The position numbers and the translations under genes are program-made. Source: Pseudomonadota bacterium (GTDB lineage: Bacteria; Pseudomonadota; Gammaproteobacteria; Nitrosococcales; Methylophagaceae). From it: a stretch of DNA of 64,000 nt. Below the pieces are notes generated by a model. That model saw only the letters and a list, made by a program, of their open reading frames with translations. It made no database searches and was not told where the DNA came from. Positions 1 to 64,000 of this stretch are shown here, in pieces (the first letter of the stretch is position 1; each line of letters starts with the position of its first letter). The DNA is taken from the NCBI GenBank assembly GCA_030576275.1, contig JALIBN010000029.1:1-64000 (forward strand), given 5' to 3'.

Positions 1-557
1 AAATAAGCAACGATCATTATCGCTGTCACTTGATAGGTCGCCTGATTATTGATTTGTTGAAACAAACCACTAGCAACGCCATTGGGCGATTTGGGCAACC
101 AAAATGGCATATCAGCTTGCAACCATATTTGAGCTACACCAACCAGCCCTTGCAATAGTGCTGAAATCACAATAATAACTAATATTCTATCTAGCCGCCC
201 TTGCTTTAACTTGTGCTGGAACAAGCTAAAAAAGAACGCTAAACCGCCCCATATAAATAATAAGCGGAATAACCATGTCAGCGGTTGTTCAACACCTGTT
301 ACAAAACCACTTAAGGTAATTAATATTGGAAAGGCTGCGATATAAAGAAAATATTTGGGAATAACAAACGTCGGTCGTTTTAAAACCAAATGTAGTGAAT
401 AGCCAATGATGATGGTTGCCATCATCCACACGGTAATGTTGTTGGGAATTCGTAAGCCTTCACCACCGATATTGGGATGATAATAAAACGGCGCTATTAA
501 AAACAGCACCGCCAACATTATCTCAATCGGCTTCCATCTCTTAAATGTTGTGTTCAC
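1..557 (-). CDS. PglL/Wzy-type O-oligosaccharyltransferase or O-antigen ligase, N-terminal part (runs off window)
   Basis: This reading frame is open from the window edge to a GTG at 557, preceded by an AGGGAA-like ribosome site. The translation is strongly hydrophobic, with several membrane helices. Near residue 25 it has a PNIGGEGLRIPNN segment followed by W, and near residue 170 an SPNGVASGLFQQINNQAT segment. Both patterns are typical of the PglL / Wzy_C family of inner-membrane enzymes, which transfer lipid-linked glycans to pilin-like proteins or to LPS. Only about 185 residues lie in the window, and the large periplasmic loop and C-terminal domain are missing. Family assignment is from motif memory. 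Whether the acceptor is a protein or LPS cannot be told. The GTG start is the best placed one, but no ATG alternative was found. Confidence 0.68.
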   Translation of the reverse strand, partial: MNTTFKRWKPIEIMLAVLFLIAPFYYHPNIGGEGLRIPNNITVWMMATIIIGYSLHLVLKRPTFVIPKYFLYIAAFPILITLSGFVTGVEQPLTWLFRLLFIWGGLAFFFSLFQHKLKQGRLDRILVIIVISALLQGLVGVAQIWLQADMPFWLPKSPNGVASGLFQQINNQATYQVTAIMIVAY

Positions 558-631
558 TACTTTATGTTCCCTAGTTTAAATATCTCTTCAAACTAGGCTA
601 ATACAAAAAAGCTAAATAGTCATGACTTCAT

Positions 632-958
632 TTATTTTGTAACGCTAAAACTCTCGCCACAACCGCATGCTGATACAACATTAGGGTTATTAAATTTAAA
701 GCTCTGGTTCAAACCTTGTGTGACATAATCTAGTTCCATTTCATCTAGTAACGGCATACTTTCTTGATCAACGACGACTTTCACATCATCTTGCTCAATC
801 ACAATGTCGTTATCAGCTACAGTTTCGGCATAATCTAAGGCATAGCTATAACCAGAACAGCCGCTTTTAGTGACGCCAATACGTAAACCTACGCCTGTTC
901 CACGTTTAATAACCATGTCACGTACTCGTGCTACTGCTGTTTCTGTTAATTTAATCAT
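632..958 (-). CDS. iscA: Iron-sulfur cluster assembly protein IscA (HesB/A-type carrier)
   Basis: A 108-residue A-type carrier that accepts or delivers Fe-S clusters to apoproteins in the cytoplasm. The three conserved cysteines are visible: C34 in KSGCSGYSY, and C98 and C100 in the ACGCGESF C-terminus. Length and spacing are normal for the family. It could equally be named after a close paralogue such as ErpA or SufA; the IscA name rests on its nearness to iscR. It lies 332 bp downstream of iscR on the same strand. iscS and iscU, which normally separate iscR from iscA in the isc operon, are not between them. Confidence 0.88.
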   Translation of the reverse strand: MIKLTETAVARVRDMVIKRGTGVGLRIGVTKSGCSGYSYALDYAETVADNDIVIEQDDVKVVVDQESMPLLDEMELDYVTQGLNQSFKFNNPNVVSACGCGESFSVTK

Positions 959-1290
959 CTTATTTACCTATATCTTTAAAATGTTTAAAGCGATCGACTT
1001 CTTTACGAGTAAGACTGCTAATTATTGTGTTTGTTCGAATGTTAGAGCATTGCGAGATTTCGTTATGCTAGAAGGCCATCTCAAGAAGGCTATGCTAGTC
1101 TTCATATACTTAACTAATGAGCGTTAAAGTGTGCTTTAGCTAGCCCATTAACGGATGGCTATAGTTATTTTATCACTTTCTAACATAGAACCTAAACGCT
1201 AGCTAATTTCTGTTATTAGCCATGCCTATAGAGTGGCACCAAGAAAGCCTTAAGAAAAATCAGTAGCTGTACTGGTAATTATCGAGTTAA
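959..1290 (-). other. Non-coding gap between iscR and iscA
   Basis: About 330 bp with no convincing gene on either strand. It occupies the place where iscS and iscU would stand in a standard isc operon. I see one weak stem (TAGCC / GGCTA around 1140-1164) and no clear terminator or remnant of IscS or IscU. It presumably carries the iscA promoter. Confidence 0.5.
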
Positions 1291-1737
1291 CTAAATGCCG
1301 GTAAAGCTGATTACTTTTTCACCACTTTTGGCATTCTGGTGATTTCGAACAACCTGTCCTAAAGAAATATCAGACAAATAAAGTGAAATTTGTTCACTTA
1401 AGCTTGTCCATAATTCGTGACTTAAACAGGCTTCTTCGCCTGAGCAGTTGCTTTTGCCTTCACATGCAGTGCTATCTACTTTTTCATCGACAGCTGATAT
1501 TACATCCAATACGCTGATTTCATCTGCCGCTCGGCTGAGACGATAACCACCACCTGGTCCACGCGTACTACTGACCAATTCTTGTTTACGTAGACGAGCA
1601 AAGAGCTGTTCCAGATACGACAATGATATACCTTGGCGATCAGAAATGTCCGCTAACGTTATTGAACCTTGTCCATAATTTAAGCTTAAATCTAACATAG
1701 CAGTCACCGCATAGCGGCCTTTAGTCGTTAATCGCAT
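1291..1737 (-). CDS. iscR: Fe-S cluster-sensing transcriptional regulator IscR (Rrf2 family)
   Basis: A 148-residue Rrf2-family winged-helix regulator that binds a [2Fe-2S] cluster and controls Fe-S biogenesis genes. The start was set at the ATG at 1737, because the protein then begins [17 protein letters not shown] as in known IscR proteins. A longer frame upstream to 1794 would run into cysE. With this start the cluster ligands fall at C92, C98, C104 and H107, the same numbers as in E. coli IscR. An AAGGG ribosome site precedes the start. It is the last gene of queA-trmJ-cysE-iscR, 53 bp after cysE. iscS and iscU do not follow it, so it may act on suf or isc genes elsewhere. Confidence 0.93.
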
Positions 1738-1790
1738 GATAATACCCTTGTGTTTATGTGGGCGAATTTTCACATACCCGACTATTTTAG

Positions 1791-2591
1791 TCAACTTTTA
1801 TTGTCTGACTTATCTTTGCCTGATTGGTCTCTGTCTAATTCACAATTATTTAATTCCGGCATGATCTCATTTGAAACTTCACCGCCAAGCTGATGAATCG
1901 TTTCTGCCATGGATTCCACCCGCTTATCCAAGGCATGTATATGCTCAATTAATCCGTGTATAGCGTTAGCAACGGGATCTAAGGTACCGCCTGATGTACC
2001 GTAAGCATCAAAGCCGACTGCTTGAGCCAATTTCTGCTGTTGTTTTTCATCTTCAGTTAAGGTGGTGCTGACCACTCGCCCGGGTATTCCGACTACGGTT
2101 TCACCTGCCGCTACTGATTTAACAACCACGGCATTAGAACCAACCCTAGCGCCATCATGTAAACAAATTGGGCCTAATACTTTTGCTCCAGCACCGACAA
2201 CTACGTTATTGCCTAGCGTAGGATGGCGTTTGCCTTCATTCCATGATGTCCCACCCAAGGTGACACCATGATACAAGGTGCAATCATCACCAATTTCAGC
2301 CGTTTCACCAATAACAACGCCCATGCCATGATCAATAAAAAAACGACGACCTATTTTAACGGCAGGGTGAATTTCAACACCGGTAATCCAACGGCTTATG
2401 GTTGATGAAAAGCGGGCCAGCCATTTCAGCTTATGCAACCATAACCAATGACTTAGCCGGTGCCATTGCACAGCTTGTACACCAGGGTAGGTGGTAATAA
2501 TTTCAAATACATGTCGAGCAGCAGGATCGCGGTCAAAGACACAGTTAATATCTTCCTTAATCAACTGCCATAACGTGACTTTTTCTGACAT
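1791..2591 (-). CDS. cysE: Serine O-acetyltransferase CysE
   Basis: Makes O-acetylserine from serine and acetyl-CoA, the committed step of cysteine synthesis in the cytoplasm. The 266-residue protein has the N-terminal helical SATase region followed by left-handed beta-helix hexapeptide repeats. The active-site segment HGVTLGGT and the upstream [10 protein letters not shown] are intact. Its ATG shares one base with the trmJ stop (TAATG), which implies translational coupling. The C-terminal tail beyond about residue 190 is long and polar and is not part of the catalytic core. Placing cysE beside iscR fits cysteine as the sulfur donor for Fe-S assembly; that link is inference. Confidence 0.95.
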
Positions 2592-3319
2592 TATTCTCCC
2601 CTTTTGTTATCAGCTGCACGTAAGATACCATGCAAGATTTGCAATTCATTTCGGTCAAGTTCCGCACGATTAAATAAACGGCGTAAACGGCGCATTAAAT
2701 TGCGTGGGTTTTCTGGATCAAGAAAGCCAATAGCGGTTAAGGTCTGTTCAAAATGACCATAGAGATGCTCCAAATCATTGGCATCTATCGCTTCTCGATC
2801 TTCGCCGATCCGACCTACAACAATCGTTGGATCAAAACTCATTTTAAGTTCATAGGCTAACACTTGTACTGCCGCCGCTAAATTTAATGAACTGTATTCG
2901 GTATTTGCTGGAATATTAACCAGATGGTGACAGCGATCTAGTTCATCATTCGATAAGCCTGAATGTTCACGACCAAACACGATGGCGATCTGTGTGTCAT
3001 CTGCTGATTGTTGAATTCGAGAGACTGCCTCGCGTGGATTCACCACCGGCACGGGTAAATGTCGTAAGCGTGCACTCATGCCATAAACTTGTTGGCAACC
3101 AACTAATGCCGAATCCAATGTTTCATGTACGACGGCGCGTGCTAATACATCATCAGCACCTGATGCACGGGCTGTAGCTTCAGCACTCGGATAAATCTTC
3201 GGTGTCACTAAATGAAGATTAGTTAAACCCATGGTTTTCATGGCCCGAGCTGCCGCGCCAATATTACCGGGATGGGTTGTGCCTACTAATACAAAACGAA
3301 TATTATCTAATGTTTTCAT
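2591..3319 (-). CDS. trmJ: tRNA (cytidine/uridine-2'-O-)-methyltransferase TrmJ
   Basis: A 242-residue SPOUT (knotted) methyltransferase that 2'-O-methylates position 32 of certain tRNAs using S-adenosylmethionine. Family motifs are present: [12 protein letters not shown] near residue 16, [14 protein letters not shown] near 114, and [17 protein letters not shown] near 137, the last forming the knot and cofactor site. Its start overlaps the queA stop by four bases (ATGA), and its stop overlaps the cysE start by one base. It is therefore the second gene of a compact operon. Confidence 0.94.
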
Positions 3320-4347
3320 GCAGTTCTCTTGGTAATAAACATGGCATCACCATAACTAAAAAATCGGTATTGTTGCTCAATGGCATGCTGGTATGCCGCC
3401 ATTACATTTTCTCTACCTGCAAAGGCCGAGACTAACATCAACAGGGTTGATTCAGATAAGTGAAAATTAGTGATCATGGCATCAACACTTTTAAATTGAT
3501 AACCGGGATAGATAAAAATTTCTGTCTCACCACTAAAAGGTTCAATCAGGCCTGAATGCGAGGCACTTTCTAAGGCTCTGACACTGGTTGTGCCCACTGC
3601 TATCACTCGCCCGCCTCGAGCTCGTGTAGCTTTAACTTGTTCACACACTTCAGCCGATACTTCTATTCGTTCAGCATGCATAATGTGGGTTTTAACATCA
3701 TCTACTCGCACAGGCTGGAACGTACCCGCGCCAACATGTAATGTAACGTGTGTGGTTTCTATTCCTAACGCTTTGATGGTATCCAACATCGCCTGGTCAA
3801 AATGCAAGCCAGCAGTCGGTGCAGCGACAGCACCGGCATGTAATGCATAGACGGTTTGATAACGCTCCAAATCTTCTTTCGCCACTTCACGCTCAATATA
3901 AGGTGGTAAAGGTAAGCGACCGTAGGTTTCTAGTGCTTCGGTAACCGTGCCATCTACATGAAAATATAATTCAAACAAAGCACCTTGGCGACTCAGCACC
4001 TCAGCATCTAACATGTCTTCTAATAATAAATGACGACCGGTTCCCGGTGACTTACTACTGCGAACATGCGCTAACACGCGATGGTCATCTAACACCCGTT
4101 CTACCAGCACTTCAATCTTACCGCCACTGTCTTTTTGGCCTAATAAGCGTGCCGGAATAACCCGAGTATTGTTAAACACTAATAAATCATCAGGTCGTAA
4201 CAAGCTAGGTAAATCAATAAATTGCAGATCAGTCAGTTCACCATCATCACCATTTAATTTCAATAGGCGACTGGCGTTGCGCTGGGCAGCAGGAAACTGG
4301 GCAATGAGCGCCTCAGGTAGTTCAAATTGGAAGTCAGTTCTTTTCAT
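3316..4347 (-). CDS. queA: S-adenosylmethionine:tRNA ribosyltransferase-isomerase QueA
   Basis: Transfers and rearranges the ribosyl part of S-adenosylmethionine onto preQ1 at tRNA position 34, giving epoxyqueuosine. The start was placed at 4347 so that the protein begins [17 protein letters not shown], the usual QueA N-terminus, at 343 residues. A frame start 12 bases upstream is less likely. Motifs such as [28 protein letters not shown] and [13 protein letters not shown] are intact. It heads the queA-trmJ-cysE-iscR run. The usual downstream partner tgt is not here. Confidence 0.95.
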
Positions 4348-4417
4348 GACCGCGATCATAACAAAATAGCAACATCATCGCGTACTATCGATCATCCGTT
4401 TAACGAGTTGATTATGT

Positions 4418-7400
4418 TTAAAAGCTTGGTCTTGAAATCCCTGGTCCATTAATAATGCTACGACCGCCTGAACTCGGACTAATTTGAATTTGCGTACTAA
4501 TACGTTCTTTCAGCACTTGTACATGAGAAATAACGCCAATCAATTTACCTTCTTGCTGCAAGCCAGCTAAGGTTTCTAAGGCGGTATCTAAGGCTTCTTC
4601 ATCTAGGGTTCCAAAACCTTCATCAAGAAATAATGAGTCCACTCGAACATTCTTGCTCGCCATTTGTGATAAGCCTAATGCCAGCGCGAGGCTGACAATA
4701 AAACTCTCGCCGCCCGATAAATTTTTCGTCGAACGTGTTTCGCCAGCTTGATAATTATCAACCACATTGAGTTCTAGCGGTTGTGCCTCGTCGCGGATTA
4801 ATAAATAACGATCGGTCATTTTCTGCAATTGTCGATTAGCATGACCAATCATCATTTCAAAGGTCAGCCCTTGTGCAAAATTGCGATATTTTTTGCCATC
4901 TGCTGAACCAATCAGTTCATGTAAGGTATTCCAACGAACACATTCTTTTTGCTGAGCTTCACTCTGTTCTAGGCGATATTTCAGTTGAACTCGTATAGAG
5001 TCATTGTCATTTAATTTCTGACGGATCGCGCCTATCTCCTCTTTCAGTACATTAAGATTAGCGGCCAGTTGCATCTGCTCTACCTTAAGTAAATCTAGTG
5101 GCTGATCTGTAATCTGTTTCGTAAGTTCAGAGGCCAAATACGATGTTTTATCCTGCAACCTTGCCATCAATGCTGAAAACTCATTTTTCAACAACTGATC
5201 TTGCTGTTGCAATGCCTTACGTTCATCATCATCTAAATAAGCGGCTATGTAGGCCTCTTCATTATTAAAACCAACGTTAAGTAATCGCAGATTAAATGCG
5301 ACCTCAGCCTTTTTTATTTGCTCACTTCTACTAAAGATTGCTTTGTTCAGTGTTGCAATATCCTGTTGTAACTTATTTAACGCCGTTTCTATTTCTTTGG
5401 CTAAATATCGCGCCTCATCCAGACTTTTTTCAGCCTGTTCTACGCCATTTATTAAATCGGTTTCCACCGAATCTGGATTTTTATCTGCAAATAGCGTCAC
5501 CCTTTCTTGTCTTAACAGATCAAGCTCACTGTTTAGCTGAATCATTAATGGTTGTTGAAGTTTCAAGTCCGATTCGATAGATGTCAGTTGTTCAGTTCGA
5601 TGTTTTATTTGGTTAATAAAGTTTGAGATAAGTAGCTCGAACTTAGCTTTATCTTGTTGCCACTCACGCCATTTATCACGTCGCTCGCTTAATTTATGGA
5701 AAGTATCATCGAGTGTTTCTATCACCAGACTTTTAACACCATAAATGGCTACTTCGTCTAATGTTGCCTTTTGTGCGTCTGATAATTGTAATGTCGCTGA
5801 AGCTAATTCTTTAGTCACACGTCCAACTGCCTGTTCCGCAGTCAGCTTATTATGGTTTATCATCTGTAGCCTTTTATCTAGCTCGGTCATTTCTGTTCTT
5901 TTTTTATCTAGGCCTTCACGCTCATTGGCAAGCTGTTGTTCGATATTTTCAACATCAAAGACAATACTTCTAAACTTTATTAGTCGAGTTTCATTATCAT
6001 GTTGCCATTGTGAGAGCTGCAATTCCGTCACTCCACCAGCAACAGCTAGTAATAAACAATACTGCGTTAGCAAGCCTTGCTCCTTGGAAACGTTATCGCT
6101 AATTGCTGATTGTTGTTGTTTATTGTGAACGAGGTCTTTGTTATTCTCAGCAAGTTTAATTCTCAGCTGAGCCAAACTCTCTGTATTTAGTTTCAGATCC
6201 GTTTTCACCGCATTTAAGCGCTTTACCGTGTCATCTAGCACAGCAATATTGCCTTGTGCAAAAGGATGCTCCTCAGATCCACACAATGGACAGGGCTCAT
6301 CATCATGCAAATGTTGGCGGGCATCCTCATATGACTCAATTTTTTTCTGCAACATGTGCTGTGTTTCGAGCAATTGTATTTCGCGTCCTAATGATTGATT
6401 ACGCGTATCTTTCTCAATTATTTGCTGATTTAAACCAGCCACATCATCATTTAATACTATTTCTTGCTGTATTAGTTCTTTTTGTTGCTCGCTGAATTTA
6501 GACAGTGCCTGCAGTGATATTTGGCTTTGTTTAACTTGTTCTTGTCGTTCGGTAAGGCTAGCAAGTTCTAGACGCCAATCTTTCAATGTACGTTTATCTA
6601 ACTTCTGAACGAGATTATTTTGTAGTTGAGTGACGCTACTTTGAATAAGCTCAAATTCATTTTTATGCTGCTTTAGCAATTCAGACTGCAACTGCCATGT
6701 GTATGCAGTTTCGAGCTTTGTGTGTTCAGCATAAGCCAACTCATTTACTTTCAGCTGTTGTTGGTCTGCATAGCCACGTAATAAGTGAAATTTATGTTCA
6801 ATATTAGCTAATTGTTCTATCAGCCCTTCATCAGCCTGATGGCTAGTGATTAAAGCCATCAACCCCGTCAGCTTAATTTGATTTTTATCTCTTTGGTAAC
6901 TGTCTTGATTTTGTTGACCTCGTAAGGTGTTTAACTGTTGCTTGAGATGACTAATGGCATCGTGAACTGACTGAAGAGGATGCTGTTTTTCTTGAACCTT
7001 GAAATCAAGCTCGCGTACTTTCCTGATCACGACTTGTGTTTGTTTGTGCTCGATTTTTTTTAATTCCAGGGTTGAGATAGCAGTATTTAAACTTTGTAAC
7101 ACCCCTTTACGTTGAACCTCTATTTCAGGCAGAGCCTGTTGGCGGTTAGAAAGTTCTTCCTGACTTAGTTGCTGTTCATTACGCATCGCAGTAATGCCAG
7201 CATAATCAGCCGACAACTCTAGGGCCAATTTTGCCTGCTCAAGTTTATCTAATTCAGGTTGAAAGGCATGCTGGCGAATGACTAAGTCTTGTTGCTGGTC
7301 GGTAAGTTTAACTAGATCAGATTGTGCATTTGCCATACCTTCAAGCCATGATATGGCCTTGATTTTCTGTGCTAAGTCTTCGTTCAGCGCAACATCAGAC

Positions 7401-8089
7401 TGCATTTTTTCTGTTAAATCTGCCCTCAACTGTTGCTCTTCATCTGGATTGAGTACTCTCATTCCTGCTAATTCAGCATGAAGTAATTCTAGTTTTTTTG
7501 TTTCTGCAACGCGATGTTCATGCACTTTAATCGAGATATGGCTATAAATCTCGGTGCCTGTAATTTGCTCCAAAATAGGGGCGCGCTGATCCGCATCTGC
7601 TTGTAAAAATGCCGCAAAACCGCCTTGTGCCAACAACATCGAACGGGTAAAACGATCAAAATCCATGCCTGTCGCTTTTTCAATCTGTTCGGCGACGCCA
7701 CGAATCTTTGCTTCAATTATCTTGCCACTAATAGCATCAGCAATCTCATGTTTAGGTGATTGCAATTCACCTTCGGCTTTTTTACGAGCGCGATGTTGGC
7801 TCCAATGACAACGATATTGCCCTGTATTAGTTTCAAATATAACCTCAGCAAAACATTCACCCGTTTGCCGTGACATGATCTCATTACTACTTTTACTGAT
7901 GTTACGAAGCCTTGGCGTACGACCGTAAAGAGCTAAACAAATCGCATCTAAGATAGTTGATTTCCCTGCTCCTGTTGGCCCCGTGATTGCAAAAATACCA
8001 TCGGCCAAAAAGGCTGGGTGACTGAGATCAATCAACCATTCACCGACCAATGAATTCAAGTTTTTAAAGCGTAACTGAAGGATCCGCAT
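4418..8089 (-). CDS. sbcC: SbcC, ATPase subunit of the SbcCD (Mre11-Rad50-type) nuclease
   Basis: A 1223-residue SMC-like ATPase that pairs with SbcD to cut DNA hairpins and protein-blocked ends. The N-terminal Walker A motif GPTGAGKST is at 37-45. Long glutamine- and leucine-rich coiled coils flank a zinc hook CPLC at 600-603. The C-terminal lobe carries the ABC signature LSGGES at 1124 and Walker B FLDEGFG at 1154-1160. Length is within the normal range. sbcD lies 12 bp upstream, so the two are co-transcribed. Confidence 0.95.
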   Translation of the reverse strand: MRILQLRFKNLNSLVGEWLIDLSHPAFLADGIFAITGPTGAGKSTILDAICLALYGRTPRLRNISKSSNEIMSRQTGECFAEVIFETNTGQYRCHWSQHRARKKAEGELQSPKHEIADAISGKIIEAKIRGVAEQIEKATGMDFDRFTRSMLLAQGGFAAFLQADADQRAPILEQITGTEIYSHISIKVHEHRVAETKKLELLHAELAGMRVLNPDEEQQLRADLTEKMQSDVALNEDLAQKIKAISWLEGMANAQSDLVKLTDQQQDLVIRQHAFQPELDKLEQAKLALELSADYAGITAMRNEQQLSQEELSNRQQALPEIEVQRKGVLQSLNTAISTLELKKIEHKQTQVVIRKVRELDFKVQEKQHPLQSVHDAISHLKQQLNTLRGQQNQDSYQRDKNQIKLTGLMALITSHQADEGLIEQLANIEHKFHLLRGYADQQQLKVNELAYAEHTKLETAYTWQLQSELLKQHKNEFELIQSSVTQLQNNLVQKLDKRTLKDWRLELASLTERQEQVKQSQISLQALSKFSEQQKELIQQEIVLNDDVAGLNQQIIEKDTRNQSLGREIQLLETQHMLQKKIESYEDARQHLHDDEPCPLCGSEEHPFAQGNIAVLDDTVKRLNAVKTDLKLNTESLAQLRIKLAENNKDLVHNKQQQSAISDNVSKEQGLLTQYCLLLAVAGGVTELQLSQWQHDNETRLIKFRSIVFDVENIEQQLANEREGLDKKRTEMTELDKRLQMINHNKLTAEQAVGRVTKELASATLQLSDAQKATLDEVAIYGVKSLVIETLDDTFHKLSERRDKWREWQQDKAKFELLISNFINQIKHRTEQLTSIESDLKLQQPLMIQLNSELDLLRQERVTLFADKNPDSVETDLINGVEQAEKSLDEARYLAKEIETALNKLQQDIATLNKAIFSRSEQIKKAEVAFNLRLLNVGFNNEEAYIAAYLDDDERKALQQQDQLLKNEFSALMARLQDKTSYLASELTKQITDQPLDLLKVEQMQLAANLNVLKEEIGAIRQKLNDNDSIRVQLKYRLEQSEAQQKECVRWNTLHELIGSADGKKYRNFAQGLTFEMMIGHANRQLQKMTDRYLLIRDEAQPLELNVVDNYQAGETRSTKNLSGGESFIVSLALALGLSQMASKNVRVDSLFLDEGFGTLDEEALDTALETLAGLQQEGKLIGVISHVQVLKERISTQIQISPSSGGRSIINGPGISRPSF

Positions 8090-8101
8090 TATCGACTTCC
8101 T

Positions 8102-9331
8102 TTATTCTGCATGGGCATCATCTTCATGTAACTTTGTGACTGTTTCTTGATAGGAACGTAGCAATTCAGCTCGTTGTTCGGCTGGTACTTGGTGAGCATT
8201 TAAACAGCGTTCGAATACGTCATTTTCATTCAAATCATCGAGGGTTTCATTATCATCAATCCGGTTTAAAACACGATTAATAATTCGGTTGTTTTTAACT
8301 TTCAACAACTCAATGTCAGTATCGGCGATCAGTGATTCTAGGCGTTCACGCAAATCAGTCAGCAAATCGTCACCATCATAGATAATTTCTAACCACGCTT
8401 GCTTGTCTGTTGTAGCGAGATTTTTAATCTTAGTTTCAATGTCATTCCAATTGCCTTTTATTTGCTGTAGTTTTTGAAATGTCGGGACATTGATCAAACT
8501 AAGCGTTGCGGCTCGTTTATTAAACCTAACTAAACACACACTTTTTTGCTGCGTTGCTTCACCAAAGCCCATCGGCAACGGTGAACCACTGTAGCGTTTC
8601 AATTCCGAATCATTAATTTTTTGTGGCACATGTAAATGACCTAAGGCTAGGTAATCAATACACTCAGGAAAAATACCAGCTGTCACGTGGGCTAAGGAAC
8701 CAACATATAATTCACGCACACCATCGCCATCAATGGTTTTCCCACCAGCAGTAAATAAATGTCCCATGGCTATTATCGGTATGTCTGAGCCTAAGGTTTG
8801 ACGTTTATGCTCCGCAAATTCACAAACATTCAAATAATGCTCGCGAATGCCATCAATCAGTTTTTGTTCTTTATCATCGATGCTCTCACCCGCTTCGACG
8901 GATCGAATATCACGATCGCGTAGGTAGGGCACTGCACACACAATAAGTTCAGGCAGGCCAGTTAAGTCATTTAATACCAAGACCTCATCATCAGGCTGTT
9001 CACAAATCGCGCCAATAACATGGACATCTAGCGCCCTAAGTAAACTTTTAGGGGCATTTAAAAAAGAAGGTGAATCATGGTTACCGGCAATAATCACGAT
9101 ATGTCGGCAATCAGAGTTGGCTACTCGCGTCAGAAATTTATAATACAACTCCTGCGCTCGATTACTCGGCGTTGTAGTATCAAAAATATCGCCAGCCACC
9201 AGCAAAACATCGACATTTTGTTGCGCAATGGCTTCAACTAACCAATCTAAAAATGCTGAAAATTCGTCATAACGTTTCCGACCATAGAGTGAGCGGCCAA
9301 TATGCCAATCTGAAGTGTGAAGAATATTGAT
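8102..9331 (-). CDS. sbcD: SbcD, nuclease subunit of SbcCD, apparent ATC start
   Basis: Metal-dependent calcineurin-like phosphoesterase of the Mre11 family, partner of SbcC. Metal-site motifs are visible: SDWH near residue 8, VAGDIFD near 44, AGNHDS, and GHLH. The first ATG, GTG or TTG in the frame is a TTG at 9205, which would remove the essential SDWHIGR motif. Conserved sequence (ILHTSDWHIGRSLYGRKRYDEF) continues upstream in the same frame. It begins at an ATC at 9331 that sits exactly where the usual initiator methionine aligns, nine bases after an AAAAGGG ribosome site. The frame is closed by a stop further upstream with no standard start codon between. From ATC the product is 409 residues, normal for SbcD. 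A base error at this codon would also explain it. Confidence 0.88.
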   Translation of the reverse strand: MNILHTSDWHIGRSLYGRKRYDEFSAFLDWLVEAIAQQNVDVLLVAGDIFDTTTPSNRAQELYYKFLTRVANSDCRHIVIIAGNHDSPSFLNAPKSLLRALDVHVIGAICEQPDDEVLVLNDLTGLPELIVCAVPYLRDRDIRSVEAGESIDDKEQKLIDGIREHYLNVCEFAEHKRQTLGSDIPIIAMGHLFTAGGKTIDGDGVRELYVGSLAHVTAGIFPECIDYLALGHLHVPQKINDSELKRYSGSPLPMGFGEATQQKSVCLVRFNKRAATLSLINVPTFQKLQQIKGNWNDIETKIKNLATTDKQAWLEIIYDGDDLLTDLRERLESLIADTDIELLKVKNNRIINRVLNRIDDNETLDDLNENDVFERCLNAHQVPAEQRAELLRSYQETVTKLHEDDAHAE

Positions 9332-9360
9332 GATGATGTGCCCTTTTAAATATTCGTCGT

Positions 9361-9380
9361 CATTCCCTGACTTGGGAATG
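9361..9380. repeat. Short perfect palindrome CATTCCC-6-GGGAATG in the sbcD leader
   Basis: Seven-base perfect arms with a six-base loop. The palindrome lies between the end of the RNase J-type gene and the start of sbcD. The core resembles the small CATTCCC...GGGAATG palindromic units that are scattered in many proteobacterial genomes. No T-tract follows, so a simple terminator is not supported. Confidence 0.5.
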
Positions 9381-9466
9381 CTAGTTTAGGTTCTTACTTT
9401 AAATATTCTAAGTCATTATTAGATCTTGTCAGCGGAAATTGATAGAGTCACCTAGCAACTACCCAG

Positions 9467-10849
9467 TTAGATCTTCACTAGCTTCATCTTAGCGACCAAT
9501 CCTAATCGTCCGGTTTTTACAGCGTTACGACGCAGTCCTTTAACCGGTGCAATAAAAAACACATCACCATTTTTGCCTAATAATTGTTGCTGAACGCCAA
9601 CGGATTTTGCAATTTTGGCATTAGCTTGTAAGTGGTGTAGTTCACCGTGAACGGGAATAGCACAGGCAGGTTTAACCCAATCGTACATTAATTTGAGCTC
9701 ATCTGCTGCCGGATGGCCCGAAGCATGAATCGGCAATACGCTATCATCAGCCGTAATCACCGTTAACTGCATCGCTTTTAGCCGTTCGATTAAAGTTTCT
9801 ACTGCCAGCTCATTACCTGGTATCAGTTTGGAGCTAAAAATGACCGTATCGCCTGGCTCCAATTGCAAGTCTCGGAAGGCATTCATGCTCAAGCGGTTAA
9901 GCGCGGTATGCGGTTCACCTTGACTGCCTGTTGCCACTAATAACACTGTATTAGCCGGTAAATAACTAAGGTGTTCTGAATCAACCAAGGTATTGCCGTA
10001 TTCCCACACGCTGGTTGCTCGAGCAGCAGATACCATATTGATCAGCGATCGTCCCAATAAACCAAGATGGCGATCCGTCTCTTGAGCAATTCTGGCAAGA
10101 GTATGTAAACGAGCTATATTACTACCAAAACACGTCACAACCACTCTGCCCTTGGCTTGTTCTATATGTTTTTTTAGCCCTTGATATAACTGCGACTCAC
10201 TTAAAGAATGTCCTTGTACATTGGCATTCGTCGAATCACAGACCATTACGTCAATGTTCTCGGCAGCCATCGCACGATAACGTTGTTCATCAAATCGCTC
10301 ACCTACTAAAGGCGATGGATCAAGCTTCCAATCGGCCGTATGAAAAACGCGTCCTGCTGGTGTGCTGATAATCAAAGCATAAGGATCGGGAATAGAATGC
10401 GTTAACCTAACCCACTCAACATCAAAGACGCCAATTTTTAGCTTATTACTTTTGTCGACGTCGATAATGTGTACGGGCACTTTTTTATCTAAACCCACTT
10501 CGACCAATTTACGTCTTAAAATTTCAGCAGTAAATGCCGTGGTGTAAATCGGACAACGTAATTGTTGCCATAAATACGGCACCGCGCCGACATGATCTTC
10601 ATGAGCATGGGTAATCACCAATCCGGCAAGCTGAGCACGACGATCAACAATAAATTGTGGATCAGCCATTTGCACATGATGCCGTGGCCCGCTAATTTCT
10701 TCGCCATCTAAATCGGTGTTTTGTTCAAACATGACCCCGCAATCGACCATCAACCACTGACCATCATGGCCATACAGGTTCATATTCATGCCAATTTCGC
10801 CGGTGCCGCCCAAGGGCAAGAACCAAAAGTCTTTTGAATCAGGAGTCAT
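9467..10849 (-). CDS. RNase J-type metallo-beta-lactamase/beta-CASP ribonuclease
   Basis: A 460-residue beta-CASP hydrolase. The zinc-binding HAHEDH motif is at 81-86, after an N-terminal LPLGGTGEIGMNMN that is characteristic of the RNase J group. Further motifs are HSIPDPYAL, HTADWK, CDSTNA and, late in the protein, HASGHPAADEL and PVHGELHHL. Such enzymes process or degrade RNA with 5'-exo- and endonuclease activity. It is about 100 residues shorter than Bacillus RNase J1 and seems to lack its C-terminal domain, as many proteobacterial homologues do. The gene follows the DUF853 ATPase by 27 bp and is probably co-transcribed with it. Confidence 0.87.
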   Translation of the reverse strand: MTPDSKDFWFLPLGGTGEIGMNMNLYGHDGQWLMVDCGVMFEQNTDLDGEEISGPRHHVQMADPQFIVDRRAQLAGLVITHAHEDHVGAVPYLWQQLRCPIYTTAFTAEILRRKLVEVGLDKKVPVHIIDVDKSNKLKIGVFDVEWVRLTHSIPDPYALIISTPAGRVFHTADWKLDPSPLVGERFDEQRYRAMAAENIDVMVCDSTNANVQGHSLSESQLYQGLKKHIEQAKGRVVVTCFGSNIARLHTLARIAQETDRHLGLLGRSLINMVSAARATSVWEYGNTLVDSEHLSYLPANTVLLVATGSQGEPHTALNRLSMNAFRDLQLEPGDTVIFSSKLIPGNELAVETLIERLKAMQLTVITADDSVLPIHASGHPAADELKLMYDWVKPACAIPVHGELHHLQANAKIAKSVGVQQQLLGKNGDVFFIAPVKGLRRNAVKTGRLGLVAKMKLVKI

Positions 10850-10876
10850 CTTATTCCTAAAATACGGTACTAAATC

Positions 10877-12358
10877 TTATTTACTACCTAATAAAGAACC
10901 TAAGATACCACGGACTAGCCGCCCGCCAATTTGCGTACCAATTGAACGCATGGCACTTTTGAAAAAAGCTTCCATGGCTGTTTCACGTTGCCGACTAACT
11001 GCTTTTGGTTTTTCAGCTTTTGCCTGTTCTTTAGCTTGGGAAATAGTGATTTGATCCGCTTGCTGTTGTTTAGCTATGTCTTCGGCGCGTTGGGTTAAAA
11101 TCTCATAGGCAGATTCTCTATCTATAGTTTTTTCATAAACGCCTGCAACCAGTGAATTAGCCATCAGTAACATACGTTGACTGTCGTTAATCGGCCCAAT
11201 TTGGCTTTTAGGCGGTTTAATCATCGTGCGTTGAACGATTTGTGGTCGACCTTTTTCGTCCAATAATGAAACTAATGCTTCCCCAACACCTAGCTCAGTA
11301 ATCACTTGTTCGGTATCTAACTCAGGATTATCACGGAAGGTTTGCGCTGCAGCACGAACAGCTTTTTGATCACGTGCGGTATAAGCACGTAAAGCATGTT
11401 GAATTCGGTTACCTAATTGAGCCAACACACTATCAGGAATATCTGTCGGATTTTGGGTGACAAAATACACCCCGACGCCTTTCGAACGAATCAAGCGCAC
11501 CACTTGTTCAACTTTATCCAATAACACTTGTGGTGCATCTTTAAAGATTAAATGGGCTTCATCAAAAAATAATACTAATTTTGGTTTATCTGGATCGCCT
11601 ACTTCTGGAAGTTGCTCAAATAACTCTGCCATCAACCACAACAAAAACGTGCTGTATAACTGTGGTGAATTCATCAAGGTATTGGCCGCCAGCATATTGA
11701 TTACACCTTTGCCTTCGGCATCGGTTTGCATGAGATCATCAAGATTTAACACTGGCTCAGCAAATAACTGGTCGCCACCTTGATCTTCCAAAGTAATCAA
11801 GCGACGTTGAATCGCCCCCACACTAGCTGCAGAAACATTGCCATATATAGTTCGAAATTCAGCTGCACTGTCAGCTACAAATTTAAGCATGGCGCGTAAA
11901 TCTTTCAGATCCAGCAATAACCAGCCATTGTCATCAGTGACTCTAAACACCAAAGACAACACACCTTCTTGGGTATCGTTAAGATTGAGTAAACGAGACA
12001 TCAACAAGGGACCCATATCAGAAATCGTCGTTCTAACAGGGTGGCCTTGCTTGCCAAAAACATCCCAAAATGTGGCGGGGAAACCTTGGAATTTAAAATC
12101 ATCCAAATGCATTAGAGTAACCCGTTCGGCTACTTTAGGATGTTCTTTACCAGGTTGTGTTACACCTGATACATCGCCCTTAATATCGGCCAAAAACACC
12201 GGCACACCCATTTCACTAAAACCCTCTGCCAAACCCTGCATGGTGATCGTTTTTCCTGTGCCTGTAGCGCCAGCAATCAAACCATGTCGATTGGTCATTT
12301 TGGGTAATAATGAGATTGCAAGGGCACCCGCTTGCCCTATGAAAATGCTTTCTGACAT
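10877..12358 (-). CDS. HerA-like DUF853 P-loop ATPase (YjgR family)
   Basis: A 493-residue ATPase of the DUF853 / YjgR family, related to the HerA-FtsK helicases. Walker A GATGTGKT is at 30-37 and a Walker B FFDEAHLIF lies near residue 268. The arginine-rich region around QNPTDIPDSVLAQLGNR fits the HerA fold. The exact function of the family is not established; DNA translocation is inference. The C-terminal 100 residues are low-complexity (K, A, Q, E) and end in a glycine-rich stretch. It lies 85 bp downstream of recD and directly upstream of the RNase J-type gene, in a block devoted to nucleic-acid end processing. Confidence 0.85.
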   Translation of the reverse strand: MSESIFIGQAGALAISLLPKMTNRHGLIAGATGTGKTITMQGLAEGFSEMGVPVFLADIKGDVSGVTQPGKEHPKVAERVTLMHLDDFKFQGFPATFWDVFGKQGHPVRTTISDMGPLLMSRLLNLNDTQEGVLSLVFRVTDDNGWLLLDLKDLRAMLKFVADSAAEFRTIYGNVSAASVGAIQRRLITLEDQGGDQLFAEPVLNLDDLMQTDAEGKGVINMLAANTLMNSPQLYSTFLLWLMAELFEQLPEVGDPDKPKLVLFFDEAHLIFKDAPQVLLDKVEQVVRLIRSKGVGVYFVTQNPTDIPDSVLAQLGNRIQHALRAYTARDQKAVRAAAQTFRDNPELDTEQVITELGVGEALVSLLDEKGRPQIVQRTMIKPPKSQIGPINDSQRMLLMANSLVAGVYEKTIDRESAYEILTQRAEDIAKQQQADQITISQAKEQAKAEKPKAVSRQRETAMEAFFKSAMRSIGTQIGGRLVRGILGSLLGSK

Positions 12359-12443
12359 GCTGATCCCTTAATTAACACTCAAAATATGGATAATATAAAT
12401 TCTTAGTACTTTAGTTTACTTTCACAGCTACAATAAATCAGCA

Positions 12444-14174
12444 TCATTCCATTAATAATTTTGCCAATCCAGTTTCTCGCCGATGCTGAGTTTGAACAGT
12501 TTTAGCTAGCATCATTTCTGAGCACAGCAGTGAAATATGATTTTTAGCTCTCGTTATCGCGGTATAAAGTAATTCACGATTTAATAAGGGGCTGTCCTCT
12601 TCTGGTAATAACACGGTCACCTTATCGAACTCTGAACCTTGGCTTTTGTGTATGGTGATAGCAAAGGCCGTTTCATGAGCTGGAAGTCGAGATATATCTA
12701 CCCAACGGATAGACTGTTCACTCCTAAAACAGGCACGAAGTACGCCTTTTTGATCATGCAAAATCAAGCCGGTATCACCATTAAATAAACGCTGACGATA
12801 ATCATTTTTAGTCACCATAATCGGTCGACCATTATAAAAACCTTGATAGGTTTTCCAGCCATTTTTTTGTAATTGACGTTCAATTAATTCATTCACAGCG
12901 GCTACTGATTGTGGCCCTTGTTTTAAGGCGCTTAATACTCGGTATTGTTCAAACAACACTAAACAATTTTGGGCATCGTCATTATTACTCGTAACAGCAT
13001 CAAAATAAGGCTGATAATTAGCCGCGACATGACGTTGAATACTAGCCGCATCAAGTTGCTGTTGCCACAAATTCGGTTTAGCGGAATCAATCACTTGATG
13101 GACAGATGGAACAGCACCCGACTGTACCGCTTTTGCTAAGCGGCCAATTTCACTTTTATGATCAAAACGATAACTATGTTGCAGTAACACTAGGCTATCA
13201 GTGAGTATTGACGATTGTTCTGATGAGTTAGTCACCGTCATATTTGTAAATTTTTCTATTGCCAGAGAAAACGCCAGAGAAAACTGTGGTGCTTGGTCAC
13301 ATAAATTAGCCAACACGGCACCCGATTCTACTGATGCCAATTGCTGACTATCACCGAGCATTATAATTCGCGTTTTTTCCGGCAAGGCATTTAATAATTT
13401 AGCCATTAAACTGATATCAATCATTGACGCTTCATCAACAATTAACACATCGAGCGCTAATGGATTTTGTGGGTTATAACGGCCTTTATCATTGTCGGCG
13501 GTAATACCTAATAGGCGATGAACCGTTTTGGCTTCTAGTGTTGATTTAGCACTTTCACTGACTGCTTGTTGCAAACGTGCAGCCGCCTTACCGGTCGGTG
13601 CGACTAGGCCAATACTGAGTTGCTCATCTTGCCTGTATAACATTTGTAACAGACGCAAGACAATGGTGGTTTTACCGGTACCGGGGCCACCAGAAATAAC
13701 GCTGAATTGGCGCGTTAATGCCATCAATACTGCAATTTTTTGCCAATCGATTCCGTCATTAGCGCTTTGCCATTCAGTAAAATCTTGTTGCAAGACATCA
13801 GGCTTAAGCACGGCTATTGATTGACAGCGTTGGCGTATTGCTCTGGCGACATGTTGTTCATCTGACCAATGGCGATATAAATATAGCAAGCCCTCATCTG
13901 TTAAAATCAATGGTTTATAATCACCGGCTGCACCGACAACACGACTCGCTTCAAGCCTTGCTAACAATTCTGTTGTACTGTCACAGTTGACAATACTTTG
14001 ACGTATCACTTGCGCTAAATTCAGGCAGACATGGCCTTGCGAAACCGCATCGCTTAACAAAGCAGCAATGGTAGGAACAAGTTCATCATTGCCTTGATTA
14101 ACCCGATCGATAAACCTTGCAAACTGACAAGCCAGCTCACTAAAGCCCGCTTGTCTTAATATAAGATCATTCAT
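12444..14174 (-). CDS. recD: RecD, exodeoxyribonuclease V alpha subunit
   Basis: The fast 5'-3' helicase motor of RecBCD. Walker A GGPGTGKT is at 162-169, the DEAS Walker B is in LDVLIVDEASMID, and the C-terminal motif VI region AITIHKSQGSEFDKV is intact. Its 576 residues are slightly short of the E. coli protein (608) but complete in motifs. The start overlaps the end of recB by eight bases, indicating coupled translation in recC-recB-recD. Confidence 0.94.
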   Translation of the reverse strand: MNDLILRQAGFSELACQFARFIDRVNQGNDELVPTIAALLSDAVSQGHVCLNLAQVIRQSIVNCDSTTELLARLEASRVVGAAGDYKPLILTDEGLLYLYRHWSDEQHVARAIRQRCQSIAVLKPDVLQQDFTEWQSANDGIDWQKIAVLMALTRQFSVISGGPGTGKTTIVLRLLQMLYRQDEQLSIGLVAPTGKAAARLQQAVSESAKSTLEAKTVHRLLGITADNDKGRYNPQNPLALDVLIVDEASMIDISLMAKLLNALPEKTRIIMLGDSQQLASVESGAVLANLCDQAPQFSLAFSLAIEKFTNMTVTNSSEQSSILTDSLVLLQHSYRFDHKSEIGRLAKAVQSGAVPSVHQVIDSAKPNLWQQQLDAASIQRHVAANYQPYFDAVTSNNDDAQNCLVLFEQYRVLSALKQGPQSVAAVNELIERQLQKNGWKTYQGFYNGRPIMVTKNDYRQRLFNGDTGLILHDQKGVLRACFRSEQSIRWVDISRLPAHETAFAITIHKSQGSEFDKVTVLLPEEDSPLLNRELLYTAITRAKNHISLLCSEMMLAKTVQTQHRRETGLAKLLME

Positions 14175-17100
14175 CGCTTACTCCCTGTAAACAACGATCC
14201 AAGCCATCGAGTAACTCAATGTCAGGCTTATCATAAAAAATGCCGGCACCCTTCCAGTCTGATTTCATGCCGCGAATAAACAAATAATAAACACCGCCAA
14301 GATGGTGCTCGGGATCATAATCAGCTATACGTAATTGTAAGTATCGATGTAAGGCAAGGCTATAAATCAAGTATTGCAGCGGATAATCATGAGCTATCAT
14401 CGCGTTATCAAGCTGTTCCGATTGATAATCAGCCTCATCATTACCCAAGTGATTAGATTTATAATCGACAATATAAAAACGGCCTTCGTGTTCAAATACC
14501 AAATCGATAAAGCCTTTCATAAAGCCGGTTAAATCATAAAACTTCAAACGATTGATTACTGCTCTCAACGGCGAATTGTCAGCCAATAAGGGCAACAAAT
14601 TGCGTTTAAGTTTTGCTACGGATAAATCGACAACTGGAAAGTAAAATGCTAATTCATCTAAGCGCTGTCCTTGCGTTAATTGACCTAGATGTAAACCATC
14701 ATCAGCAAGTGGCGTAGCCAATACCTCACCCAGCCATTGGCAAGCAACCGTCACCCATTTTTCATCAAAACCAAATTGCAATAAAGTACGTGTGACCAAT
14801 TTTTGCATCGCCTCATCATCTTGGCTATTGAAATCCCAATATTCAAACAAAGCGTGTAAACAGGTTCCCGCTTGAGCACCTCGTGGAAATGAAAAACGAT
14901 CTGATATCGAACGCACAACTGGCTGAACGGTTAGTGCTTCCGGTGATGTTTGAGCATCATAATCAGGTAATTCTGCATCATGGCCTTTTGTTAAGGCACT
15001 AAAACTTCCGATGCGCCATGGCCGCTGAATATGACCTGCAAAGGTTCTGGGCGTCAACGCATGGCCTTTATCGCTAGCGGCGTCATAGTGCACGACGTCT
15101 TGTTCAATGATCGTTCGTAGAGATACCTTGCCCGCACTGGTATCAGCCCATTCCGTTAAGTCAGCAAACATGCTTGGACTATCCATTGCATTCAATGTCG
15201 GATGCAATAAACTAAACAGTGCTGAATTGTTAACATGTTTGCCGTCTTTTTGGCCTTTGGCACAGCCCCAAATAAGTACGCAACGTTCACGAGCTCGGGT
15301 TAATGCCACATAAAGTAATCGTAAATCTTCGGCACGTTCTTCAACTATTACCCCCACCGACGCATGACTTAATTCTGGCTCTGAAAATGCTGCACAGGCT
15401 TGTTTTGATTCATCATCTTTATGAAAACTAATCACCGCATCATCGGCTGAGCGTAAATTAGCATCCCAAAGAAAAGGACAAAAAACGATGGGATATTCCA
15501 GCCCCTTACTTTTATGAATGGTAATAATTTTGACTAATTGCTCATCACTTTCTAAGCGTAATTGTGCTGCTTCATCGTTGCTTTCTGCCGATTGTATATG
15601 GGTTTTCAACCAATGTAATATCGCTTCTATGCTGTCATTTTGATGGCGAAACTGGGCTTGAATAAGTTCAGCTAAATGATTTAAGTTAGTCAATTTTCGC
15701 TCGCCATCAGCCAGACTCAATAAACGTTGCTGAGCAGCAACAGATACCAATAATTGACGAAACACTCGCATAAAGCCATGTTTTAACCACACTTGGTGCA
15801 GATCATAAAAGAAATCAAGCTGGACATTCCACTGTGCTTCATCGTCTTTTAGTTGGTAAAGTTCACTGGCATTAAAGTTCCATAATTGCGTTGCTAATGC
15901 CGCTATTACACGTTGCTCATTATTAGGCTCGCTAACCGCTCGCAACACCCGCTCTAATAACAGTGCTTCACCTGAGGTAAAGACGTTATCACGACCTTGT
16001 TGTACGCTATTAACACCGCGCTGTTGTAGACACTGTTGCACGGCATTTGCTTGGCGATGATTACGCACTAATACCGCAATATCACCGCCGGTTAGCTGAC
16101 GTGTTTGTTTGATTTTCTCATCAAATAACATGGCGTCGCCGACATAGGAACGGTTCAATAACTGGGCAATTTCATCGGCGGTAACCGTGGCAGACATTGC
16201 GGTTAGATCAGCTTTTGACATCGGTTTTGCAGTATCACCTGCCCATAAAATTTGTAATGCCGCCGGATCACTATTTTTCACATCTAAGGCAGGGGTCTGA
16301 TCTCGCGAAGCACCAACAGCGTGAAAAGGAATATCTTTATAAATAAAGGGATTGGCATGGCGTTTAAATAAGCCATTCACTGCTGATACTAAATCAGGAT
16401 GTGAGCGCCAATTTGTCTCCAAAGTGTATTCTTTATTAGCCCGTGATTTAGCTTTCAGATAGGTGAATATGTCGGCGCCACGAAAGCTATATATCGCTTG
16501 TTTAGGATCGCCCACTAAGAATGTAGGTAAACCACTATCGGCGTAAATACGTCTAAAGCTGGCATATTGCACAGGGTCAGTATCTTGAAACTCATCAATC
16601 AGTGCGGCTTGATATTGCTTACGTAATTCCTCAACCAGCCAATCACCTCGTTGTCCATTTAATGCCTGGTCAAGATTAATTAATAAATCATCATAAGATT
16701 GCACTTGTTGCTGTAATTTTTGTTCTGGTAATGATTCACGCAAAAATTCTAATAAATTCACTCGTAATTGTTGCAATTGTAATGCTCGAGCTTGCTGTAG
16801 TTGTTGATGGTGTTCTATCAACAATTCGCATTCTGCCCAGAAACATAAACTTGGTAATGATTGGCCATCATGCAAGGCTAAATGCAATCTGTCAGGGGTA
16901 AAACGATCAAACTGCTCAAACAATTTCTTTGGCATAGTAGGTTGCTTCAGTAAGTCCTCCAGCATCAACAACCAGTTTTTGACCCAATCCGCCCGATAAT
17001 TTTTGGCCTTCAACACCTTTTTATCATTCAATGTTGTGATAACTGCAAGCTGCTCGTTTTCCCATATCAACTTAACATGTGAGAACTGAGCTTCTAATTG

Positions 17101-17724
17101 CTCACTACAGCGTAATGCATCCATTTTCAGTACAGGTAAATTCTGCACGTAGGGTTTACCTACCAAATTACGAATTGAACGTAATAAGGTCTCGGGTGTT
17201 TCATTTTTAGTTAATAAATATTCTACGAGGTCTTTATCCGCCATCATAACTTCACGTCGCCAAAAATCATCAGTAGCCGATTGCAATAAATCTAGATCAT
17301 CACCGATAAGTTCGAGTTCAAAACGTAAACCACTTTCAAAAGCAAAATCAGCCAACACGCGCTGACAAAAACCATGAATGGTGAAAATGGCCGCCTCATC
17401 AAAGCTTTGAATTGCCGAAATTAATTTATAACTTGCGGTGCGAATCGCCTCAGCGTCAACAATGTCAGCCAACATGTCACGTTGATAGGCAGGAGATAAC
17501 AATGCATCGCGGGCATCGACTAGCTTCTGTCTCAAACGATCACGTAACTCTTCGGTAGCCGCACGGGTATACGTCACGACTAAGATCTGCGAAACAGCTA
17601 AGTCTTTTTCAAGAATAAGTCGTAAATACAACTCCGCTAAGGTATAAGTTTTTCCTGTGCCAGCACTCGCTTCTATAAGATTTAAACCAGCTAACGGCAC
17701 CGATTTAGCATCGAAGGCACTCAT
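14167..17724 (-). CDS. recB: RecB, exodeoxyribonuclease V beta subunit
   Basis: A 1185-residue 3'-5' helicase-nuclease of the RecBCD complex, which processes double-strand breaks and loads RecA. The UvrD-like helicase part starts with Walker A EASAGTGKT at 18-26. It includes DEFQDTDPVQY, VGDPKQAIYSFRGAD and ITIHKSKGLEYPIVF. The C-terminal nuclease domain has the catalytic IDLVF...YIVDYKSNHLG pattern that binds magnesium. It overlaps recC by four bases (ATGA) and recD by eight. ptrA, which separates recC and recB in E. coli, is absent, as in many relatives. Confidence 0.96.
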   Translation of the reverse strand: MSAFDAKSVPLAGLNLIEASAGTGKTYTLAELYLRLILEKDLAVSQILVVTYTRAATEELRDRLRQKLVDARDALLSPAYQRDMLADIVDAEAIRTASYKLISAIQSFDEAAIFTIHGFCQRVLADFAFESGLRFELELIGDDLDLLQSATDDFWRREVMMADKDLVEYLLTKNETPETLLRSIRNLVGKPYVQNLPVLKMDALRCSEQLEAQFSHVKLIWENEQLAVITTLNDKKVLKAKNYRADWVKNWLLMLEDLLKQPTMPKKLFEQFDRFTPDRLHLALHDGQSLPSLCFWAECELLIEHHQQLQQARALQLQQLRVNLLEFLRESLPEQKLQQQVQSYDDLLINLDQALNGQRGDWLVEELRKQYQAALIDEFQDTDPVQYASFRRIYADSGLPTFLVGDPKQAIYSFRGADIFTYLKAKSRANKEYTLETNWRSHPDLVSAVNGLFKRHANPFIYKDIPFHAVGASRDQTPALDVKNSDPAALQILWAGDTAKPMSKADLTAMSATVTADEIAQLLNRSYVGDAMLFDEKIKQTRQLTGGDIAVLVRNHRQANAVQQCLQQRGVNSVQQGRDNVFTSGEALLLERVLRAVSEPNNEQRVIAALATQLWNFNASELYQLKDDEAQWNVQLDFFYDLHQVWLKHGFMRVFRQLLVSVAAQQRLLSLADGERKLTNLNHLAELIQAQFRHQNDSIEAILHWLKTHIQSAESNDEAAQLRLESDEQLVKIITIHKSKGLEYPIVFCPFLWDANLRSADDAVISFHKDDESKQACAAFSEPELSHASVGVIVEERAEDLRLLYVALTRARERCVLIWGCAKGQKDGKHVNNSALFSLLHPTLNAMDSPSMFADLTEWADTSAGKVSLRTIIEQDVVHYDAASDKGHALTPRTFAGHIQRPWRIGSFSALTKGHDAELPDYDAQTSPEALTVQPVVRSISDRFSFPRGAQAGTCLHALFEYWDFNSQDDEAMQKLVTRTLLQFGFDEKWVTVACQWLGEVLATPLADDGLHLGQLTQGQRLDELAFYFPVVDLSVAKLKRNLLPLLADNSPLRAVINRLKFYDLTGFMKGFIDLVFEHEGRFYIVDYKSNHLGNDEADYQSEQLDNAMIAHDYPLQYLIYSLALHRYLQLRIADYDPEHHLGGVYYLFIRGMKSDWKGAGIFYDKPDIELLDGLDRCLQGVSDE

Positions 17725-20700
17725 AACTTTCCACCCACTAAATGTGCGACTAGTGGTTCATACACCGCCAAGCTTATTGCTTCAAACTGCTCAGCTAAGA
17801 CGGGTTGCAAGGCATAGAGCTGTTGATAATAAACATCTTGTGCTTCGCCAGTGATGAACTGGTTGCCCTCCCAGGCATTCCTGATAGCAGAATCCGTTTT
17901 ATTACCTTTGAAGTGAGCTTGGGCAAAAGCAAAACTGGTATTAGGAAACAGACTTAAAGGTTCGTGCAGGCCTTGCCAATACGCGTTTAATAAGTCGTGC
18001 AATATCGCTTTGGCCTCTGGTACGGCTTGAAAGTGATAATCATTATTTTCCGTGATTAAACGGCTTTCACAAACCACAGATTTAGGCTTCAAACAATTTA
18101 ATAGCAAATGACGTAACCACGCGTTAAGCACATGGCTACCTTTGGTCTTACCCATTCGATAATTAAATAAACCGTCCGCAGAGAGGTCATCTAATTGCCC
18201 TAGTAAACTAAAATCAGCAATGTCTATTTCAAAGCGTAGCGGCGTCAGAAACTCAGAGGGGTAGTCTGCTAATAATTTGTCGGCAAACTCTTCAACTTTT
18301 TCAGCTTGAGACTTAAATACCTGCTCACCAACATAACCCTGAGGCAAGATGCCGGTGGCCTTAATCAACGGCAAAGCATCGTTCGGGTTTTTATCATCTA
18401 GGCGATAGGCCAGTAATTGCTGACGTATCGACCAAGCTTGCAAACCCTCTAAGGCAAAAGGTTCACGGGTTTCTAGTTCCTCATCGTCCGTTTCTAAACG
18501 TAGGCCCAAACGTTCTTGTAATAAAAACCTAGCTGGATGATGAAAAAAATTCAGTAATTGATTAAAGCTAATATTTTTCGCTGAAACGTCAGCTTCAGGT
18601 AAGCCATTTACAAACCAACCTGTCGTAAAACTAGCGTCTTTCTTATCGGGTGGACAATGCGCTTTCACATAGCTGAATAAGGTCTCATCTTTTTGATCAA
18701 AATAACGTCGACTAAAAGCCTGCAAGGGATGTTGGGTTAATACTTGCTGCCAAATATCACCAGCATCCATTGTTTCAAAACTTTGTCGTAATACATCACG
18801 CAAATCACTGACCAAGACTGAAGGAGGAATCGGCGCATTATCAGCAATGCTGGCGCCGACATAACTAATATAAAGATGTGACTGTGCCGATAACACCGAC
18901 TCTAAAAATAAATAACGGTCATCATCACGCCGCGATCTATCGCCTTTTCTGAAGTCTTTAGATAATAAATCAAAACCTTGTGTTGGTTGGCGACGTGGAA
19001 AACTAGCATCATTCATCCCGATTAAACAGACCACAGGAAAAGGAATACTTCGCATTGGCACCATGCCGCAAAATGTAACTCCGTGACCCATAAAACGAGA
19101 TAATGTTTGGTTAGTATCCAAGTGACCTTTGAGCCACTCTTTCACTAAATTGATTTTCATGCCCTGTTCAAACTTTGCCAGTTGTGTTGTTTCAACTAAT
19201 GCGTCTAATGATTTCCGAATCAACAATAACTCAGCGTCATCATCACCTTGCTCGGTAGTGGCTACAAAGAAATCATCTAAAACGGCTAATAGCTGTTCCT
19301 GCCATTTAGCGGCATTAAACTCACCCTTTAATAGTTGACGACAGCGATCTAACTTATCGACAAAAGCACAGAGTTGCGCCATTATTTCTGCACGTTCACC
19401 ACTGATACCATCAAAGCCTAATTTACCTTCAAATAAGCCCCAATCCTTACCATCGGTATCCAGAGGCAAAGCATAACCTAATAGCAAACGGTCTAAACCA
19501 GCACGCCAAGTATTGGCTTCAATTTCTGGCAAACCTAATGTCGTTTTATCCTCAGCTGATAAACCCCAGCGCGTGTGTGTTTCACGGATCCAAAATCGAA
19601 TTACTACCAGTTGTTCTTCATGTAATGAGAAGCGTTTTTGTATGGCAGGACAATCAAGCAAGGTCATGATGGTTTCAACATCAAAGCGTGATTGTGGCAA
19701 AGCCAATAGACTATTAAATGCCGATAACACGGGGCTTTGTTGTTGAACGCCACCATCCGCAATTCCGTAAGGTATTGCGTGTTCTGCTTCTGCACAACCA
19801 AATACAGCATCGATCCACGGCGTATAAAGTTCGATGTCCGGGGTCATCACTACAATCTCAGTCGGCGATAAATCTGGATGGCGTTCAAATAAGGCTAATA
19901 ACTGGTCATGCAATACTTCGATCTCACGCATCGCACTATGGCAAGCATGGATCATAATGGAATCATCATCTTCGGCAATTGTTCTCCGTAGTTGCTCTTG
20001 CTCATCTGTTATGTCAGTTAACGTGTAAATATCTTGTTGTAACAGACCCAACATATCCTCATTTTCGGGTGGCATGAACAGTGATTCTTCTTCTGGCTGA
20101 TAGCTTTGCAATTGATCGAAAAATTCTTGGCCTTGTTTACCTAAACTGGCCAATAATGGGTGTCCGCTGACTAAATAATCAGCTTGCTCTGGTGACTCAA
20201 TCAATCGCTTGTTTTGTGTTTTTTGATCGACCAAATCACCCCAATACTCCTCACTAGGTGATAAAAAGTACAAGGTCACGTCACAGTGTTCGGCCATCAG
20301 CTTAAATAAATCTAGATAAACCGGTGGCAACGCAGAAATACCAAAAATAGCCATCCGTGATGGTAATTGTTTGGGCCGTTCGTCGATAGTAGATAAATAG
20401 TAATGTAACTGAACTAATAAATTGGCGCGATGCATCGGTTTGCTATCGCCTTCAATTAGGCGTTGCCATAGCATAGCTTGCCAATGTGGTTTAGCGCCCT
20501 CTTCCCATGCTTGAATCCAGTCCGGACGATACATTAAATATTGATCGAAAGTATCGGCAATACGATTTGCTAAAGCATAATTTTTAAGCGGGTCATCAAC
20601 TTGCCCAAGGTAGGCATCAATTGCCTCAAACCCAGATTGTTTTCGACATTCAGGTAATATCAACAACAAGCGCCACGTCATCACATCGGTCGAAAAGGCA

Positions 20701-20948
20701 GATTCTTTGGGAATATTAGGTAGTATCTTATGAAATAAAGCCCAAATATAGGCTGATGGATAAGGGAAATCTATATGACTTACGATGCCATGACTTTGAG
20801 CCAAAAATAAAGACAACCAGCGAGTAAGCTCATTACTCTGCACGATCACCGTCTCAGCTTCTAAGGGCGGCAGAGGAGAAGACTGTTGTAATTCTGCAAG
20901 GTGTGCGGCGAGTTGCACCATATTATTACTATAAACAACCTTAAGCAT
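17721..20948 (-). CDS. recC: RecC, exodeoxyribonuclease V gamma subunit
   Basis: A 1075-residue scaffold and Chi-recognition subunit of RecBCD. RecC has an inactive helicase fold, so no Walker motifs are expected and none were seen. Recognisable segments include IVQSNELTRWLSLFLAQ near the N-terminus, FGISALPPVYLDLF, MVPMRSIPFPVVCLIGMND and a C-terminal inactive-nuclease-like region. It is the first gene of the recC-recB-recD operon. Its promoter must lie in the 190 bp shared with the divergent gene starting at 21138. Confidence 0.94.
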   Translation of the reverse strand: MLKVVYSNNMVQLAAHLAELQQSSPLPPLEAETVIVQSNELTRWLSLFLAQSHGIVSHIDFPYPSAYIWALFHKILPNIPKESAFSTDVMTWRLLLILPECRKQSGFEAIDAYLGQVDDPLKNYALANRIADTFDQYLMYRPDWIQAWEEGAKPHWQAMLWQRLIEGDSKPMHRANLLVQLHYYLSTIDERPKQLPSRMAIFGISALPPVYLDLFKLMAEHCDVTLYFLSPSEEYWGDLVDQKTQNKRLIESPEQADYLVSGHPLLASLGKQGQEFFDQLQSYQPEEESLFMPPENEDMLGLLQQDIYTLTDITDEQEQLRRTIAEDDDSIMIHACHSAMREIEVLHDQLLALFERHPDLSPTEIVVMTPDIELYTPWIDAVFGCAEAEHAIPYGIADGGVQQQSPVLSAFNSLLALPQSRFDVETIMTLLDCPAIQKRFSLHEEQLVVIRFWIRETHTRWGLSAEDKTTLGLPEIEANTWRAGLDRLLLGYALPLDTDGKDWGLFEGKLGFDGISGERAEIMAQLCAFVDKLDRCRQLLKGEFNAAKWQEQLLAVLDDFFVATTEQGDDDAELLLIRKSLDALVETTQLAKFEQGMKINLVKEWLKGHLDTNQTLSRFMGHGVTFCGMVPMRSIPFPVVCLIGMNDASFPRRQPTQGFDLLSKDFRKGDRSRRDDDRYLFLESVLSAQSHLYISYVGASIADNAPIPPSVLVSDLRDVLRQSFETMDAGDIWQQVLTQHPLQAFSRRYFDQKDETLFSYVKAHCPPDKKDASFTTGWFVNGLPEADVSAKNISFNQLLNFFHHPARFLLQERLGLRLETDDEELETREPFALEGLQAWSIRQQLLAYRLDDKNPNDALPLIKATGILPQGYVGEQVFKSQAEKVEEFADKLLADYPSEFLTPLRFEIDIADFSLLGQLDDLSADGLFNYRMGKTKGSHVLNAWLRHLLLNCLKPKSVVCESRLITENNDYHFQAVPEAKAILHDLLNAYWQGLHEPLSLFPNTSFAFAQAHFKGNKTDSAIRNAWEGNQFITGEAQDVYYQQLYALQPVLAEQFEAISLAVYEPLVAHLVGGKL

Positions 20949-21077
20949 TTTCGACCTTAATCCCGTGGCTTTCGATAAAGTTACATCATACGAGAATTTG
21001 TTCTATTTATGCTTGTTTAATATCTAATTTAAAAAAACTATTGATAAAATTAATCAACAAATGCACTATTCGCCACA

Positions 21078-21114
21078 ATTGCTTAATTAGACGACATAAT
21101 GTCGCATAAGCAAT
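21078..21114. promoter_or_regulatory. Nested inverted repeat in the recC / unknown-gene divergent region
   Basis: Outer arms ATTGCTTA (21078-21085) and TAAGCAAT (21107-21114) enclose an inner palindrome CGACA-TAA-TGTCG. The element ends 23 bp before the gene at 21138 and also lies upstream of recC. It could be a two-fold operator or a hairpin in the leader RNA. No known binding site was recognised. Confidence 0.45.
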
Positions 21115-21137
21115 AGATTTTATGAGGATTTATTTTT

Positions 21138-21503
21138 ATGAAAAATACTGAAGACTTAGGCACTTGGTATGGTGAAATACAATCAGGTAGAGGCAATATA
21201 ATTGTTATCCGTGATAACCAATTACCGCCAGCAAACAAAGGTAGAATGTATCTTTATAACACTGACCGTGATGCCGTTATTGAGTATGATGAAGCTATTG
21301 TTACGCCTAAATTAGTTGAATTATCTGAAGAAGATAAACAACAAGTAAAAGCAAAACATACTAAAGCATGGGAAGTTGCACGCAAACAATTCGTCCGCGC
21401 GCACACTAAAACATCATCAACAACATCTACTCGTAAAACAGAATCATCACTTGATTTATTACCGACTGATGACGATGATAATTCGGATGATGAAGACGAT
21501 TAA
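21138..21503 (+). CDS. Uncharacterised small protein with acidic tail
   Basis: Not recognised. A 121-residue soluble protein with a clear ribosome site (TGAGGA, nine bases upstream). The first 60 residues look like a small beta-rich domain (GTWYGEIQSGRGNIIVIRDNQ). These are followed by a lysine-rich helix (about 65-90), a serine/threonine-rich linker and a run of aspartates at the C-terminus (DDDDNSDDEDD). The tail resembles the acidic ends of single-strand-DNA-binding or nucleic-acid-mimicking proteins. That comparison, and its position divergent to recC, are only suggestive. It has no signal peptide or membrane segment. Confidence 0.7.
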   Translation: MKNTEDLGTWYGEIQSGRGNIIVIRDNQLPPANKGRMYLYNTDRDAVIEYDEAIVTPKLVELSEEDKQQVKAKHTKAWEVARKQFVRAHTKTSSTTSTRKTESSLDLLPTDDDDNSDDEDD

Positions 21504-21651
21504 ATTTAAAGTCTAGTTACAGCCATTTAATTGAATGTGATGGCAAAACTAACCATATTTTAACTTTAAGGGAGATAGCCCGTTAGTTAAAAATGTGATT
21601 TCAGCATGGCATGGGTATAATCAAATTCACACTAATTAAAGGCGAGACTTA

Positions 21652-22626
21652 ATGGTTAATGAATACGGATTAATACATGCCCTATTGCTTGATGGCCAAG
21701 GCTCAGCATCAGAAGTAGCAATTGATGAAATTCATAACTGGACCAAAGAGCAAGGCCTACTCTGGTTACATTTTGACTACACGCATCCTGAGTCTGAAGA
21801 ATGGTTATTAGAATCGTCAGGACTAGATAAAATCATCGCCCAAGCATTATTGGAAGATGAAACGCGACCTAGAGCTACGCTGATTAACGACGGAATGTTG
21901 ATTGCCCTTCGTGGCATAAATCACAATCCTGGTGCAGAGCCAGACGATATGGTCGCCCTTAGAATGTGGGTTGATGAGCATCGTATCGTGACATCTCGTC
22001 GACGTAAATTAGGTGCCGCTAGCATCATTGCAACAGATTTATTACAAGGACATGGCCCAAAGAATAGCGGTGATTTTTTGGTGTCTATGATCAGTCATAT
22101 TGTCAGTGGCATGTCCGATACTATTAATGACTTTGAAGAACGCACCGCTGATTATGAAGATGCAGTATTAAGTGGTGAAACAGGAGGCTTACGTTATGAT
22201 CTTGCTAATTTACGTCGCCAAACCATCACCATTCGTCGTTATTTAGCACCTGAGCGCGATGCCTTCTCCCGACTTTTAATCGAAAAAGTATCTTGGCTTA
22301 ATGCTGAGCATAATATTCAAATTCGTGAAATAAATGACGCCTTACTTCGCCATATTGAAAACCTTGATGCGGCACGTGATCGCGCAGCGGTAACACAAGA
22401 AGAACTTGCTAGTCGCATATCAGAACAATTAAATTCACGGATGTACGTATTATCAGTTGTGACCACGGTATTTTTGCCCTTAGGTTTTTTAACGGGCTTA
22501 CTAGGCGTTAATATTGCCGGTATTCCAGGTTCAGAGAATCACCATGCATTCTGGATATTCATTGCTATTTTAGTTGCGCTGGTTATTAGTCAGGTTATTC
22601 TTTTTCGCTGGAAGAAATGGTTCTAA
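21652..22626 (+). CDS. zntB: ZntB-like zinc transporter (CorA superfamily)
   Basis: A 324-residue CorA-superfamily inner-membrane transporter of the ZntB type. The large N-terminal cytoplasmic domain (1-260) leads through a long helix to two membrane helices at about 266-288 and 298-318. The signature loop between them reads GVNIAGIPG (285-293), the ZntB form of the CorA GMN motif. ZntB moves zinc and related divalent ions; direction of transport is debated. The C-terminus RWKKWF is normal. It precedes the copper efflux operon but has its own leader. Confidence 0.88.
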   Translation: MVNEYGLIHALLLDGQGSASEVAIDEIHNWTKEQGLLWLHFDYTHPESEEWLLESSGLDKIIAQALLEDETRPRATLINDGMLIALRGINHNPGAEPDDMVALRMWVDEHRIVTSRRRKLGAASIIATDLLQGHGPKNSGDFLVSMISHIVSGMSDTINDFEERTADYEDAVLSGETGGLRYDLANLRRQTITIRRYLAPERDAFSRLLIEKVSWLNAEHNIQIREINDALLRHIENLDAARDRAAVTQEELASRISEQLNSRMYVLSVVTTVFLPLGFLTGLLGVNIAGIPGSENHHAFWIFIAILVALVISQVILFRWKKWF

Positions 22627-22633
22627 GCATATT

Positions 22634-22663
22634 TTGTACATAAGTCAATTTAGGAACTATAAT
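22634..22663 (+). promoter_or_regulatory. Candidate sigma-70 promoter for the copper efflux operon
   Basis: A TTGTAC -35 box (22634-22639) and a TATAAT -10 box (22658-22663) are separated by 18 bp, about 65 bp upstream of the small Cys/His-rich gene. This is a sequence match only. No CueR- or CusR-type dyad was recognised between the boxes. Confidence 0.5.
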
Positions 22664-22729
22664 CGAGACACCAAATCTCTTATATTTTGCGAGATGTTAC
22701 TCATAACATTGGAATTGAATACTCAGCAT

Positions 22730-23032
22730 ATGCATCGCGCCACTAAAAAAATACTTTTAGTTTTACTCACGATTATGGCTTACCTGCCAATGACGGTAGT
22801 TAATGCTATGCCTGATGTTGCGATTTCTATCCAAACTCAATCTGTTACTACACCGAATATGGCTATGATAGATATCGACGCGGTGGATATGACCGATTGT
22901 CATCATCAAACCAATAAAACCTGTGATCATTGTTCAAGCCAACAAGCTACTCATTGTGTACACAGCGCTTGCTCTGCCAGCTTGGCCATCACCACTCATT
23001 ATTCATTATTCATTATTCAGTATCAATCGTAA
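22730..23032 (+). CDS. Small secreted Cys/His-rich protein leading the Cus operon
   Basis: A 100-residue protein with an N-terminal signal peptide (basic MHRATKK, then a hydrophobic stretch ending VVNA). The mature part holds a cysteine/histidine cluster, DCHHQTNKTCDHC followed by HCVHSAC, suited to binding soft metals in the periplasm. Function is not established. Proteins of this appearance often precede CusCBA/CzcCBA efflux genes, which is the case here. The start at 22730 gives the best signal peptide; an ATG at 22694 is an alternative. The last residues are encoded by a CATTATT tandem repeat, so the C-terminus may vary. Confidence 0.6.
   Translation: MHRATKKILLVLLTIMAYLPMTVVNAMPDVAISIQTQSVTTPNMAMIDIDAVDMTDCHHQTNKTCDHCSSQQATHCVHSACSASLAITTHYSLFIIQYQS
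22997..23019 (+). repeat. CATTATT heptamer, three tandem copies
   Basis: Three perfect copies of CATTATT plus a partial fourth lie at the 3' end of the small Cys/His-rich gene. A 7-bp unit changes reading frame when copy number changes, so slippage would alter only the last few residues of that protein. Confidence 0.8.
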
Positions 23033-23311
23033 TTTACAAAGTAGCAATAAAACCTTGCCTATCAATACGCAATTTCAACAAACTACCCCGCTTCTTCGCC
23101 CCCCTATTTCCATCTAAAGATCTTTTTAGAGCCTTCATTATCACGATACTGAATCGTTATAAATACAGCTCAGCAGATCTCACCATTAGTAATTGTACGT
23201 TTATTAACCGTAACAATGACGTTGATTCACTCATCCTCACTTTTAATAATCGTCCATAGTGCGCCATCGGTTTGATGTCGTCGTTGTCAACGCCCAACTA
23301 GGTGTTTAGTT

Positions 23312-24691
23312 ATGTGGAAATTAAGATTTACTAGTTCTAGTAAAAGTTTATTGCTGATTGTATTTATGTGTTCGACCCAACTCAGTCGAGCTGATGGTTT
23401 AAATGGTTTAAATGGTTTAAATGGTTTAAATGGCTTAAATCAGCCAAGGCCTGAAAAAAGCGCTAGTGAACATATCGACCAATTAACCTTGAATGCCGCC
23501 TTATCACGCGTCCAACTCGAAAATATTGGCCTAGCCGAAATTCAAGCACGTGCTGAAGCCATGTCAGTAATTCCCTCGCAAGAGGGAAGCCTGCCTGATC
23601 CGATGATTAGCTTTAATGCACTCAACCTACCCACTAATAGTTTTAGCGTTAGCCAAGAAGCGATGACCCAATTACAGTTTTCTATTAGTCAAAAGCTACC
23701 TTATCCGGGTAAGTTGGCCTTAAAAGAGAGTGCCGCTCGTCGCATGGCTGATGTGGCGGACTCGACCGTCGAAGAAATGCGGCTTAAGTTGAATCAAGAT
23801 GTTAAAACTCTCTGGTGGCAGTTATTCTTGCTCGACCGCTCACTTGACGTTATCGAGATAAATAAGACCTTGCTGAGACAATTTATTGAAATCGCTCAGA
23901 CTAAATATAAGGTTGGCCAAGGTTTACAACAGGACGTATTGCTAGCGCAGTTAGAGTTATCGAAGCTTATTGACCATACGATTCAACTAACAAGTGCTCG
24001 TAAACAGAGCTCAGCACAACTCAATGCTTTACTGAATCAGCCTAGCAACCAAAATATCAAAATGCCTGCTTTAGCCGAAATTGATATCGCATTGCCGAGA
24101 CTATTATCAGCTCAATCGGTGTTTGATTTGGCAGAAAAACATCGCCCCGCACTCACTCAGCAACGTTTATTAATTGATGTGGCAACAGATCGACAAAAAT
24201 TGGCTGAACGAGATTTATTCCCTGATTTTAATGTAGGTGCGGCCTATGGCTTTCGTGATGGCAACAACCCCAACGGTTCTAATCGCGCTGACTTAATGTC
24301 CTTCCAAGTGGGGATTAACCTACCCATATTTGCAGAAAATAAACAAAAAATGGCTATTTCACAACGACATAGTGAAGTCAAGCAACAGCAGTTTGCTTTA
24401 CAAGATAGATGGCTCAGCATTCAAGCTGATATTACCTCAGCCATTGCAGAATACGAGCAAGCCAAGGAGCAAGTTTTGCTATTTAAAACTGGTATCATCC
24501 CACAGGCACAGCAAACAGTCGCATCGATGTTGGCTGGCTATCAAGTTAATAAAGTCGACTTTCTCAATTTGATTCGAGCTCAAATAACACTCTATAACTA
24601 TCAAACAAACGAATGGAAAGCGATCAGTGATGCTAAATCTGCCTTAGCCAAGTTAGTCGCCACTGTCGGTGAGGAAAATATTTATGAATAA
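23312..24691 (+). CDS. cusC: CusC/CzcC-type outer-membrane efflux channel (TolC superfamily)
   Basis: A 459-residue outer-membrane factor for heavy-metal RND efflux. A signal peptide (to about residue 27) is followed by a striking run of five Gly-Leu-Asn triplets. Two outer-membrane efflux repeats follow, with conserved segments such as GSLPDPMISF, QLQFSISQKLPYPGK and FPDFNVGAAYGFRDG. It trimerises and passes ions from the CusBA complex across the outer membrane. Its stop overlaps the cusB start by eight bases. The GLN run is not part of the family fold and probably lies in the N-terminal tether. Confidence 0.88.
   Translation: MWKLRFTSSSKSLLLIVFMCSTQLSRADGLNGLNGLNGLNGLNQPRPEKSASEHIDQLTLNAALSRVQLENIGLAEIQARAEAMSVIPSQEGSLPDPMISFNALNLPTNSFSVSQEAMTQLQFSISQKLPYPGKLALKESAARRMADVADSTVEEMRLKLNQDVKTLWWQLFLLDRSLDVIEINKTLLRQFIEIAQTKYKVGQGLQQDVLLAQLELSKLIDHTIQLTSARKQSSAQLNALLNQPSNQNIKMPALAEIDIALPRLLSAQSVFDLAEKHRPALTQQRLLIDVATDRQKLAERDLFPDFNVGAAYGFRDGNNPNGSNRADLMSFQVGINLPIFAENKQKMAISQRHSEVKQQQFALQDRWLSIQADITSAIAEYEQAKEQVLLFKTGIIPQAQQTVASMLAGYQVNKVDFLNLIRAQITLYNYQTNEWKAISDAKSALAKLVATVGEENIYE
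23396..23440 (+). repeat. 9-bp tandem repeat GGTTTAAAT x5 coding Gly-Leu-Asn
   Basis: Four perfect copies of GGTTTAAAT and a fifth reading GGCTTAAAT lie in frame just after the signal peptide of the CusC-like channel. Changes in copy number keep the frame, so the tether length can vary without loss of function. Confidence 0.95.
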
Positions 24692-26108
24692 ACCAACCTT
24701 ATTCTCTCTGACATTAGTCAGCGGGCTAATTCTTGGTGGATTGACCGCTTATTGGTTTGTTAAACAACAAATTCAACCGATGCCTCAAGATTTGGCTGTC
24801 GCCGAACAAATTGAGGAGCAAGCTAAGCCATTGTTCTACCGTAACCCGATGAATCCTGAAATTACTTCGCCTATGCCTGCCAAAGATAATATGGGGATGG
24901 ATTACATTCCTGTTTATGCTGACAATAAAATAGCAAAGGACATGGAAACAACAGGAACAGTGAAGATCGATCCCGTTACCGTGCAAAACATGGGCGTTAG
25001 AACGTCTATAGCAACTACCACAGCATTATCTCATGAGATACGCGCCATGGGTCGAGTCGCTTATGATGAAGAACACATCACCCGCCTTCATCCAAAAACA
25101 GAAGGTTGGATCGAAAAATTATTTATCGATAAAACGGGCACAACTGTCAAAACAGGCACGATGCTATTGAGCATTTATTCTCCTCAACTCGTCACCAGTG
25201 CACAAGAATATTTGCTGGCATTAAAAAGCTTAAAAACATTAGAAAACAGTCCTTTTGAAGACATTAGTTTTGGAGCCAAACAAATGGCTAAAGCGGCCCG
25301 TGAGCGCTTGGAGTTTCTTGATGTACCTGAACACCAAATTCGAGATTTAGAACAAACTGGTGACATTAAAAAAAACATCCATATCCATTCGCCGTTTAAC
25401 GGCGTTGTCATCAATATTGGTGCCCGAGAAGGTCAGCACGTTAGTCCTGAAACCGAGTTATATATGCTCGCTGATTTAACCAATGTTTGGGTATTTGCAG
25501 ATGTTTTTGAATCTGATTTACCGTGGGTTAATGTCGGAGATAAGGTTGAGATGACCTTAACCGGTATCCCAGGAAAAGTATTTAAAGGTAGCTTGTCTTA
25601 TATTTATCCTTATGCAGAAGCTAAAACCCGCACCATCAAAGTTAGGCTAGTCTTTGATAATGAGGATTTATTACTAAAACCCGATATGTTTGCCGATGTC
25701 ACTATCAACACACAACGGCAGGAAAATGCAATAACAATACCTTCAGAGGCGGTTGTACGTTCTGGTGAACGTGATCAAGTCTTTGTTGTGCGTGAACCAG
25801 GTAAGTTTGAACCGAGAACAGTCAAAGTCGGCTTAACGGCTGAGGGATTAACCCAAATTACCGAAGGCGTTGATGTCGGCGAAGAAGTGGTCACATCCAG
25901 TCAGTTCTTGATTGATTCTGAATCAAAACTGCGCGAATCTACCGCCAAGATGTTAGAGGCATTAACGATGGATAATACCAAAGCTAAACCAGAGCCAGCG
26001 ATCAAGTCAACATCAGCGTTCTCTATCGGTACGCCTGACGACTCAAACAACATGCGAATAGCCCCCAGCAACAGTAATTCCACAATGGATGTGAAGAAGC
26101 ATGATTGA
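24684..26108 (+). CDS. cusB: CusB-type periplasmic adaptor of Cu(I)/Ag(I) efflux
   Basis: A 474-residue membrane-fusion protein linking CusA to CusC and handing it metal. The start is the ATG at 24684, behind a strong GGTGAGGA ribosome site; a GTG at 24669 lies inside that site and is rejected. An N-terminal signal anchor (about 6-24) is followed by a CusB-type metal-binding segment rich in Met (YRNPMNPEITSPMPAKDNMG). This corresponds to the heavy-metal-binding domain but lacks its cysteines. Lipoyl and beta-barrel segments follow. The final 45 residues are low-complexity and contain little but polar residues and lysine. Confidence 0.9.
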   Translation: MNKPTLFSLTLVSGLILGGLTAYWFVKQQIQPMPQDLAVAEQIEEQAKPLFYRNPMNPEITSPMPAKDNMGMDYIPVYADNKIAKDMETTGTVKIDPVTVQNMGVRTSIATTTALSHEIRAMGRVAYDEEHITRLHPKTEGWIEKLFIDKTGTTVKTGTMLLSIYSPQLVTSAQEYLLALKSLKTLENSPFEDISFGAKQMAKAARERLEFLDVPEHQIRDLEQTGDIKKNIHIHSPFNGVVINIGAREGQHVSPETELYMLADLTNVWVFADVFESDLPWVNVGDKVEMTLTGIPGKVFKGSLSYIYPYAEAKTRTIKVRLVFDNEDLLLKPDMFADVTINTQRQENAITIPSEAVVRSGERDQVFVVREPGKFEPRTVKVGLTAEGLTQITEGVDVGEEVVTSSQFLIDSESKLRESTAKMLEALTMDNTKAKPEPAIKSTSAFSIGTPDDSNNMRIAPSNSNSTMDVKKHD

Positions 26109-29100
26109 GCGAATAATTGCCGCCTCCTTACGCGATAAGTTTCAGGTTTTATTAATCGCGACTTTGCTTATCGCCGCAGGGATTTGGGCTTTAAAAAACA
26201 CACCGCTAGATGCCATCCCTGATCTCTCAGATGTGCAAGTTATAGTCTTAACCAAATATCCTGGTCAAGCCCCGCAAGTCGTTGAAGACCAAGTCACCTA
26301 TCCACTCACCACTGCGATGCTATCAGTGCCAAAGTCAAAAACCGTCCGTGGTTATTCCTTCTTTGGCCTATCGTTTGTTTACATTATTTTTGAAGATGGC
26401 ACCGATATGTATTGGGCTCGTTCGCGTGTATTGGAATACTTGAATTACGTCAGCGGTCGCCTACCAGATAATGTGAATCCTAGCATAGGGCCTGATGCCA
26501 CCGGTGTCGGTTGGATATATGAATATGCCCTAATCGATAAAACCGGCCAGCATGATTTAGCTCAATTACGCTCATTGCAAGATTGGTATTTACGTTATCC
26601 CCTACAAACTGTCGATGGCGTATCAGAAGTTGCCTCTATCGGTGGTTTTGTTAAGCAATATCAGGTTGAAGTTAATCCCAATGCCTTACTTAATTACAAT
26701 ATTTCTCTGGCAAAAGTAAAAACAGCCATACAACGTTCCAATATTGATGTCGGCGGCAAGATAATCGAAATGGCCGAAACTGAATACATGGTGCGAGGTC
26801 GTGGATATATACATTCGATTGATGATTTAAAATCAATTTCGATCAGTGTCAGTGACAATGGTACGCCGATTCGGCTGACAGATATCGCTAATATTCATCT
26901 AGGGCCAGAATTACGCCGTGGCGTAGCTGATTTGGATGGTGAAGGCGAAGTGGCCGGTGGTGTGGTCATTATGCGTTATGGTGAAAATGCACTGAAAACG
27001 ATTGAAAACGTCCAACTAAAACTGGCTGAACTCAAAAAAGGCCTGCCTGCTGGCGTAGAAATTGTAACGGTTTATGATCGTAGTAAGCTCATCAACCGCG
27101 CTGTTGATAATTTAAAAAATAAACTGATTGAAGAGTCGCTAGTCGTAGCACTCATATGTATCTTATTTTTATTTCATATTCGTTCAGCTATGGTCGTTAT
27201 TATCACACTGCCCATAGGTATATTAATGGCATTTATCGTCATGCATTGGCAAGGGATTAATGCCAACATCATGTCACTCGGTGGCATTGCTATTGCCATT
27301 GGTACGATGGTGGATGGTGCCATCGTCATGATTGAAAATTGTCATAAACATCTGGAACGAGCCGCCAAAATTAAGCTAGCAGAATTAACAAGCTCTGAGC
27401 GTTGGCAAGCAGTAAGTACAGCGTCAAAAGAAGTAGGTCCAGCCTTATTTTTCTCTTTGCTCATTATTACCGTGTCATTTTTACCGGTGTTTACCTTGCA
27501 AGCCCAAGAAGGTCGTTTATTTGCCCCGCTCGCCTTTACCAAAACCTATTCGATGGCAGCAGCGGCCATCCTAGCCATTACCTTAGTGCCGGTATTAATG
27601 GGCTATTTTATTCGTGGAAAAGTCGTACCGGAAGCTAAAAATCCACTCAATCGTGTATTACATTTTATCCATGCTCCCGCTCTACGGATAGCTATTCGCT
27701 GGCGTTGGCTTACCCTGCTACTGACGGTTATTGTGTTGATTGCGACACTTGGCCCAGCAGGAAAGTTAGGCAGTGAGTTTATGCCACCACTGGATGAAGG
27801 CGATATTTTATATATGCCAACAACCTATCCTGGCATATCAATTAGTAAAGCACGAGAACTATTGCAACAAACAGATAAAATATTGAAAACCTTTCCCGAG
27901 GTGGAGCATGTTTTTGGTAAAGCAGGTCGTGCCGATACCGCAACTGATCCAGCTCCGCTTTCTATGTTTGAAACCACGATTAAACTCAAAGATAAATCAG
28001 CGTGGCCAGATCCGACCAAAACCACCAAACAGTTAATGAATGAAATGGATCTCGCGATTAATTTTCCTGGGCTAGCCAATGCATGGACAATGCCTATAAA
28101 AACTCGTATCGACATGTTATCAACCGGTATAAAAACACCCGTTGGCATTAAAATTAGTGGCCCAAGCCTCACCGTACTTGAAAAAATTGCCAATGATGTA
28201 GAACAAAGCATCAAACGAATGCCGGAAACCTTATCTGCTTTTGGTGATAAAGCCGCTGGGGGTTATTACCTTGATTTTGATATTAACCGTGATGAATTAT
28301 CACGTTACGGATTGCATATTGCCGACGTACAAGACGTTATTCAAATAGCCATTGGCGGTGTCAATGTTACTGAAACAGTTGAAGGATTAGAGCGTTATCC
28401 GGTTAATTTACGCTATCCACGTGAATTGCGTGACAATGTGGACGACTTAAAACGCATCCTAATCTCGACGCCGACAGGTGCTCAGATTCCACTGGCTCAA
28501 GTAGCCGATATGGAATTCCGTCGCGGCGCGCCGGTCATCAAAACCGAAGATGCCAGACCTAATGCTTGGGTTTATGTTGATATCAAAACAGACGATATAG
28601 GTGGTTACGTAGCAAAAGCCAAACTTCAAATTGAACAACAGGTGAAGATTCCTACTGGCTACACTTTGTCGTGGTCTGGTCAATTTGAATATATGGAACG
28701 CGCTGCCGAACGGCTCACTATCGTGGTCCCCGTCACATTGGCGCTCATCTTTTTATTACTGTATTTTAATTTCCGAAACCTCAGTGCGCCCTTGGTCGTA
28801 ATGTTAACGATTCCGTTTTCCTTGGTAGGGGGTGTTTGGTTAATTTACCTACTCGAATTTAACCTATCAGTAGCAGTAATGGTTGGCTTTATCGCTTTAG
28901 CAGGTGTGACGGCTGAAATTGGCGTTTTAGTATTAACCTTTATTGACCAAACAATCGCACAGTCTCGACATGAAAAAGCACAACAATGCGGCACAAAGGT
29001 AGAGGAAACGTCGCTTACTCATCAAGAAATCATGACGGCCGTGCATCGCGGCACATCAGAACGCGTGCGTCCGGTTGCAATGACCGCAACAGCTACCATC

Positions 29101-29283
29101 GCTGGTTTATTGCCTATTATGTGGAGTAGTGGAACAGGTTCAGAAGTAATGCAGCGTATTGCCGCCCCCATGGTAGGCGGTATGATAACCGCAACAATTT
29201 TAAGTCTATTAGTATTACCCGTCGTCTATGGGCTTGTCTTACAACTTAAAGAATACTTTAAGCATCAGGAATCACCATTATGA
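26101..29283 (+). CDS. cusA: CusA-type RND pump for Cu(I)/Ag(I)
   Basis: A 1060-residue heavy-metal-exporting RND protein in the inner membrane, driven by the proton gradient. It has twelve membrane helices and two large periplasmic loops. Segments typical of the monovalent copper/silver branch are present: IPDLSDVQVIVLTKYPGQ, GPDATGVGWIYEYAL, and WTMPIKTRIDMLSTGIKTP, which includes a methionine of the substrate path. The transmembrane acidic motif region GIAIAIGTMVDGAIVMIEN is intact. It overlaps cusB by eight bases and the next gene by four. Copper/silver rather than zinc/cobalt specificity is inferred from these motifs. Confidence 0.93.
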   Translation: MIERIIAASLRDKFQVLLIATLLIAAGIWALKNTPLDAIPDLSDVQVIVLTKYPGQAPQVVEDQVTYPLTTAMLSVPKSKTVRGYSFFGLSFVYIIFEDGTDMYWARSRVLEYLNYVSGRLPDNVNPSIGPDATGVGWIYEYALIDKTGQHDLAQLRSLQDWYLRYPLQTVDGVSEVASIGGFVKQYQVEVNPNALLNYNISLAKVKTAIQRSNIDVGGKIIEMAETEYMVRGRGYIHSIDDLKSISISVSDNGTPIRLTDIANIHLGPELRRGVADLDGEGEVAGGVVIMRYGENALKTIENVQLKLAELKKGLPAGVEIVTVYDRSKLINRAVDNLKNKLIEESLVVALICILFLFHIRSAMVVIITLPIGILMAFIVMHWQGINANIMSLGGIAIAIGTMVDGAIVMIENCHKHLERAAKIKLAELTSSERWQAVSTASKEVGPALFFSLLIITVSFLPVFTLQAQEGRLFAPLAFTKTYSMAAAAILAITLVPVLMGYFIRGKVVPEAKNPLNRVLHFIHAPALRIAIRWRWLTLLLTVIVLIATLGPAGKLGSEFMPPLDEGDILYMPTTYPGISISKARELLQQTDKILKTFPEVEHVFGKAGRADTATDPAPLSMFETTIKLKDKSAWPDPTKTTKQLMNEMDLAINFPGLANAWTMPIKTRIDMLSTGIKTPVGIKISGPSLTVLEKIANDVEQSIKRMPETLSAFGDKAAGGYYLDFDINRDELSRYGLHIADVQDVIQIAIGGVNVTETVEGLERYPVNLRYPRELRDNVDDLKRILISTPTGAQIPLAQVADMEFRRGAPVIKTEDARPNAWVYVDIKTDDIGGYVAKAKLQIEQQVKIPTGYTLSWSGQFEYMERAAERLTIVVPVTLALIFLLLYFNFRNLSAPLVVMLTIPFSLVGGVWLIYLLEFNLSVAVMVGFIALAGVTAEIGVLVLTFIDQTIAQSRHEKAQQCGTKVEETSLTHQEIMTAVHRGTSERVRPVAMTATATIAGLLPIMWSSGTGSEVMQRIAAPMVGGMITATILSLLVLPVVYGLVLQLKEYFKHQESPL

Positions 29284-29948
29284 TCGCGATTTTGCCAAAT
29301 TGGCATCCAATGTTGGTGCATTTCACCATCGGACTGTTAGGTACTTCCGTGGTATTTTATTTTGCATCAGCATTATTAGCTAAAGACCATAACTGGAAAC
29401 AACAATGGAGACATGTGGCCAACTGGAGTTTATGGTCAGGTTGCCTCGTTACCATTGGTACGGTGTTCGCAGGCTGGTATGCTTACAATACCGTCGCGCA
29501 TGATCAATCTTCACATGCCGCCATGACCTTACACCGTGATTGGGCACTGGCTACTGCCAGCCTCTTTTTAATACTTGGTCTCACTGCAGTCAGAATAGTT
29601 AAAAAAAATAAAACACCGCGCTATCTGTTTTTATCACTTACGGCGATTGCTGGTGCAATGTTACTGATTACAGGATTTTTAGGCGGAGAAGCAGTCTATC
29701 GTCATGGGTTAGGTGTCATGTCATTACCTACGGTAGAAGCTGACGAACATCAGCATCCTGACACTTCACCTCATAACCAAGAGAATAGTTCAGCCCACCA
29801 GCATCATGAAACGACTGACGAATCTGAGCCTCATCATCTTGATGAACTTATGACACCAAGTATAGATGTTGATTCCGATACAGAGATTAACGAACATTCA
29901 CATGATGCTGAAATGGAGGCAACAACCTTACATCAGCACCAACATTAA
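29280..29948 (+). CDS. DUF2231 membrane protein with His-rich tail
   Basis: A 222-residue protein with four predicted membrane helices in residues 1-140, starting with the NWHPMLVHFTIGLL motif of the DUF2231 family. From about 155 to the end it is a soluble tail very rich in histidine and acidic residues (EHQHPD, SAHQHHET, TLHQHQH). It overlaps cusA by four bases (ATGA), so it is translated with the efflux system. The tail could buffer copper or another metal at the membrane. The family has no firmly established role, so this is inference from composition and context. Confidence 0.78.
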   Translation: MIAILPNWHPMLVHFTIGLLGTSVVFYFASALLAKDHNWKQQWRHVANWSLWSGCLVTIGTVFAGWYAYNTVAHDQSSHAAMTLHRDWALATASLFLILGLTAVRIVKKNKTPRYLFLSLTAIAGAMLLITGFLGGEAVYRHGLGVMSLPTVEADEHQHPDTSPHNQENSSAHQHHETTDESEPHHLDELMTPSIDVDSDTEINEHSHDAEMEATTLHQHQH

Positions 29949-30033
29949 TATTAACGATTATTAATTATATAATATTCATAGAATTTACACAGTTTTTGAT
30001 AAACACAGTATTATGCGATTTACAGGAAGTTAG

Positions 30034-30126
30034 ATGAATACAGCTTCACTTATAAACAATGTATTGTTAAGAAGCTTATCTCATTATAAAAAACAACTAG
30101 TGGTGGTCAAATGGAACAAAACTTAA
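30034..30126 (+). CDS. Short upstream ORF overlapping the EAL gene start
   Basis: A 30-codon frame with a well-placed AGGAAG ribosome site ends 13 bases inside the EAL-domain gene, whose ATG lies at 30111. The peptide (starting MNTASLINNV) resembles nothing I know. It may be a leader that couples translation of the phosphodiesterase, or it may be chance. Confidence 0.35.
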   Translation: MNTASLINNVLLRSLSHYKKQLVVVKWNKT

Positions 30127-30878
30127 AAGTCTACGACAGGTTTTCATGTGCAAACTGCGCTGATAAAGGTCGCCTTGACTTCGATTTCACCATGGCATTT
30201 CAACCTATTATTAACTGCCAAACAAATCAGATATTTGGCTATGAGGCATTGGTTCGTGGTTTGAATAATGAATCTGCGTTTTCAATAATATCTAAAGTGA
30301 ACGATGATAATCGTTACTTATTTGATCAACTTTGCCGAATCAAAGCAATAGCACTTGCATCTAAGTTGAATTTAGAATCTATGCTCAGCATTAACTTTCT
30401 TCCAAAGGCTATCTACAAACCAGAACGCTGTATTCGGACTACTTTAGATGCTGCCAATAAATATGATTTTCCAATTGAAAAGATCATGTTTGAATTTACT
30501 GAAGTTGAGAAGATTGAAGATGTTGGTTTTGTTAAAAGCATAATTGAGTATTACAATAAATTGGGTTTTATTACTGCCATCGATGACTTTGGTTCAGGTT
30601 ATGCTGGCCTGGGTTTATTGGCCAATTTTCAGACAAACATAGTGAAGTTCGATATGGAGCTTATTCGAAATATTGGTCAAGATAAAGTTCGGCAATCGAT
30701 AATAAAAAATTGTTTAAATATGTTTCGCGACCTAAATATCACGCCCTTGGCTGAAGGTATCGAAACAATCGAAGAAATGGAATGGTTGCGAGATTCAGGA
30801 ATTGAATTAATGCAAGGTTATCTTTTTGCTAAGCCTGGTTTTGAATCTTTACCACCAGTTGATTTTAGTATTATGTAG
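30111..30878 (+). CDS. EAL-domain cyclic-di-GMP phosphodiesterase
   Basis: A 255-residue stand-alone EAL domain. Catalytic motifs are intact: EAL at 45-47, NFLPKA, FEFTE, AIDDFGSGYAGL and AEGIE, followed by QGYLFAKP. It should therefore hydrolyse c-di-GMP to pGpG in the cytoplasm. A short N-terminal extension contains a CANC pair (13-16), which could be redox- or metal-responsive; this is inference. No sensor domain or membrane helix is present. It follows the copper efflux operon by 160 bp but has its own leader. Confidence 0.9.
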   Translation: MEQNLKVYDRFSCANCADKGRLDFDFTMAFQPIINCQTNQIFGYEALVRGLNNESAFSIISKVNDDNRYLFDQLCRIKAIALASKLNLESMLSINFLPKAIYKPERCIRTTLDAANKYDFPIEKIMFEFTEVEKIEDVGFVKSIIEYYNKLGFITAIDDFGSGYAGLGLLANFQTNIVKFDMELIRNIGQDKVRQSIIKNCLNMFRDLNITPLAEGIETIEEMEWLRDSGIELMQGYLFAKPGFESLPPVDFSIM

Positions 30879-31131
30879 TATGAGAGTTAATCATAGAATA
30901 ACTAAGGTAAGAGGATTGAAATAAAACTGATAACGCCTCATAACTTACCATCACTTTATGCTAACACCAATGCCTTTCTAATTTTGACTTAAATTCTATC
31001 TGCTTAGCCTCTTGATATATGAGGTAGGTCGGCGTATAAATTTAGATAAGCAGTAATGTGATTTATAAATAAAACTGAATAAGATCATATTAAGTCATTC
31101 TATTCCCAAATAATTATTGAGGCTAAATATT

Positions 31132-31401
31132 ATGGTTTCCGTCACTAGAATGGTTCTTGATGTCCTTAAACCTCATCAACCCAATGCATTGGATTTTTCA
31201 CAGGCCATTGCCGAAGTTGACTCAGATTATTATGTGCATTTAACGGTACTCGAAGTCGATGAAAGTACAGAGACTGTTGAGATTGTGCTTGAAGCGAAAA
31301 ATATAGATTTTGATGCCGTACAATTAGCTATCAGCGATATGGGGGGTTCTGTCCACAGTATCGATGAAGTCGAAGTTCATAATGACTCGGATATCCGTTA
31401 A
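31132..31401 (+). CDS. DUF211 family protein
   Basis: An 89-residue protein recognisable as DUF211 by VTRMVLDVLKPHQPNALDFSQAI at the N-terminus and a ferredoxin-like beta-alpha-beta pattern. The start at 31132 is chosen because a GAGG ribosome site precedes it; a TTG 15 bases upstream overlaps that site. DUF211 is, as I recall, best known from archaea, and its function is unknown. It stands three bases before a VIT-like membrane protein, with which it is almost surely co-translated. Confidence 0.82.
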   Translation: MVSVTRMVLDVLKPHQPNALDFSQAIAEVDSDYYVHLTVLEVDESTETVEIVLEAKNIDFDAVQLAISDMGGSVHSIDEVEVHNDSDIR

Positions 31402-31404
31402 GTT

Positions 31405-31989
31405 GTGATCAAACTCCTCGAGCAGGCTAAGTTCTTACTTCATATAACTAGTTCCCACCATATTGTACGGCGCTATTTTGTGGTCAATGGCTTTGATGGC
31501 GCACTCACAATGCTGGGACTCATCATTGGATTTTTACTCAGTTCTTCTACCGATTTATCAGTCATTGTTAACGCGTGTTTGGGCGCCGCTATTGCACTTG
31601 GGATGAGTGGCGTTAGTAGCGCATATGTGAGTGAATCAGCAGAACGACAACATGAACTTGGCAAATTAGAAGAAGCAATGATTAGTGATTTGCAAAGCAG
31701 TGCTCATGGACAAGCTGCACGTAGTGTTCCTTTGTTAATTGCACTGGTTAATGGCCTTTCACCGCTGATCATTTCCTTGCTGATCATCTCGCCATTATTA
31801 ATCTCTCATGCAGGACTTTCCTTGCCGGTGTCGCCCTTGTATTCTGCCATTTTTATCGCATTAATACTGGTTTTTCTTCTGGGTGTATTTCTTGGCCGAA
31901 TCGCCGGCGTATCATGGTTACGAAGTGGCATTCAGACCTTGCTGATTGCAATGATAACCATCGTGTTGATTTATCTATTTACTGGATAA
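31405..31989 (+). CDS. VIT1/CCC1-like integral membrane protein (TIGR00267-like)
   Basis: A 194-residue protein with about five membrane helices. The segment RRYFVVNGFDGALTMLGLIIGF and the GMSGVSSAYVSESAERQ stretch match the VIT1/CCC1 superfamily of iron/manganese transporters, in particular the archaeal TIGR00267-type members. The start is a GTG three bases after the DUF211 stop. No strong ribosome site is seen, so it probably depends on translational coupling. Transport of a divalent metal is a family-level guess. The acidic metal-binding helix of plant VIT1 is shortened here. Confidence 0.75.
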   Translation: MIKLLEQAKFLLHITSSHHIVRRYFVVNGFDGALTMLGLIIGFLLSSSTDLSVIVNACLGAAIALGMSGVSSAYVSESAERQHELGKLEEAMISDLQSSAHGQAARSVPLLIALVNGLSPLIISLLIISPLLISHAGLSLPVSPLYSAIFIALILVFLLGVFLGRIAGVSWLRSGIQTLLIAMITIVLIYLFTG

Positions 31990-32159
31990 TGAAAATCTGT
32001 AGCTAGGCATTATCCAGTGACTCCATACCGCTTCAATAATGAAATAAGAGGGCCTAGTAAGGCTTTCCTTTTCGGTTCATCCTTACCGACAAATAACTAA
32101 GTCCATGTTGTAATTAAAGTTATTGTTCAGCCTGACGTTATAGTGTTCAGACAAGATGC

Positions 32160-32390
32160 ATGGACATTCTTATGATTGATATACCAAAACAATATATAAC
32201 TCCGATAATTACCACGACATCATCCAAAAGTGCCGTACGTTTTCATAGTATTCCTGATGAAGAAAAAGCACTAAAACCTGTTGAGCGACGTTTATCGCCA
32301 ACGCGAAGACAACCTCAACAATCTAAAATCCAAATTGAGCAACGCGTATCATCTGATCGCCGTCGTTCGGCGTTCAGTGCTAAGGCATAA
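32160..32390 (+). CDS. Small basic protein of unknown function
   Basis: Not recognised. It is a 76-residue frame with no strong ribosome site; an ATG at 32172 is an alternative start. The second half contains two related arginine-rich segments, VERRLSPTRRQ and EQRVSSDRRRS. This pattern is seen in many small bacterial proteins of unknown role. It has no signal peptide or membrane segment. It could be a chance frame, but the repeated motif favours a real gene. Confidence 0.45.
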   Translation: MDILMIDIPKQYITPIITTTSSKSAVRFHSIPDEEKALKPVERRLSPTRRQPQQSKIQIEQRVSSDRRRSAFSAKA

Positions 32391-32540
32391 ACTTCTAGAT
32401 TAGAGTTAAGCAACATAGTGATCTGAACTAAAACCAATGATCCTTCTTGGTTTTGCCATTTTATAGCGTAATTGCTAAATATTTGGGTTGAGTATAAGTA
32501 AGATGAATGATCAATATCGATTATAAACTCTATCGTTGTT

Positions 32541-34325
32541 TTAAAATCCAGTAGCCTTTGAAGTGCTCTGTCGAGGATCCGCGGCACCATATAACCTTCT
32601 ATTTTCTTGGTCAACCAAAATACTTTGGCTACCGCCCATAGCAGATTTTTGCACCATTTTATGACCCCTATTTGTGAGCAACTTTATAGTATCTGGACTG
32701 ATGCCCTGTTCAATGCGAATTTCATCTGGCCACCACTGGTGATGAATCCTAGGTGAATTTACCGCAGTTTGAATATTCATTTTATGATCGATGACATTCA
32801 TAATCACCTGTAAGGTAGTGCTAATGATGCGTGAACCAACAGGACTACCGGTAATTAAAAAGTTCTTGCCTGCCTGCTTAACAATGGTGGGTGACATAGA
32901 ACTTAACATGCGTTTGTTAGGCTCTATTTTATTAGCCTCCCCACCCATTAAACCATAGGCATTAGTTGCCCCCGGCTTGGCGCTAAAATCATCCATTTCA
33001 TTGTTTAACAAAAAGCCAGCACCTGTCACTACAATTCCCGAGCCATAACTAAAATTCAAGGTATAGGTGTTGGAAACAGCATTACCAAATTGGTCAACAA
33101 TAGAAAAGTGAGTAGTTTCTGGGCTTTCGTAGTGTTGTGGATTGCCAGCCTTAATCTCAACACTTGGCGTGGCTCTATTCAGCTTAATATTTTTTACTAT
33201 TGCTTGGCTATATGACTTAGATATAAGGCCCTTTAGAGGCACTTTAATAAAGTCACTATCACCCAAATAGCTTGCACGATCAGCATAGGCACGGCGCATA
33301 GCTTCTGCCATTAGATGAATTGTTTGGGCCGAGTTATGGCCATACTCAGTAATGGGGTATTGCTCCAACAGGTTTAAAATCTGCACGATATGCACCCCGC
33401 CCGAGCTGGGAGGAGACATAGAATAAACATCAAAACCTCGGTAAGTACCATGCACTGGCTGTCTAATCACAGCTTGATAGTTTGCAAGATCTTCATAGCT
33501 GATAAGCCCGCCATGTTTTTGCATTTCCGACTCAATCAGCCTCGCCGTTTCACCTGTGTAGAATCCTTCGGCACCTTTGTCAGCAATTAGTTGCAGTGTT
33601 TTGGCTAAGTCTGGTTGCTTGAATATTTCACCAGCTTGGTAAGAACTACCATCCTGTTTAAAAAATTTAGCTTTACTAGAAGGCCATTTGTCGAATACCT
33701 GCTTTCTTGCCGCAATGCCTTCAACAAATCTATTGGGAACTACGAAACCATTTTTAGCCAAATTGATCGCAGGTTGTAGTACTTCTGCTAATGACATGGT
33801 GCCGAACTTCTCAAGGGCCAGAGCAAAGCCAGCCACAGTTCCTGGAACACCTGCTGACAAATGTGAAAACCGACTTAAGGTTTGATCGCCATTGCCCATG
33901 TCATCTAAAAACATTTTTTCATGGGCCTTGCTTGGGGCTGTTTCTCGATAATCAATCGCGGTAACGGCATCGCTGTAACTGGGTGAATACAACATAAATC
34001 CACCGCCTCCAATGTTACCTGAACGCGGCTGGGTTACAGCTAAGACAAAACCGGCTGCAATAGCTGCATCAATAGCATTACCACCTTCCTTCAAAATTTC
34101 GAGGGCTATCTCAGTTGCTAATTGATGGCTCGTTACCACCATCGCGGTTTTACCAGTGACTGGTTCGGCTCTTTGTCCGGCTAATATTGCTTCGTCGTTT
34201 GCTTGTAGCTGTGCCGTATTTAAAATTACAAATAAGACAGGGAGTATGATTAATAATTTCATTGTAAAAGTATACCTATATTTTGTTGAATGACGATGAC
34301 AGCTTTGCTTAATCCACAGCTTCAT
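32541..34325 (-). CDS. ggt: Gamma-glutamyltransferase (glutathione hydrolase)
   Basis: A secreted Ntn-hydrolase precursor, 594 residues, that cleaves the gamma-glutamyl bond of glutathione in the periplasm. It self-cleaves before the catalytic threonine, T404 in the ETTHFSIVD motif. Other family segments are intact: QPRSGNIGGGGFMLY, DYRETAP, SMSPPSSGGVH and NNEMDDFS. The start at 34325 is favoured by a strong GGAGGA site nine bases upstream. This gives a long basic n-region before the hydrophobic signal core LLIILPVLFVILNTA. A start at 34262 would give a conventional signal peptide but has a poor ribosome site. It is the only minus-strand gene between 21 and 43 kb. Confidence 0.92.
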   Translation of the reverse strand: MKLWIKQSCHRHSTKYRYTFTMKLLIILPVLFVILNTAQLQANDEAILAGQRAEPVTGKTAMVVTSHQLATEIALEILKEGGNAIDAAIAAGFVLAVTQPRSGNIGGGGFMLYSPSYSDAVTAIDYRETAPSKAHEKMFLDDMGNGDQTLSRFSHLSAGVPGTVAGFALALEKFGTMSLAEVLQPAINLAKNGFVVPNRFVEGIAARKQVFDKWPSSKAKFFKQDGSSYQAGEIFKQPDLAKTLQLIADKGAEGFYTGETARLIESEMQKHGGLISYEDLANYQAVIRQPVHGTYRGFDVYSMSPPSSGGVHIVQILNLLEQYPITEYGHNSAQTIHLMAEAMRRAYADRASYLGDSDFIKVPLKGLISKSYSQAIVKNIKLNRATPSVEIKAGNPQHYESPETTHFSIVDQFGNAVSNTYTLNFSYGSGIVVTGAGFLLNNEMDDFSAKPGATNAYGLMGGEANKIEPNKRMLSSMSPTIVKQAGKNFLITGSPVGSRIISTTLQVIMNVIDHKMNIQTAVNSPRIHHQWWPDEIRIEQGISPDTIKLLTNRGHKMVQKSAMGGSQSILVDQENRRLYGAADPRQSTSKATGF

Positions 34326-34459
34326 AAACAAACGTCCTCCAAAGTAACAAAGGGTCTACAATAATGAATAGACTTTTTCGCCTTATGCCGGCTAGGCACA
34401 GCACGTTCGATATAGTTAACTACTGCAATTAATTTTGCTACTACTAGTGGGAGATTTCA

Positions 34460-34942
34460 ATGCATATAAAACTCAAACAAACGGCTCTTATCTTAGGTAT
34501 CAGCGCGCTTATGACAGGCCCTGCTTTCGGAAAAAACTCCGACAATCAAGGAGACCATGATAAGCAACATTCTTCACATCAGCACGAAGAAAGTTCATCA
34601 CATCAACATGATGATGACTCAAGAATATACTTTAACGATGATCGCACACAATATATCAAGCGTTATTACTCAGAATCTAAACATCATGGCAAAAACTGTC
34701 CTCCAGGACTCGCGAAGAAACACAATGGATGTAAGCCTCCAGGCCATGAAAAAAAATGGCGTAAAGGTGAGCGTTTATCGCAAGATGTAATTTATTACGA
34801 TTTACCCCATTCGTTAATTGTCGAACTAGGCCATGTACCAGCAGGTCAAAAAATAGTCCGCGTTGGCACAGATATATTGTTGATCAGTATCGGAACAGGA
34901 ATGGTGCTTGATGCTTTACAAGATCTTGATGATATTTTTTAA
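34460..34942 (+). CDS. RcnB-like periplasmic protein, His-rich
   Basis: A 160-residue secreted protein with a signal peptide ending near residue 24 (GPAFG). A histidine-rich linker follows (DKQHSSHQHEESSSHQHDDD). The C-terminal domain has CPPGLAKKHNGCKPPGHEKKW, VIYYDLP and DILLISIGTGMVLDAL. This matches the RcnB / CigR-type family, whose E. coli member tunes nickel and cobalt efflux. The GTGMVLDAL segment may be membrane-associated. The metal role here rests on the histidine stretch and on the neighbouring metal genes. Confidence 0.72.
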   Translation: MHIKLKQTALILGISALMTGPAFGKNSDNQGDHDKQHSSHQHEESSSHQHDDDSRIYFNDDRTQYIKRYYSESKHHGKNCPPGLAKKHNGCKPPGHEKKWRKGERLSQDVIYYDLPHSLIVELGHVPAGQKIVRVGTDILLISIGTGMVLDALQDLDDIF

Positions 34943-35019
34943 GTAGCACAGATATTTCTACATTTACGTCAATATAGCCAAAGGATGTGGTCGTTTTACT
35001 AAACTTCTAGTTCACTTTT

Positions 35020-35652
35020 ATGAATGAGTCGATAAGTATGAGTAGAAAAGAACATTGGGAAAAAATATATAAAGAAAAATCGCCGCTTGATGTCAGTTGG
35101 TATCAGAACAAACCTTTGATTTCACTGTCACTTATATATGACCTAGCTATGGGCAAAGATGAAAACATAATTGATGTTGGCGGAGGCCCATCAACATTAG
35201 TTGATTGTCTTATTGAAGAAGGTTTTAAGAATATTAGTGTTCTAGATTTATCATCAAACGCTCTTATGCTCGCTAAAAGCCGACTTGGTAAAAAATCAAA
35301 GTTAGTAACATGGCAAATAAATGACGTTACCCAATTTACTCCTGAGAAAGCATATTCATTATGGCATGATCGTGCAGTGTTTCATTTTCTAACCGAAAAG
35401 AGGGATCGAGAAAAATATAAGGAAGTCTTAGCGTCAGCCTTGAAAGTAGGTGGCTACGTTATTATTGCCGCCTTTTCCATTGGAGGGCCAACAAAGTGTA
35501 GTGGCCTAGATATTGTTCAGTATGATGCAGAAAAAATTAATCAAGAATTTGAATCTCACTTCAAACTGATTAATGTGAAGTCTGAGACTCATATCACTCC
35601 AGCCGGAAAAGAACAGTTATTTGGCTATTATGTTCTTACTAAAAACGGCTAA
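35020..35652 (+). CDS. Class I SAM-dependent methyltransferase
   Basis: A 210-residue Rossmann-fold methyltransferase. Motif I is IIDVGGGPSTL (near 51-61), followed by VLDLSS and WHDRAVFHFL. The N-terminus EHWEKIYKEKSPLDVSWYQ is typical of a group of small-molecule methyltransferases often annotated near thiopurine methyltransferases. The substrate is unknown. The start at 35020 is uncertain; an ATG at 35038 is possible. It precedes the TPMT-like gene by 186 bp. The two share fold and neighbourhood, which suggests related detoxification roles, but this is inference. Confidence 0.78.
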   Translation: MNESISMSRKEHWEKIYKEKSPLDVSWYQNKPLISLSLIYDLAMGKDENIIDVGGGPSTLVDCLIEEGFKNISVLDLSSNALMLAKSRLGKKSKLVTWQINDVTQFTPEKAYSLWHDRAVFHFLTEKRDREKYKEVLASALKVGGYVIIAAFSIGGPTKCSGLDIVQYDAEKINQEFESHFKLINVKSETHITPAGKEQLFGYYVLTKNG

Positions 35653-35838
35653 TAAACGCCACCAAGTCCACATTGCTGATTATGTTGGTAGCTTTAGTGT
35701 TAAGGCAATTTCCCTATGCTTCCCCATCGAAATTTGCCATCCTCACAGGTATGGATGATCGCTTAGCATCTTTTGACACTTCTTACCCAAGCGTTATATC
35801 TAAGTAACTTTCGCTTTTATAAATAGAGAGCATTAATT

Positions 35839-36480
35839 ATGGATGCACAATTTTGGCACAACAAATGGAAAAACAATGAGATCGCTTTCCATAGAAGTAA
35901 TCCCAATTCTCTATTACTCGATCACCTTAAAACACTTTCTCTAAAGAAAGGTAGTGTTGTATTTGTTCCATTGTGCGGTAAAACGCTGGATATTGCTTGG
36001 CTACTCTCTAATGGCTATTGCGTTGCTGGCGTAGAATTAGTTGAGTCTGCCATTCAGCAATTATTTTCTGAACTGGCAATGGTGCCGAAGATATCCATAG
36101 AAGGTGAAATCAAGCACTACAGTGCACAAAATATCGACATATATGTTAGTGATATCTTTGCCGTATCCCAAGAGCTACTTGGCCCAGTCGATGCAATTTA
36201 TGACAGAGCAGCTCTAGTGGCATTGCCTGACGAATTACGTCGTCGATACACCGCACATCTTATTGATATTACCAATAAATCTCCACAATTACTTATTGCC
36301 TATCACTATGATCAAAACATTGTTCAAGGCCCTCCTTTTTCTATTAGTGATGAAGAAGTAAGCCTACACTATAAAAATGCTTACAACTTAACGCTTGTTG
36401 CAAGTACTAATGTAGAAGGTGGCATGAAGGGTAAATGTGAGGCAACAGAAAATGTATGGTTGCTACGAAATGAAGACTAA
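35839..36480 (+). CDS. tpm: Thiopurine S-methyltransferase family protein (Tpm)
   Basis: A 213-residue TPMT-family enzyme. Bacterial members methylate thiopurines and volatilise selenium or tellurium oxyanions in the cytoplasm. Typical segments are present: FWHNKWKNNEIAFH at the N-terminus, VFVPLCGKTLDIAWL (cofactor motif), GVELVESAIQQLF, and IYDRAALVALP. It has good length and an intact C-terminus. It sits with another methyltransferase, an RcnB-like protein and a copper ATPase in a metal/metalloid-flavoured region. Confidence 0.88.
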   Translation: MDAQFWHNKWKNNEIAFHRSNPNSLLLDHLKTLSLKKGSVVFVPLCGKTLDIAWLLSNGYCVAGVELVESAIQQLFSELAMVPKISIEGEIKHYSAQNIDIYVSDIFAVSQELLGPVDAIYDRAALVALPDELRRRYTAHLIDITNKSPQLLIAYHYDQNIVQGPPFSISDEEVSLHYKNAYNLTLVASTNVEGGMKGKCEATENVWLLRNED

Positions 36481-36917
36481 ATTGAGTTCATCGGATTAGA
36501 CTTCATTTGTTTTAACATAAAGATACGCCATCTAATAATGATAACGACACTAACAAAACATACTCCAAATCACATTCATGTTGAATTCAGTATCCCTCAT
36601 CAGATGATGAGTTCTACTCGATTAAATGGTTAGGTGACGGTACTGAGCACAGGATAATGGTCGCGAGATCACAGGAAATTGGTACTATTAATATCATTAT
36701 AATTACTTCAGTAATATTAACTGGAGTAGCCATGTTAGCCTAACTTTATACATCAGAGATTTACACAGTGATCTTAGTATGGGTAATACGCTAAGATGAC
36801 TAAAGTTGGGAATAAGTGAAAATCCTAATGTTATGATAGCCTGTAAATACAAACAGGATATAACGCCCATTAAAAGGCAAACGATCATACCAAGTTAATA
36901 ATAAAGAGTTCCCTATC
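36481..36917 (+). other. Non-coding leader region upstream of the copper ATPase
   Basis: About 440 bp without a supported gene. It holds a perfect inverted repeat ATCTTAG (36771-36777) / CTAAGAT (36791-36797) with a 13-base centre, about 120 bp before the ATPase start. This is a candidate operator or hairpin. A CueR-type promoter (long spacer with a GC dyad) was not recognised. Confidence 0.5.
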
Positions 36918-39356
36918 ATGGCAATCGATCCAATTTGTGGCATGAATGTAGATACAGACACTACTCCACATAAAACAATCTATAAGCAAGTGCCGTATTA
37001 TTTTTGTTGCACTGGCTGTTTGAATAAATTTCAAGCCTCGCCTGAACAATACATTCCGAGTGATGAACCGGTGGCCGGTTGTTGTAATCGGCATGCTGAG
37101 TTCAAACCTAAAACCACCCCCGAAAAACCCAGTATTCAGAATGAATATACTTGCCCGATGCATCCTGAAATTTTACAAGATAATCCCGGAAGTTGTCCTA
37201 AATGCGGCATGGCATTGGAATCGAGTTCGCATGCAATAACATCCACACAATACACTTGCCCAATGCATCCTGAAGTGGTGCAAGATCATCCTGGGAGCTG
37301 TCCTAAATGCGGTATGGCATTAGAAGCAACAACGGTTGAAGTACATGAAGACACCAGCGAATTAGATGATATGTATCGTCGCTTTTGGGTCAGCAGTCTA
37401 TTTGCCATACCCGTATTTATATTAGCGATGATAGCTGATATGGCGCCCCAGTGGCTACCCAGTTCGCTTTCCATGTTACAGATTCAATGGATTGAAGCGG
37501 CACTGGCCACACCAGTAGTTATCTGGGGCGGCTGGCCATTTTTCGGTCGTGCGTTGCAATCACTAGTCAACCGACATCTAAATATGTTTACATTAATAGG
37601 TTTAGGTGTTTCCGTTGCATGGTCATATAGTCTTATTGCCTTAGTTTTTCCAAACCTATTCCCCGTCAGCTTGCAGTCTGCTGATGGCACAGTACCGGTT
37701 TATTTTGAAGCGGCAGCGATGATTACAGTACTGGTTTTACTGGGCCAAGTTCTGGAATTACGTGCTCGAAGTCAAACCAATGCGGCGATTAAATTACTGC
37801 TGGGTTTAGCTCCTAATACTGCCAGAATTGTCCGCGATAATGGTAATGAAGAAGATATTTCTCTTTCTGATGTTCACGTAGGCGATATGCTTAGGGTTCG
37901 TCCTGGTGACAAAGTACCCGTTGATGGGGTTGTTATTTCAGGGAATAGTACGGTTGATGAATCAATGGTCACCGGCGAATCGATTCCTGTTGCAAAAACA
38001 GTGAAACACCAACTGATTGGCGCGACCGTAAATGGTACCGGCAGTCTGATCATGCAGGCTGAAAAAGTTGGTGGTGAGACCTTACTCGCTCAAATTGTAA
38101 ACATGGTTACCGAAGCTCAACGATCTCGTGCCCCCATTCAAAAACTGGTCGATACTGTCGCAGGCTATTTTGTTCCCATGGTGATTATTGTCGCCCTATT
38201 CACCTTCATCGGCTGGAATATTTGGGGCCCTGAACCCCAAATGGCACATGCCATTATCAATGCTGTTGCCGTACTCATTATTGCCTGTCCTTGCGCATTA
38301 GGTTTAGCAACACCAATGTCTATAATGGTTGGTACAGGTCGTGGTGCGGTCAATGGCGTGTTGATAAAAAATGCCGAAGCATTAGAAGTCTTAGAAAAAG
38401 TCGACACATTAGTAATTGATAAAACGGGCACATTGACCGAAGGTAAACCCAAACTAATTAAAGTAATTGACTATGCAAGTTTTTCTGACAAATACGTATT
38501 ACAACTGGCTGCCAGCTTAGAACGGGCGAGCGAACATTCACTTGCCGAAGCAATCGTAAACGGTGCTTTATCACGAAACATCGACTTATTAGATACCACT
38601 GAATTTTCTTCAATCACCGGCAAAGGTGTCAGTGGTAAAATTGATAACCATGATGTCGCTTTGGGTAATATCAGCTTACTTGAAAGTATGGACGTTGATG
38701 TGAGCGAACTGACGGAAAAAGCTGATACATTAAGGAAAGAAGGCCAAACAGTGATGTTCGTGAGTATTGATGGCCAAGCAGCAGGACTGATTTGCGTTGC
38801 TGATCCAATTAAAATTTCAACCCCTGAAGCGATTCATGACTTACATAACGAAGGCATTAGCATTGTTATGCTTACTGGTGATAGTCATGCCACGGCGATG
38901 GCAATAGCACAAGAATTGGGCATCGATAGTGTGCATGCCGGAATTTTACCTGAACAGAAAGCAGACATCATCAAGCAACTTCAAGCCGAAGGTAAAGTAG
39001 TTGCGATGGCTGGCGATGGTATTAATGATGCACCAGCATTAGCACAAGCCGATGTCGGTATTGCTATGGGAACGGGCACTGATGTCGCGATAGAAAGTGC
39101 TGGTGTGACCTTGGTAAAAGGCGATTTGCGAGGCATAGTGAAAGCAATACGTTTAAGTCGAGCCACTATGGGAAATATTCGTCAAAATCTATTTTTCGCC
39201 TTTATTTACAATGCTCTGGGCGTACCGATTGCAGCAGGTGTTTTATTCCCAGTATTCGGCCTATTACTGTCACCGATGATAGCGGCAGCAGCCATGAGCC
39301 TCAGTTCAGTATCAGTCATTAGTAATGCCTTAAGATTAAAACGAGCGAAACTATAA
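36918..39356 (+). CDS. Copper P1B-type ATPase with YHS and two heavy-metal-binding modules
   Basis: An 812-residue inner-membrane Cu(I)/Ag(I)-exporting ATPase. The N-terminus has a YHS domain (ICGM at 6-9, CCTGC at 30-34). Two heavy-metal-binding domains follow, each CPMHPE...CPKCGM (79-98 and 114-133). There is no classical HMA (GMxCxxC) domain. The catalytic core is intact: TGES actuator motif, CPC transport motif (C457, C459), phosphorylation site DKTGTLT starting at D501, and [20 protein letters not shown]. The two binding modules are near copies of each other, so the second probably arose by duplication. The layout resembles SilP/CopF-like pumps of metal-resistance loci. Confidence 0.94.
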
Positions 39357-40251
39357 GGATGCTTTAACTATAAATATTAACGTTGTAGTAAGTGATGTCA
39401 TACAGAATCGTTTGGCTCACGTGCGCCATAGTAATTTTTATTTTTCTGACTTAATAAAAGACAAAAGCAACGCTGATGTGATTAAAGGATTACAGCCAAT
39501 AAGTTTTATTTATAGACGTTCTGCCATTTTTCGATTGCTACTCTATAAGCGTTGGGATAAATCAAGATAGTACGTAAAACAGTATTTTACAAAACTAAGA
39601 CACATCGGGGTGCATTTATTTTCAACAGCTACTGAGAGCCTAATCACTAGCCTATTATTACATTAGGACAGCGAATCATCCAAAGTTCAGACAGTTTTTC
39701 CACACTAATATTCAGTTTAATTGCGATTTATTCTAGGAACTATAACGCTGATTTTAAAGCATTTGATACGGTAATACATCTTTAACACCACTCCTTTGGG
39801 GGTATTGTCAAGAAGTTCTAGTATTGGTAGTTTCCAAAAACAAAGGGTGTACTTTAAGTATATGATGCTCTCAAGGTTACTTCTCATAATGGAGCAGTTA
39901 CGTCACACCGAAAAAGGTTTGTTAAACAGAGTTGAGTTTGCTGTTTAACCTGATATCTTTATAGCTTTAACTGAGTAAATGTTGTCCAAATTAAATTTAT
40001 TAGAAAACTAAACCAAAGTATATAGTGTGATATTGAGTATAAAATGAAAACATGGTTAAAACATCCATTGGATGAGCAAGCATTTAGATATCTCAAATTT
40101 AAGTCATCTTGCCATTCTAGATAAATGACAAATTAGCCTTTTTACTTTAAGACCATCTCACTAGATTTTCACCATATAAAACAGTATTCATAGGGATGCT
40201 AAACTCTCTAAATGGAAACTTATCCAGTCTTAATTATTCCAAGGAAACCCT
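39357..40251 (+). other. Long intergenic stretch after the copper ATPase
   Basis: Almost 900 bp with no gene I can defend. A 52-codon frame from a TTG at 39412 to 39570 reads like protein (ending KRWDKSR), but it has no ribosome site and no family I recognise. A perfect inverted repeat GTTAAACAG (39921-39929) / CTGTTTAAC (39941-39949) is not followed by a T-tract. The region is more AT-rich than the genes and may be a scar of lost genes. Confidence 0.4.
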
Positions 40252-40452
40252 ATGATTAATGAACTTTTAGAAACATCAATTTCATGCCCCTACTGTGGTG
40301 AAGAACTTAGTGTCACTATAGAAATAATGGACGAAAGCCAAGAATATATAGAAGATTGCCAAGTGTGTTGTCGTCCTATCACTTTTGATATCACAGTAGC
40401 GCTTGATGGCAGTTATTCAATTTCAGTTCGTGCTGAGGATGAAATAATGTAA
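40252..40452 (+). CDS. CPXCG-motif cysteine-rich small protein
   Basis: A 66-residue protein with CPYCGEE at 12-18 and a second pair CQVCCRP near 36-42. This is the paired-cysteine layout of the CPXCG family, likely a small zinc ribbon. The AAGGAA ribosome site is well placed. Function of the family is unknown. It stands alone in an otherwise gene-poor stretch. Confidence 0.85.
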   Translation: MINELLETSISCPYCGEELSVTIEIMDESQEYIEDCQVCCRPITFDITVALDGSYSISVRAEDEIM

Positions 40453-40566
40453 AATAGTAATGCTATCCATTTGAAAGATATAAAAAGGCGATCGATTTTC
40501 TTGGCAATTGCGTTCTTTTACCCGCTATAGAATCAACGTCAATATATCTAATTAAGGAAGACTGTA

Positions 40567-41516
40567 ATGAAGAAACCTGACATTCCACTAAACGAAGAAC
40601 ATAGGTTGAAAACGCTGCGGTCTCTCAACATACTAGACACCGCCTCTGAAGAACGTTTTGACCGTCTAACGCGAATGGCGAAGCGTCTGTTCAATGTGCC
40701 AATTGCTACCATCTCCTTAGTTGATGAAGATCGACAATGGTTTAAGTCTTGTATCGGTTTAACCGTAAAAGAAACCCCACGTGATATTTCATTTTGTGGT
40801 CATGCCATTTTGGATGATGAGGTATTCATCATTTCCGACACTTTACAAGATGAACGCTTTGTCGATAATCCCTTGGTTACACATATGAACCCTACATCCG
40901 TTTCTATGCTGGGTGTCCACTAAGGTTCACCGATGGGAGTAGGGTTGGTACTCTTTGCATTATGGACACTAAAGCAAGAAACTTAAGTAATGATAATATC
41001 GAAACATTAAAAGACCTCGCCTCTACCGCAGAAATTGAACTCGCTGCAGTAAAACTGGCGACACTAGACGAGCTTACCAAAATCCATAATAGAAGAGGCT
41101 TTATGATGCTCAGCCAGCACAGTCTAAACCTGTGTATGAGACAAGAAATTCCTGCCACACTGGTATATATAGACATCAATAACTTCAAACAGATCAATGA
41201 TACGTTTGGACATGCTGAGGGCGATAAGGTTTTAAGAACGTTTGCTAGTCTAATAAGCACCGCCAGTCGAGAATCAGACATTTTCGCCCGAATGGGGGGA
41301 GATGAGTTTGTTATCTTATTTACTAACACCACAGCAAACGCTGCGAAAAATAACATTATAAGATTGCAACTATCACTGGATAAGCAAAATGCTAATAATA
41401 AGTACGACATTACCTTCTCTTATGGCATAGTCGTTTTTGACCCTAACAAGCATAAGACAACTAAAGCATTGCTTGAAGATGGCGATTCACAAATGTATCA
41501 ACATAAAAATATGTAA
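40567..41516 (+). pseudogene. GAF-GGDEF diguanylate cyclase, interrupted by a one-base shift
   Basis: The first part (40567-40923) encodes a GAF domain (EEHRLKTLRSLNILDT, VDEDRQWFKS, ISFCGHAILDD) and stops just after DNPLVTHMN. In the neighbouring frame the sequence continues at once with YIRFYAGCPLRF and GTLCIMDTKA, then a complete GGDEF domain with LDELTKIHNRRGF and MGGDEF. Adding one base to the C-run at 40890-40892 restores a 316-residue protein. The active-site and metal residues of the cyclase are intact. Either the gene is recently broken, or the shift is a homopolymer sequencing error, or translation slips there. An internal start at 40962 could still give a cyclase without GAF. Confidence 0.88.
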
Positions 41517-41550
41517 AAATCATAAACACCTCAAATAATAAAAACTCCCA

Positions 41551-41574
41551 AAGCCAAAAGTATTTTGGTTTTTC
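41551..41574 (+). terminator. Probable terminator after the GGDEF gene
   Basis: A short stem CCAAAA-GTA-TTTTGG (41554-41568) is followed by a run of five T. The stem is AT-rich and weak, but its place 35 bp after the stop fits a rho-independent terminator. Confidence 0.5.
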
Positions 41575-41818
41575 TTAATTAAACGTCGGTTTAATAAGCA
41601 CTGACATAGCTAGGTTCAGACGAAAATAATTGTTGTTCAGAACAGTATTAGCAAAAAAAATCACACAAAGTCGCTAGCGTGAGGTCTCATATCAAGACCA
41701 ATAACCTAAATAATAAACGTAAAATAACCAAACATCCCCTTATTTAAATCGTTTTGTGAGAATTTAGTGGGAATATTTGATGCGAAACAAAGAAAATACA
41801 ATATCACGCAAGGTTATT

Positions 41819-42700
41819 ATGACAAGAAGTACAATAGATCCGAAAATACTTGAGTTATATGATGAATATTGTCACTCCACCATGACTAGGCGAGATTTTC
41901 TGACCAGGGCTTCTTCGATAGCAATTGTCAGTGGTTCAGGGCTTGCTATGGCAAGTTTGTTATTGCCACGTTATGCCGAAGCACACACTATTGATTTTAC
42001 AAATGAACGAATAAAACCACACTACGTTAAATACGAATCACCAGGTGGCTCATCGGGGGAAATGCGTGGCTACTTAGTAAAACCTGCGGGCGACGGCCCC
42101 TTTCATGCCGTGTTAATTATTCACGAAAATAGAGGGCTAAATCCTTATATAGAAGATGTTGCACGCCGTGTTGCTGTGGAGGGTTTTATTGCACTAGCGC
42201 CTGATGGCCTATTTCCTATTGGTGGATATCCTGGTAATGATGACGATGGCAAAATCATGCAAAAATCTTTAAACGAGGACCAACTTTTTACCGACCTCTT
42301 AAATAGCGCTAAATTCTTAAAAACAAACGAGCTATCTACTGGTAAGCTAGGCGCCGTAGGTTTCTGTTTTGGTGGTAGTTCAGTTAATAAGCTTGCTGTA
42401 CAAATGGGAGTAGACCTCGATGCTGCTGTTCCATTTTATGGCAGTGCACCAGCTACTAATGAGGTTTTTAAAATACAAGCACCTCTGTTACTTCACTATG
42501 CTAAAGATGACCCTCGGGTGAATTCTTCAAGACAAGAATATAAAAATGCTTTGGAAAATAATAACAAAGACTTTGAGATGCATTCCTATGAAGCTACCAG
42601 TCATGGCTTCCATAACGATTCAACACCACGCTATAATGAAAAACAGGCAAAACTAGCTTGGCTACGTACGATATCATTCTTCAAAAAGCACCTGAATTAA
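41819..42700 (+). CDS. Tat-exported dienelactone hydrolase-like protein
   Basis: An alpha/beta hydrolase of the dienelactone hydrolase family, similar in layout to E. coli YghX. From the chosen ATG at 41819 (AAGG site five bases upstream) it has 293 residues; an ATG at 41780 is an alternative. A twin-arginine signal MTRRDFL with a hydrophobic stretch precedes the mature domain, so export folded to the periplasm is likely. The catalytic triad is visible: Cys in GAVGFCFGG, Asp in YAKDDPRVN and His in SHGFHND. The true substrate is unknown. Confidence 0.85.
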   Translation: MTRSTIDPKILELYDEYCHSTMTRRDFLTRASSIAIVSGSGLAMASLLLPRYAEAHTIDFTNERIKPHYVKYESPGGSSGEMRGYLVKPAGDGPFHAVLIIHENRGLNPYIEDVARRVAVEGFIALAPDGLFPIGGYPGNDDDGKIMQKSLNEDQLFTDLLNSAKFLKTNELSTGKLGAVGFCFGGSSVNKLAVQMGVDLDAAVPFYGSAPATNEVFKIQAPLLLHYAKDDPRVNSSRQEYKNALENNNKDFEMHSYEATSHGFHNDSTPRYNEKQAKLAWLRTISFFKKHLN

Positions 42701-43049
42701 CTAAGGCCCATCTAGTAAAGTTTTTTCTAGTACTAAGTTGCTAGAGAGCTTAAGTCGTCACATTCACTGAATAGTGCACAATTTTATTAGCATCCAATTC
42801 TAAAATAAAAAACTTTATCTGTGCAGAGGTAAAAATTTAACAACTATTAAATACATGTCAATCTCGACTATTCAGTCTTTAACTAATTGTAAGGTGGGTA
42901 ATTGTGTCGCATGATGATCAGGTAGTATAGAATCTATTAACATATAAAGTTAGAACGATACTCAAAATGATAGTGTCTCATCTAAGTTATAGTTAAACTA
43001 AACTAGTGATTATAAATGTTTTTGTGACTTAGTTTATTTGTAGGTAAGC
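42701..43049. other. Intergenic stretch between convergent genes
   Basis: About 350 bp between the dienelactone hydrolase-like gene and the TolC-type gene, which converge here. Apart from the terminator at its right edge I see no gene, repeat or structured element. Confidence 0.5.
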
Positions 43050-43050
43050 A

Positions 43051-43085
43051 TAAAAAAACCTCAGCAACGGAAAAATGCTGAGGTT
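43051..43085 (-). terminator. Rho-independent terminator of the TolC-type gene
   Basis: A perfect ten-base stem AACCTCAGCA / TGCTGAGGTT (43057-43066 and 43076-43085) has a nine-base loop. Read on the minus strand it is followed by a run of seven T. It lies about 37 bp past the stop of the TolC-type channel gene. Confidence 0.9.
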
Positions 43086-43122
43086 ATTATTAATGGTATT
43101 AGATCTCAATGAGCTTATCGAA

Positions 43123-44472
43123 TTATGGCTGTTCTGGTTCTAGACTCGTCACCGTAATTGCTTCTTCTGGTGCTTCTAACTTCAGCGTTTCCAAAAGTTT
43201 ACCCATAGTTTCCGTTAACCAATAACATGCATATATCCGATCATATTTAGCATTGGTATAATCAATTCGGGCAGTCAAATATTCATTTTCAGTATCAAGT
43301 AAGTCTAATAGCGTTCTTAAGCCAAGACTGAACTGCTGTTGATACGCTTGGCGCGTACTTTCCGTCGAGGCTACACGTTGCTCTAAATACTGTAGGCGGC
43401 TGGTAGTAGTGAGGAGCGAGTTCCACGCCAAACGCACGTCATTTTCTATTTCACGTTTCGTGATGTTAGCGGTTTCTTTTACATTTTCGCTGAGAAAAGC
43501 TGTTTCATTGATACGCGCCTTATCTGCACCGCCGTTGAGTAGATTGTAACGCATGCGAAACATAGCTAAAGCATCGTTGTTATGCCCGTTCACACCATCG
43601 AGGTCACTGTTAGCGCTGGTACTAAGTTCTAAATCAACTTTCGGCTGCATAGGTGCTTCAGCACCTTGTTGCTGTGCTAATGCGGCTTCATGTTCAGCAA
43701 TAGCGGCATGCAATGCAGGATGTTGATGATAGGCAATTTTTATTGCATCATCCACTGTCGCTGGAGCAGTATTACAACATTCATCAGTAGGATCGATCAG
43801 CGATTCTGGGCTATTACCAATAACACGAAGATAATTAGTTTGTGCATCTTCAAGATTACCTTTGTTTGCCGTTAAGTTGGCTTTTGAAAGTGCAAGACGT
43901 CCAGAAGACTGCTCGACATCAGCTTGATTACCTACACCCCTGTCAGCTCGCAGTTTTATTTGAGAAAAAATGCGTTCATGACTTTCTAAATTATCTTCCG
44001 TTAAAGATAGCAGTTGTTGTCTACGTAACACATCAAGATAAACTTGGATCGCACGAAGACTAGTTGTTTCAGCTGTATCGGCAACACTATAGCCAGCTGA
44101 TTCTGCTAGCGATGTAGTTTGGTCAACGGAGTTTTTAGTTGCATAACCATCATATAACATCTGCGAAGCAGTCAGTTCTGCTTCACCACGTGTTAACCAT
44201 TTCCTATGATCTGGCCTTGTTGTTGGACTATCAGTACGTTCGCGTCCAATACCTAGGTTCAAATCTACTTTAGGATAATAGCCTGCTCGTGCTTGATCAA
44301 TTGTTTGATCGACACTAAGACGACGGCTTGTTTCAGCCAATATCGAAGGGTTACTTTTAATTGTTTTATCAACAGCTTCGGTTAACGTTTCAGCTAGTAG
44401 TGGTTGAGATACTATTAGCGTGGCGGCTAAAATTGAGGCTGAAAGTATTGATAACTTATTTTTATATACCAT
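43123..44472 (-). CDS. TolC-family outer-membrane channel (type I secretion-like)
   Basis: A 449-residue outer-membrane efflux/secretion channel. The start at 44472 has a GGAG site seven bases upstream and gives a normal signal peptide ending at LLAETLTEAV. The conserved N-terminal TLTEAVDKTIKSNPSI, the RAGYYPKVDL segment and the YLDVLRRQQL repeat match TolC-type proteins paired with type I secretion of large adhesins or toxins. It lies 16 bp after an OmpA-like lipoprotein gene. The ABC transporter and HlyD-type adaptor are not in the window, so its partners are elsewhere. Confidence 0.88.
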   Translation of the reverse strand: MVYKNKLSILSASILAATLIVSQPLLAETLTEAVDKTIKSNPSILAETSRRLSVDQTIDQARAGYYPKVDLNLGIGRERTDSPTTRPDHRKWLTRGEAELTASQMLYDGYATKNSVDQTTSLAESAGYSVADTAETTSLRAIQVYLDVLRRQQLLSLTEDNLESHERIFSQIKLRADRGVGNQADVEQSSGRLALSKANLTANKGNLEDAQTNYLRVIGNSPESLIDPTDECCNTAPATVDDAIKIAYHQHPALHAAIAEHEAALAQQQGAEAPMQPKVDLELSTSANSDLDGVNGHNNDALAMFRMRYNLLNGGADKARINETAFLSENVKETANITKREIENDVRLAWNSLLTTTSRLQYLEQRVASTESTRQAYQQQFSLGLRTLLDLLDTENEYLTARIDYTNAKYDRIYACYWLTETMGKLLETLKLEAPEEAITVTSLEPEQP

Positions 44473-44488
44473 CACAAAACTCCGTTTA

Positions 44489-45034
44489 TCAGCGTACATT
44501 GATTTCGACGCGACGATTTAATACTTCAACTGTTTCATCAGGTGTGGCGACAAGTAGTCGGCGTTCACCTTCAGATGAGATCTTAATAATATCAGCAGAT
44601 ATGCCTAGATCAATTAAATCCTGTCGCACTTTCTCCGCACGTCGTTGTGAGAGTCCGTCATTATATGCATCAGAGGCAGAGGTATCAGTATGCCCACTAA
44701 TTATAATTTCACTATCCTTTCGCTTAAGAAGTGCTTGATAAACTTCTTTTGATTCCTGTTCAGACTCTGACGAAAATACCGTTTGGTCTAATAAAAAATA
44801 TAATTTTGCATTATAAGGTGCCGGTATTCTTACAATTGGTTTTTGCGAAGACGGCATTATATTTTCGACGACACATATCGGGGTTTCGCCACTAGCAACA
44901 CCTAATGGTACCTCTACCTGTCCGCGCAGCTCTGATTCCATTTTATCTGGGCCGATACTATTATGAATGGGGCTACAACCTGTCATTAAAAAAATCATGA
45001 TAAGGGGCAGATATAAACGGTATTTGTAGTTCAT
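44489..45034 (-). CDS. OmpA-family peptidoglycan-binding lipoprotein
   Basis: A 181-residue lipoprotein. The signal peptide ends in the lipobox LMTGC with the lipid-bearing Cys at 20. The C-terminal 110 residues form an OmpA-like domain (FLLDQTVFSSESEQESKEVY, ISGHTDTSASDAYNDGLSQRRA, NRRVEINV), which binds peptidoglycan. It probably anchors the outer membrane near the TolC-type channel encoded just downstream. OmpA-domain lipoproteins are commonly seen beside LapE-type secretion channels. Confidence 0.88.
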   Translation of the reverse strand: MNYKYRLYLPLIMIFLMTGCSPIHNSIGPDKMESELRGQVEVPLGVASGETPICVVENIMPSSQKPIVRIPAPYNAKLYFLLDQTVFSSESEQESKEVYQALLKRKDSEIIISGHTDTSASDAYNDGLSQRRAEKVRQDLIDLGISADIIKISSEGERRLLVATPDETVEVLNRRVEINVR

Positions 45035-45808
45035 TACTGATGTCTCTCGAAATTATTGAAAAAGTGTGTATGAAGACAAGATACAACCATCGGTAATGGT
45101 GGCTGGCAATGAAGAGTAATAATAATTACTTTGCTGCAATCTATATTTCATATCAAATCCTTTCAAGTCTTTAAAAAAAATCCATTATCTATGACAAGTT
45201 AACTATATCTAATTATTGGTCCCAATTAAAAGGAAGTCAATATCTAATATTTCAATCAAGTTGGTTAACAACTGGATTTTTAATTGTTATCTCATTGCAT
45301 AAATTTTTCTGAGCCTGCTACAGACACGAAAGTAAATCGCTCTCAGCAATCAAATAACTTCCGACTATATCAGTATGACTAATGACTTGCCAACGTCCAG
45401 TTTGTAAAAGATAAAGAATAACTAACTAGGCGACCAAAGTCATTGCGATCAGCCGTATTGGCTTAGTAGTATGCACTACCGTTTAATCTTGAATACAAAT
45501 ATTCTTGAAGCCCTCATCACTAATGCGGATATTGAGCATGGTGGATAGCGGGCGATATCCTAGCTATTATTTAGTTAGATGAAAAGTTCTAGCGGTCGGG
45601 CTAACCTGTTCATGTAGATAAAAATTGCCATTAATTACATGTCAGGTTAGTCGCTAGAACTAGCATAATTATATTTTACAAACTGTGAATAACTATGCGA
45701 AACCAGCAAATAACTATAAAATGACCGCAAATTAAATGCACACATGGACAGGCCAACTCCCCGCCTCACATAACCAATTCTACTCAAAATGTAGACGGGA
45801 TATTTATA
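45035..45808. other. Gene-poor stretch with a large inverted repeat
   Basis: About 775 bp without an intact gene. On the minus strand, from an ATG at 45539 down to about 45310, one frame reads like protein but is cut by stops. The readable parts are MLNIRISDEGFKNICIQD, then after a stop PIRLIAMTLVA, then after another QTGRWQVISHTDIVGSYLI. It may be the remains of a gene of unknown kind. The striking element is the inverted repeat at 45586-45660, listed separately. Confidence 0.4.
45586..45660. repeat. 75-nt three-step inverted repeat
   Basis: The arms pair in three blocks: GTTCTAGCG with CGCTAGAAC (45586-45594 / 45652-45660), CTAACCTG with CAGGTTAG (45601-45608 / 45643-45650), and CATGTA with TACATG (45611-45616 / 45636-45641). 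Small internal loops and a 19-base apical loop separate them. No T-tract follows on either strand. It could be a structured RNA, a cruciform-forming site or a miniature mobile element end pair. Confidence 0.8.
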
Positions 45809-46463
45809 ATGGAAATTACACACTACCTAATAAGGGTGAGTATATTTGGTAGTGAAACATTAGCATTAGGTGAATGTGCCAGTGAGCTAAACCTGGCGGG
45901 ATATAACCTGAACTTTTCTTCATCATCAAAGTCTAGAAATGAAGTTGAATATGATGATGACATTTTTATTGTTGGCATGTCTGAATTTTCTGATGCTGAT
46001 AACCTAGCTCACTGGACCAATACCCCCTCACCATTTTTAATTTTAGGCATTGACAGTTTACCTACCAATGTTGTGATGCAAGATGTGCTGGTGAGCCGTC
46101 GGTTTTCTTAGAAGGACTCCTACACTCACAGAAATATTACTGAACTTACGACTTGGTTTACATTTGCACCATGAGCGAAGTAGCCATTCAAATCGTATTC
46201 AGAATATCGAAACTAAAATAGAAAATAATCGCGTAATTGGCATGGCAGTAGTTGTGTTAATGAGTAATTATGACGAATCTGAGCAACATGTTTTCGATGC
46301 TATCAAATCTATTAGCAGAAATAAGCAACGCCGAATCTCATCGGTGGCACATGAAATAATCACTAAACACGATAGGGCTTATCAGCCAGATAGTATCCCA
46401 ACTTTATCAGCATCAAGTTTACAGTCTTGGCCAACACATAATATTACAATTCAACAAAGGTAA
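45809..46463 (+). pseudogene. NasT-like ANTAR response regulator, interrupted by a one-base shift
   Basis: The first part (45809-46111) encodes a receiver-like domain without an obvious phospho-aspartate and stops after VLVSRRFS. In the next frame it continues with LRRTPTLTEILLNLRLGLHL and an ANTAR domain (RVIGMAVVVLMSNYDESEQ, AIKSISRNKQRRISSVAHEII). Removing one T from the T-run at 46103-46106 restores a 217-residue protein. ANTAR proteins bind RNA hairpins and prevent transcription termination, often for nitrogen-assimilation genes. The shift may be genuine decay or a homopolymer error. Confidence 0.85.
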
Positions 46464-46788
46464 AATGTAATAGCTAACCATCGTAAAGGCAACGCTAAAT
46501 TTTGTAGCCCTTTTCCATTATATTATTCTTCATATTACTCAAATAATTTATTGCTCTAAGCCCATTGTGGTTTTTGATATGTCACTATCCATCTCAGCCA
46601 TCATCAAAATAGCAAAGTATATATACAAAGATACTGTCCACTTAAAAAGCTTATTGAAATGGCTTAGTCATTAATGTAATTGAATAAAAAAGCAGTGAGA
46701 CCATATTCCCAAAGCGTTATTGGTTAACACTTTTTACTCACGACGCTACAGCATCTAAAGTCGCCTATTAATAAAGCAATATCTACTC
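46464..46788. other. Intergenic stretch after the ANTAR gene
   Basis: About 325 bp between the broken ANTAR regulator and the BON-domain fragment. I see no gene, strong stem or repeat in it. Confidence 0.5.
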
Positions 46789-46941
46789 TTATTGCACGCT
46801 AAGATGATTGTGAAGCGTATCAACCCCTTCAACCTCTCGAACTAGGGTACTCACCTCGTTAATGTAATTTTGATTATCGACAACGCCCATGAGCAAAACA
46901 TCACCCTTACGCGTTAATACCGAGAGATCAAGTCGACTCAT
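46789..46941 (-). pseudogene. BON-domain fragment
   Basis: A 50-codon frame (ATG at 46941) that translates to the C-terminal two thirds of a BON domain: LDLSVLTRKGDVLLMGVV, then YINEVSTLVREVEGV and DTLHNHLSV, then stop. A few matching residues (NIKDEK) continue upstream of the ATG before the frame closes, and the expected first strand and any signal peptide are missing. BON domains bind phospholipids or participate in envelope stability (OsmY, DolP). It is probably a 5'-truncated relic. Confidence 0.72.
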
Positions 46942-47111
46942 TTTTTCATCTTTAATATTACCTATTGATTAATTTTCTTAAACTCAAATAGATTCATTAT
47001 GATGGCGCAAGCTTAAATGTCACTCACAAATAGATTTTAAGACTCAAATTAGGCTCTAGTAATCAACTAAATGCTCTACAATGAAACCCCGCATTCAACA
47101 GAACCCGACTT

Positions 47112-47636
47112 ATGGCTATCAGCTCCAAGATCAATAAAGTTTCCCTTAATATTGCCGACATGGATCGGCATTATTATGAAAGCCACGAATTAACGGTCGC
47201 ACAACACCCCTCTGAAACAGACTTTCGATTTATGATTCGTCTGGTGGCATTCATGGCTAATGCCCATGAGCGACTTAGCTTTACTAAAGGAATCGATAGT
47301 AGTGAGGAGCCAGATCTCTGGCAAAAGTCGCTGACCGATGAGATTGAGTTATGGATCGACCTGGGTCAACCAGATGATAAAAGAATTCGTAAAGCCTGTG
47401 GTCGTGCCAAACAAGTCATTATTTACACTTACCATGAAGGCAAAGCAAAAGTCTGGTGGGAGCAACAACAGACAAAGCTACACCGATTTAATAACCTTAC
47501 CGTTATTCATATTAATGCTGGAGGTATAGAAACAATGATTAAACGTTCGATGAGTTTGCAATGCAATATTCAAGATGGCGAAATCTATTTGAATGATGAC
47601 AACTTAAATCTCACTATTACGCAAATTAAACGTTAA
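47112..47636 (+). CDS. yaeQ: YaeQ family protein
   Basis: A 174-residue YaeQ-family protein with a PD-(D/E)XK nuclease-like fold. Typical segments are KVSLNIADMDRHYYESHELTVAQHPSE at the N-terminus, RLVAFMANAHERLSFTKG, LWQKSLTDEIELWIDLGQP and VIIYTYHEGKAKVWWEQ. Its biological role remains unclear; E. coli YaeQ was linked to RfaH-independent transcription. It is intact and has its own terminator downstream. Confidence 0.92.
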   Translation: MAISSKINKVSLNIADMDRHYYESHELTVAQHPSETDFRFMIRLVAFMANAHERLSFTKGIDSSEEPDLWQKSLTDEIELWIDLGQPDDKRIRKACGRAKQVIIYTYHEGKAKVWWEQQQTKLHRFNNLTVIHINAGGIETMIKRSMSLQCNIQDGEIYLNDDNLNLTITQIKR

Positions 47637-47673
47637 GACTAATATCTGATCGTGCTCACAATAATAGACTTAA

Positions 47674-47708
47674 AAAAGCTCTGCTTCATATACTGAATCA
47701 GAGCTTTT
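47674..47708. terminator. Bidirectional terminator between yaeQ and the sqr remnant
   Basis: A perfect ten-base stem AAAAGCTCTG / CAGAGCTTTT (47674-47683 and 47699-47708) has a 15-base loop. It ends in T-rich sequence on the plus strand and in a T6 run on the minus strand, so it can serve both converging transcripts. Confidence 0.85.
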
Positions 47709-47755
47709 AGATTTAAATCAGCTATCGCTGTAACTCAATATTGACTGAACAAACA

Positions 47756-48258
47756 TTATTTTGTTTTAGCTCTTCCTAAGAATTTCAAAAAATATTTTTC
47801 AAAAGCAGGTTCAGGCGACCCTTTTTTCATTTTATAGATGAAGTATTTTTCAAAGCCCACCTTAGCATAATGTACCCATTTACCTTTTTTCATCCATGAG
47901 GCATTACGTGGTGGAATCTGTGGGCTCCCAACAAACGCAGCCCATGTCGCTTTAGCATGCGGTTCCTTACCTTCAATCGCAGCTTTAATATTACTGACTG
48001 ATGCTGTGGCCGTACTTTCGATCATGTAACCCGTTCTAGGGACGCCAACAGCTAAAGCTGTCACCCTACTGGCGGAATAGCAATACACACTCCCACTCCA
48101 TAATCATTAGTGAATTTAGGGTTACGTTGAAATTCATCAACCTTGATAAATCCACGCGGGTTTACAACGTCTTCCCCCATGTCCGCCACACAATCTACGC
48201 CTTTGAAAGCAGGTAAATCGGCAGTGCTCGCACCAATAATGATTATGTGCCGCTTTTT
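47756..48258 (-). pseudogene. sqr: Sulfide:quinone oxidoreductase remnant (internal deletion and frameshift)
   Basis: The last 100 codons (GVPRTGYMIESTATASVSNIKA, SPQIPPRNASWMKKGKWVHYAK, FEKYFIYKMKKG) are the C-terminus of a sulfide:quinone oxidoreductase. Upstream, after a one-frame shift near 48060, comes VNPRGFIKVDEFQRNPKF and VGVCIAIPPV, also from the late part of the enzyme. This is joined almost directly to the N-terminal Rossmann start KKRHIIIIGAST, preceded by an intact AAGGAG site. About 270 residues of the middle, including catalytic cysteines, are gone. The initiator ATG is not visible either. The gene is dead; it shows that the lineage once oxidised sulfide. Confidence 0.88.
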
Positions 48259-48278
48259 CGCTCCTTGAAATTTTTAAT

Positions 48279-49205
48279 CTAATGTAAGGTAGTTGAGTCT
48301 GAACTAGGTGTTGAACTTACTGAAAAGATAGTTGCTACATCAACCTTATCGAAATGATAGTGTTCATTACAAAATTCACAAGCAACTTCAATATGGCCTT
48401 GCTCAGCAACTAGATCATTCGCATCTTGCTCACCCAATAAAGTAATAGTATCAGCCACACGCTCACGCGAACAACTACAGGCAAAACTTAGCTCCGTTGA
48501 GCTTAACAAGCGACATTCTTCTTCATGGAATAAACGATGGAGTAAGGTTCCTGCTCCTAAGTTTAGCAATTCATTTGGCGTGATAGTGCCTGCTAATTGG
48601 CTAAGTCGTGACCAATGTTCCTCATCTTCTTCTTTATCGTTTTCAGTACTCGGTAATTGTTGTAAAAATAAACCTGAAACACTATTGACATCGGCTGCCA
48701 ACCAGATCTTAGTATCAAGTTGTTCTGATTGATTGAAATAGGTTTCTAGTACACCAGAAATTGACTCAGCTTCTAGGCTTACAACACCTTGATAGGGTTG
48801 TTTTGAACCTTCGACATCAATCGATATAGCTAAGACACCCTCTCCCGTTAGCTCGCTCATGCTCGCGTCATCTTGAACATGACCATCCCATTGTGCAAAA
48901 GCGCGTAAGGTATTATCACTGGTGCATTCGACCATCATCAAATTTACTGGACCCGATGATTTGCTTTGTAAAACAAGTCGACCTTTAATTTTCACCGTGG
49001 CAGCCAACAAGGCTGCAGCTGCCATCATTTCACCTAGCAAACGCTGAATAGCAGGTGGGTAGTCACGTCTTATTAAAACTTGTTGCCAACTCTCAGTCAG
49101 ATGAACCCATTCACCTCGCACCGGCGCATTATCGAAAATAAAACGTTGTAAATTATCAGACTGAAATGCAGTCTGTTCAGTAATGTTATTTATTGTGTCG
49201 GTCAT
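48279..49205 (-). CDS. hslO: Hsp33, redox-regulated holdase chaperone HslO
   Basis: A 308-residue cytoplasmic chaperone that becomes active when oxidised. The start at 49205 (MTDTINNI) follows a GGAA site; a longer frame upstream would run into the htpG terminator. The redox-sensing zinc centre is intact near the C-terminus: CSCSRERV (CxC) and CEFC (CxxC). The N-terminal domain segments RRDYPPAIQRLLGEMMAAAALLAATVK and KGRLVLQSKSSGPVNLMMVEC are typical. It follows htpG, but a strong terminator lies between them, so expression may be partly separate. Confidence 0.95.
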   Translation of the reverse strand: MTDTINNITEQTAFQSDNLQRFIFDNAPVRGEWVHLTESWQQVLIRRDYPPAIQRLLGEMMAAAALLAATVKIKGRLVLQSKSSGPVNLMMVECTSDNTLRAFAQWDGHVQDDASMSELTGEGVLAISIDVEGSKQPYQGVVSLEAESISGVLETYFNQSEQLDTKIWLAADVNSVSGLFLQQLPSTENDKEEDEEHWSRLSQLAGTITPNELLNLGAGTLLHRLFHEEECRLLSSTELSFACSCSRERVADTITLLGEQDANDLVAEQGHIEVACEFCNEHYHFDKVDVATIFSVSSTPSSDSTTLH

Positions 49206-49211
49206 ATTTTT

Positions 49212-49250
49212 TCCAAAAAAAATGCTGGGCAGAACTCTACCCAGCATTTT
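49212..49250 (-). terminator. Rho-independent terminator of htpG
   Basis: An 11-base perfect stem AAAATGCTGGG / CCCAGCATTTT (49219-49229 and 49240-49250) with a ten-base loop. On the minus strand it runs into a T8 tract. It lies within the hslO leader, seven bases or more before that start codon, so read-through would feed hslO. Confidence 0.92.
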
Positions 49251-49286
49251 AACTTAGCTTCGACATTTCTGCCGTGAAACAAACTT

Positions 49287-51200
49287 TTATTTTGTTAACA
49301 TTAATAATAGTTCATTCATTTTTTTAACATAGCTTGCAGGATCTTCTAACTGACCACCTTCTGCTAATAAGGCTTGATCGAATAAAATTGATGACCAATC
49401 AGCAAATAAAGCCTCGTCAGATTCAGCTTTAAGACGCTCAACCATAGGATGCTCAGGGTTAAGTTCAAAGATAGGTTTAGAGCTACCAACATCCTGACCC
49501 GCAGCTTTCAACATGCGTTCAAGATTAGCACTCATTTCATTGCTATCAGCAACTAAGCAAGCTGGTGAATCGGTCAAACGATGGGTAATGCGAACATCTT
49601 TAACTTTATCACCCAAAGCGGTTTTAACGCGTTCAACAATATCTTCAAAGTTTTTATCAACTTCTTCTTGGGCTTTTTTCTCAGCTTCGTCTTCTAATTC
49701 ACCTAAGTTTAAATCACCTTTCGCAACGGAATGTAATTGCTTGCCATCAAACTCAGTTAATGAATTGATCATCCACTCGTCGACTCGATCCGTCATTAAT
49801 AATACTTCGATGCCTTTTTTACGGAAGACTTCTAGATGCGGACTATTTTTGGCAGCAGCAAAACTTTCTGCGGTGATGTAATAGATTGTGTCTTGTTTCT
49901 CTTTCATTCGGCTGACATAGTCTTCCAATGAAACAGTTTGATCTTTGTTACCAGATTCAGTAGATGCAAAACGTATCAATTTAGCTAAGGCGTCTTTATT
50001 TACGTAATCTTCGCCTAAACCTTCTTTAATTACTTGACCAAACTCAGTCCAGAATGTGGTGTATTTTTCAGCATCATTTTTAGCCATTTTAGCTAATTCG
50101 CTCAGTATTTTTTTCACTGATGCAGTGCGAATACTGTCAATGACTTTACTGCCTTGTAAAATCTCACGTGATACATTCAATGGTAAATCATTGGTATCAA
50201 TCACACCACGAATAAATCGAAGGTAACGTGGCATTAATTGCTCAGCATCTTCCATAATAAAGACGCGTTTAACATAGAGCTTTAGGCCTTTTGAGCTATC
50301 ACGATCCCATAAATCAAAGGGTGCTTTTGCTGGAATAAAAAGTAATGAAGTATATTCTGTTTTACCTTCTACTTTATTATGACTCCAACTTAAAGGGTTC
50401 TGGTAGTCATGAGAAATTTGTTTATAGAACTCATTATATTCATCATCAGAAATATCGTTTTTAGATAAGGTCCACAATGCGGTTGCTTTATTAACGGTTT
50501 CATCTTCAAGCACTACCGCGTTGTCGATTTCACCCTCTTCGTTTAGCTCAGGTTCTTTAGCCATGACGATGGGTAAATTGATGTGATCAGAGTATTTAGT
50601 AATACAACTACGTAAACGCCAGCTATTTAAAAACTCATCTTGGTCTTCACGTAGGTGCAAAATAATTTCTGTACCACGTGTTGGTTTATCGATAGTTTCA
50701 ATAGTGAAATCACCTTTACCTGCTGATTCCCATTGCACGCCATGTTCGCTTGTTAAACCAGCTCGACGCGTTTTTAAGGTCACTTTGTCAGCTACGATAA
50801 AGGCAGAATAAAAACCCACACCAAATTGACCAATCAACTGTGAATCTTTGCTTTGATCACCAGTCATTTTATCGAAGAATTTTTTAGTGCCTGAGTTAGC
50901 AATGGTACCAATATTTTCGATAACTTCCTGACGATTCATACCTATACCATTGTCGGTAATGGTGATCGTTTTAGCTTTATTATCAAAGGCAACTCTAATT
51001 TTTAATTCCGCATCACTTTCATAAAGCGCATCATCTGACAACGCTTCAAAGCGTAATTTATCAGATGCGTCAGACGCATTAGATATCAACTCACGCATGA
51101 AAATTTCTTTATTGCTATAAAGTGAGTGGATCATTAGATCCAATAATTGTGAAACTTCTGTCTGAAAACCTAGCGTTTCTTTATGTGCATCAACAGTCAT
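49287..51200 (-). CDS. htpG: HtpG, Hsp90-family chaperone
   Basis: A 637-residue bacterial Hsp90. The start at 51200 ([19 protein letters not shown]) has a GGAGG site nine bases upstream. GHKL ATPase motifs are present: [32 protein letters not shown] and [11 protein letters not shown]. The middle domain has the family arginine segment NVSREILQ. A sigma-32-type promoter lies directly upstream, so heat-shock control is well supported by sequence. Confidence 0.96.
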
Positions 51201-51246
51201 TAAATTGTGCCTCCATCCGGCATTGTTTGTTAACTTCAATGTCAGC

Positions 51247-51276
51247 AGATGGGGGCAGGTGCTGATAGTTCAAGGG
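51247..51276 (-). promoter_or_regulatory. Sigma-32 (heat-shock) promoter of htpG
   Basis: Read on the minus strand: CCCTTGAA (51269-51276; -35), a 14-base spacer counted from CTTGAA, and CCCCATCT (51247-51254; -10). This matches the RpoH consensus CTTGAA-13/15-CCCCATNT almost perfectly. The htpG start codon is 46 bp downstream. Confidence 0.93.
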
Positions 51277-51380
51277 CTGATTTCTAAATTCAAATGTTTA
51301 GAAATAGAACATAATTATTAATTATAATTTTTCAGCGGCCGATACCGTAAAGATACGCAGGTTCTTGCGAGGAAAATACT

Positions 51381-51977
51381 ATGGAAACTAACTTATTCAG
51401 CCAAACGGTTAAAACATTAGCCAAATCAGATACTAAGCAAGCCAATACTTCTCCTATGGGCCAGCAAGTATCTGAGCTAGCTCACGCCAAGAATACTGAT
51501 AAAGCACAAGAATCAAGCTCAGTTACAGCAAAAAAACAACTCAATGCCGCCATATTACAATCTGCAGTTGATGTGAGCGCTGGTAGTAAATTTCTATCAC
51601 TAACATTTAAGACAGCAATCGAAAGTATCAATGATGCTTTAAAAGAAACTTTAGGCGATAACGTTATTAAAAATGCATATGATTCTGGTCTCGACATTAG
51701 CCCTGAAGCAACAGCTGAACGCATCGTATCATTAAGCACCGCATTCTTTGGTTCATATCAAAAACAACATCCAGAACTATCTCAAGAGGATACGTTAACA
51801 AAATTTACCGATCTAATTAATGGCGGAATTAATACAGGTTTTGGTGAAGCTCGTGATATTTTGAGTGGGCTACAAGTATTGGAAGGTGGTATTGCCATTA
51901 ACATTGATATTACCTACGCTCTTGTACAGGAAAAATTAACCTCTTTTATCGAAAACTTCGGTAAGACTGCTCAATAA
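51381..51977 (+). CDS. DUF5610 domain protein
   Basis: A 198-residue protein with a GAGGAAA ribosome site. The first 60 residues are low-complexity (S, T, K, A, Q). From about 65 on it matches the DUF5610 domain: AIESINDALKETLGDNVIKNAYDSG, SPEATAERIVSLSTAFFGSY, GFGEARDILSGLQVLEGG and a final ITYALVQEKL. No signal peptide or membrane segment is present. The function is unknown. Its start is divergent to htpG with about 100 bp between their promoters. Confidence 0.82.
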   Translation: METNLFSQTVKTLAKSDTKQANTSPMGQQVSELAHAKNTDKAQESSSVTAKKQLNAAILQSAVDVSAGSKFLSLTFKTAIESINDALKETLGDNVIKNAYDSGLDISPEATAERIVSLSTAFFGSYQKQHPELSQEDTLTKFTDLINGGINTGFGEARDILSGLQVLEGGIAINIDITYALVQEKLTSFIENFGKTAQ

Positions 51978-52334
51978 TATAAACGGTTATCCTATTATTT
52001 GTGTCTATCAGCGGTCTTTTACGCTCAGTATTTTAGCTGATAGAAGGCTGGAATCTAGCGGGAAAAGGCCATCCCTTTTGTCTCTCACATCCTAAAATGT
52101 AAGACATCACGAGAATCCATTCATCAAAAATACAAGTAACATACGTTAATGAAAACTTAAGACCATCTTTCAGACTGTGACATAGTTAATATATATTCCG
52201 CTCAACTATTCCACATCAACAAATTACTGCACAATATCATTTCTTAAACTGATAGACGTGATATCGTTTATTGCGTTAAAAACGTTTTTAACTAGTGCTA
52301 ATACAACTACTGAAAAGAGAGAGATATCCTTAAT
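51978..52334 (+). other. Intergenic stretch before the EEP gene
   Basis: About 355 bp. It holds an inverted repeat CTATCAGC (52005-52012) / GCTGATAG (52036-52043) with a 23-base loop and no T-run, shortly after the DUF5610 gene. Otherwise nothing is visible. Confidence 0.45.
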
Positions 52335-53087
52335 ATGCAGGAAAATCAGTTGCGCATCCTGACCTATAACTTACATAAAGGATTCAGCGCGGGTAATCGC
52401 CATTTTATCTTACATAAAATTCGTGATGCCTTAATTGAGTCTGATGCCGACATAATGTTTCTACAAGAGATGCAAGGCCAACATACCGGACATGAACAAA
52501 CCCATCAAAATTGGCCGGACATACCCCACTCAGAGTTTTTGGCACACAACCGTTGGCCGCACTTTGCCTATGCTAAAAACGTTACCTACGAAGCCGGACA
52601 TCATGGTAATGCAATACTCAGCAAATATGCTATTCAACACTGGGAAAATATTAATGTCTCGCCTTTTGCATGGGCTAGCCGTAGTTTATTACATGGTGTG
52701 ATCAGCCTACCTAATCAGGGTGGAGACTTGCATATTATCTGCATTCATCTTGGATTAATGGCGATGGAACGCAGGCGCCAATTTAAAACTTTATGTACCC
52801 GCATTGACGAACATGTTCCGCATGATGCACGTCTGATTGTCGCTGGTGATTTTAATGATTGGACAGGACAGGCTGAAAAGCTTTTTTCTCAACACCTGAA
52901 TTTGAAAGAAGCTTATCGAACCCTGCATCACAAACATGCTAAAACTTTTCCAGCGTGGTTGCCGGTATTGAAAATGGATAGAATTTATTATCGAGGGATA
53001 GAACCGGTGTCATGTGACCGCCCAAATCGCAAACTGTGGAATAACTTATCTGATCACTCACCACTAGTCGCTACATTTCAACTATAA
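52335..53087 (+). CDS. Endonuclease/exonuclease/phosphatase (EEP) family hydrolase
   Basis: A 250-residue DNase I-like hydrolase, similar to YbhP. Metal and catalytic motifs are intact: TYNLHKGF, FLQEMQG, HHGNAILS, IICIHLGL, VAGDFNDW, KMDRIYYRG and LSDHSPLVA. It has no signal peptide, so it is cytoplasmic or membrane-peripheral. The substrate may be nucleic acid, phosphoinositide-like lipid or another phosphodiester. The 3' end overlaps the convergent thpR gene by ten bases. Confidence 0.87.
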   Translation: MQENQLRILTYNLHKGFSAGNRHFILHKIRDALIESDADIMFLQEMQGQHTGHEQTHQNWPDIPHSEFLAHNRWPHFAYAKNVTYEAGHHGNAILSKYAIQHWENINVSPFAWASRSLLHGVISLPNQGGDLHIICIHLGLMAMERRRQFKTLCTRIDEHVPHDARLIVAGDFNDWTGQAEKLFSQHLNLKEAYRTLHHKHAKTFPAWLPVLKMDRIYYRGIEPVSCDRPNRKLWNNLSDHSPLVATFQL

Positions 53088-53593
53088 CCTAAGGGCCAGC
53101 TTTCCAGTACCTGATAATCCACTCCCCTAGCTGTAGAAACCGACTCAACCAAAGCAAAACTTATTGCATGCCAGCAGATTGAAGTAAGCATGGTGGTCGG
53201 ATTAGGCTGAACTTTACGCGCTAATGTCACATGCGCAGTATACGGTCTGCTATCAAGTTCAACACCACAATCCCCTATCACAATTTTTAATTGTTCTACT
53301 AAATCAATAATCTGTTGCGGCTGTTTGCTACTCGTTAAACATAAAACGCCTGCATCTGACCTCGAGGTTAATTGATCAAAAAAAATCGTAATTGGCTCTG
53401 CTGTAATGTCAGGGATAGACCGTCGAATTGACCGTTCTATTTTGTCATCTACGCGGCCCATAAAAGCTAATGTTACATGTAAATTTCTTGGTCTAACTTT
53501 TTTTAAATGCCTACAAAAGAGCGACTTATTCAATAGGTCGATTTTCGCTCTGGTTACCTGATCCGGCCATAAAGCAAAAAATATCCTTTTCAC
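53078..53593 (-). CDS. thpR: RNA 2',3'-cyclic phosphodiesterase ThpR (2H family)
   Basis: A 171-residue 2H phosphoesterase. The two HxTx motifs are HVTLAF (H39) and HVTLAR (H121), which form the catalytic pair. The MKRIFFALWPDQVTR start is typical of the LigT/ThpR group. It opens 2',3'-cyclic phosphates on RNA or joins 2'-5' ends in vitro; the in vivo role is uncertain. It follows yaaA by three bases in DUF4389-yaaA-thpR. Confidence 0.9.
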   Translation of the reverse strand: MKRIFFALWPDQVTRAKIDLLNKSLFCRHLKKVRPRNLHVTLAFMGRVDDKIERSIRRSIPDITAEPITIFFDQLTSRSDAGVLCLTSSKQPQQIIDLVEQLKIVIGDCGVELDSRPYTAHVTLARKVQPNPTTMLTSICWHAISFALVESVSTARGVDYQVLESWPLGYS

Positions 53594-53596
53594 TGT

Positions 53597-54361
53597 TTAC
53601 CCATGATCGCGTAGAAACACCCATTCATCGGCTTGTGACATTTCTGGACTAAATCGGTAGCCTTCACTGTCAAAGCCTTTGATGTTCTCTGGTTCATTAA
53701 TGCTATGGTCAATAATGTAACGGCTCATCAATCCTCGGGCTTTTTTTGCGTAAAAACTGATGATCTTATATTGACCATTTTTCCAATCTTTAAATACTGG
53801 CGTGATGATGCGGGCTTTCAACTTTTTAGCTTCTACTGCCTTGAAATATTCATTAGAAGCCAAGTTGATAAGTACGCCATCTTTCAGTTCTGACTCTATC
53901 GACTCACGAAGTTGGCTACCCCAGAATTGGTAAAGATCTTTACCTTTTACATTGGCAAATTTTGTACCCATTTCTAAGCGATAGGCTTGCATGAGATCTA
54001 AGGGTTTCAGCACACCATACAAGCCAGATAATATCCGTAAATGTTGCTGAGCAAAATCTAGCCCGGCAACATCCAAAGTATCGGCATCCAGCCCCGTATA
54101 GACATCGCCTTTAAAGGCTAACAAGGCTTGTTTGGCATTTTGTAAATTAAATGGTTTCTGCCATGTTTGAAAACGCGCCATATTAAGCGCCGCTAGTTTA
54201 TCGCTTAGCTTCATTAATGACGCGATATCAGCCGTGGATAAGTCTTTGAGTTCATTTATCAGCTTTTGCGATTGCGGCAAGAACCTAGGTTGACTGAATT
54301 TTTCTGTACTAGGTGCAGTTTCAAAATCTAATGTTTTAGCGGGTGAGATTACAATAAGCAA
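53597..54361 (-). CDS. yaaA: Peroxide stress protein YaaA
   Basis: A 254-residue DUF328/YaaA protein that limits free intracellular iron and DNA damage during peroxide stress. It starts [14 protein letters not shown] and contains [49 protein letters not shown] and [11 protein letters not shown], all family hallmarks. It has full length. It is placed between DUF4389 and thpR genes on the same strand, spaced 12 and 3 bp. Confidence 0.95.
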
Positions 54362-54373
54362 CGTGATGTCTTC

Positions 54374-54748
54374 CTATACGTCAGATTTAGTATCCGGTTT
54401 TGCTTCATCATCAGACACGGGGTCAGACGCTGGTGTTTCATATTCAGCGTCAATAATTTCACCCTCAGACTCAGCAGATTGCCATGCTTGGAATGGATAA
54501 GGTTTAGTTTCATCTGTATACGTTAAGAAGGCTGCAATTTCTCGCAAATAGCGTACGAGATCACCTGAAAACCTGCGAATTTCACTGTTAGGATTACCCA
54601 TTAACAATGCAAATACAACCTGTACAACAACAACAACGCATAGCACCATCATAACCAAATATAAAATAACGCCAAATAACAACATATAAAGAATTCGAGT
54701 CCATTGATTTGCATTCGTTATATTATTTTTAATTTCTTGCTTATCCAT
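54374..54748 (-). CDS. DUF4389 membrane protein
   Basis: A 124-residue protein with one long or two short hydrophobic helices (about 17-50: RILYMLLFGVILYLV and following), then FSGDLVRYLREIAAFLTYTDE, the conserved part of DUF4389. The C-terminal 40 residues are acidic and disordered. Its function is unknown. It heads the small minus-strand operon with yaaA and thpR. Confidence 0.8.
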   Translation of the reverse strand: MDKQEIKNNITNANQWTRILYMLLFGVILYLVMMVLCVVVVVQVVFALLMGNPNSEIRRFSGDLVRYLREIAAFLTYTDETKPYPFQAWQSAESEGEIIDAEYETPASDPVSDDEAKPDTKSDV

Positions 54749-54870
54749 GTTTAAAACTCCAAGTGAAAAAATATTCAGCTAATTGTACATGACGGACCAT
54801 AGAACTGCTTATAGTGCTTTCTAGCCAATTATGGGACACTCTATACCACGAAATAAGATAATAACAATTA

Positions 54871-55398
54871 ATGACCTCAAAACTCCGATTATTTATAAAG
54901 TTCATCGACACATTTATTGAATGGACCGGTAAGACCTCATCTTGGCTAGTGCTAGGCTTAGTCTTGTTAATTTGTTATGACGTAGCAATGCGCTACTTAT
55001 TCCAACAAGGTTCTGTTGCCTTGCAAGAACTGGAGTGGCATTTATTTGCTCTTATATTTTTGCTCGGTTCAGCCTACACACTAAAACACGATGAACATGT
55101 TCGGGTAGATATTATCTATCAAAGCCATTTTATGTCAGATAAAAAACGGGCTTTAGTCAATATATTTGGCGCCTTATTTTTACTACTTCCTTTCTGTATT
55201 CTTATTTTAACCAGTAGCTGGCCATTTGTGGAAAACGCCTTTAATTATAATGAAGGATCGCCCGATCCTGGAGGCTTACCCCATCGATTTTTACTCAAAG
55301 GTAGCTTATTAGTCGCCTTTGGCTTAATTATCTTGCAAGCTTTGGCCGACTTGGCTAGAAATATCCTAACTATTAGCAACAACATCAAGGTCGAATAA
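54871..55398 (+). CDS. dctQ: TRAP transporter small permease (DctQ)
   Basis: A 175-residue inner-membrane protein with four predicted helices. RYLFQQGSVALQELEWHLF, GSAYTLKHDEHVRVDI and NEGSPDPGGLPHRF are typical of DctQ subunits from the mannitol/chloroaromatic-compound TRAP subgroup. It works with DctM and a periplasmic solute-binding protein in sodium-driven uptake. Its stop shares one base with the dctM start (TAATG). No binding-protein gene is adjacent. Confidence 0.9.
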   Translation: MTSKLRLFIKFIDTFIEWTGKTSSWLVLGLVLLICYDVAMRYLFQQGSVALQELEWHLFALIFLLGSAYTLKHDEHVRVDIIYQSHFMSDKKRALVNIFGALFLLLPFCILILTSSWPFVENAFNYNEGSPDPGGLPHRFLLKGSLLVAFGLIILQALADLARNILTISNNIKVE

Positions 55399-56699
55399 TG
55401 GAAGTTTGGGCTTTGGTAATGTTTGCGGTGTTATTTTTACTGTTACTAGTTGGTTTTCCGGTCGCCTTTACACTCGGCGCTGTCGCATTAGCCTTTGGTA
55501 GCTTTTTTCTCGGTTTCGACTTTTTCAATCTTTTGCCACTACGTATTTGGGGTATCATGACCAACTTCACCCTGTTGGCGGTACCATTATTTGTATTTAT
55601 GGGGGTAATACTTGAAAAATCGGGGATAGCTGAGCAGTTACTGGAAACAATGGGCCGATTATTTGGCCGTATTCGAGGCGGCTTAGCTATATCTGTTGTG
55701 TTAGTTGGCGCATTGCTCGCAGCTACAACTGGCGTGGTAGGGGCATCTGTCGTCACCATGGCAGTTATCGCCCTGCCTTCAATGTTAAAACATGGCTATG
55801 CACCGACATTAGCTAGCGGTACTATCGCAGCCTCCGGTACTTTAGGGCAAATTATCCCTCCCAGTATCATACTGATTCTATTAGCAGATGTTATTGGTGT
55901 GCCAGTGGGCCAACTGTTTATTGCTGCAGCAGTGCCCGGCATGATGCTGGTCTTTGCTTATATTGCCTATATTGGCTATGTGGCTTGGCGACACCCTGAA
56001 CTTGCTCCCGCGATTGTCACCGATCCAAAAAATGACGAAGATCTCGGTTATACCGTGTTGAAGAGTATGCTACCGCCATTGATGTTGGTATTAGCCGTAT
56101 TAGGCTCGATATTCTTTGGTATTGCCTCACCCACAGAATCTGCTGGTGTTGGTGCACTGGGAGCTATGTTATTGGCCTTGACTCATGGCAAGTTAACGTT
56201 GAGTAATCTTCAAGATGCATCACGTCAAACTACCCGTTTAACCAGTATGGTATTTTTGATTTTAATTGGTGCAACCGCATTTGGTCTGGTATTTGTTGGC
56301 ATGGGAGGAGATAAACTTATCTTCGACATTTTTGCTAACTTACCTGGAGGAAAATGGGGATTCCTCATCGTCAGCATGCTACTTATTTTTGTATTGGGAT
56401 TTTTCTTGGACTTTATAGAAATTTGTTTTATTGTCGTACCGATCATTGCTCCGATTGCTATTCATATGGGCTTAGATCCCTTATGGTTTGCATTGCTGAT
56501 TGCACTGAACTTACAAACTTCATTTTTAACTCCGCCATTCGGCTTTTCTTTATTTTATCTAAAAGCCAGTGCACCGACACTTAAACTACAAGCTATTTAT
56601 CGTGGCATCGTACCGTTTGTCATTATTCAACTTGTCGTATTAGTTGCCTTAATTAGCTTTCCAGATGTTGCTTTATGGCTTCCACGTTTAATGGATTAG
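55398..56699 (+). CDS. dctM: TRAP transporter large permease (DctM)
   Basis: A 433-residue membrane protein with about twelve helices. Family segments include LLLVGFPVAFTLGAVAL, FTLLAVPLFVFMGVILEKSG, GASVVTMAVIALPSML, ASGTLGQIIPPSIILILLA and LNLQTSFLTPPFGFSLFYLK. The TPPFG motif with its aromatic neighbours belongs to the DctM conduction path. The substrate is not predictable without the DctP protein. Confidence 0.93.
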   Translation: MEVWALVMFAVLFLLLLVGFPVAFTLGAVALAFGSFFLGFDFFNLLPLRIWGIMTNFTLLAVPLFVFMGVILEKSGIAEQLLETMGRLFGRIRGGLAISVVLVGALLAATTGVVGASVVTMAVIALPSMLKHGYAPTLASGTIAASGTLGQIIPPSIILILLADVIGVPVGQLFIAAAVPGMMLVFAYIAYIGYVAWRHPELAPAIVTDPKNDEDLGYTVLKSMLPPLMLVLAVLGSIFFGIASPTESAGVGALGAMLLALTHGKLTLSNLQDASRQTTRLTSMVFLILIGATAFGLVFVGMGGDKLIFDIFANLPGGKWGFLIVSMLLIFVLGFFLDFIEICFIVVPIIAPIAIHMGLDPLWFALLIALNLQTSFLTPPFGFSLFYLKASAPTLKLQAIYRGIVPFVIIQLVVLVALISFPDVALWLPRLMD

Positions 56700-56774
56700 C
56701 TTAAAAAAACTCGTAATAGTTTGATTTTGACTACAAAAAATGCAGTAACCAAAACTGTATAAAAAAGTCCTATG

Positions 56775-56831
56775 CTCGGCATTTTTTTGCCGAAACACGG
56801 AGGAAAACTTCAGGATGCTTTCCTCGTGTTT
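56775..56831. terminator. Structured convergent end between dctM and glnB
   Basis: Two adjacent stems: TCGGCA / TGCCGA around a T-rich loop (56776-56793), then AAACACGGAGGAAA (56793-56806) pairing with TTTCCTCGTGTTT (56819-56831) with one bulged base. They lie between the converging dctM and glnB genes, and probably act as a terminator for one or both. Confidence 0.6.
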
Positions 56832-56857
56832 GATGGCCGCGATGCTGTTTTATCCAA

Positions 56858-57208
<351 letters not shown>

Positions 57209-58852
57209 CTACTCTATTGTTGAAGTTACAGTATAACCCGATGTTATCGGATAACGTCGATCACGTCCAAATGCACGGCTAGTAATACGAATACCTGGTG
57301 CAGCTTGACGTCGTTTATATTCATTACGATCTACCATTCTGATAACACGCGCAACCATTTCTGCTTCTCTACCTGCTGCGACCAATTCTTCGAAAGACCA
57401 ATCATCGCCAATATAACGTTCCAACAACTCATCAAGTATTTCATAAGGCGGCAAACTATCTTGATCGATTTGGTCGGGCGCTAATTCTGCAGATGGTGGA
57501 CGAGTAATAATACGTTGTGGAATAATCTCAGACAAACTGTTTCTATAGTGTGATAATTGATATACCAAGGTTTTGTAAACATCTTTAAGCGGTGAAAACC
57601 CACCTGCCATATCACCATATAATGTTGAATAACCGACGGCCATTTCACTTTTATTACCCGTTGACAAAACCATGGCGCCAGTTTTATTTGATATCGCCAT
57701 CAATATTACACCGCGAACTCGGGCTTGAATATTTTCCTCGGTGGTATCCGCTGGTTTGCCTGCAAATTGCTCCGACAAAGTATCTACAAATTGCTCGAAC
57801 AGTGAGTCAATGGCAACAACACTATGTGCTACGCCTAAAATATCAGCCATTTGTTGTGCGTCATCAAGGCTCATCTGAGCGGTATAACGTGAAGGCATCA
57901 TCACTGTTTTAACGCGATCAGCACCTAATGCATCTACCGCCAAAGCTAAAGTTAATGCGGAATCAATACCGCCTGATAAACCAATTACTACACTCGCAAA
58001 GTGATTTTTTTCGACATAATCTTGCAAACCACAGACCAAGCCTTGGTAGATCATTGCTAACTCAGTTTCTTTTGTCGCTAACTCGCCCTGTATTGATAAG
58101 GTTTGGTTTTCATTACGGCTAATTAAGACAGGAAACAAACCTTGCTGCCAAGCTGGGGCTCGTACAACTTTCTCGCCAGTGTTCGACAGAGCGAAGGAAC
58201 AACCATCAAATACTAATTCATCTTGCCCGCCGACTTGATTCACATAAACAATAGGTACGTTGGTCTCAATAGCACGTTGTTTTACTTGTGTTTCGCGTAG
58301 CTGCCACTTGCCTTGACTAAAAGGTGAAGCATTTAGGTTAAGAATGATTTCAGCACCGACATCTACTGCTTGTACAGAAGGTCCTGCAAACCAGATATCT
58401 TCACAAATCGTAATGCCGAATCTAATCCCTTTATAATCTACGACGCATGGTTCTTTACCTTCAACAAAATAACGTTTTTCGTCAAACACGCTGTAATTAG
58501 GCAAATGATGTTTAAAATAGCTTGCAAGGCATTGGCCATCGGCAATTAAAGATGCCGCATTATATAAATCGGCACGAACCACGCCTGATGGGTGTCCCAC
58601 CAAGACAGCTACACCCTTAATTTTAGATTTTAAGCTGACCAAGCCCTTCTCAACCCGTTTGATTAATCCAGGTCTAAGTAATAAATCTTCTGGTGGATAC
58701 CCCGTTAACGTTAGTTCAGGAAATACCACTAAGTCAGCATTTAACTCATCGCGGGCTTGTTCAGCGGCAGCAATTACCTTTTTAACATTACCTGCAACAT
58801 CACCTACTACAAGGTTGATTTGCCCCATGACGAGGCAAAAATCAGCCGCCAT
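57209..58852 (-). CDS. nadE: Glutamine-dependent NAD+ synthetase NadE
   Basis: A 547-residue two-domain enzyme that makes NAD from deamido-NAD, taking ammonia from glutamine. The N-terminal nitrilase-type glutaminase has the triad E46, K114 and C150 (FPELTLTGYP, YFKHHLPNY, TICEDIWF). The C-terminal synthetase has the PP-loop SGGIDSALTLAL and GNKSEMAVGY. Three bases separate it from sucD and twelve from glnB. Glutamine dependence suits a position with PII. Confidence 0.96.
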   Translation of the reverse strand: MAADFCLVMGQINLVVGDVAGNVKKVIAAAEQARDELNADLVVFPELTLTGYPPEDLLLRPGLIKRVEKGLVSLKSKIKGVAVLVGHPSGVVRADLYNAASLIADGQCLASYFKHHLPNYSVFDEKRYFVEGKEPCVVDYKGIRFGITICEDIWFAGPSVQAVDVGAEIILNLNASPFSQGKWQLRETQVKQRAIETNVPIVYVNQVGGQDELVFDGCSFALSNTGEKVVRAPAWQQGLFPVLISRNENQTLSIQGELATKETELAMIYQGLVCGLQDYVEKNHFASVVIGLSGGIDSALTLALAVDALGADRVKTVMMPSRYTAQMSLDDAQQMADILGVAHSVVAIDSLFEQFVDTLSEQFAGKPADTTEENIQARVRGVILMAISNKTGAMVLSTGNKSEMAVGYSTLYGDMAGGFSPLKDVYKTLVYQLSHYRNSLSEIIPQRIITRPPSAELAPDQIDQDSLPPYEILDELLERYIGDDWSFEELVAAGREAEMVARVIRMVDRNEYKRRQAAPGIRITSRAFGRDRRYPITSGYTVTSTIE

Positions 58853-58855
58853 CAG

Positions 58856-59728
58856 TTATAGCGCCATAGCTTCAAGCATTCTGTCACCCATTTCAGCGGG
58901 TGAACGGGCAATATGTACGCCAGCGGCGGCTAGTGCTTGTAATTTAGCTTCTGCAGTACCTTGACCACCACTAATAATGGCACCAGCATGACCCATACGT
59001 TTACCAGCAGGCGCTGTTAAACCAGCAATGTAAGCAACCACAGGCTTAGTGACATACTGCCGAATATACTCTGCAGCATCTTCTTCAGCCCGACCGCCAA
59101 TCTCACCGACCATCACAATACCTTCTGTTTGTGGATCATCTTCAAACAAGGCCAACACTTCAATGAAATCCATGCCATGAATCGGGTCACCACCAATACC
59201 AACACAGGTACTCTGTCCCAAGCCATTTTGCGTGGTTTGGTGCACAGCCTCGTAGGTTAAGGTACCTGAACGGGACACAATACCAATCTTACCCGCCAAG
59301 TGAATTGAACCTGGCATAATGCCGATTTTACATTCACCTGGTGTAATCAGTCCTGGACAATTTGGGCCAATCAAGCGGGCATCTGAATGCTTAAGCGCAT
59401 ACTTGACTCGTAACATATCTTGAACAGGAATACCTTCGGTAATACAGGCAATGATTTTGATTCCTGCATCGGCAGCTTCTAATATCGCATCAGCAGCAAA
59501 TGCGGCAGGTACATAGATCATTGATGCATCGGCATTTGTTTCTTCTACCGCTTCGGCAACAGTATTAAAAACAGGACGATCTAGGTGAGTTTGTCCACCT
59601 TTACCTGGTGTTACGCCACCCAAAAATTGCGTACCGTAAGCAATCGCTTGCTCTGAGTGAAAAGTTCCTTGTTTACCAGTAAAACCTTGGCAAATAACAC
59701 GGGTATCGCGGTTAACTAAAATACTCAT
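58856..59728 (-). CDS. sucD: Succinate-CoA ligase alpha subunit SucD
   Basis: A 290-residue alpha subunit of succinyl-CoA synthetase (TCA cycle). It has the CoA-binding N-terminus [18 protein letters not shown] and the phosphohistidine H247 in [12 protein letters not shown]. It overlaps sucC by four bases (ATGA). A malate-CoA ligase (MtkB) is a close relative; nothing around it suggests a serine cycle, so succinate is preferred. Confidence 0.95.
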
Positions 59729-60897
59729 GCGATATTCTCCTTCGCTGAGGCAACGGCCTGTCTAGCAGCATCCGTCAAATCTTGTGCAACACGTAAATCC
59801 ATACCACTATTAAGTAATAACTCACGGCCGCGCTCGGCATTAGTGCCTTCCAAGCGAACAATTACAGGCAAGCTTAAACCTACATCTTTTGCCGCATGAA
59901 TGATGCCTTCAGCAATCAAATCACAACGCACAATACCACCAAAGATATTAACCAATATCGATTTCACTTTTTTATCTGATAATATTAATTTGAAGGCTTC
60001 GGCAACGCGATCTGCTGTGGTACCACCACCAACATCAAGAAAGTTAGCGGGTGAACCGCCTTCTTTTTGAATCAAATCCATGGTTGCCATAGCTAATCCG
60101 GCACCGTTGACCATACAGGCAACTTCACCATCTAATGTGATGTAATTCAGGCCATATTTCTGGGCTACAACTTCTGTTTCATCTTCTTGAGTCGGATCAA
60201 ACATCGCCGCTAATTCGGCATGTCTAAATAAGGCGTTATCATCCAAATTCAATTTAGCATCTACGGCTAACAATTTGCCTTTACCGGTTACTACTAAAGG
60301 ATTGATTTCAACCAAACTCACATCATTTTCAGTAAATAAACGATATAAGCCTTGCATCACTGTTTGCAATTGTTTGAAGGTATTACCAGTCAATCCCAAA
60401 AAGAAACCAGCACGTCTGCATTGATAAGCTTGCAAGCCAACAACAGGATCAACAATCAAATTCAAAATGGCATCAGGGCTTTCTTCTGCCACAGCTTCAA
60501 TATCCATTCCACCTTGAGCCGACACCATAAAAACAACGCGTTGACTAACTCGGTCAATTAATACAGCAAGATACAGTTCACTCACGATATCTGAAGGTTG
60601 TTCTACTAAGATCTGATGAACAGGTAGCCCTTCTGCTGTTGTTTGGTGAGTGACGAGATTGCGTCCCAACATTTCGTAAGCCGCATCGGCAACCCCATCA
60701 AGTGTATCGACCACTTTGACACCGCCAGCCTTACCTCGCCCTCCGGTATGTACTTGTGCTTTAACTACCCAGCGTTCCCCACCAAGCTGTTCTGCAGCTT
60801 GCCGCGCTTGAGATCCATTAGTCACGGCCTGACCTTTTGGAGTGGCAATGCCATAGCGAGTAAATAATTGTTTAGCCTGAAATTCGTGCAGGTTCAT
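59725..60897 (-). CDS. sucC: Succinate-CoA ligase (ADP-forming) beta subunit SucC
   Basis: A 390-residue beta subunit with an ATP-grasp domain ([35 protein letters not shown]) and the C-terminal CoA-ligase fold containing [14 protein letters not shown] and [16 protein letters not shown]. It is the first gene of sucC-sucD-nadE-glnB; its promoter lies in the 145 bp shared with the divergent pip gene. sucAB is not adjacent. Confidence 0.95.
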
Positions 60898-61042
60898 CTT
60901 ATATTTTTGCCTTATTTATCATTTTAGCGATAATTATGTAATTATGCTTTATGCGAGACCTTGTATTTTCTCGCAATCCTCAGATAATTACCATCGCTAG
61001 TCATGATATAGTTTGAAGGATAACCTGTACAAAGAGAAACAT

Positions 61043-62032
61043 ATGACACCGCTTTATCCAGAAATTGAACCTTACCTTACCCATCAACTTGAAATGGAAC
61101 CGCTTAGTAATGGCCTGTATCACCAAGTCTATGTAGAAGAATCAGGTAATCCTAATGGCATTCCAGTGGTGTTTTTACACGGTGGACCCGGTTCGGGATG
61201 TAGACCATCGCACCGCTGTTATTTTGATCCTAATATTTATCGTATTATCCTTTTTGATCAACGTGGTTGCGGTCGCTCATTACCGCATGGTGAGTTAGAA
61301 AATAACACCACCTCGTTCCTAATCGCTGATATGGAAACGATTCGTCAGCATCTCAACATTGATCGTTGGGTAATTTTTGGCGGCTCATGGGGAAGTACAC
61401 TGGGTCTATGTTATGCCCAACGACATCCCGAAATGGTCTTAGCTATGATTTTGCGGGGTATATTCCTAGGCCGTCAGCAAGACATAGACTGGGTTTACGC
61501 CGAAGGTGGGGCATCACGATTATTTCCTGAGGCATGGCAACAATTAGTTGAAAATCTCCCTGAGGAGGATCAAACATCGCCTTTGAAAGCATACTATCAA
61601 CAGCTCACCGCATCAGATCAACTTCATCAAATGGCCGCAGCTAAATTATTACAAGCTTGGGAAGGTACAATCGTAACACTCCGCGATCATGAACATAAGC
61701 CAGATTTCTCACAAGAACCCGGCCCACTAGCGCATTCACGTATTCAACTCCATTTTGCCTTAGATGAATGCTTTATTGCTGATAGCCCTATCCTAAAAAA
61801 TATAGATAACATTAGAGCAATCCCAACCATCATAGTACAGGGACGTTATGACATCGTTTGTCCTACTCACCAAGCATGGGAACTACACCAAGCATGGCCT
61901 GAAGCCGAGTTGGATATCATCCCTATGGCAGGGCATGCGGCGGGAGAACCAGCATTAGTTAATGCACTAATACGCGCCTCACGTAATATAGCAAAACGCT
62001 TGTCCAAAAAACATTCCCAACCTTCAGTATGA
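61043..62032 (+). CDS. pip: Proline iminopeptidase (alpha/beta hydrolase, S33)
   Basis: A 329-residue cytoplasmic peptidase that removes N-terminal proline. The start at 61043 ([18 protein letters not shown]) is preferred over a frame start 30 bases upstream because it matches the family N-terminus. The oxyanion region is [11 protein letters not shown], the nucleophile elbow is [11 protein letters not shown], and the late Asp/His are in [15 protein letters not shown] and MAGHAAGEP. It overlaps dtd by four bases. Confidence 0.93.
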
Positions 62033-62487
62033 TTGGTTTACTGCAACGCGTAGACTTCGCTATGGTCTGTGTACAAAATGAAGAAATCGCACGCATTAAA
62101 CAAGGGTTATTGGTTTTTGTCGGCGTGGAACGAGAAGATACATCAGCAGAGGCAGATCGCTTATTATCACGAATATTAGGTTATCGAATTTTTAGTGATG
62201 TAAATGATAAAATGAATTTATCGTTACAAGATATTAACGGTGGTTTATTACTTGTCCCACAATTCACCCTGCCAGCGGACACGGATAAAGGAATGCGACC
62301 CAGTTTCACCCCTGCCGCATCACCAAAGGAAGGTAATGAATTATTTATGCACATTTGTGCACAAGCTAAACAACGTCATCCGATTGTTGAAAAAGGACAG
62401 TTTGGTGCTGATATGCAAGTCTCTCTCACTAATAATGGCCCGGTCACTTTTTGGTTACACGTACCACCCCACTCTGTTAATAAATAG
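62029..62487 (+). CDS. dtd: D-aminoacyl-tRNA deacylase Dtd
   Basis: A 152-residue editing enzyme that clears D-amino acids from tRNA. The first catalytic motif is [17 protein letters not shown] (SQxxL-type) and the second, Gly-cisPro, is NNGPVTFWL. Length is normal. It is translated with pip through an ATGA overlap; this pip-dtd pairing is common in gammaproteobacteria. Confidence 0.95.
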
Positions 62488-62497
62488 GTAGAATTTA

Positions 62498-63112
62498 ATG
62501 CGACTATTTCGTAATTTTTTGATTGGATTATTTCTCACTATTGCTGGAATTGGGGCATTATTATTTATTCCCTCACAACAGGCTCCAGCACCTATGCCAT
62601 GGCAAATAACGATCATGCCCGACGGTAAGAGCCAAGTATTCGGTATCCATATTGGTACAACGACGTATAACCATACTAAGGAACTATTTCATGAATTTGG
62701 TAAGATTGCTGCTTTTTCTGAAGAAGGTAAAGCATCCACGGTAGAAGCCTTTTTTGATAGCGTTCATCTTGCTGGTCTTACTGGCAAACTAGTGCTAAAT
62801 CTCGATATACCTGAACAACAAATAACCGAAATGATGTCCCGTGCATACGAGGCCAGATTACAAGATAGCGGCGCCCATCGTTATGAACTTCGTAACAGTG
62901 ACAAGGCGAGCGTAGTTAATGCGCCTATCATAGCGATCACCTACGTTCCATCAGTAAAGTTGAATGCCGAGGTTGCACGTTTCCGTTTTGGTGAACCAGG
63001 CAGTGTTAGCCAAGATACTGTCGAGCCTGATACGACTATTTGGCATTACCCTTTGACCGGTTTGACTATTCGTATGAATGAGCATTACAAAACGATATTG
63101 CAATACCGATAA
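62498..63112 (+). CDS. Conserved hypothetical membrane-anchored protein
   Basis: A 204-residue protein with one N-terminal hydrophobic segment (5-26, FLIGLFLTIAGIGALLFI), acting as signal anchor. The rest is a periplasmic domain with MPWQITIMPDGKSQVFGIHIG and LAGLTGKLVLNLDIPEQQI. It is the third gene after pip and dtd, 10 bp from dtd. I recognise it as a conserved hypothetical of gammaproteobacteria, but I know no function. Confidence 0.72.
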   Translation: MRLFRNFLIGLFLTIAGIGALLFIPSQQAPAPMPWQITIMPDGKSQVFGIHIGTTTYNHTKELFHEFGKIAAFSEEGKASTVEAFFDSVHLAGLTGKLVLNLDIPEQQITEMMSRAYEARLQDSGAHRYELRNSDKASVVNAPIIAITYVPSVKLNAEVARFRFGEPGSVSQDTVEPDTTIWHYPLTGLTIRMNEHYKTILQYR

Positions 63113-63254
63113 TAAGTACAACAGCGTTTATTTCTGATCACTGCTTAAAGTATTTAAAACACGTAAGTGATCAGTTGACAGGATCATCAATATTCATTAA
63201 GCGTTCCTAGAACTCGTTCGCTATCAATTAAAACACTTATAATTTATCTTGGAA

Positions 63255-63569
63255 TTAAAGCCCTTGAACATCTTGCTCAATAAACTGACTAAAGGCAGCG
63301 AAGTCTAATGGCTTACTAAAGTAGTAACCTTGAACACGCTCACAATCATGCGCTTGAAGGAAAGCTAATTGCTCCTTAGTTTCTGCATCTTCAGCAACAA
63401 CATCAAGCTGCAAGCGATGTGACATAGCTATAATTGCGTCGACAATGGCAGCATCATTTTCATCGTCGTTAAGATCTCTCACAAACGAACGATCTATTTT
63501 TAAAACGTTTAATGGGAATTGTTTTAAATATGATAGCGAGGAATAGCCGGTGCCAAAATCATCAATGGC
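63255..63569 (-). pseudogene. EAL-domain C-terminal remnant
   Basis: The frame reads AIDDFGTGYSSLSYLKQFP, LKIDRSFVRDL, VVAEDAETKEQL and VQGYYFSKPL, the second half of an EAL c-di-GMP phosphodiesterase, ending normally at 63255. At 63570 the frame meets a stop. Just beyond is the end of ccoS, so the first half of the domain (including EAL itself) is missing. AEGVE has become AEDAE, another sign of decay. An ATG-less partial product is unlikely to be functional. Confidence 0.85.
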
Positions 63570-63592
63570 TTATCCGTCTTGAGGTTAATCTT

Positions 63593-63772
63593 TTACTTAT
63601 CGGTATCGGTGTCATTAGCTTGTTCCCTCTCAGGTGGCTCATCCATTAATATACGATTTGCGGCACCATCCATGTCGTCATATTGTCCACTGCGTACTGC
63701 CCAAAAAAATACTGCTACACCGATAATACCCAGCAATAGCATGCCTGGTAATAGGCCATAGATAACATCCAT
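63593..63772 (-). CDS. ccoS: Cbb3-type cytochrome oxidase assembly protein CcoS
   Basis: A 59-residue single-span inner-membrane protein needed to put cofactors into cbb3 oxidase. The N-terminal membrane helix (5-25) is followed by the family hallmark FFWAVRSGQYDDMDGAANRI and LMDEPP. It starts four bases after the end of the ccoI-type ATPase. It is short, so it is easily missed. Confidence 0.93.
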   Translation of the reverse strand: MDVIYGLLPGMLLLGIIGVAVFFWAVRSGQYDDMDGAANRILMDEPPEREQANDTDTDK

Positions 63773-63776
63773 TGAA

Positions 63777-64000
63777 TTAACCTTTAAATAAACGTTTTAT
63801 TCTAGCGGCGTTCCCAATTACTAACAAAGAACTAATCGGCATAGTTACCGCTGCTATCAATGGGTTAACTAACCCCATCATTGCAAGCGGTACCATAATA
63901 ATATTGTAACTAATAGATAATACAATATTCTGCCTTATTGTGCTGAGCGTTCGACTGGCCAAATGCCTTGCCTCGGTAACTTTGCGTAATTCATTATGAG
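63777..64000 (-). CDS. ccoI: CcoI/FixI-type copper P-type ATPase, C-terminal end (runs off window)
   Basis: The last 74 codons of a P1B-type ATPase: HNELRKVTEARHLASRTL, TIRQNIVLSISYNI, and AAVTMPISSLLVIGNAARI, the final two membrane helices. Its place directly before ccoS identifies it as the ATPase that supplies copper to the cbb3 oxidase. The catalytic core is outside the window. Confidence 0.85.
   Translation of the reverse strand, partial: HNELRKVTEARHLASRTLSTIRQNIVLSISYNIIMVPLAMMGLVNPLIAAVTMPISSLLVIGNAARIKRLFKG

What the first reader, a model, noticed from the sequence alone, without database searches (positions are those of the whole stretch)
31132..31989. DUF211 gene coupled to a VIT/CCC1-like membrane protein
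Two uncharacterised families best known to me from archaea are separated by three bases, and the second uses a GTG start without a clear ribosome site. This points to a tightly coupled two-protein system, possibly a membrane metal transporter with a small soluble regulator. I do not know it to be described.
Basis: partly seen in the sequence, partly recalled or inferred. Interest (0 to 1): 0.6.

Follow-up and report, generated by a model that had tools for sequence, protein, structure and literature searches.

The report
Split VIT-type metal transporter with DUF211
A small soluble protein of unknown function (DUF211) is encoded directly before a shortened iron-transporter-like membrane protein, the two are usually kept together in bacteria and in salt-loving archaea and often sit beside calcium pumps, which suggests a two-part metal-ion (perhaps calcium) transporter.

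Summary
In detail: DUF211 (31132-31401) and a VIT/CCC1-like membrane protein (31405-31989, GTG start) lie three bases apart. The pairing is not local. In an even draw of 369 gammaproteobacterial genomes, 40 carry DUF211 and 37 of these have a short VIT directly downstream; 22 of 22 haloarchaeal plasmid loci inspected show the pair (one with a broken VIT). None of 92 full-length VIT1 hits in the same genomes lies beside DUF211. The paired VIT keeps the VIT1 fold (Z 15.9 to EgVIT1) and Asp43, but lacks the cytosolic metal-binding domain and the Glu72 and Met80 of EgVIT1, and has two invariant glutamates at the cytosolic end of TM2. The pair often adjoins P2A-type (Ca2+-type) ATPases: 14 of 39 sample loci against 0 of 30 full-length VIT1 controls, and 8 of 22 haloarchaeal loci, with annotated Na+/Ca2+ antiporters in 4 more. 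Best reading: a two-subunit divalent-cation exporter, most likely for Ca2+, in which DUF211 supplies in trans the metal-binding or sensing part that the VIT has lost. Pairing, loss of the domain and context are shown; transport, ion and contact are inferred. No paper on the pair was found in the library searched. New variant of a known kind.

The parts
31132..31401 (+). DUF211 (COG1888/arCOG04140) protein, 89 aa, ferredoxin-like fold; proposed soluble metal-binding or sensing subunit
   Evidence: PF02680 E 1.1e-26; AlphaFold model pLDDT 95.8; Z 15.2/14.6/14.1 to 3bpd/2x3d/2raq; D10 and D43 in 108 of 108, H75, S76, D78 in at least 106 of 108 bacterial and haloarchaeal rows
31402..31404 (+). three-base junction, no clear ribosome-binding site for the second gene; probable translational coupling
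31405..31989 (+). VIT/CCC1-type membrane protein, 194 aa, five predicted TM helices plus an N-terminal helix, without the cytosolic metal-binding domain of VIT1
   Evidence: PF01988 in two pieces around the missing segment; model pLDDT 88.3; Z 15.9 to 6iu3; 44 gap columns against EgVIT1

Best explanation
The two genes encode one two-part transport module. The membrane protein is a dimeric VIT-type divalent-cation/H+ exchanger (by homology) that moves a divalent cation, most likely Ca2+, out of the cytosol. Canonical VIT1 captures metal with a cytosolic domain between TM2 and TM3; here that domain is gone and its job is done in trans by DUF211, which binds or senses the ion in the cytosol and docks at the cytosolic end of TM2 (invariant Glu77 and Glu80) to load or gate the transporter. 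Where the Ca2+-type ATPase is in the operon, the pump is a high-affinity route and the exchanger a second one. Shown here: recurrent, near-obligate pairing, a layout that fits translational coupling, the VIT1 fold, loss of the metal-binding domain, and Ca2+-type transporter neighbours in bacteria and archaea. Inferred: transport, direction, the ion, physical contact and the role of DUF211.
For: Co-occurrence: DUF211 in 40, the VIT subfamily strongly in 38, both in 37 of 369 genomes, Fisher p 3e-46, not corrected for phylogeny. A short VIT adjacent in 37 of 40. Haloarchaea 22 of 22 inspected (L173 with a frameshifted VIT). VIT1 fold; Asp43 kept, Glu72 and Met80 lost, metal-binding-domain segment deleted, Glu77/Glu80 in 87 of 87 bacterial and 21 of 21 haloarchaeal rows. 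0 of 92 full-length VIT1 hits beside DUF211 (positions compared by eye). P2A-type ATPase within 1.5 kb in 14 of 39 against 0 of 30 controls, p 1.3e-4; the 31 full-length ATPases at +2 on the same strand all carry M4 PEAL, M5 N..E and M6 N..TD; the best solved relative of the one tested is a bacterial Ca2+-ATPase (6zhf). Haloarchaea: P-type ATPase in 8 of 22, annotated Na+/Ca2+ antiporter in 4 of 22. Distances of DUF211 and VIT correlate (rho 0.81, 0 of 199 permutations as high). Covariation between the proteins leans to cytosolic VIT positions (top 40 pairs 55%, shuffled mean 39%, 5 of 200 as high; 44% and 11 of 200 when partners are swapped only among close relatives): suggestive only.
Against: No biochemical evidence. 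Most bacterial loci (66 of 110) have no P2A ATPase in the stretch held, and the window locus has none nearby; its genome has two elsewhere. Of the 14 near ATPases, one is an 82-residue fragment (L048), one is on the opposite strand (L051) and one, upstream in L049, lacks the calcium-site pattern (M5 G..E, M6 NLVTN), as does the upstream one of L043. The ATPases score best against a PMR1-type (Ca2+/Mn2+) model, below its cut-off (8 of 8). One of the annotated Na+/Ca2+ antiporters (L157) has no NCBIfam match at 1e-20 and another (L161) is just below its cut-off. Plant VTLs lack the metal-binding domain and transport iron, with no DUF211 partner mentioned in the passages seen (PMC10794610), so the missing domain need not be replaced. 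Thermococcales DUF211 is listed as linked to ArsR regulators, not to VIT (PMC9425974). DUF211 without an adjacent VIT: L143, G312 (truncated DUF211), G254 (nothing VIT-like in the 170 bases before the contig end, nor in the genome) and G362, which keeps both genes 434 kb apart.
Confidence: 0.5

Rival explanations
1. The same two-part module, but exporting Mn2+ or Fe2+, as characterised VIT/CCC1 proteins do; the ATPase neighbours are Mn2+/Ca2+ pumps of PMR1 type.
For: EgVIT1 and PfVIT are Fe2+/H+ antiporters (PMC10794610 passage); the plasmid annotation attaches 'intracellular manganese ion homeostasis' to the haloarchaeal partners; PMR1-type is the best NCBIfam model of the ATPases; in the window a metal-efflux RND system and a heavy-metal ATPase lie near.
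Against: Met80, a predicted metal ligand of EgVIT1, is Gly69 here and Glu72 is Ala61; the +2 ATPases keep the residues of both SERCA calcium sites (assignment recalled); haloarchaeal neighbours are annotated as sodium:calcium antiporters or calcium-translocating ATPases; no Mn riboswitch or other Rfam family at the gathering score in 12 loci or the window.
Confidence: 0.27
2. DUF211 does not bind the VIT protein; it is a cytosolic ion sensor or chaperone that serves several transporters (VIT, Ca2+-type ATPase, Na+/Ca2+ antiporter) and is merely co-expressed.
For: DUF211 occurs in Thermococcales in an ArsR context (PMC9425974); the further neighbours vary; a few DUF211 genes stand without an adjacent VIT (L143, G254, G312, G362); remote fold matches include HMA and NikR C-terminal domains, which also share this common fold.
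Against: Co-retention with VIT is near complete, while every other neighbour is optional; slight covariation at the cytosolic face.
Confidence: 0.15
3. The VIT-like protein is no transporter but a membrane anchor or regulator (with DUF211) of the neighbouring Ca2+-type ATPase.
For: It has lost pore residues Glu72 and Met80; an ATPase follows in many loci.
Against: The pore Asp (D31) is invariant in 108 of 108 rows and the VIT1 fold is kept; most loci lack the ATPase.
Confidence: 0.08

Closest known systems
VIT1/CCC1 vacuolar iron transporters (PF01988; EgVIT1, PDB 6IU3)
   Same: VIT1 fold (Z 15.9 over 166 residues), pore Asp43 = D31, Pfam score above cut-off
   Different: No cytosolic metal-binding domain (44 gap columns), Glu72 and Met80 not kept, invariant Glu77 and Glu80 instead; a DUF211 gene accompanies it in nearly every genome seen
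MbfA type: ferritin-like domain fused to a VIT core
   Same: VIT core also lacks the middle segment of the VIT1 profile, and a different module is attached
   Different: Module is a Rubrerythrin/ferritin-like domain in cis; here it is a ferredoxin-like DUF211 protein in trans. MbfA exports iron (PMC4902296, passages)
Plant VTL proteins (such as MtVTL8)
   Same: No metal-binding domain; pore Asp kept; Glu72 absent; said to derive from an archaeal lineage (PMC10794610, passages)
   Different: VTL keeps the Met80 equivalent (Met96) and has Glu100, of a TMH1-TMH2 salt bridge, at EgVIT1 Gly84 (here Ala73); no DUF211 partner is mentioned in the passages seen
DUF211 archaeal proteins of solved structure (MTH889 2RAQ, Archaeoglobus protein 3BPD, SSO6206 2X3D)
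   Same: Same family and fold
   Different: No function or partner is given in the entry titles or in the passages seen

Membership tests
DUF211 (PF02680) | score above the curated cut-off over the whole domain | tested here: met
   93.2 bits against 22.1, residues 4-84 of 89 on profile 2-82 of 89
DUF211 (PF02680) | ferredoxin-like beta-alpha-beta-beta-alpha-beta fold as in 2RAQ, 3BPD, 2X3D | tested here: met
   model elements E H E E H E; Z 14-15
DUF211 (PF02680) | oligomeric state of the solved members (7, 14 and 8 chains deposited) | not testable with these tools
   chain counts only
VIT1/CCC1 (PF01988) | score above the curated cut-off | tested here: met
   38.8 bits against 28.1 in two stretches; haloarchaeal L157 46.7, L179 42.8, and L169 55.5. 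The divergent partner in L038 is below (24.2)
VIT1/CCC1 (PF01988) | five-TM VIT fold | tested here: met
   helices; Z 15.9 to 6iu3, next unrelated row 8.3
VIT1/CCC1 (PF01988) | pore aspartate (EgVIT1 Asp43) | tested here: met
   D31 in 87 of 87 bacterial and 21 of 21 haloarchaeal rows
canonical VIT1 (EgVIT1 type) | Glu72 and Met80 in TM2 | tested here: not met
   aligned to A61 and G69; essential residues per PMC10794610 passage
canonical VIT1 (EgVIT1 type) | cytosolic metal-binding domain between TM2 and TM3 | tested here: not met
   44 gap columns; profile hits in two pieces, 2-68 and 129-212 for the window gene
VIT1/CCC1 (PF01988) | Fe2+/H+ (or Mn2+) antiport | not testable with these tools
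   needs transport assays
TIGR00267 | score above the NCBIfam cut-off | tested here: not met
   75.8 bits against 156.95; two haloarchaeal members and L169 85-94
MbfA | N-terminal ferritin-like domain | tested here: not met
   only VIT1 and a sub-threshold hit in the 194 aa; contrast L223, L225
plant VTL | absence of the metal-binding domain | tested here: met
plant VTL | Met at the Met80 position and Glu at the EgVIT1 Gly84 position (as in MtVTL8) | tested here: not met
   G69 and A73 (V in haloarchaea)

The most novel reading that the evidence does not exclude
DUF211 is the detached metal-binding subunit of a VIT-type Ca2+ exporter: a two-component Ca2+/H+ exchanger found in archaea and bacteria that would give the first function to one of the widespread uncharacterised archaeal proteins and would show the VIT core swapping its cytosolic module (built-in domain, fused ferritin-like domain, or separate DUF211).
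Probability: 0.3. Interest if true: 0.75.

Novelty: new variant of a known kind. Interest (0 to 1): 0.56.

Why it matters
DUF211 (COG1888) is listed for 52 Sulfolobales and 42 Thermococcales genomes in PMC9425974 and as arCOG04140 among the uncharacterised conserved proteins of PMC6393860 (passages seen); structures were released from 2007 on, but no function is given there. A near-obligate partner with a known transporter fold, and Ca2+-type transporters next door in two domains of life, turn 'unknown' into a direct test. If right, it also adds a detached-subunit design to the VIT/CCC1 family, where the role of the cytosolic domain is said to be unclear (PMC10794610 passage), and names a candidate prokaryotic Ca2+ exporter.

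Tried and rejected
Chance neighbours: rejected. Ordinary VIT1 that happens to lie there: rejected, since none of the 92 full-length VIT1 hits of the sample (my count of the list) lies beside DUF211, and the window genome has its own ordinary VIT1 elsewhere (C5:54996-55619). Riboswitch control: no Rfam family at the gathering score in 12 loci (of those then held) or in the window. Phage carriage: no match to the window's DUF211 in the phage collection at 1e-5. Recent transfer from haloarchaea: not supported by the tree, which is unrooted; long rows (L038, L169, L170) are unsure, and two pairs of its 26 bacterial rows are duplicates. Natural DUF211-VIT fusion: none noticed; the long open frames I looked at are upstream extensions. 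A solved relative of the VIT by sequence: none convincing; found only by fold. HMA- and NikR-like domains among remote DUF211 fold matches are no evidence of function, the fold being common. Other neighbours (MgtE in 8, CorA in 6, an MscS-like family, named by eye, in 6 of 113 loci by clustering; stricter tblastn finds MgtE in 5 and CorA in 2 of 110) are too loose to build on. Na+/Ca2+ antiporters like those of L157, L160 and L161 were not found in the 110 bacterial loci.

Limits: the 80 named loci are the best of 394 hits to a profile made from paired members, so they are biased towards pairs; the 369-genome sample is the fair count. Nine loci duplicate others and were dropped before clustering. 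Greedy ORF choice hid some genes (the VIT in L038; ATPases in L053, L055, L108). Archaea were reached only through haloarchaeal plasmids: 22 of 27 records inspected, not H3, H4, H14, H22 and H25. Methanogens, Thermococcales and Sulfolobales were not; among the 14 control genomes the four with DUF211 are all among the nine with VIT1, adjacency unknown. The DUF211 paper search matches word starts: of its 3 papers, two hold DUF2112 or DUF2117 instead and the third uses DUF211 where its title has DUF221.

Full report
What is there. The window holds DUF211 at 31132-31401 and a VIT-like gene at 31405-31989 on the + strand, three bases apart, the second with a GTG start. DUF211 is certain (PF02680 E 1.1e-26; solved relatives 2raq, 3bpd and 2x3d by sequence). 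The second gene is a VIT1-family protein by Pfam (38.8 bits, cut-off 28.1) and falls below the TIGR00267 cut-off. The host seems to be a gammaproteobacterium (titles of its nearest named relatives), genome 2.37 Mb; its name is not known to me.

How general the pairing is. In an even draw of 369 genomes of the class, 40 have DUF211 and 38 have the VIT subfamily strongly (a 39th hit, G122, is a weak match to an ordinary VIT); 37 have both (Fisher p 3e-46, not corrected for relatedness). In 35 of the 40 the VIT ORF follows DUF211 directly in my first count. Two more were hidden: L038 (G306), where a long opposite-strand ORF masked a divergent VIT-like gene (24.2 bits, below the Pfam cut-off), and G088, where the VIT runs off the contig end. 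So 37 of 40. The other three: G254 (contig ends 170 bases after DUF211, with nothing VIT-like there, nor in the rest of that 77% complete genome), G362 (both genes present, 434 kb apart) and G312 (truncated DUF211, no partner). The two counts of 37 differ in membership: co-occurrence includes G362 and not G306, adjacency the reverse. The one genome with the VIT subfamily but no DUF211, G325, has the VIT at base 129 of a contig. In the window's genus 4 of 29 genomes carry DUF211, so presence is patchy. Outside the class it is rare: 2 of 148, 1 of 199 and 1 of 188 genomes in the phyla of three named loci titled Desulfogranum, Phycisphaerae and Myxococcota (each count includes the centre genome). 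Among 113 non-redundant loci, mostly from the biased best-80 list, VIT is at +1 in 107; of the other six, L038 and L067 (G088) proved paired, L047, L065 and L075 are the three above, and L143 has no VIT beside it.

Archaea. tblastn with the window's DUF211 finds 27 plasmid records, all haloarchaeal by name. I inspected 22: 21 show DUF211 followed at once by 'VIT1/CCC1 transporter family protein'; in the 22nd (L173) the VIT is there but frameshifted and not annotated. DUF211 and VIT overlap by one base in several (for example L157, L160, L178).

The paired VIT is a distinct subfamily. In the class sample 92 VIT1 hits (my count) run unbroken over nearly the whole profile, while DUF211-linked ones match in two pieces with the middle missing, for the window gene 2-68 and 129-212 (the second piece begins between 92 and 132 in the linked genes listed). 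None of the 92 lies beside a DUF211 position; 7 of them are in DUF211 genomes, on other contigs or far away. The window genome has such an ordinary VIT at C5:54996-55619. The model of the window protein (61 sequences, pLDDT 88.3) matches EgVIT1 6iu3 at Z 15.9 over 166 residues and 6iu4 at 15.7, the next row being 8.3. Against EgVIT1, 44 columns between TM2 and TM3 are deleted; Asp43 is D31 in 108 of 108 rows; Glu72 and Met80 are A61 and G69; Glu77 and Glu80 are invariant in 108 of 108. Asp43, Met80 and Glu72 are the pore residues named for EgVIT1 in PMC10794610 (passages). The domain's own ligands (E102, E105, E113, E116, M149, M150, E153) are from my memory; the chain has those letters at those numbers when counted from Asp43, and in the alignment none is kept in the window protein. 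The tree of 74 rows (72 different) puts 26 bacterial and 11 haloarchaeal paired VITs and L169 on one side of a 99/96 branch, with bacterial (99/100) and haloarchaeal (98/98) clades apart.

DUF211. Model pLDDT 95.8, Z 15.2 to 3bpd. Conserved in both domains of life: D10, K13, P14, P17, E41, D43, G71, H75, S76, D78 among others. Acidic residues and a histidine on what should be neighbouring strands would suit a metal site; that is inference, and no coordinates were inspected.

Context. P2A-type ATPases lie within 1.5 kb of the VIT in 14 of 39 sample loci and in 0 of 30 control loci of full-length VIT1 (p 1.3e-4; the controls are the 30 best-scoring hits, a few shorter at contig ends; the window itself, the 40th, was not in this count and has none). 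Of the 14, L048 is an 82-residue fragment, L066 a partial gene, L051 on the other strand, and L049 lies upstream and lacks the calcium-site pattern. By tblastn 44 of 110 bacterial loci hold one in the stretch held, of which L143 is doubtful. The 31 full-length same-strand ATPases at +2 all have PEAL in M4, N..E in M5 and N..TD in M6, the SERCA ligands of both Ca2+ sites (assignment recalled); those at other positions vary (L043 and L049 do not fit). The closest solved proteins to the L052 ATPase are calcium-transporting ATPases, 6zhf and 9euq (lmo0841), at 616 bits. In NCBIfam the best model is PMR1-type Ca2+ for 8 of 8 tested (four bacterial, four haloarchaeal), below its cut-off each time; L181 passes the PMCA-type Ca2+ cut-off (527.2 against 507.05). 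In haloarchaea a cation or Ca2+ P-type ATPase is in the flank shown (3 or 4 kb) in 8 of 22 (L162, L173, L174, L176, L179, L181, L186, L187) and an annotated sodium:calcium antiporter in 4 of 22 (L157, L160, L161, L177), in varying order and strand, which looks like repeated recruitment. Of the two antiporters checked, L161 scores just under the TIGR00367 cut-off and L157 has no match at 1e-20. No background was computed for the haloarchaeal counts. The window locus has no such neighbour; its genome has two P2A ATPases elsewhere.

Coupling. VIT starts have a Shine-Dalgarno-like match of 4 nt or more in 16 of 96 loci, DUF211 in 59 of 101, so translation of VIT probably depends on DUF211. Distance matrices of the two proteins correlate (rho 0.81 over 84 bacterial pairs, 0 of 199 permutations as high). 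On 26 triples DUF211-ATPase (0.80) and VIT-ATPase (0.88) are as high as DUF211-VIT (0.76), so this shows co-inheritance, not contact. Inter-protein covariation leans to the cytosolic parts of VIT: top-40 pairs 55% against 39% shuffled (5 of 200 as high), or 44% with partners swapped only among relatives (11 of 200); for the top 20 the counts are 10 and 5, for the top 80 they are 1 and 7 of 200: a hint at most.

Mechanism. The VIT core is known with its own metal-binding domain (VIT1), with a fused ferritin-like domain (MbfA type; Rubrerythrin plus split VIT1 in L223 and L225; PMC4902296 passages) and bare (plant VTL, PMC10794610 passages). A separate DUF211 protein would be a fourth design. 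I think DUF211 captures or senses the ion and gates the VIT. Ca2+ is my first choice because of the neighbours and the loss of the pore methionine; Mn2+ or Fe2+ remain open.

Literature. Searches for DUF211, COG1888, arCOG04140, MTH889, TIGR00267, and DUF211 with 'vacuolar iron transporter' found no paper on the pair. PMC9425974 and PMC6393860 (passages) list the family as uncharacterised; PMC9425974 has it linked to ArsR regulators in Thermococcales. PMC12433260 (passages) describes the same VIT architecture for rice. The library holds open-licence papers only.

Noticed in passing
window 23312-29948: Outer-membrane factor, CusB-like and RND (ACR_tran) genes in a row, followed by a DUF2231 membrane protein with a His-rich tail: a likely metal-efflux system just upstream of the pair.
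   Followed up: partly
window 36918-39356: P-type ATPase with a YHS domain and two HMBD stretches, heavy-metal type; another P-type ATPase begins near the window's right end (C29:63855).
   Followed up: no
window 21652-22626: CorA-family transporter about 9 kb upstream of the pair.
   Followed up: no
window 32160-32390: 76-aa basic ORF right after the pair with no Pfam match.
   Followed up: no
window 34460-34942: Small His-rich ORF with a sub-threshold RcnB match (16.8 bits).
   Followed up: no
L038 (G306:C42), 5661-6695, - strand: A divergent DUF211 of different type with its own VIT-like neighbour in a gammaproteobacterial genome bin; possible contamination or a second lineage.
   Followed up: partly
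L169 (G538:C4), about 5257-6155: A genome in the phylum of L132 (Desulfogranum) has a DUF211 ending in the TPQD tail seen in many haloarchaeal members, paired with a VIT that lies outside the main bacterial clade.
   Followed up: partly
L076 (G040:C1) and L173 (NZ_CP085307.1): The VIT gene next to DUF211 is split into two ORFs or frames, while DUF211 is intact; sequencing error or decay.
   Followed up: no
L223, L224, L225: Gammaproteobacterial ferritin-like plus VIT proteins (MbfA type; L223 and L225 checked by Pfam) that also lack the middle of the VIT1 profile.
   Followed up: partly
L005 (G011:C28): In a congener the pair sits in a different neighbourhood, 3' of a terminase-like ORF and before a cold-shock-like gene (names by eye), so the site is not conserved within the genus.
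   Followed up: no
L180 (NZ_CP110251.1): In Halocatena marina the pair is followed by an ArsR-type regulator and arsD/arsA genes, reminiscent of the ArsR link reported for Thermococcales.
   Followed up: no
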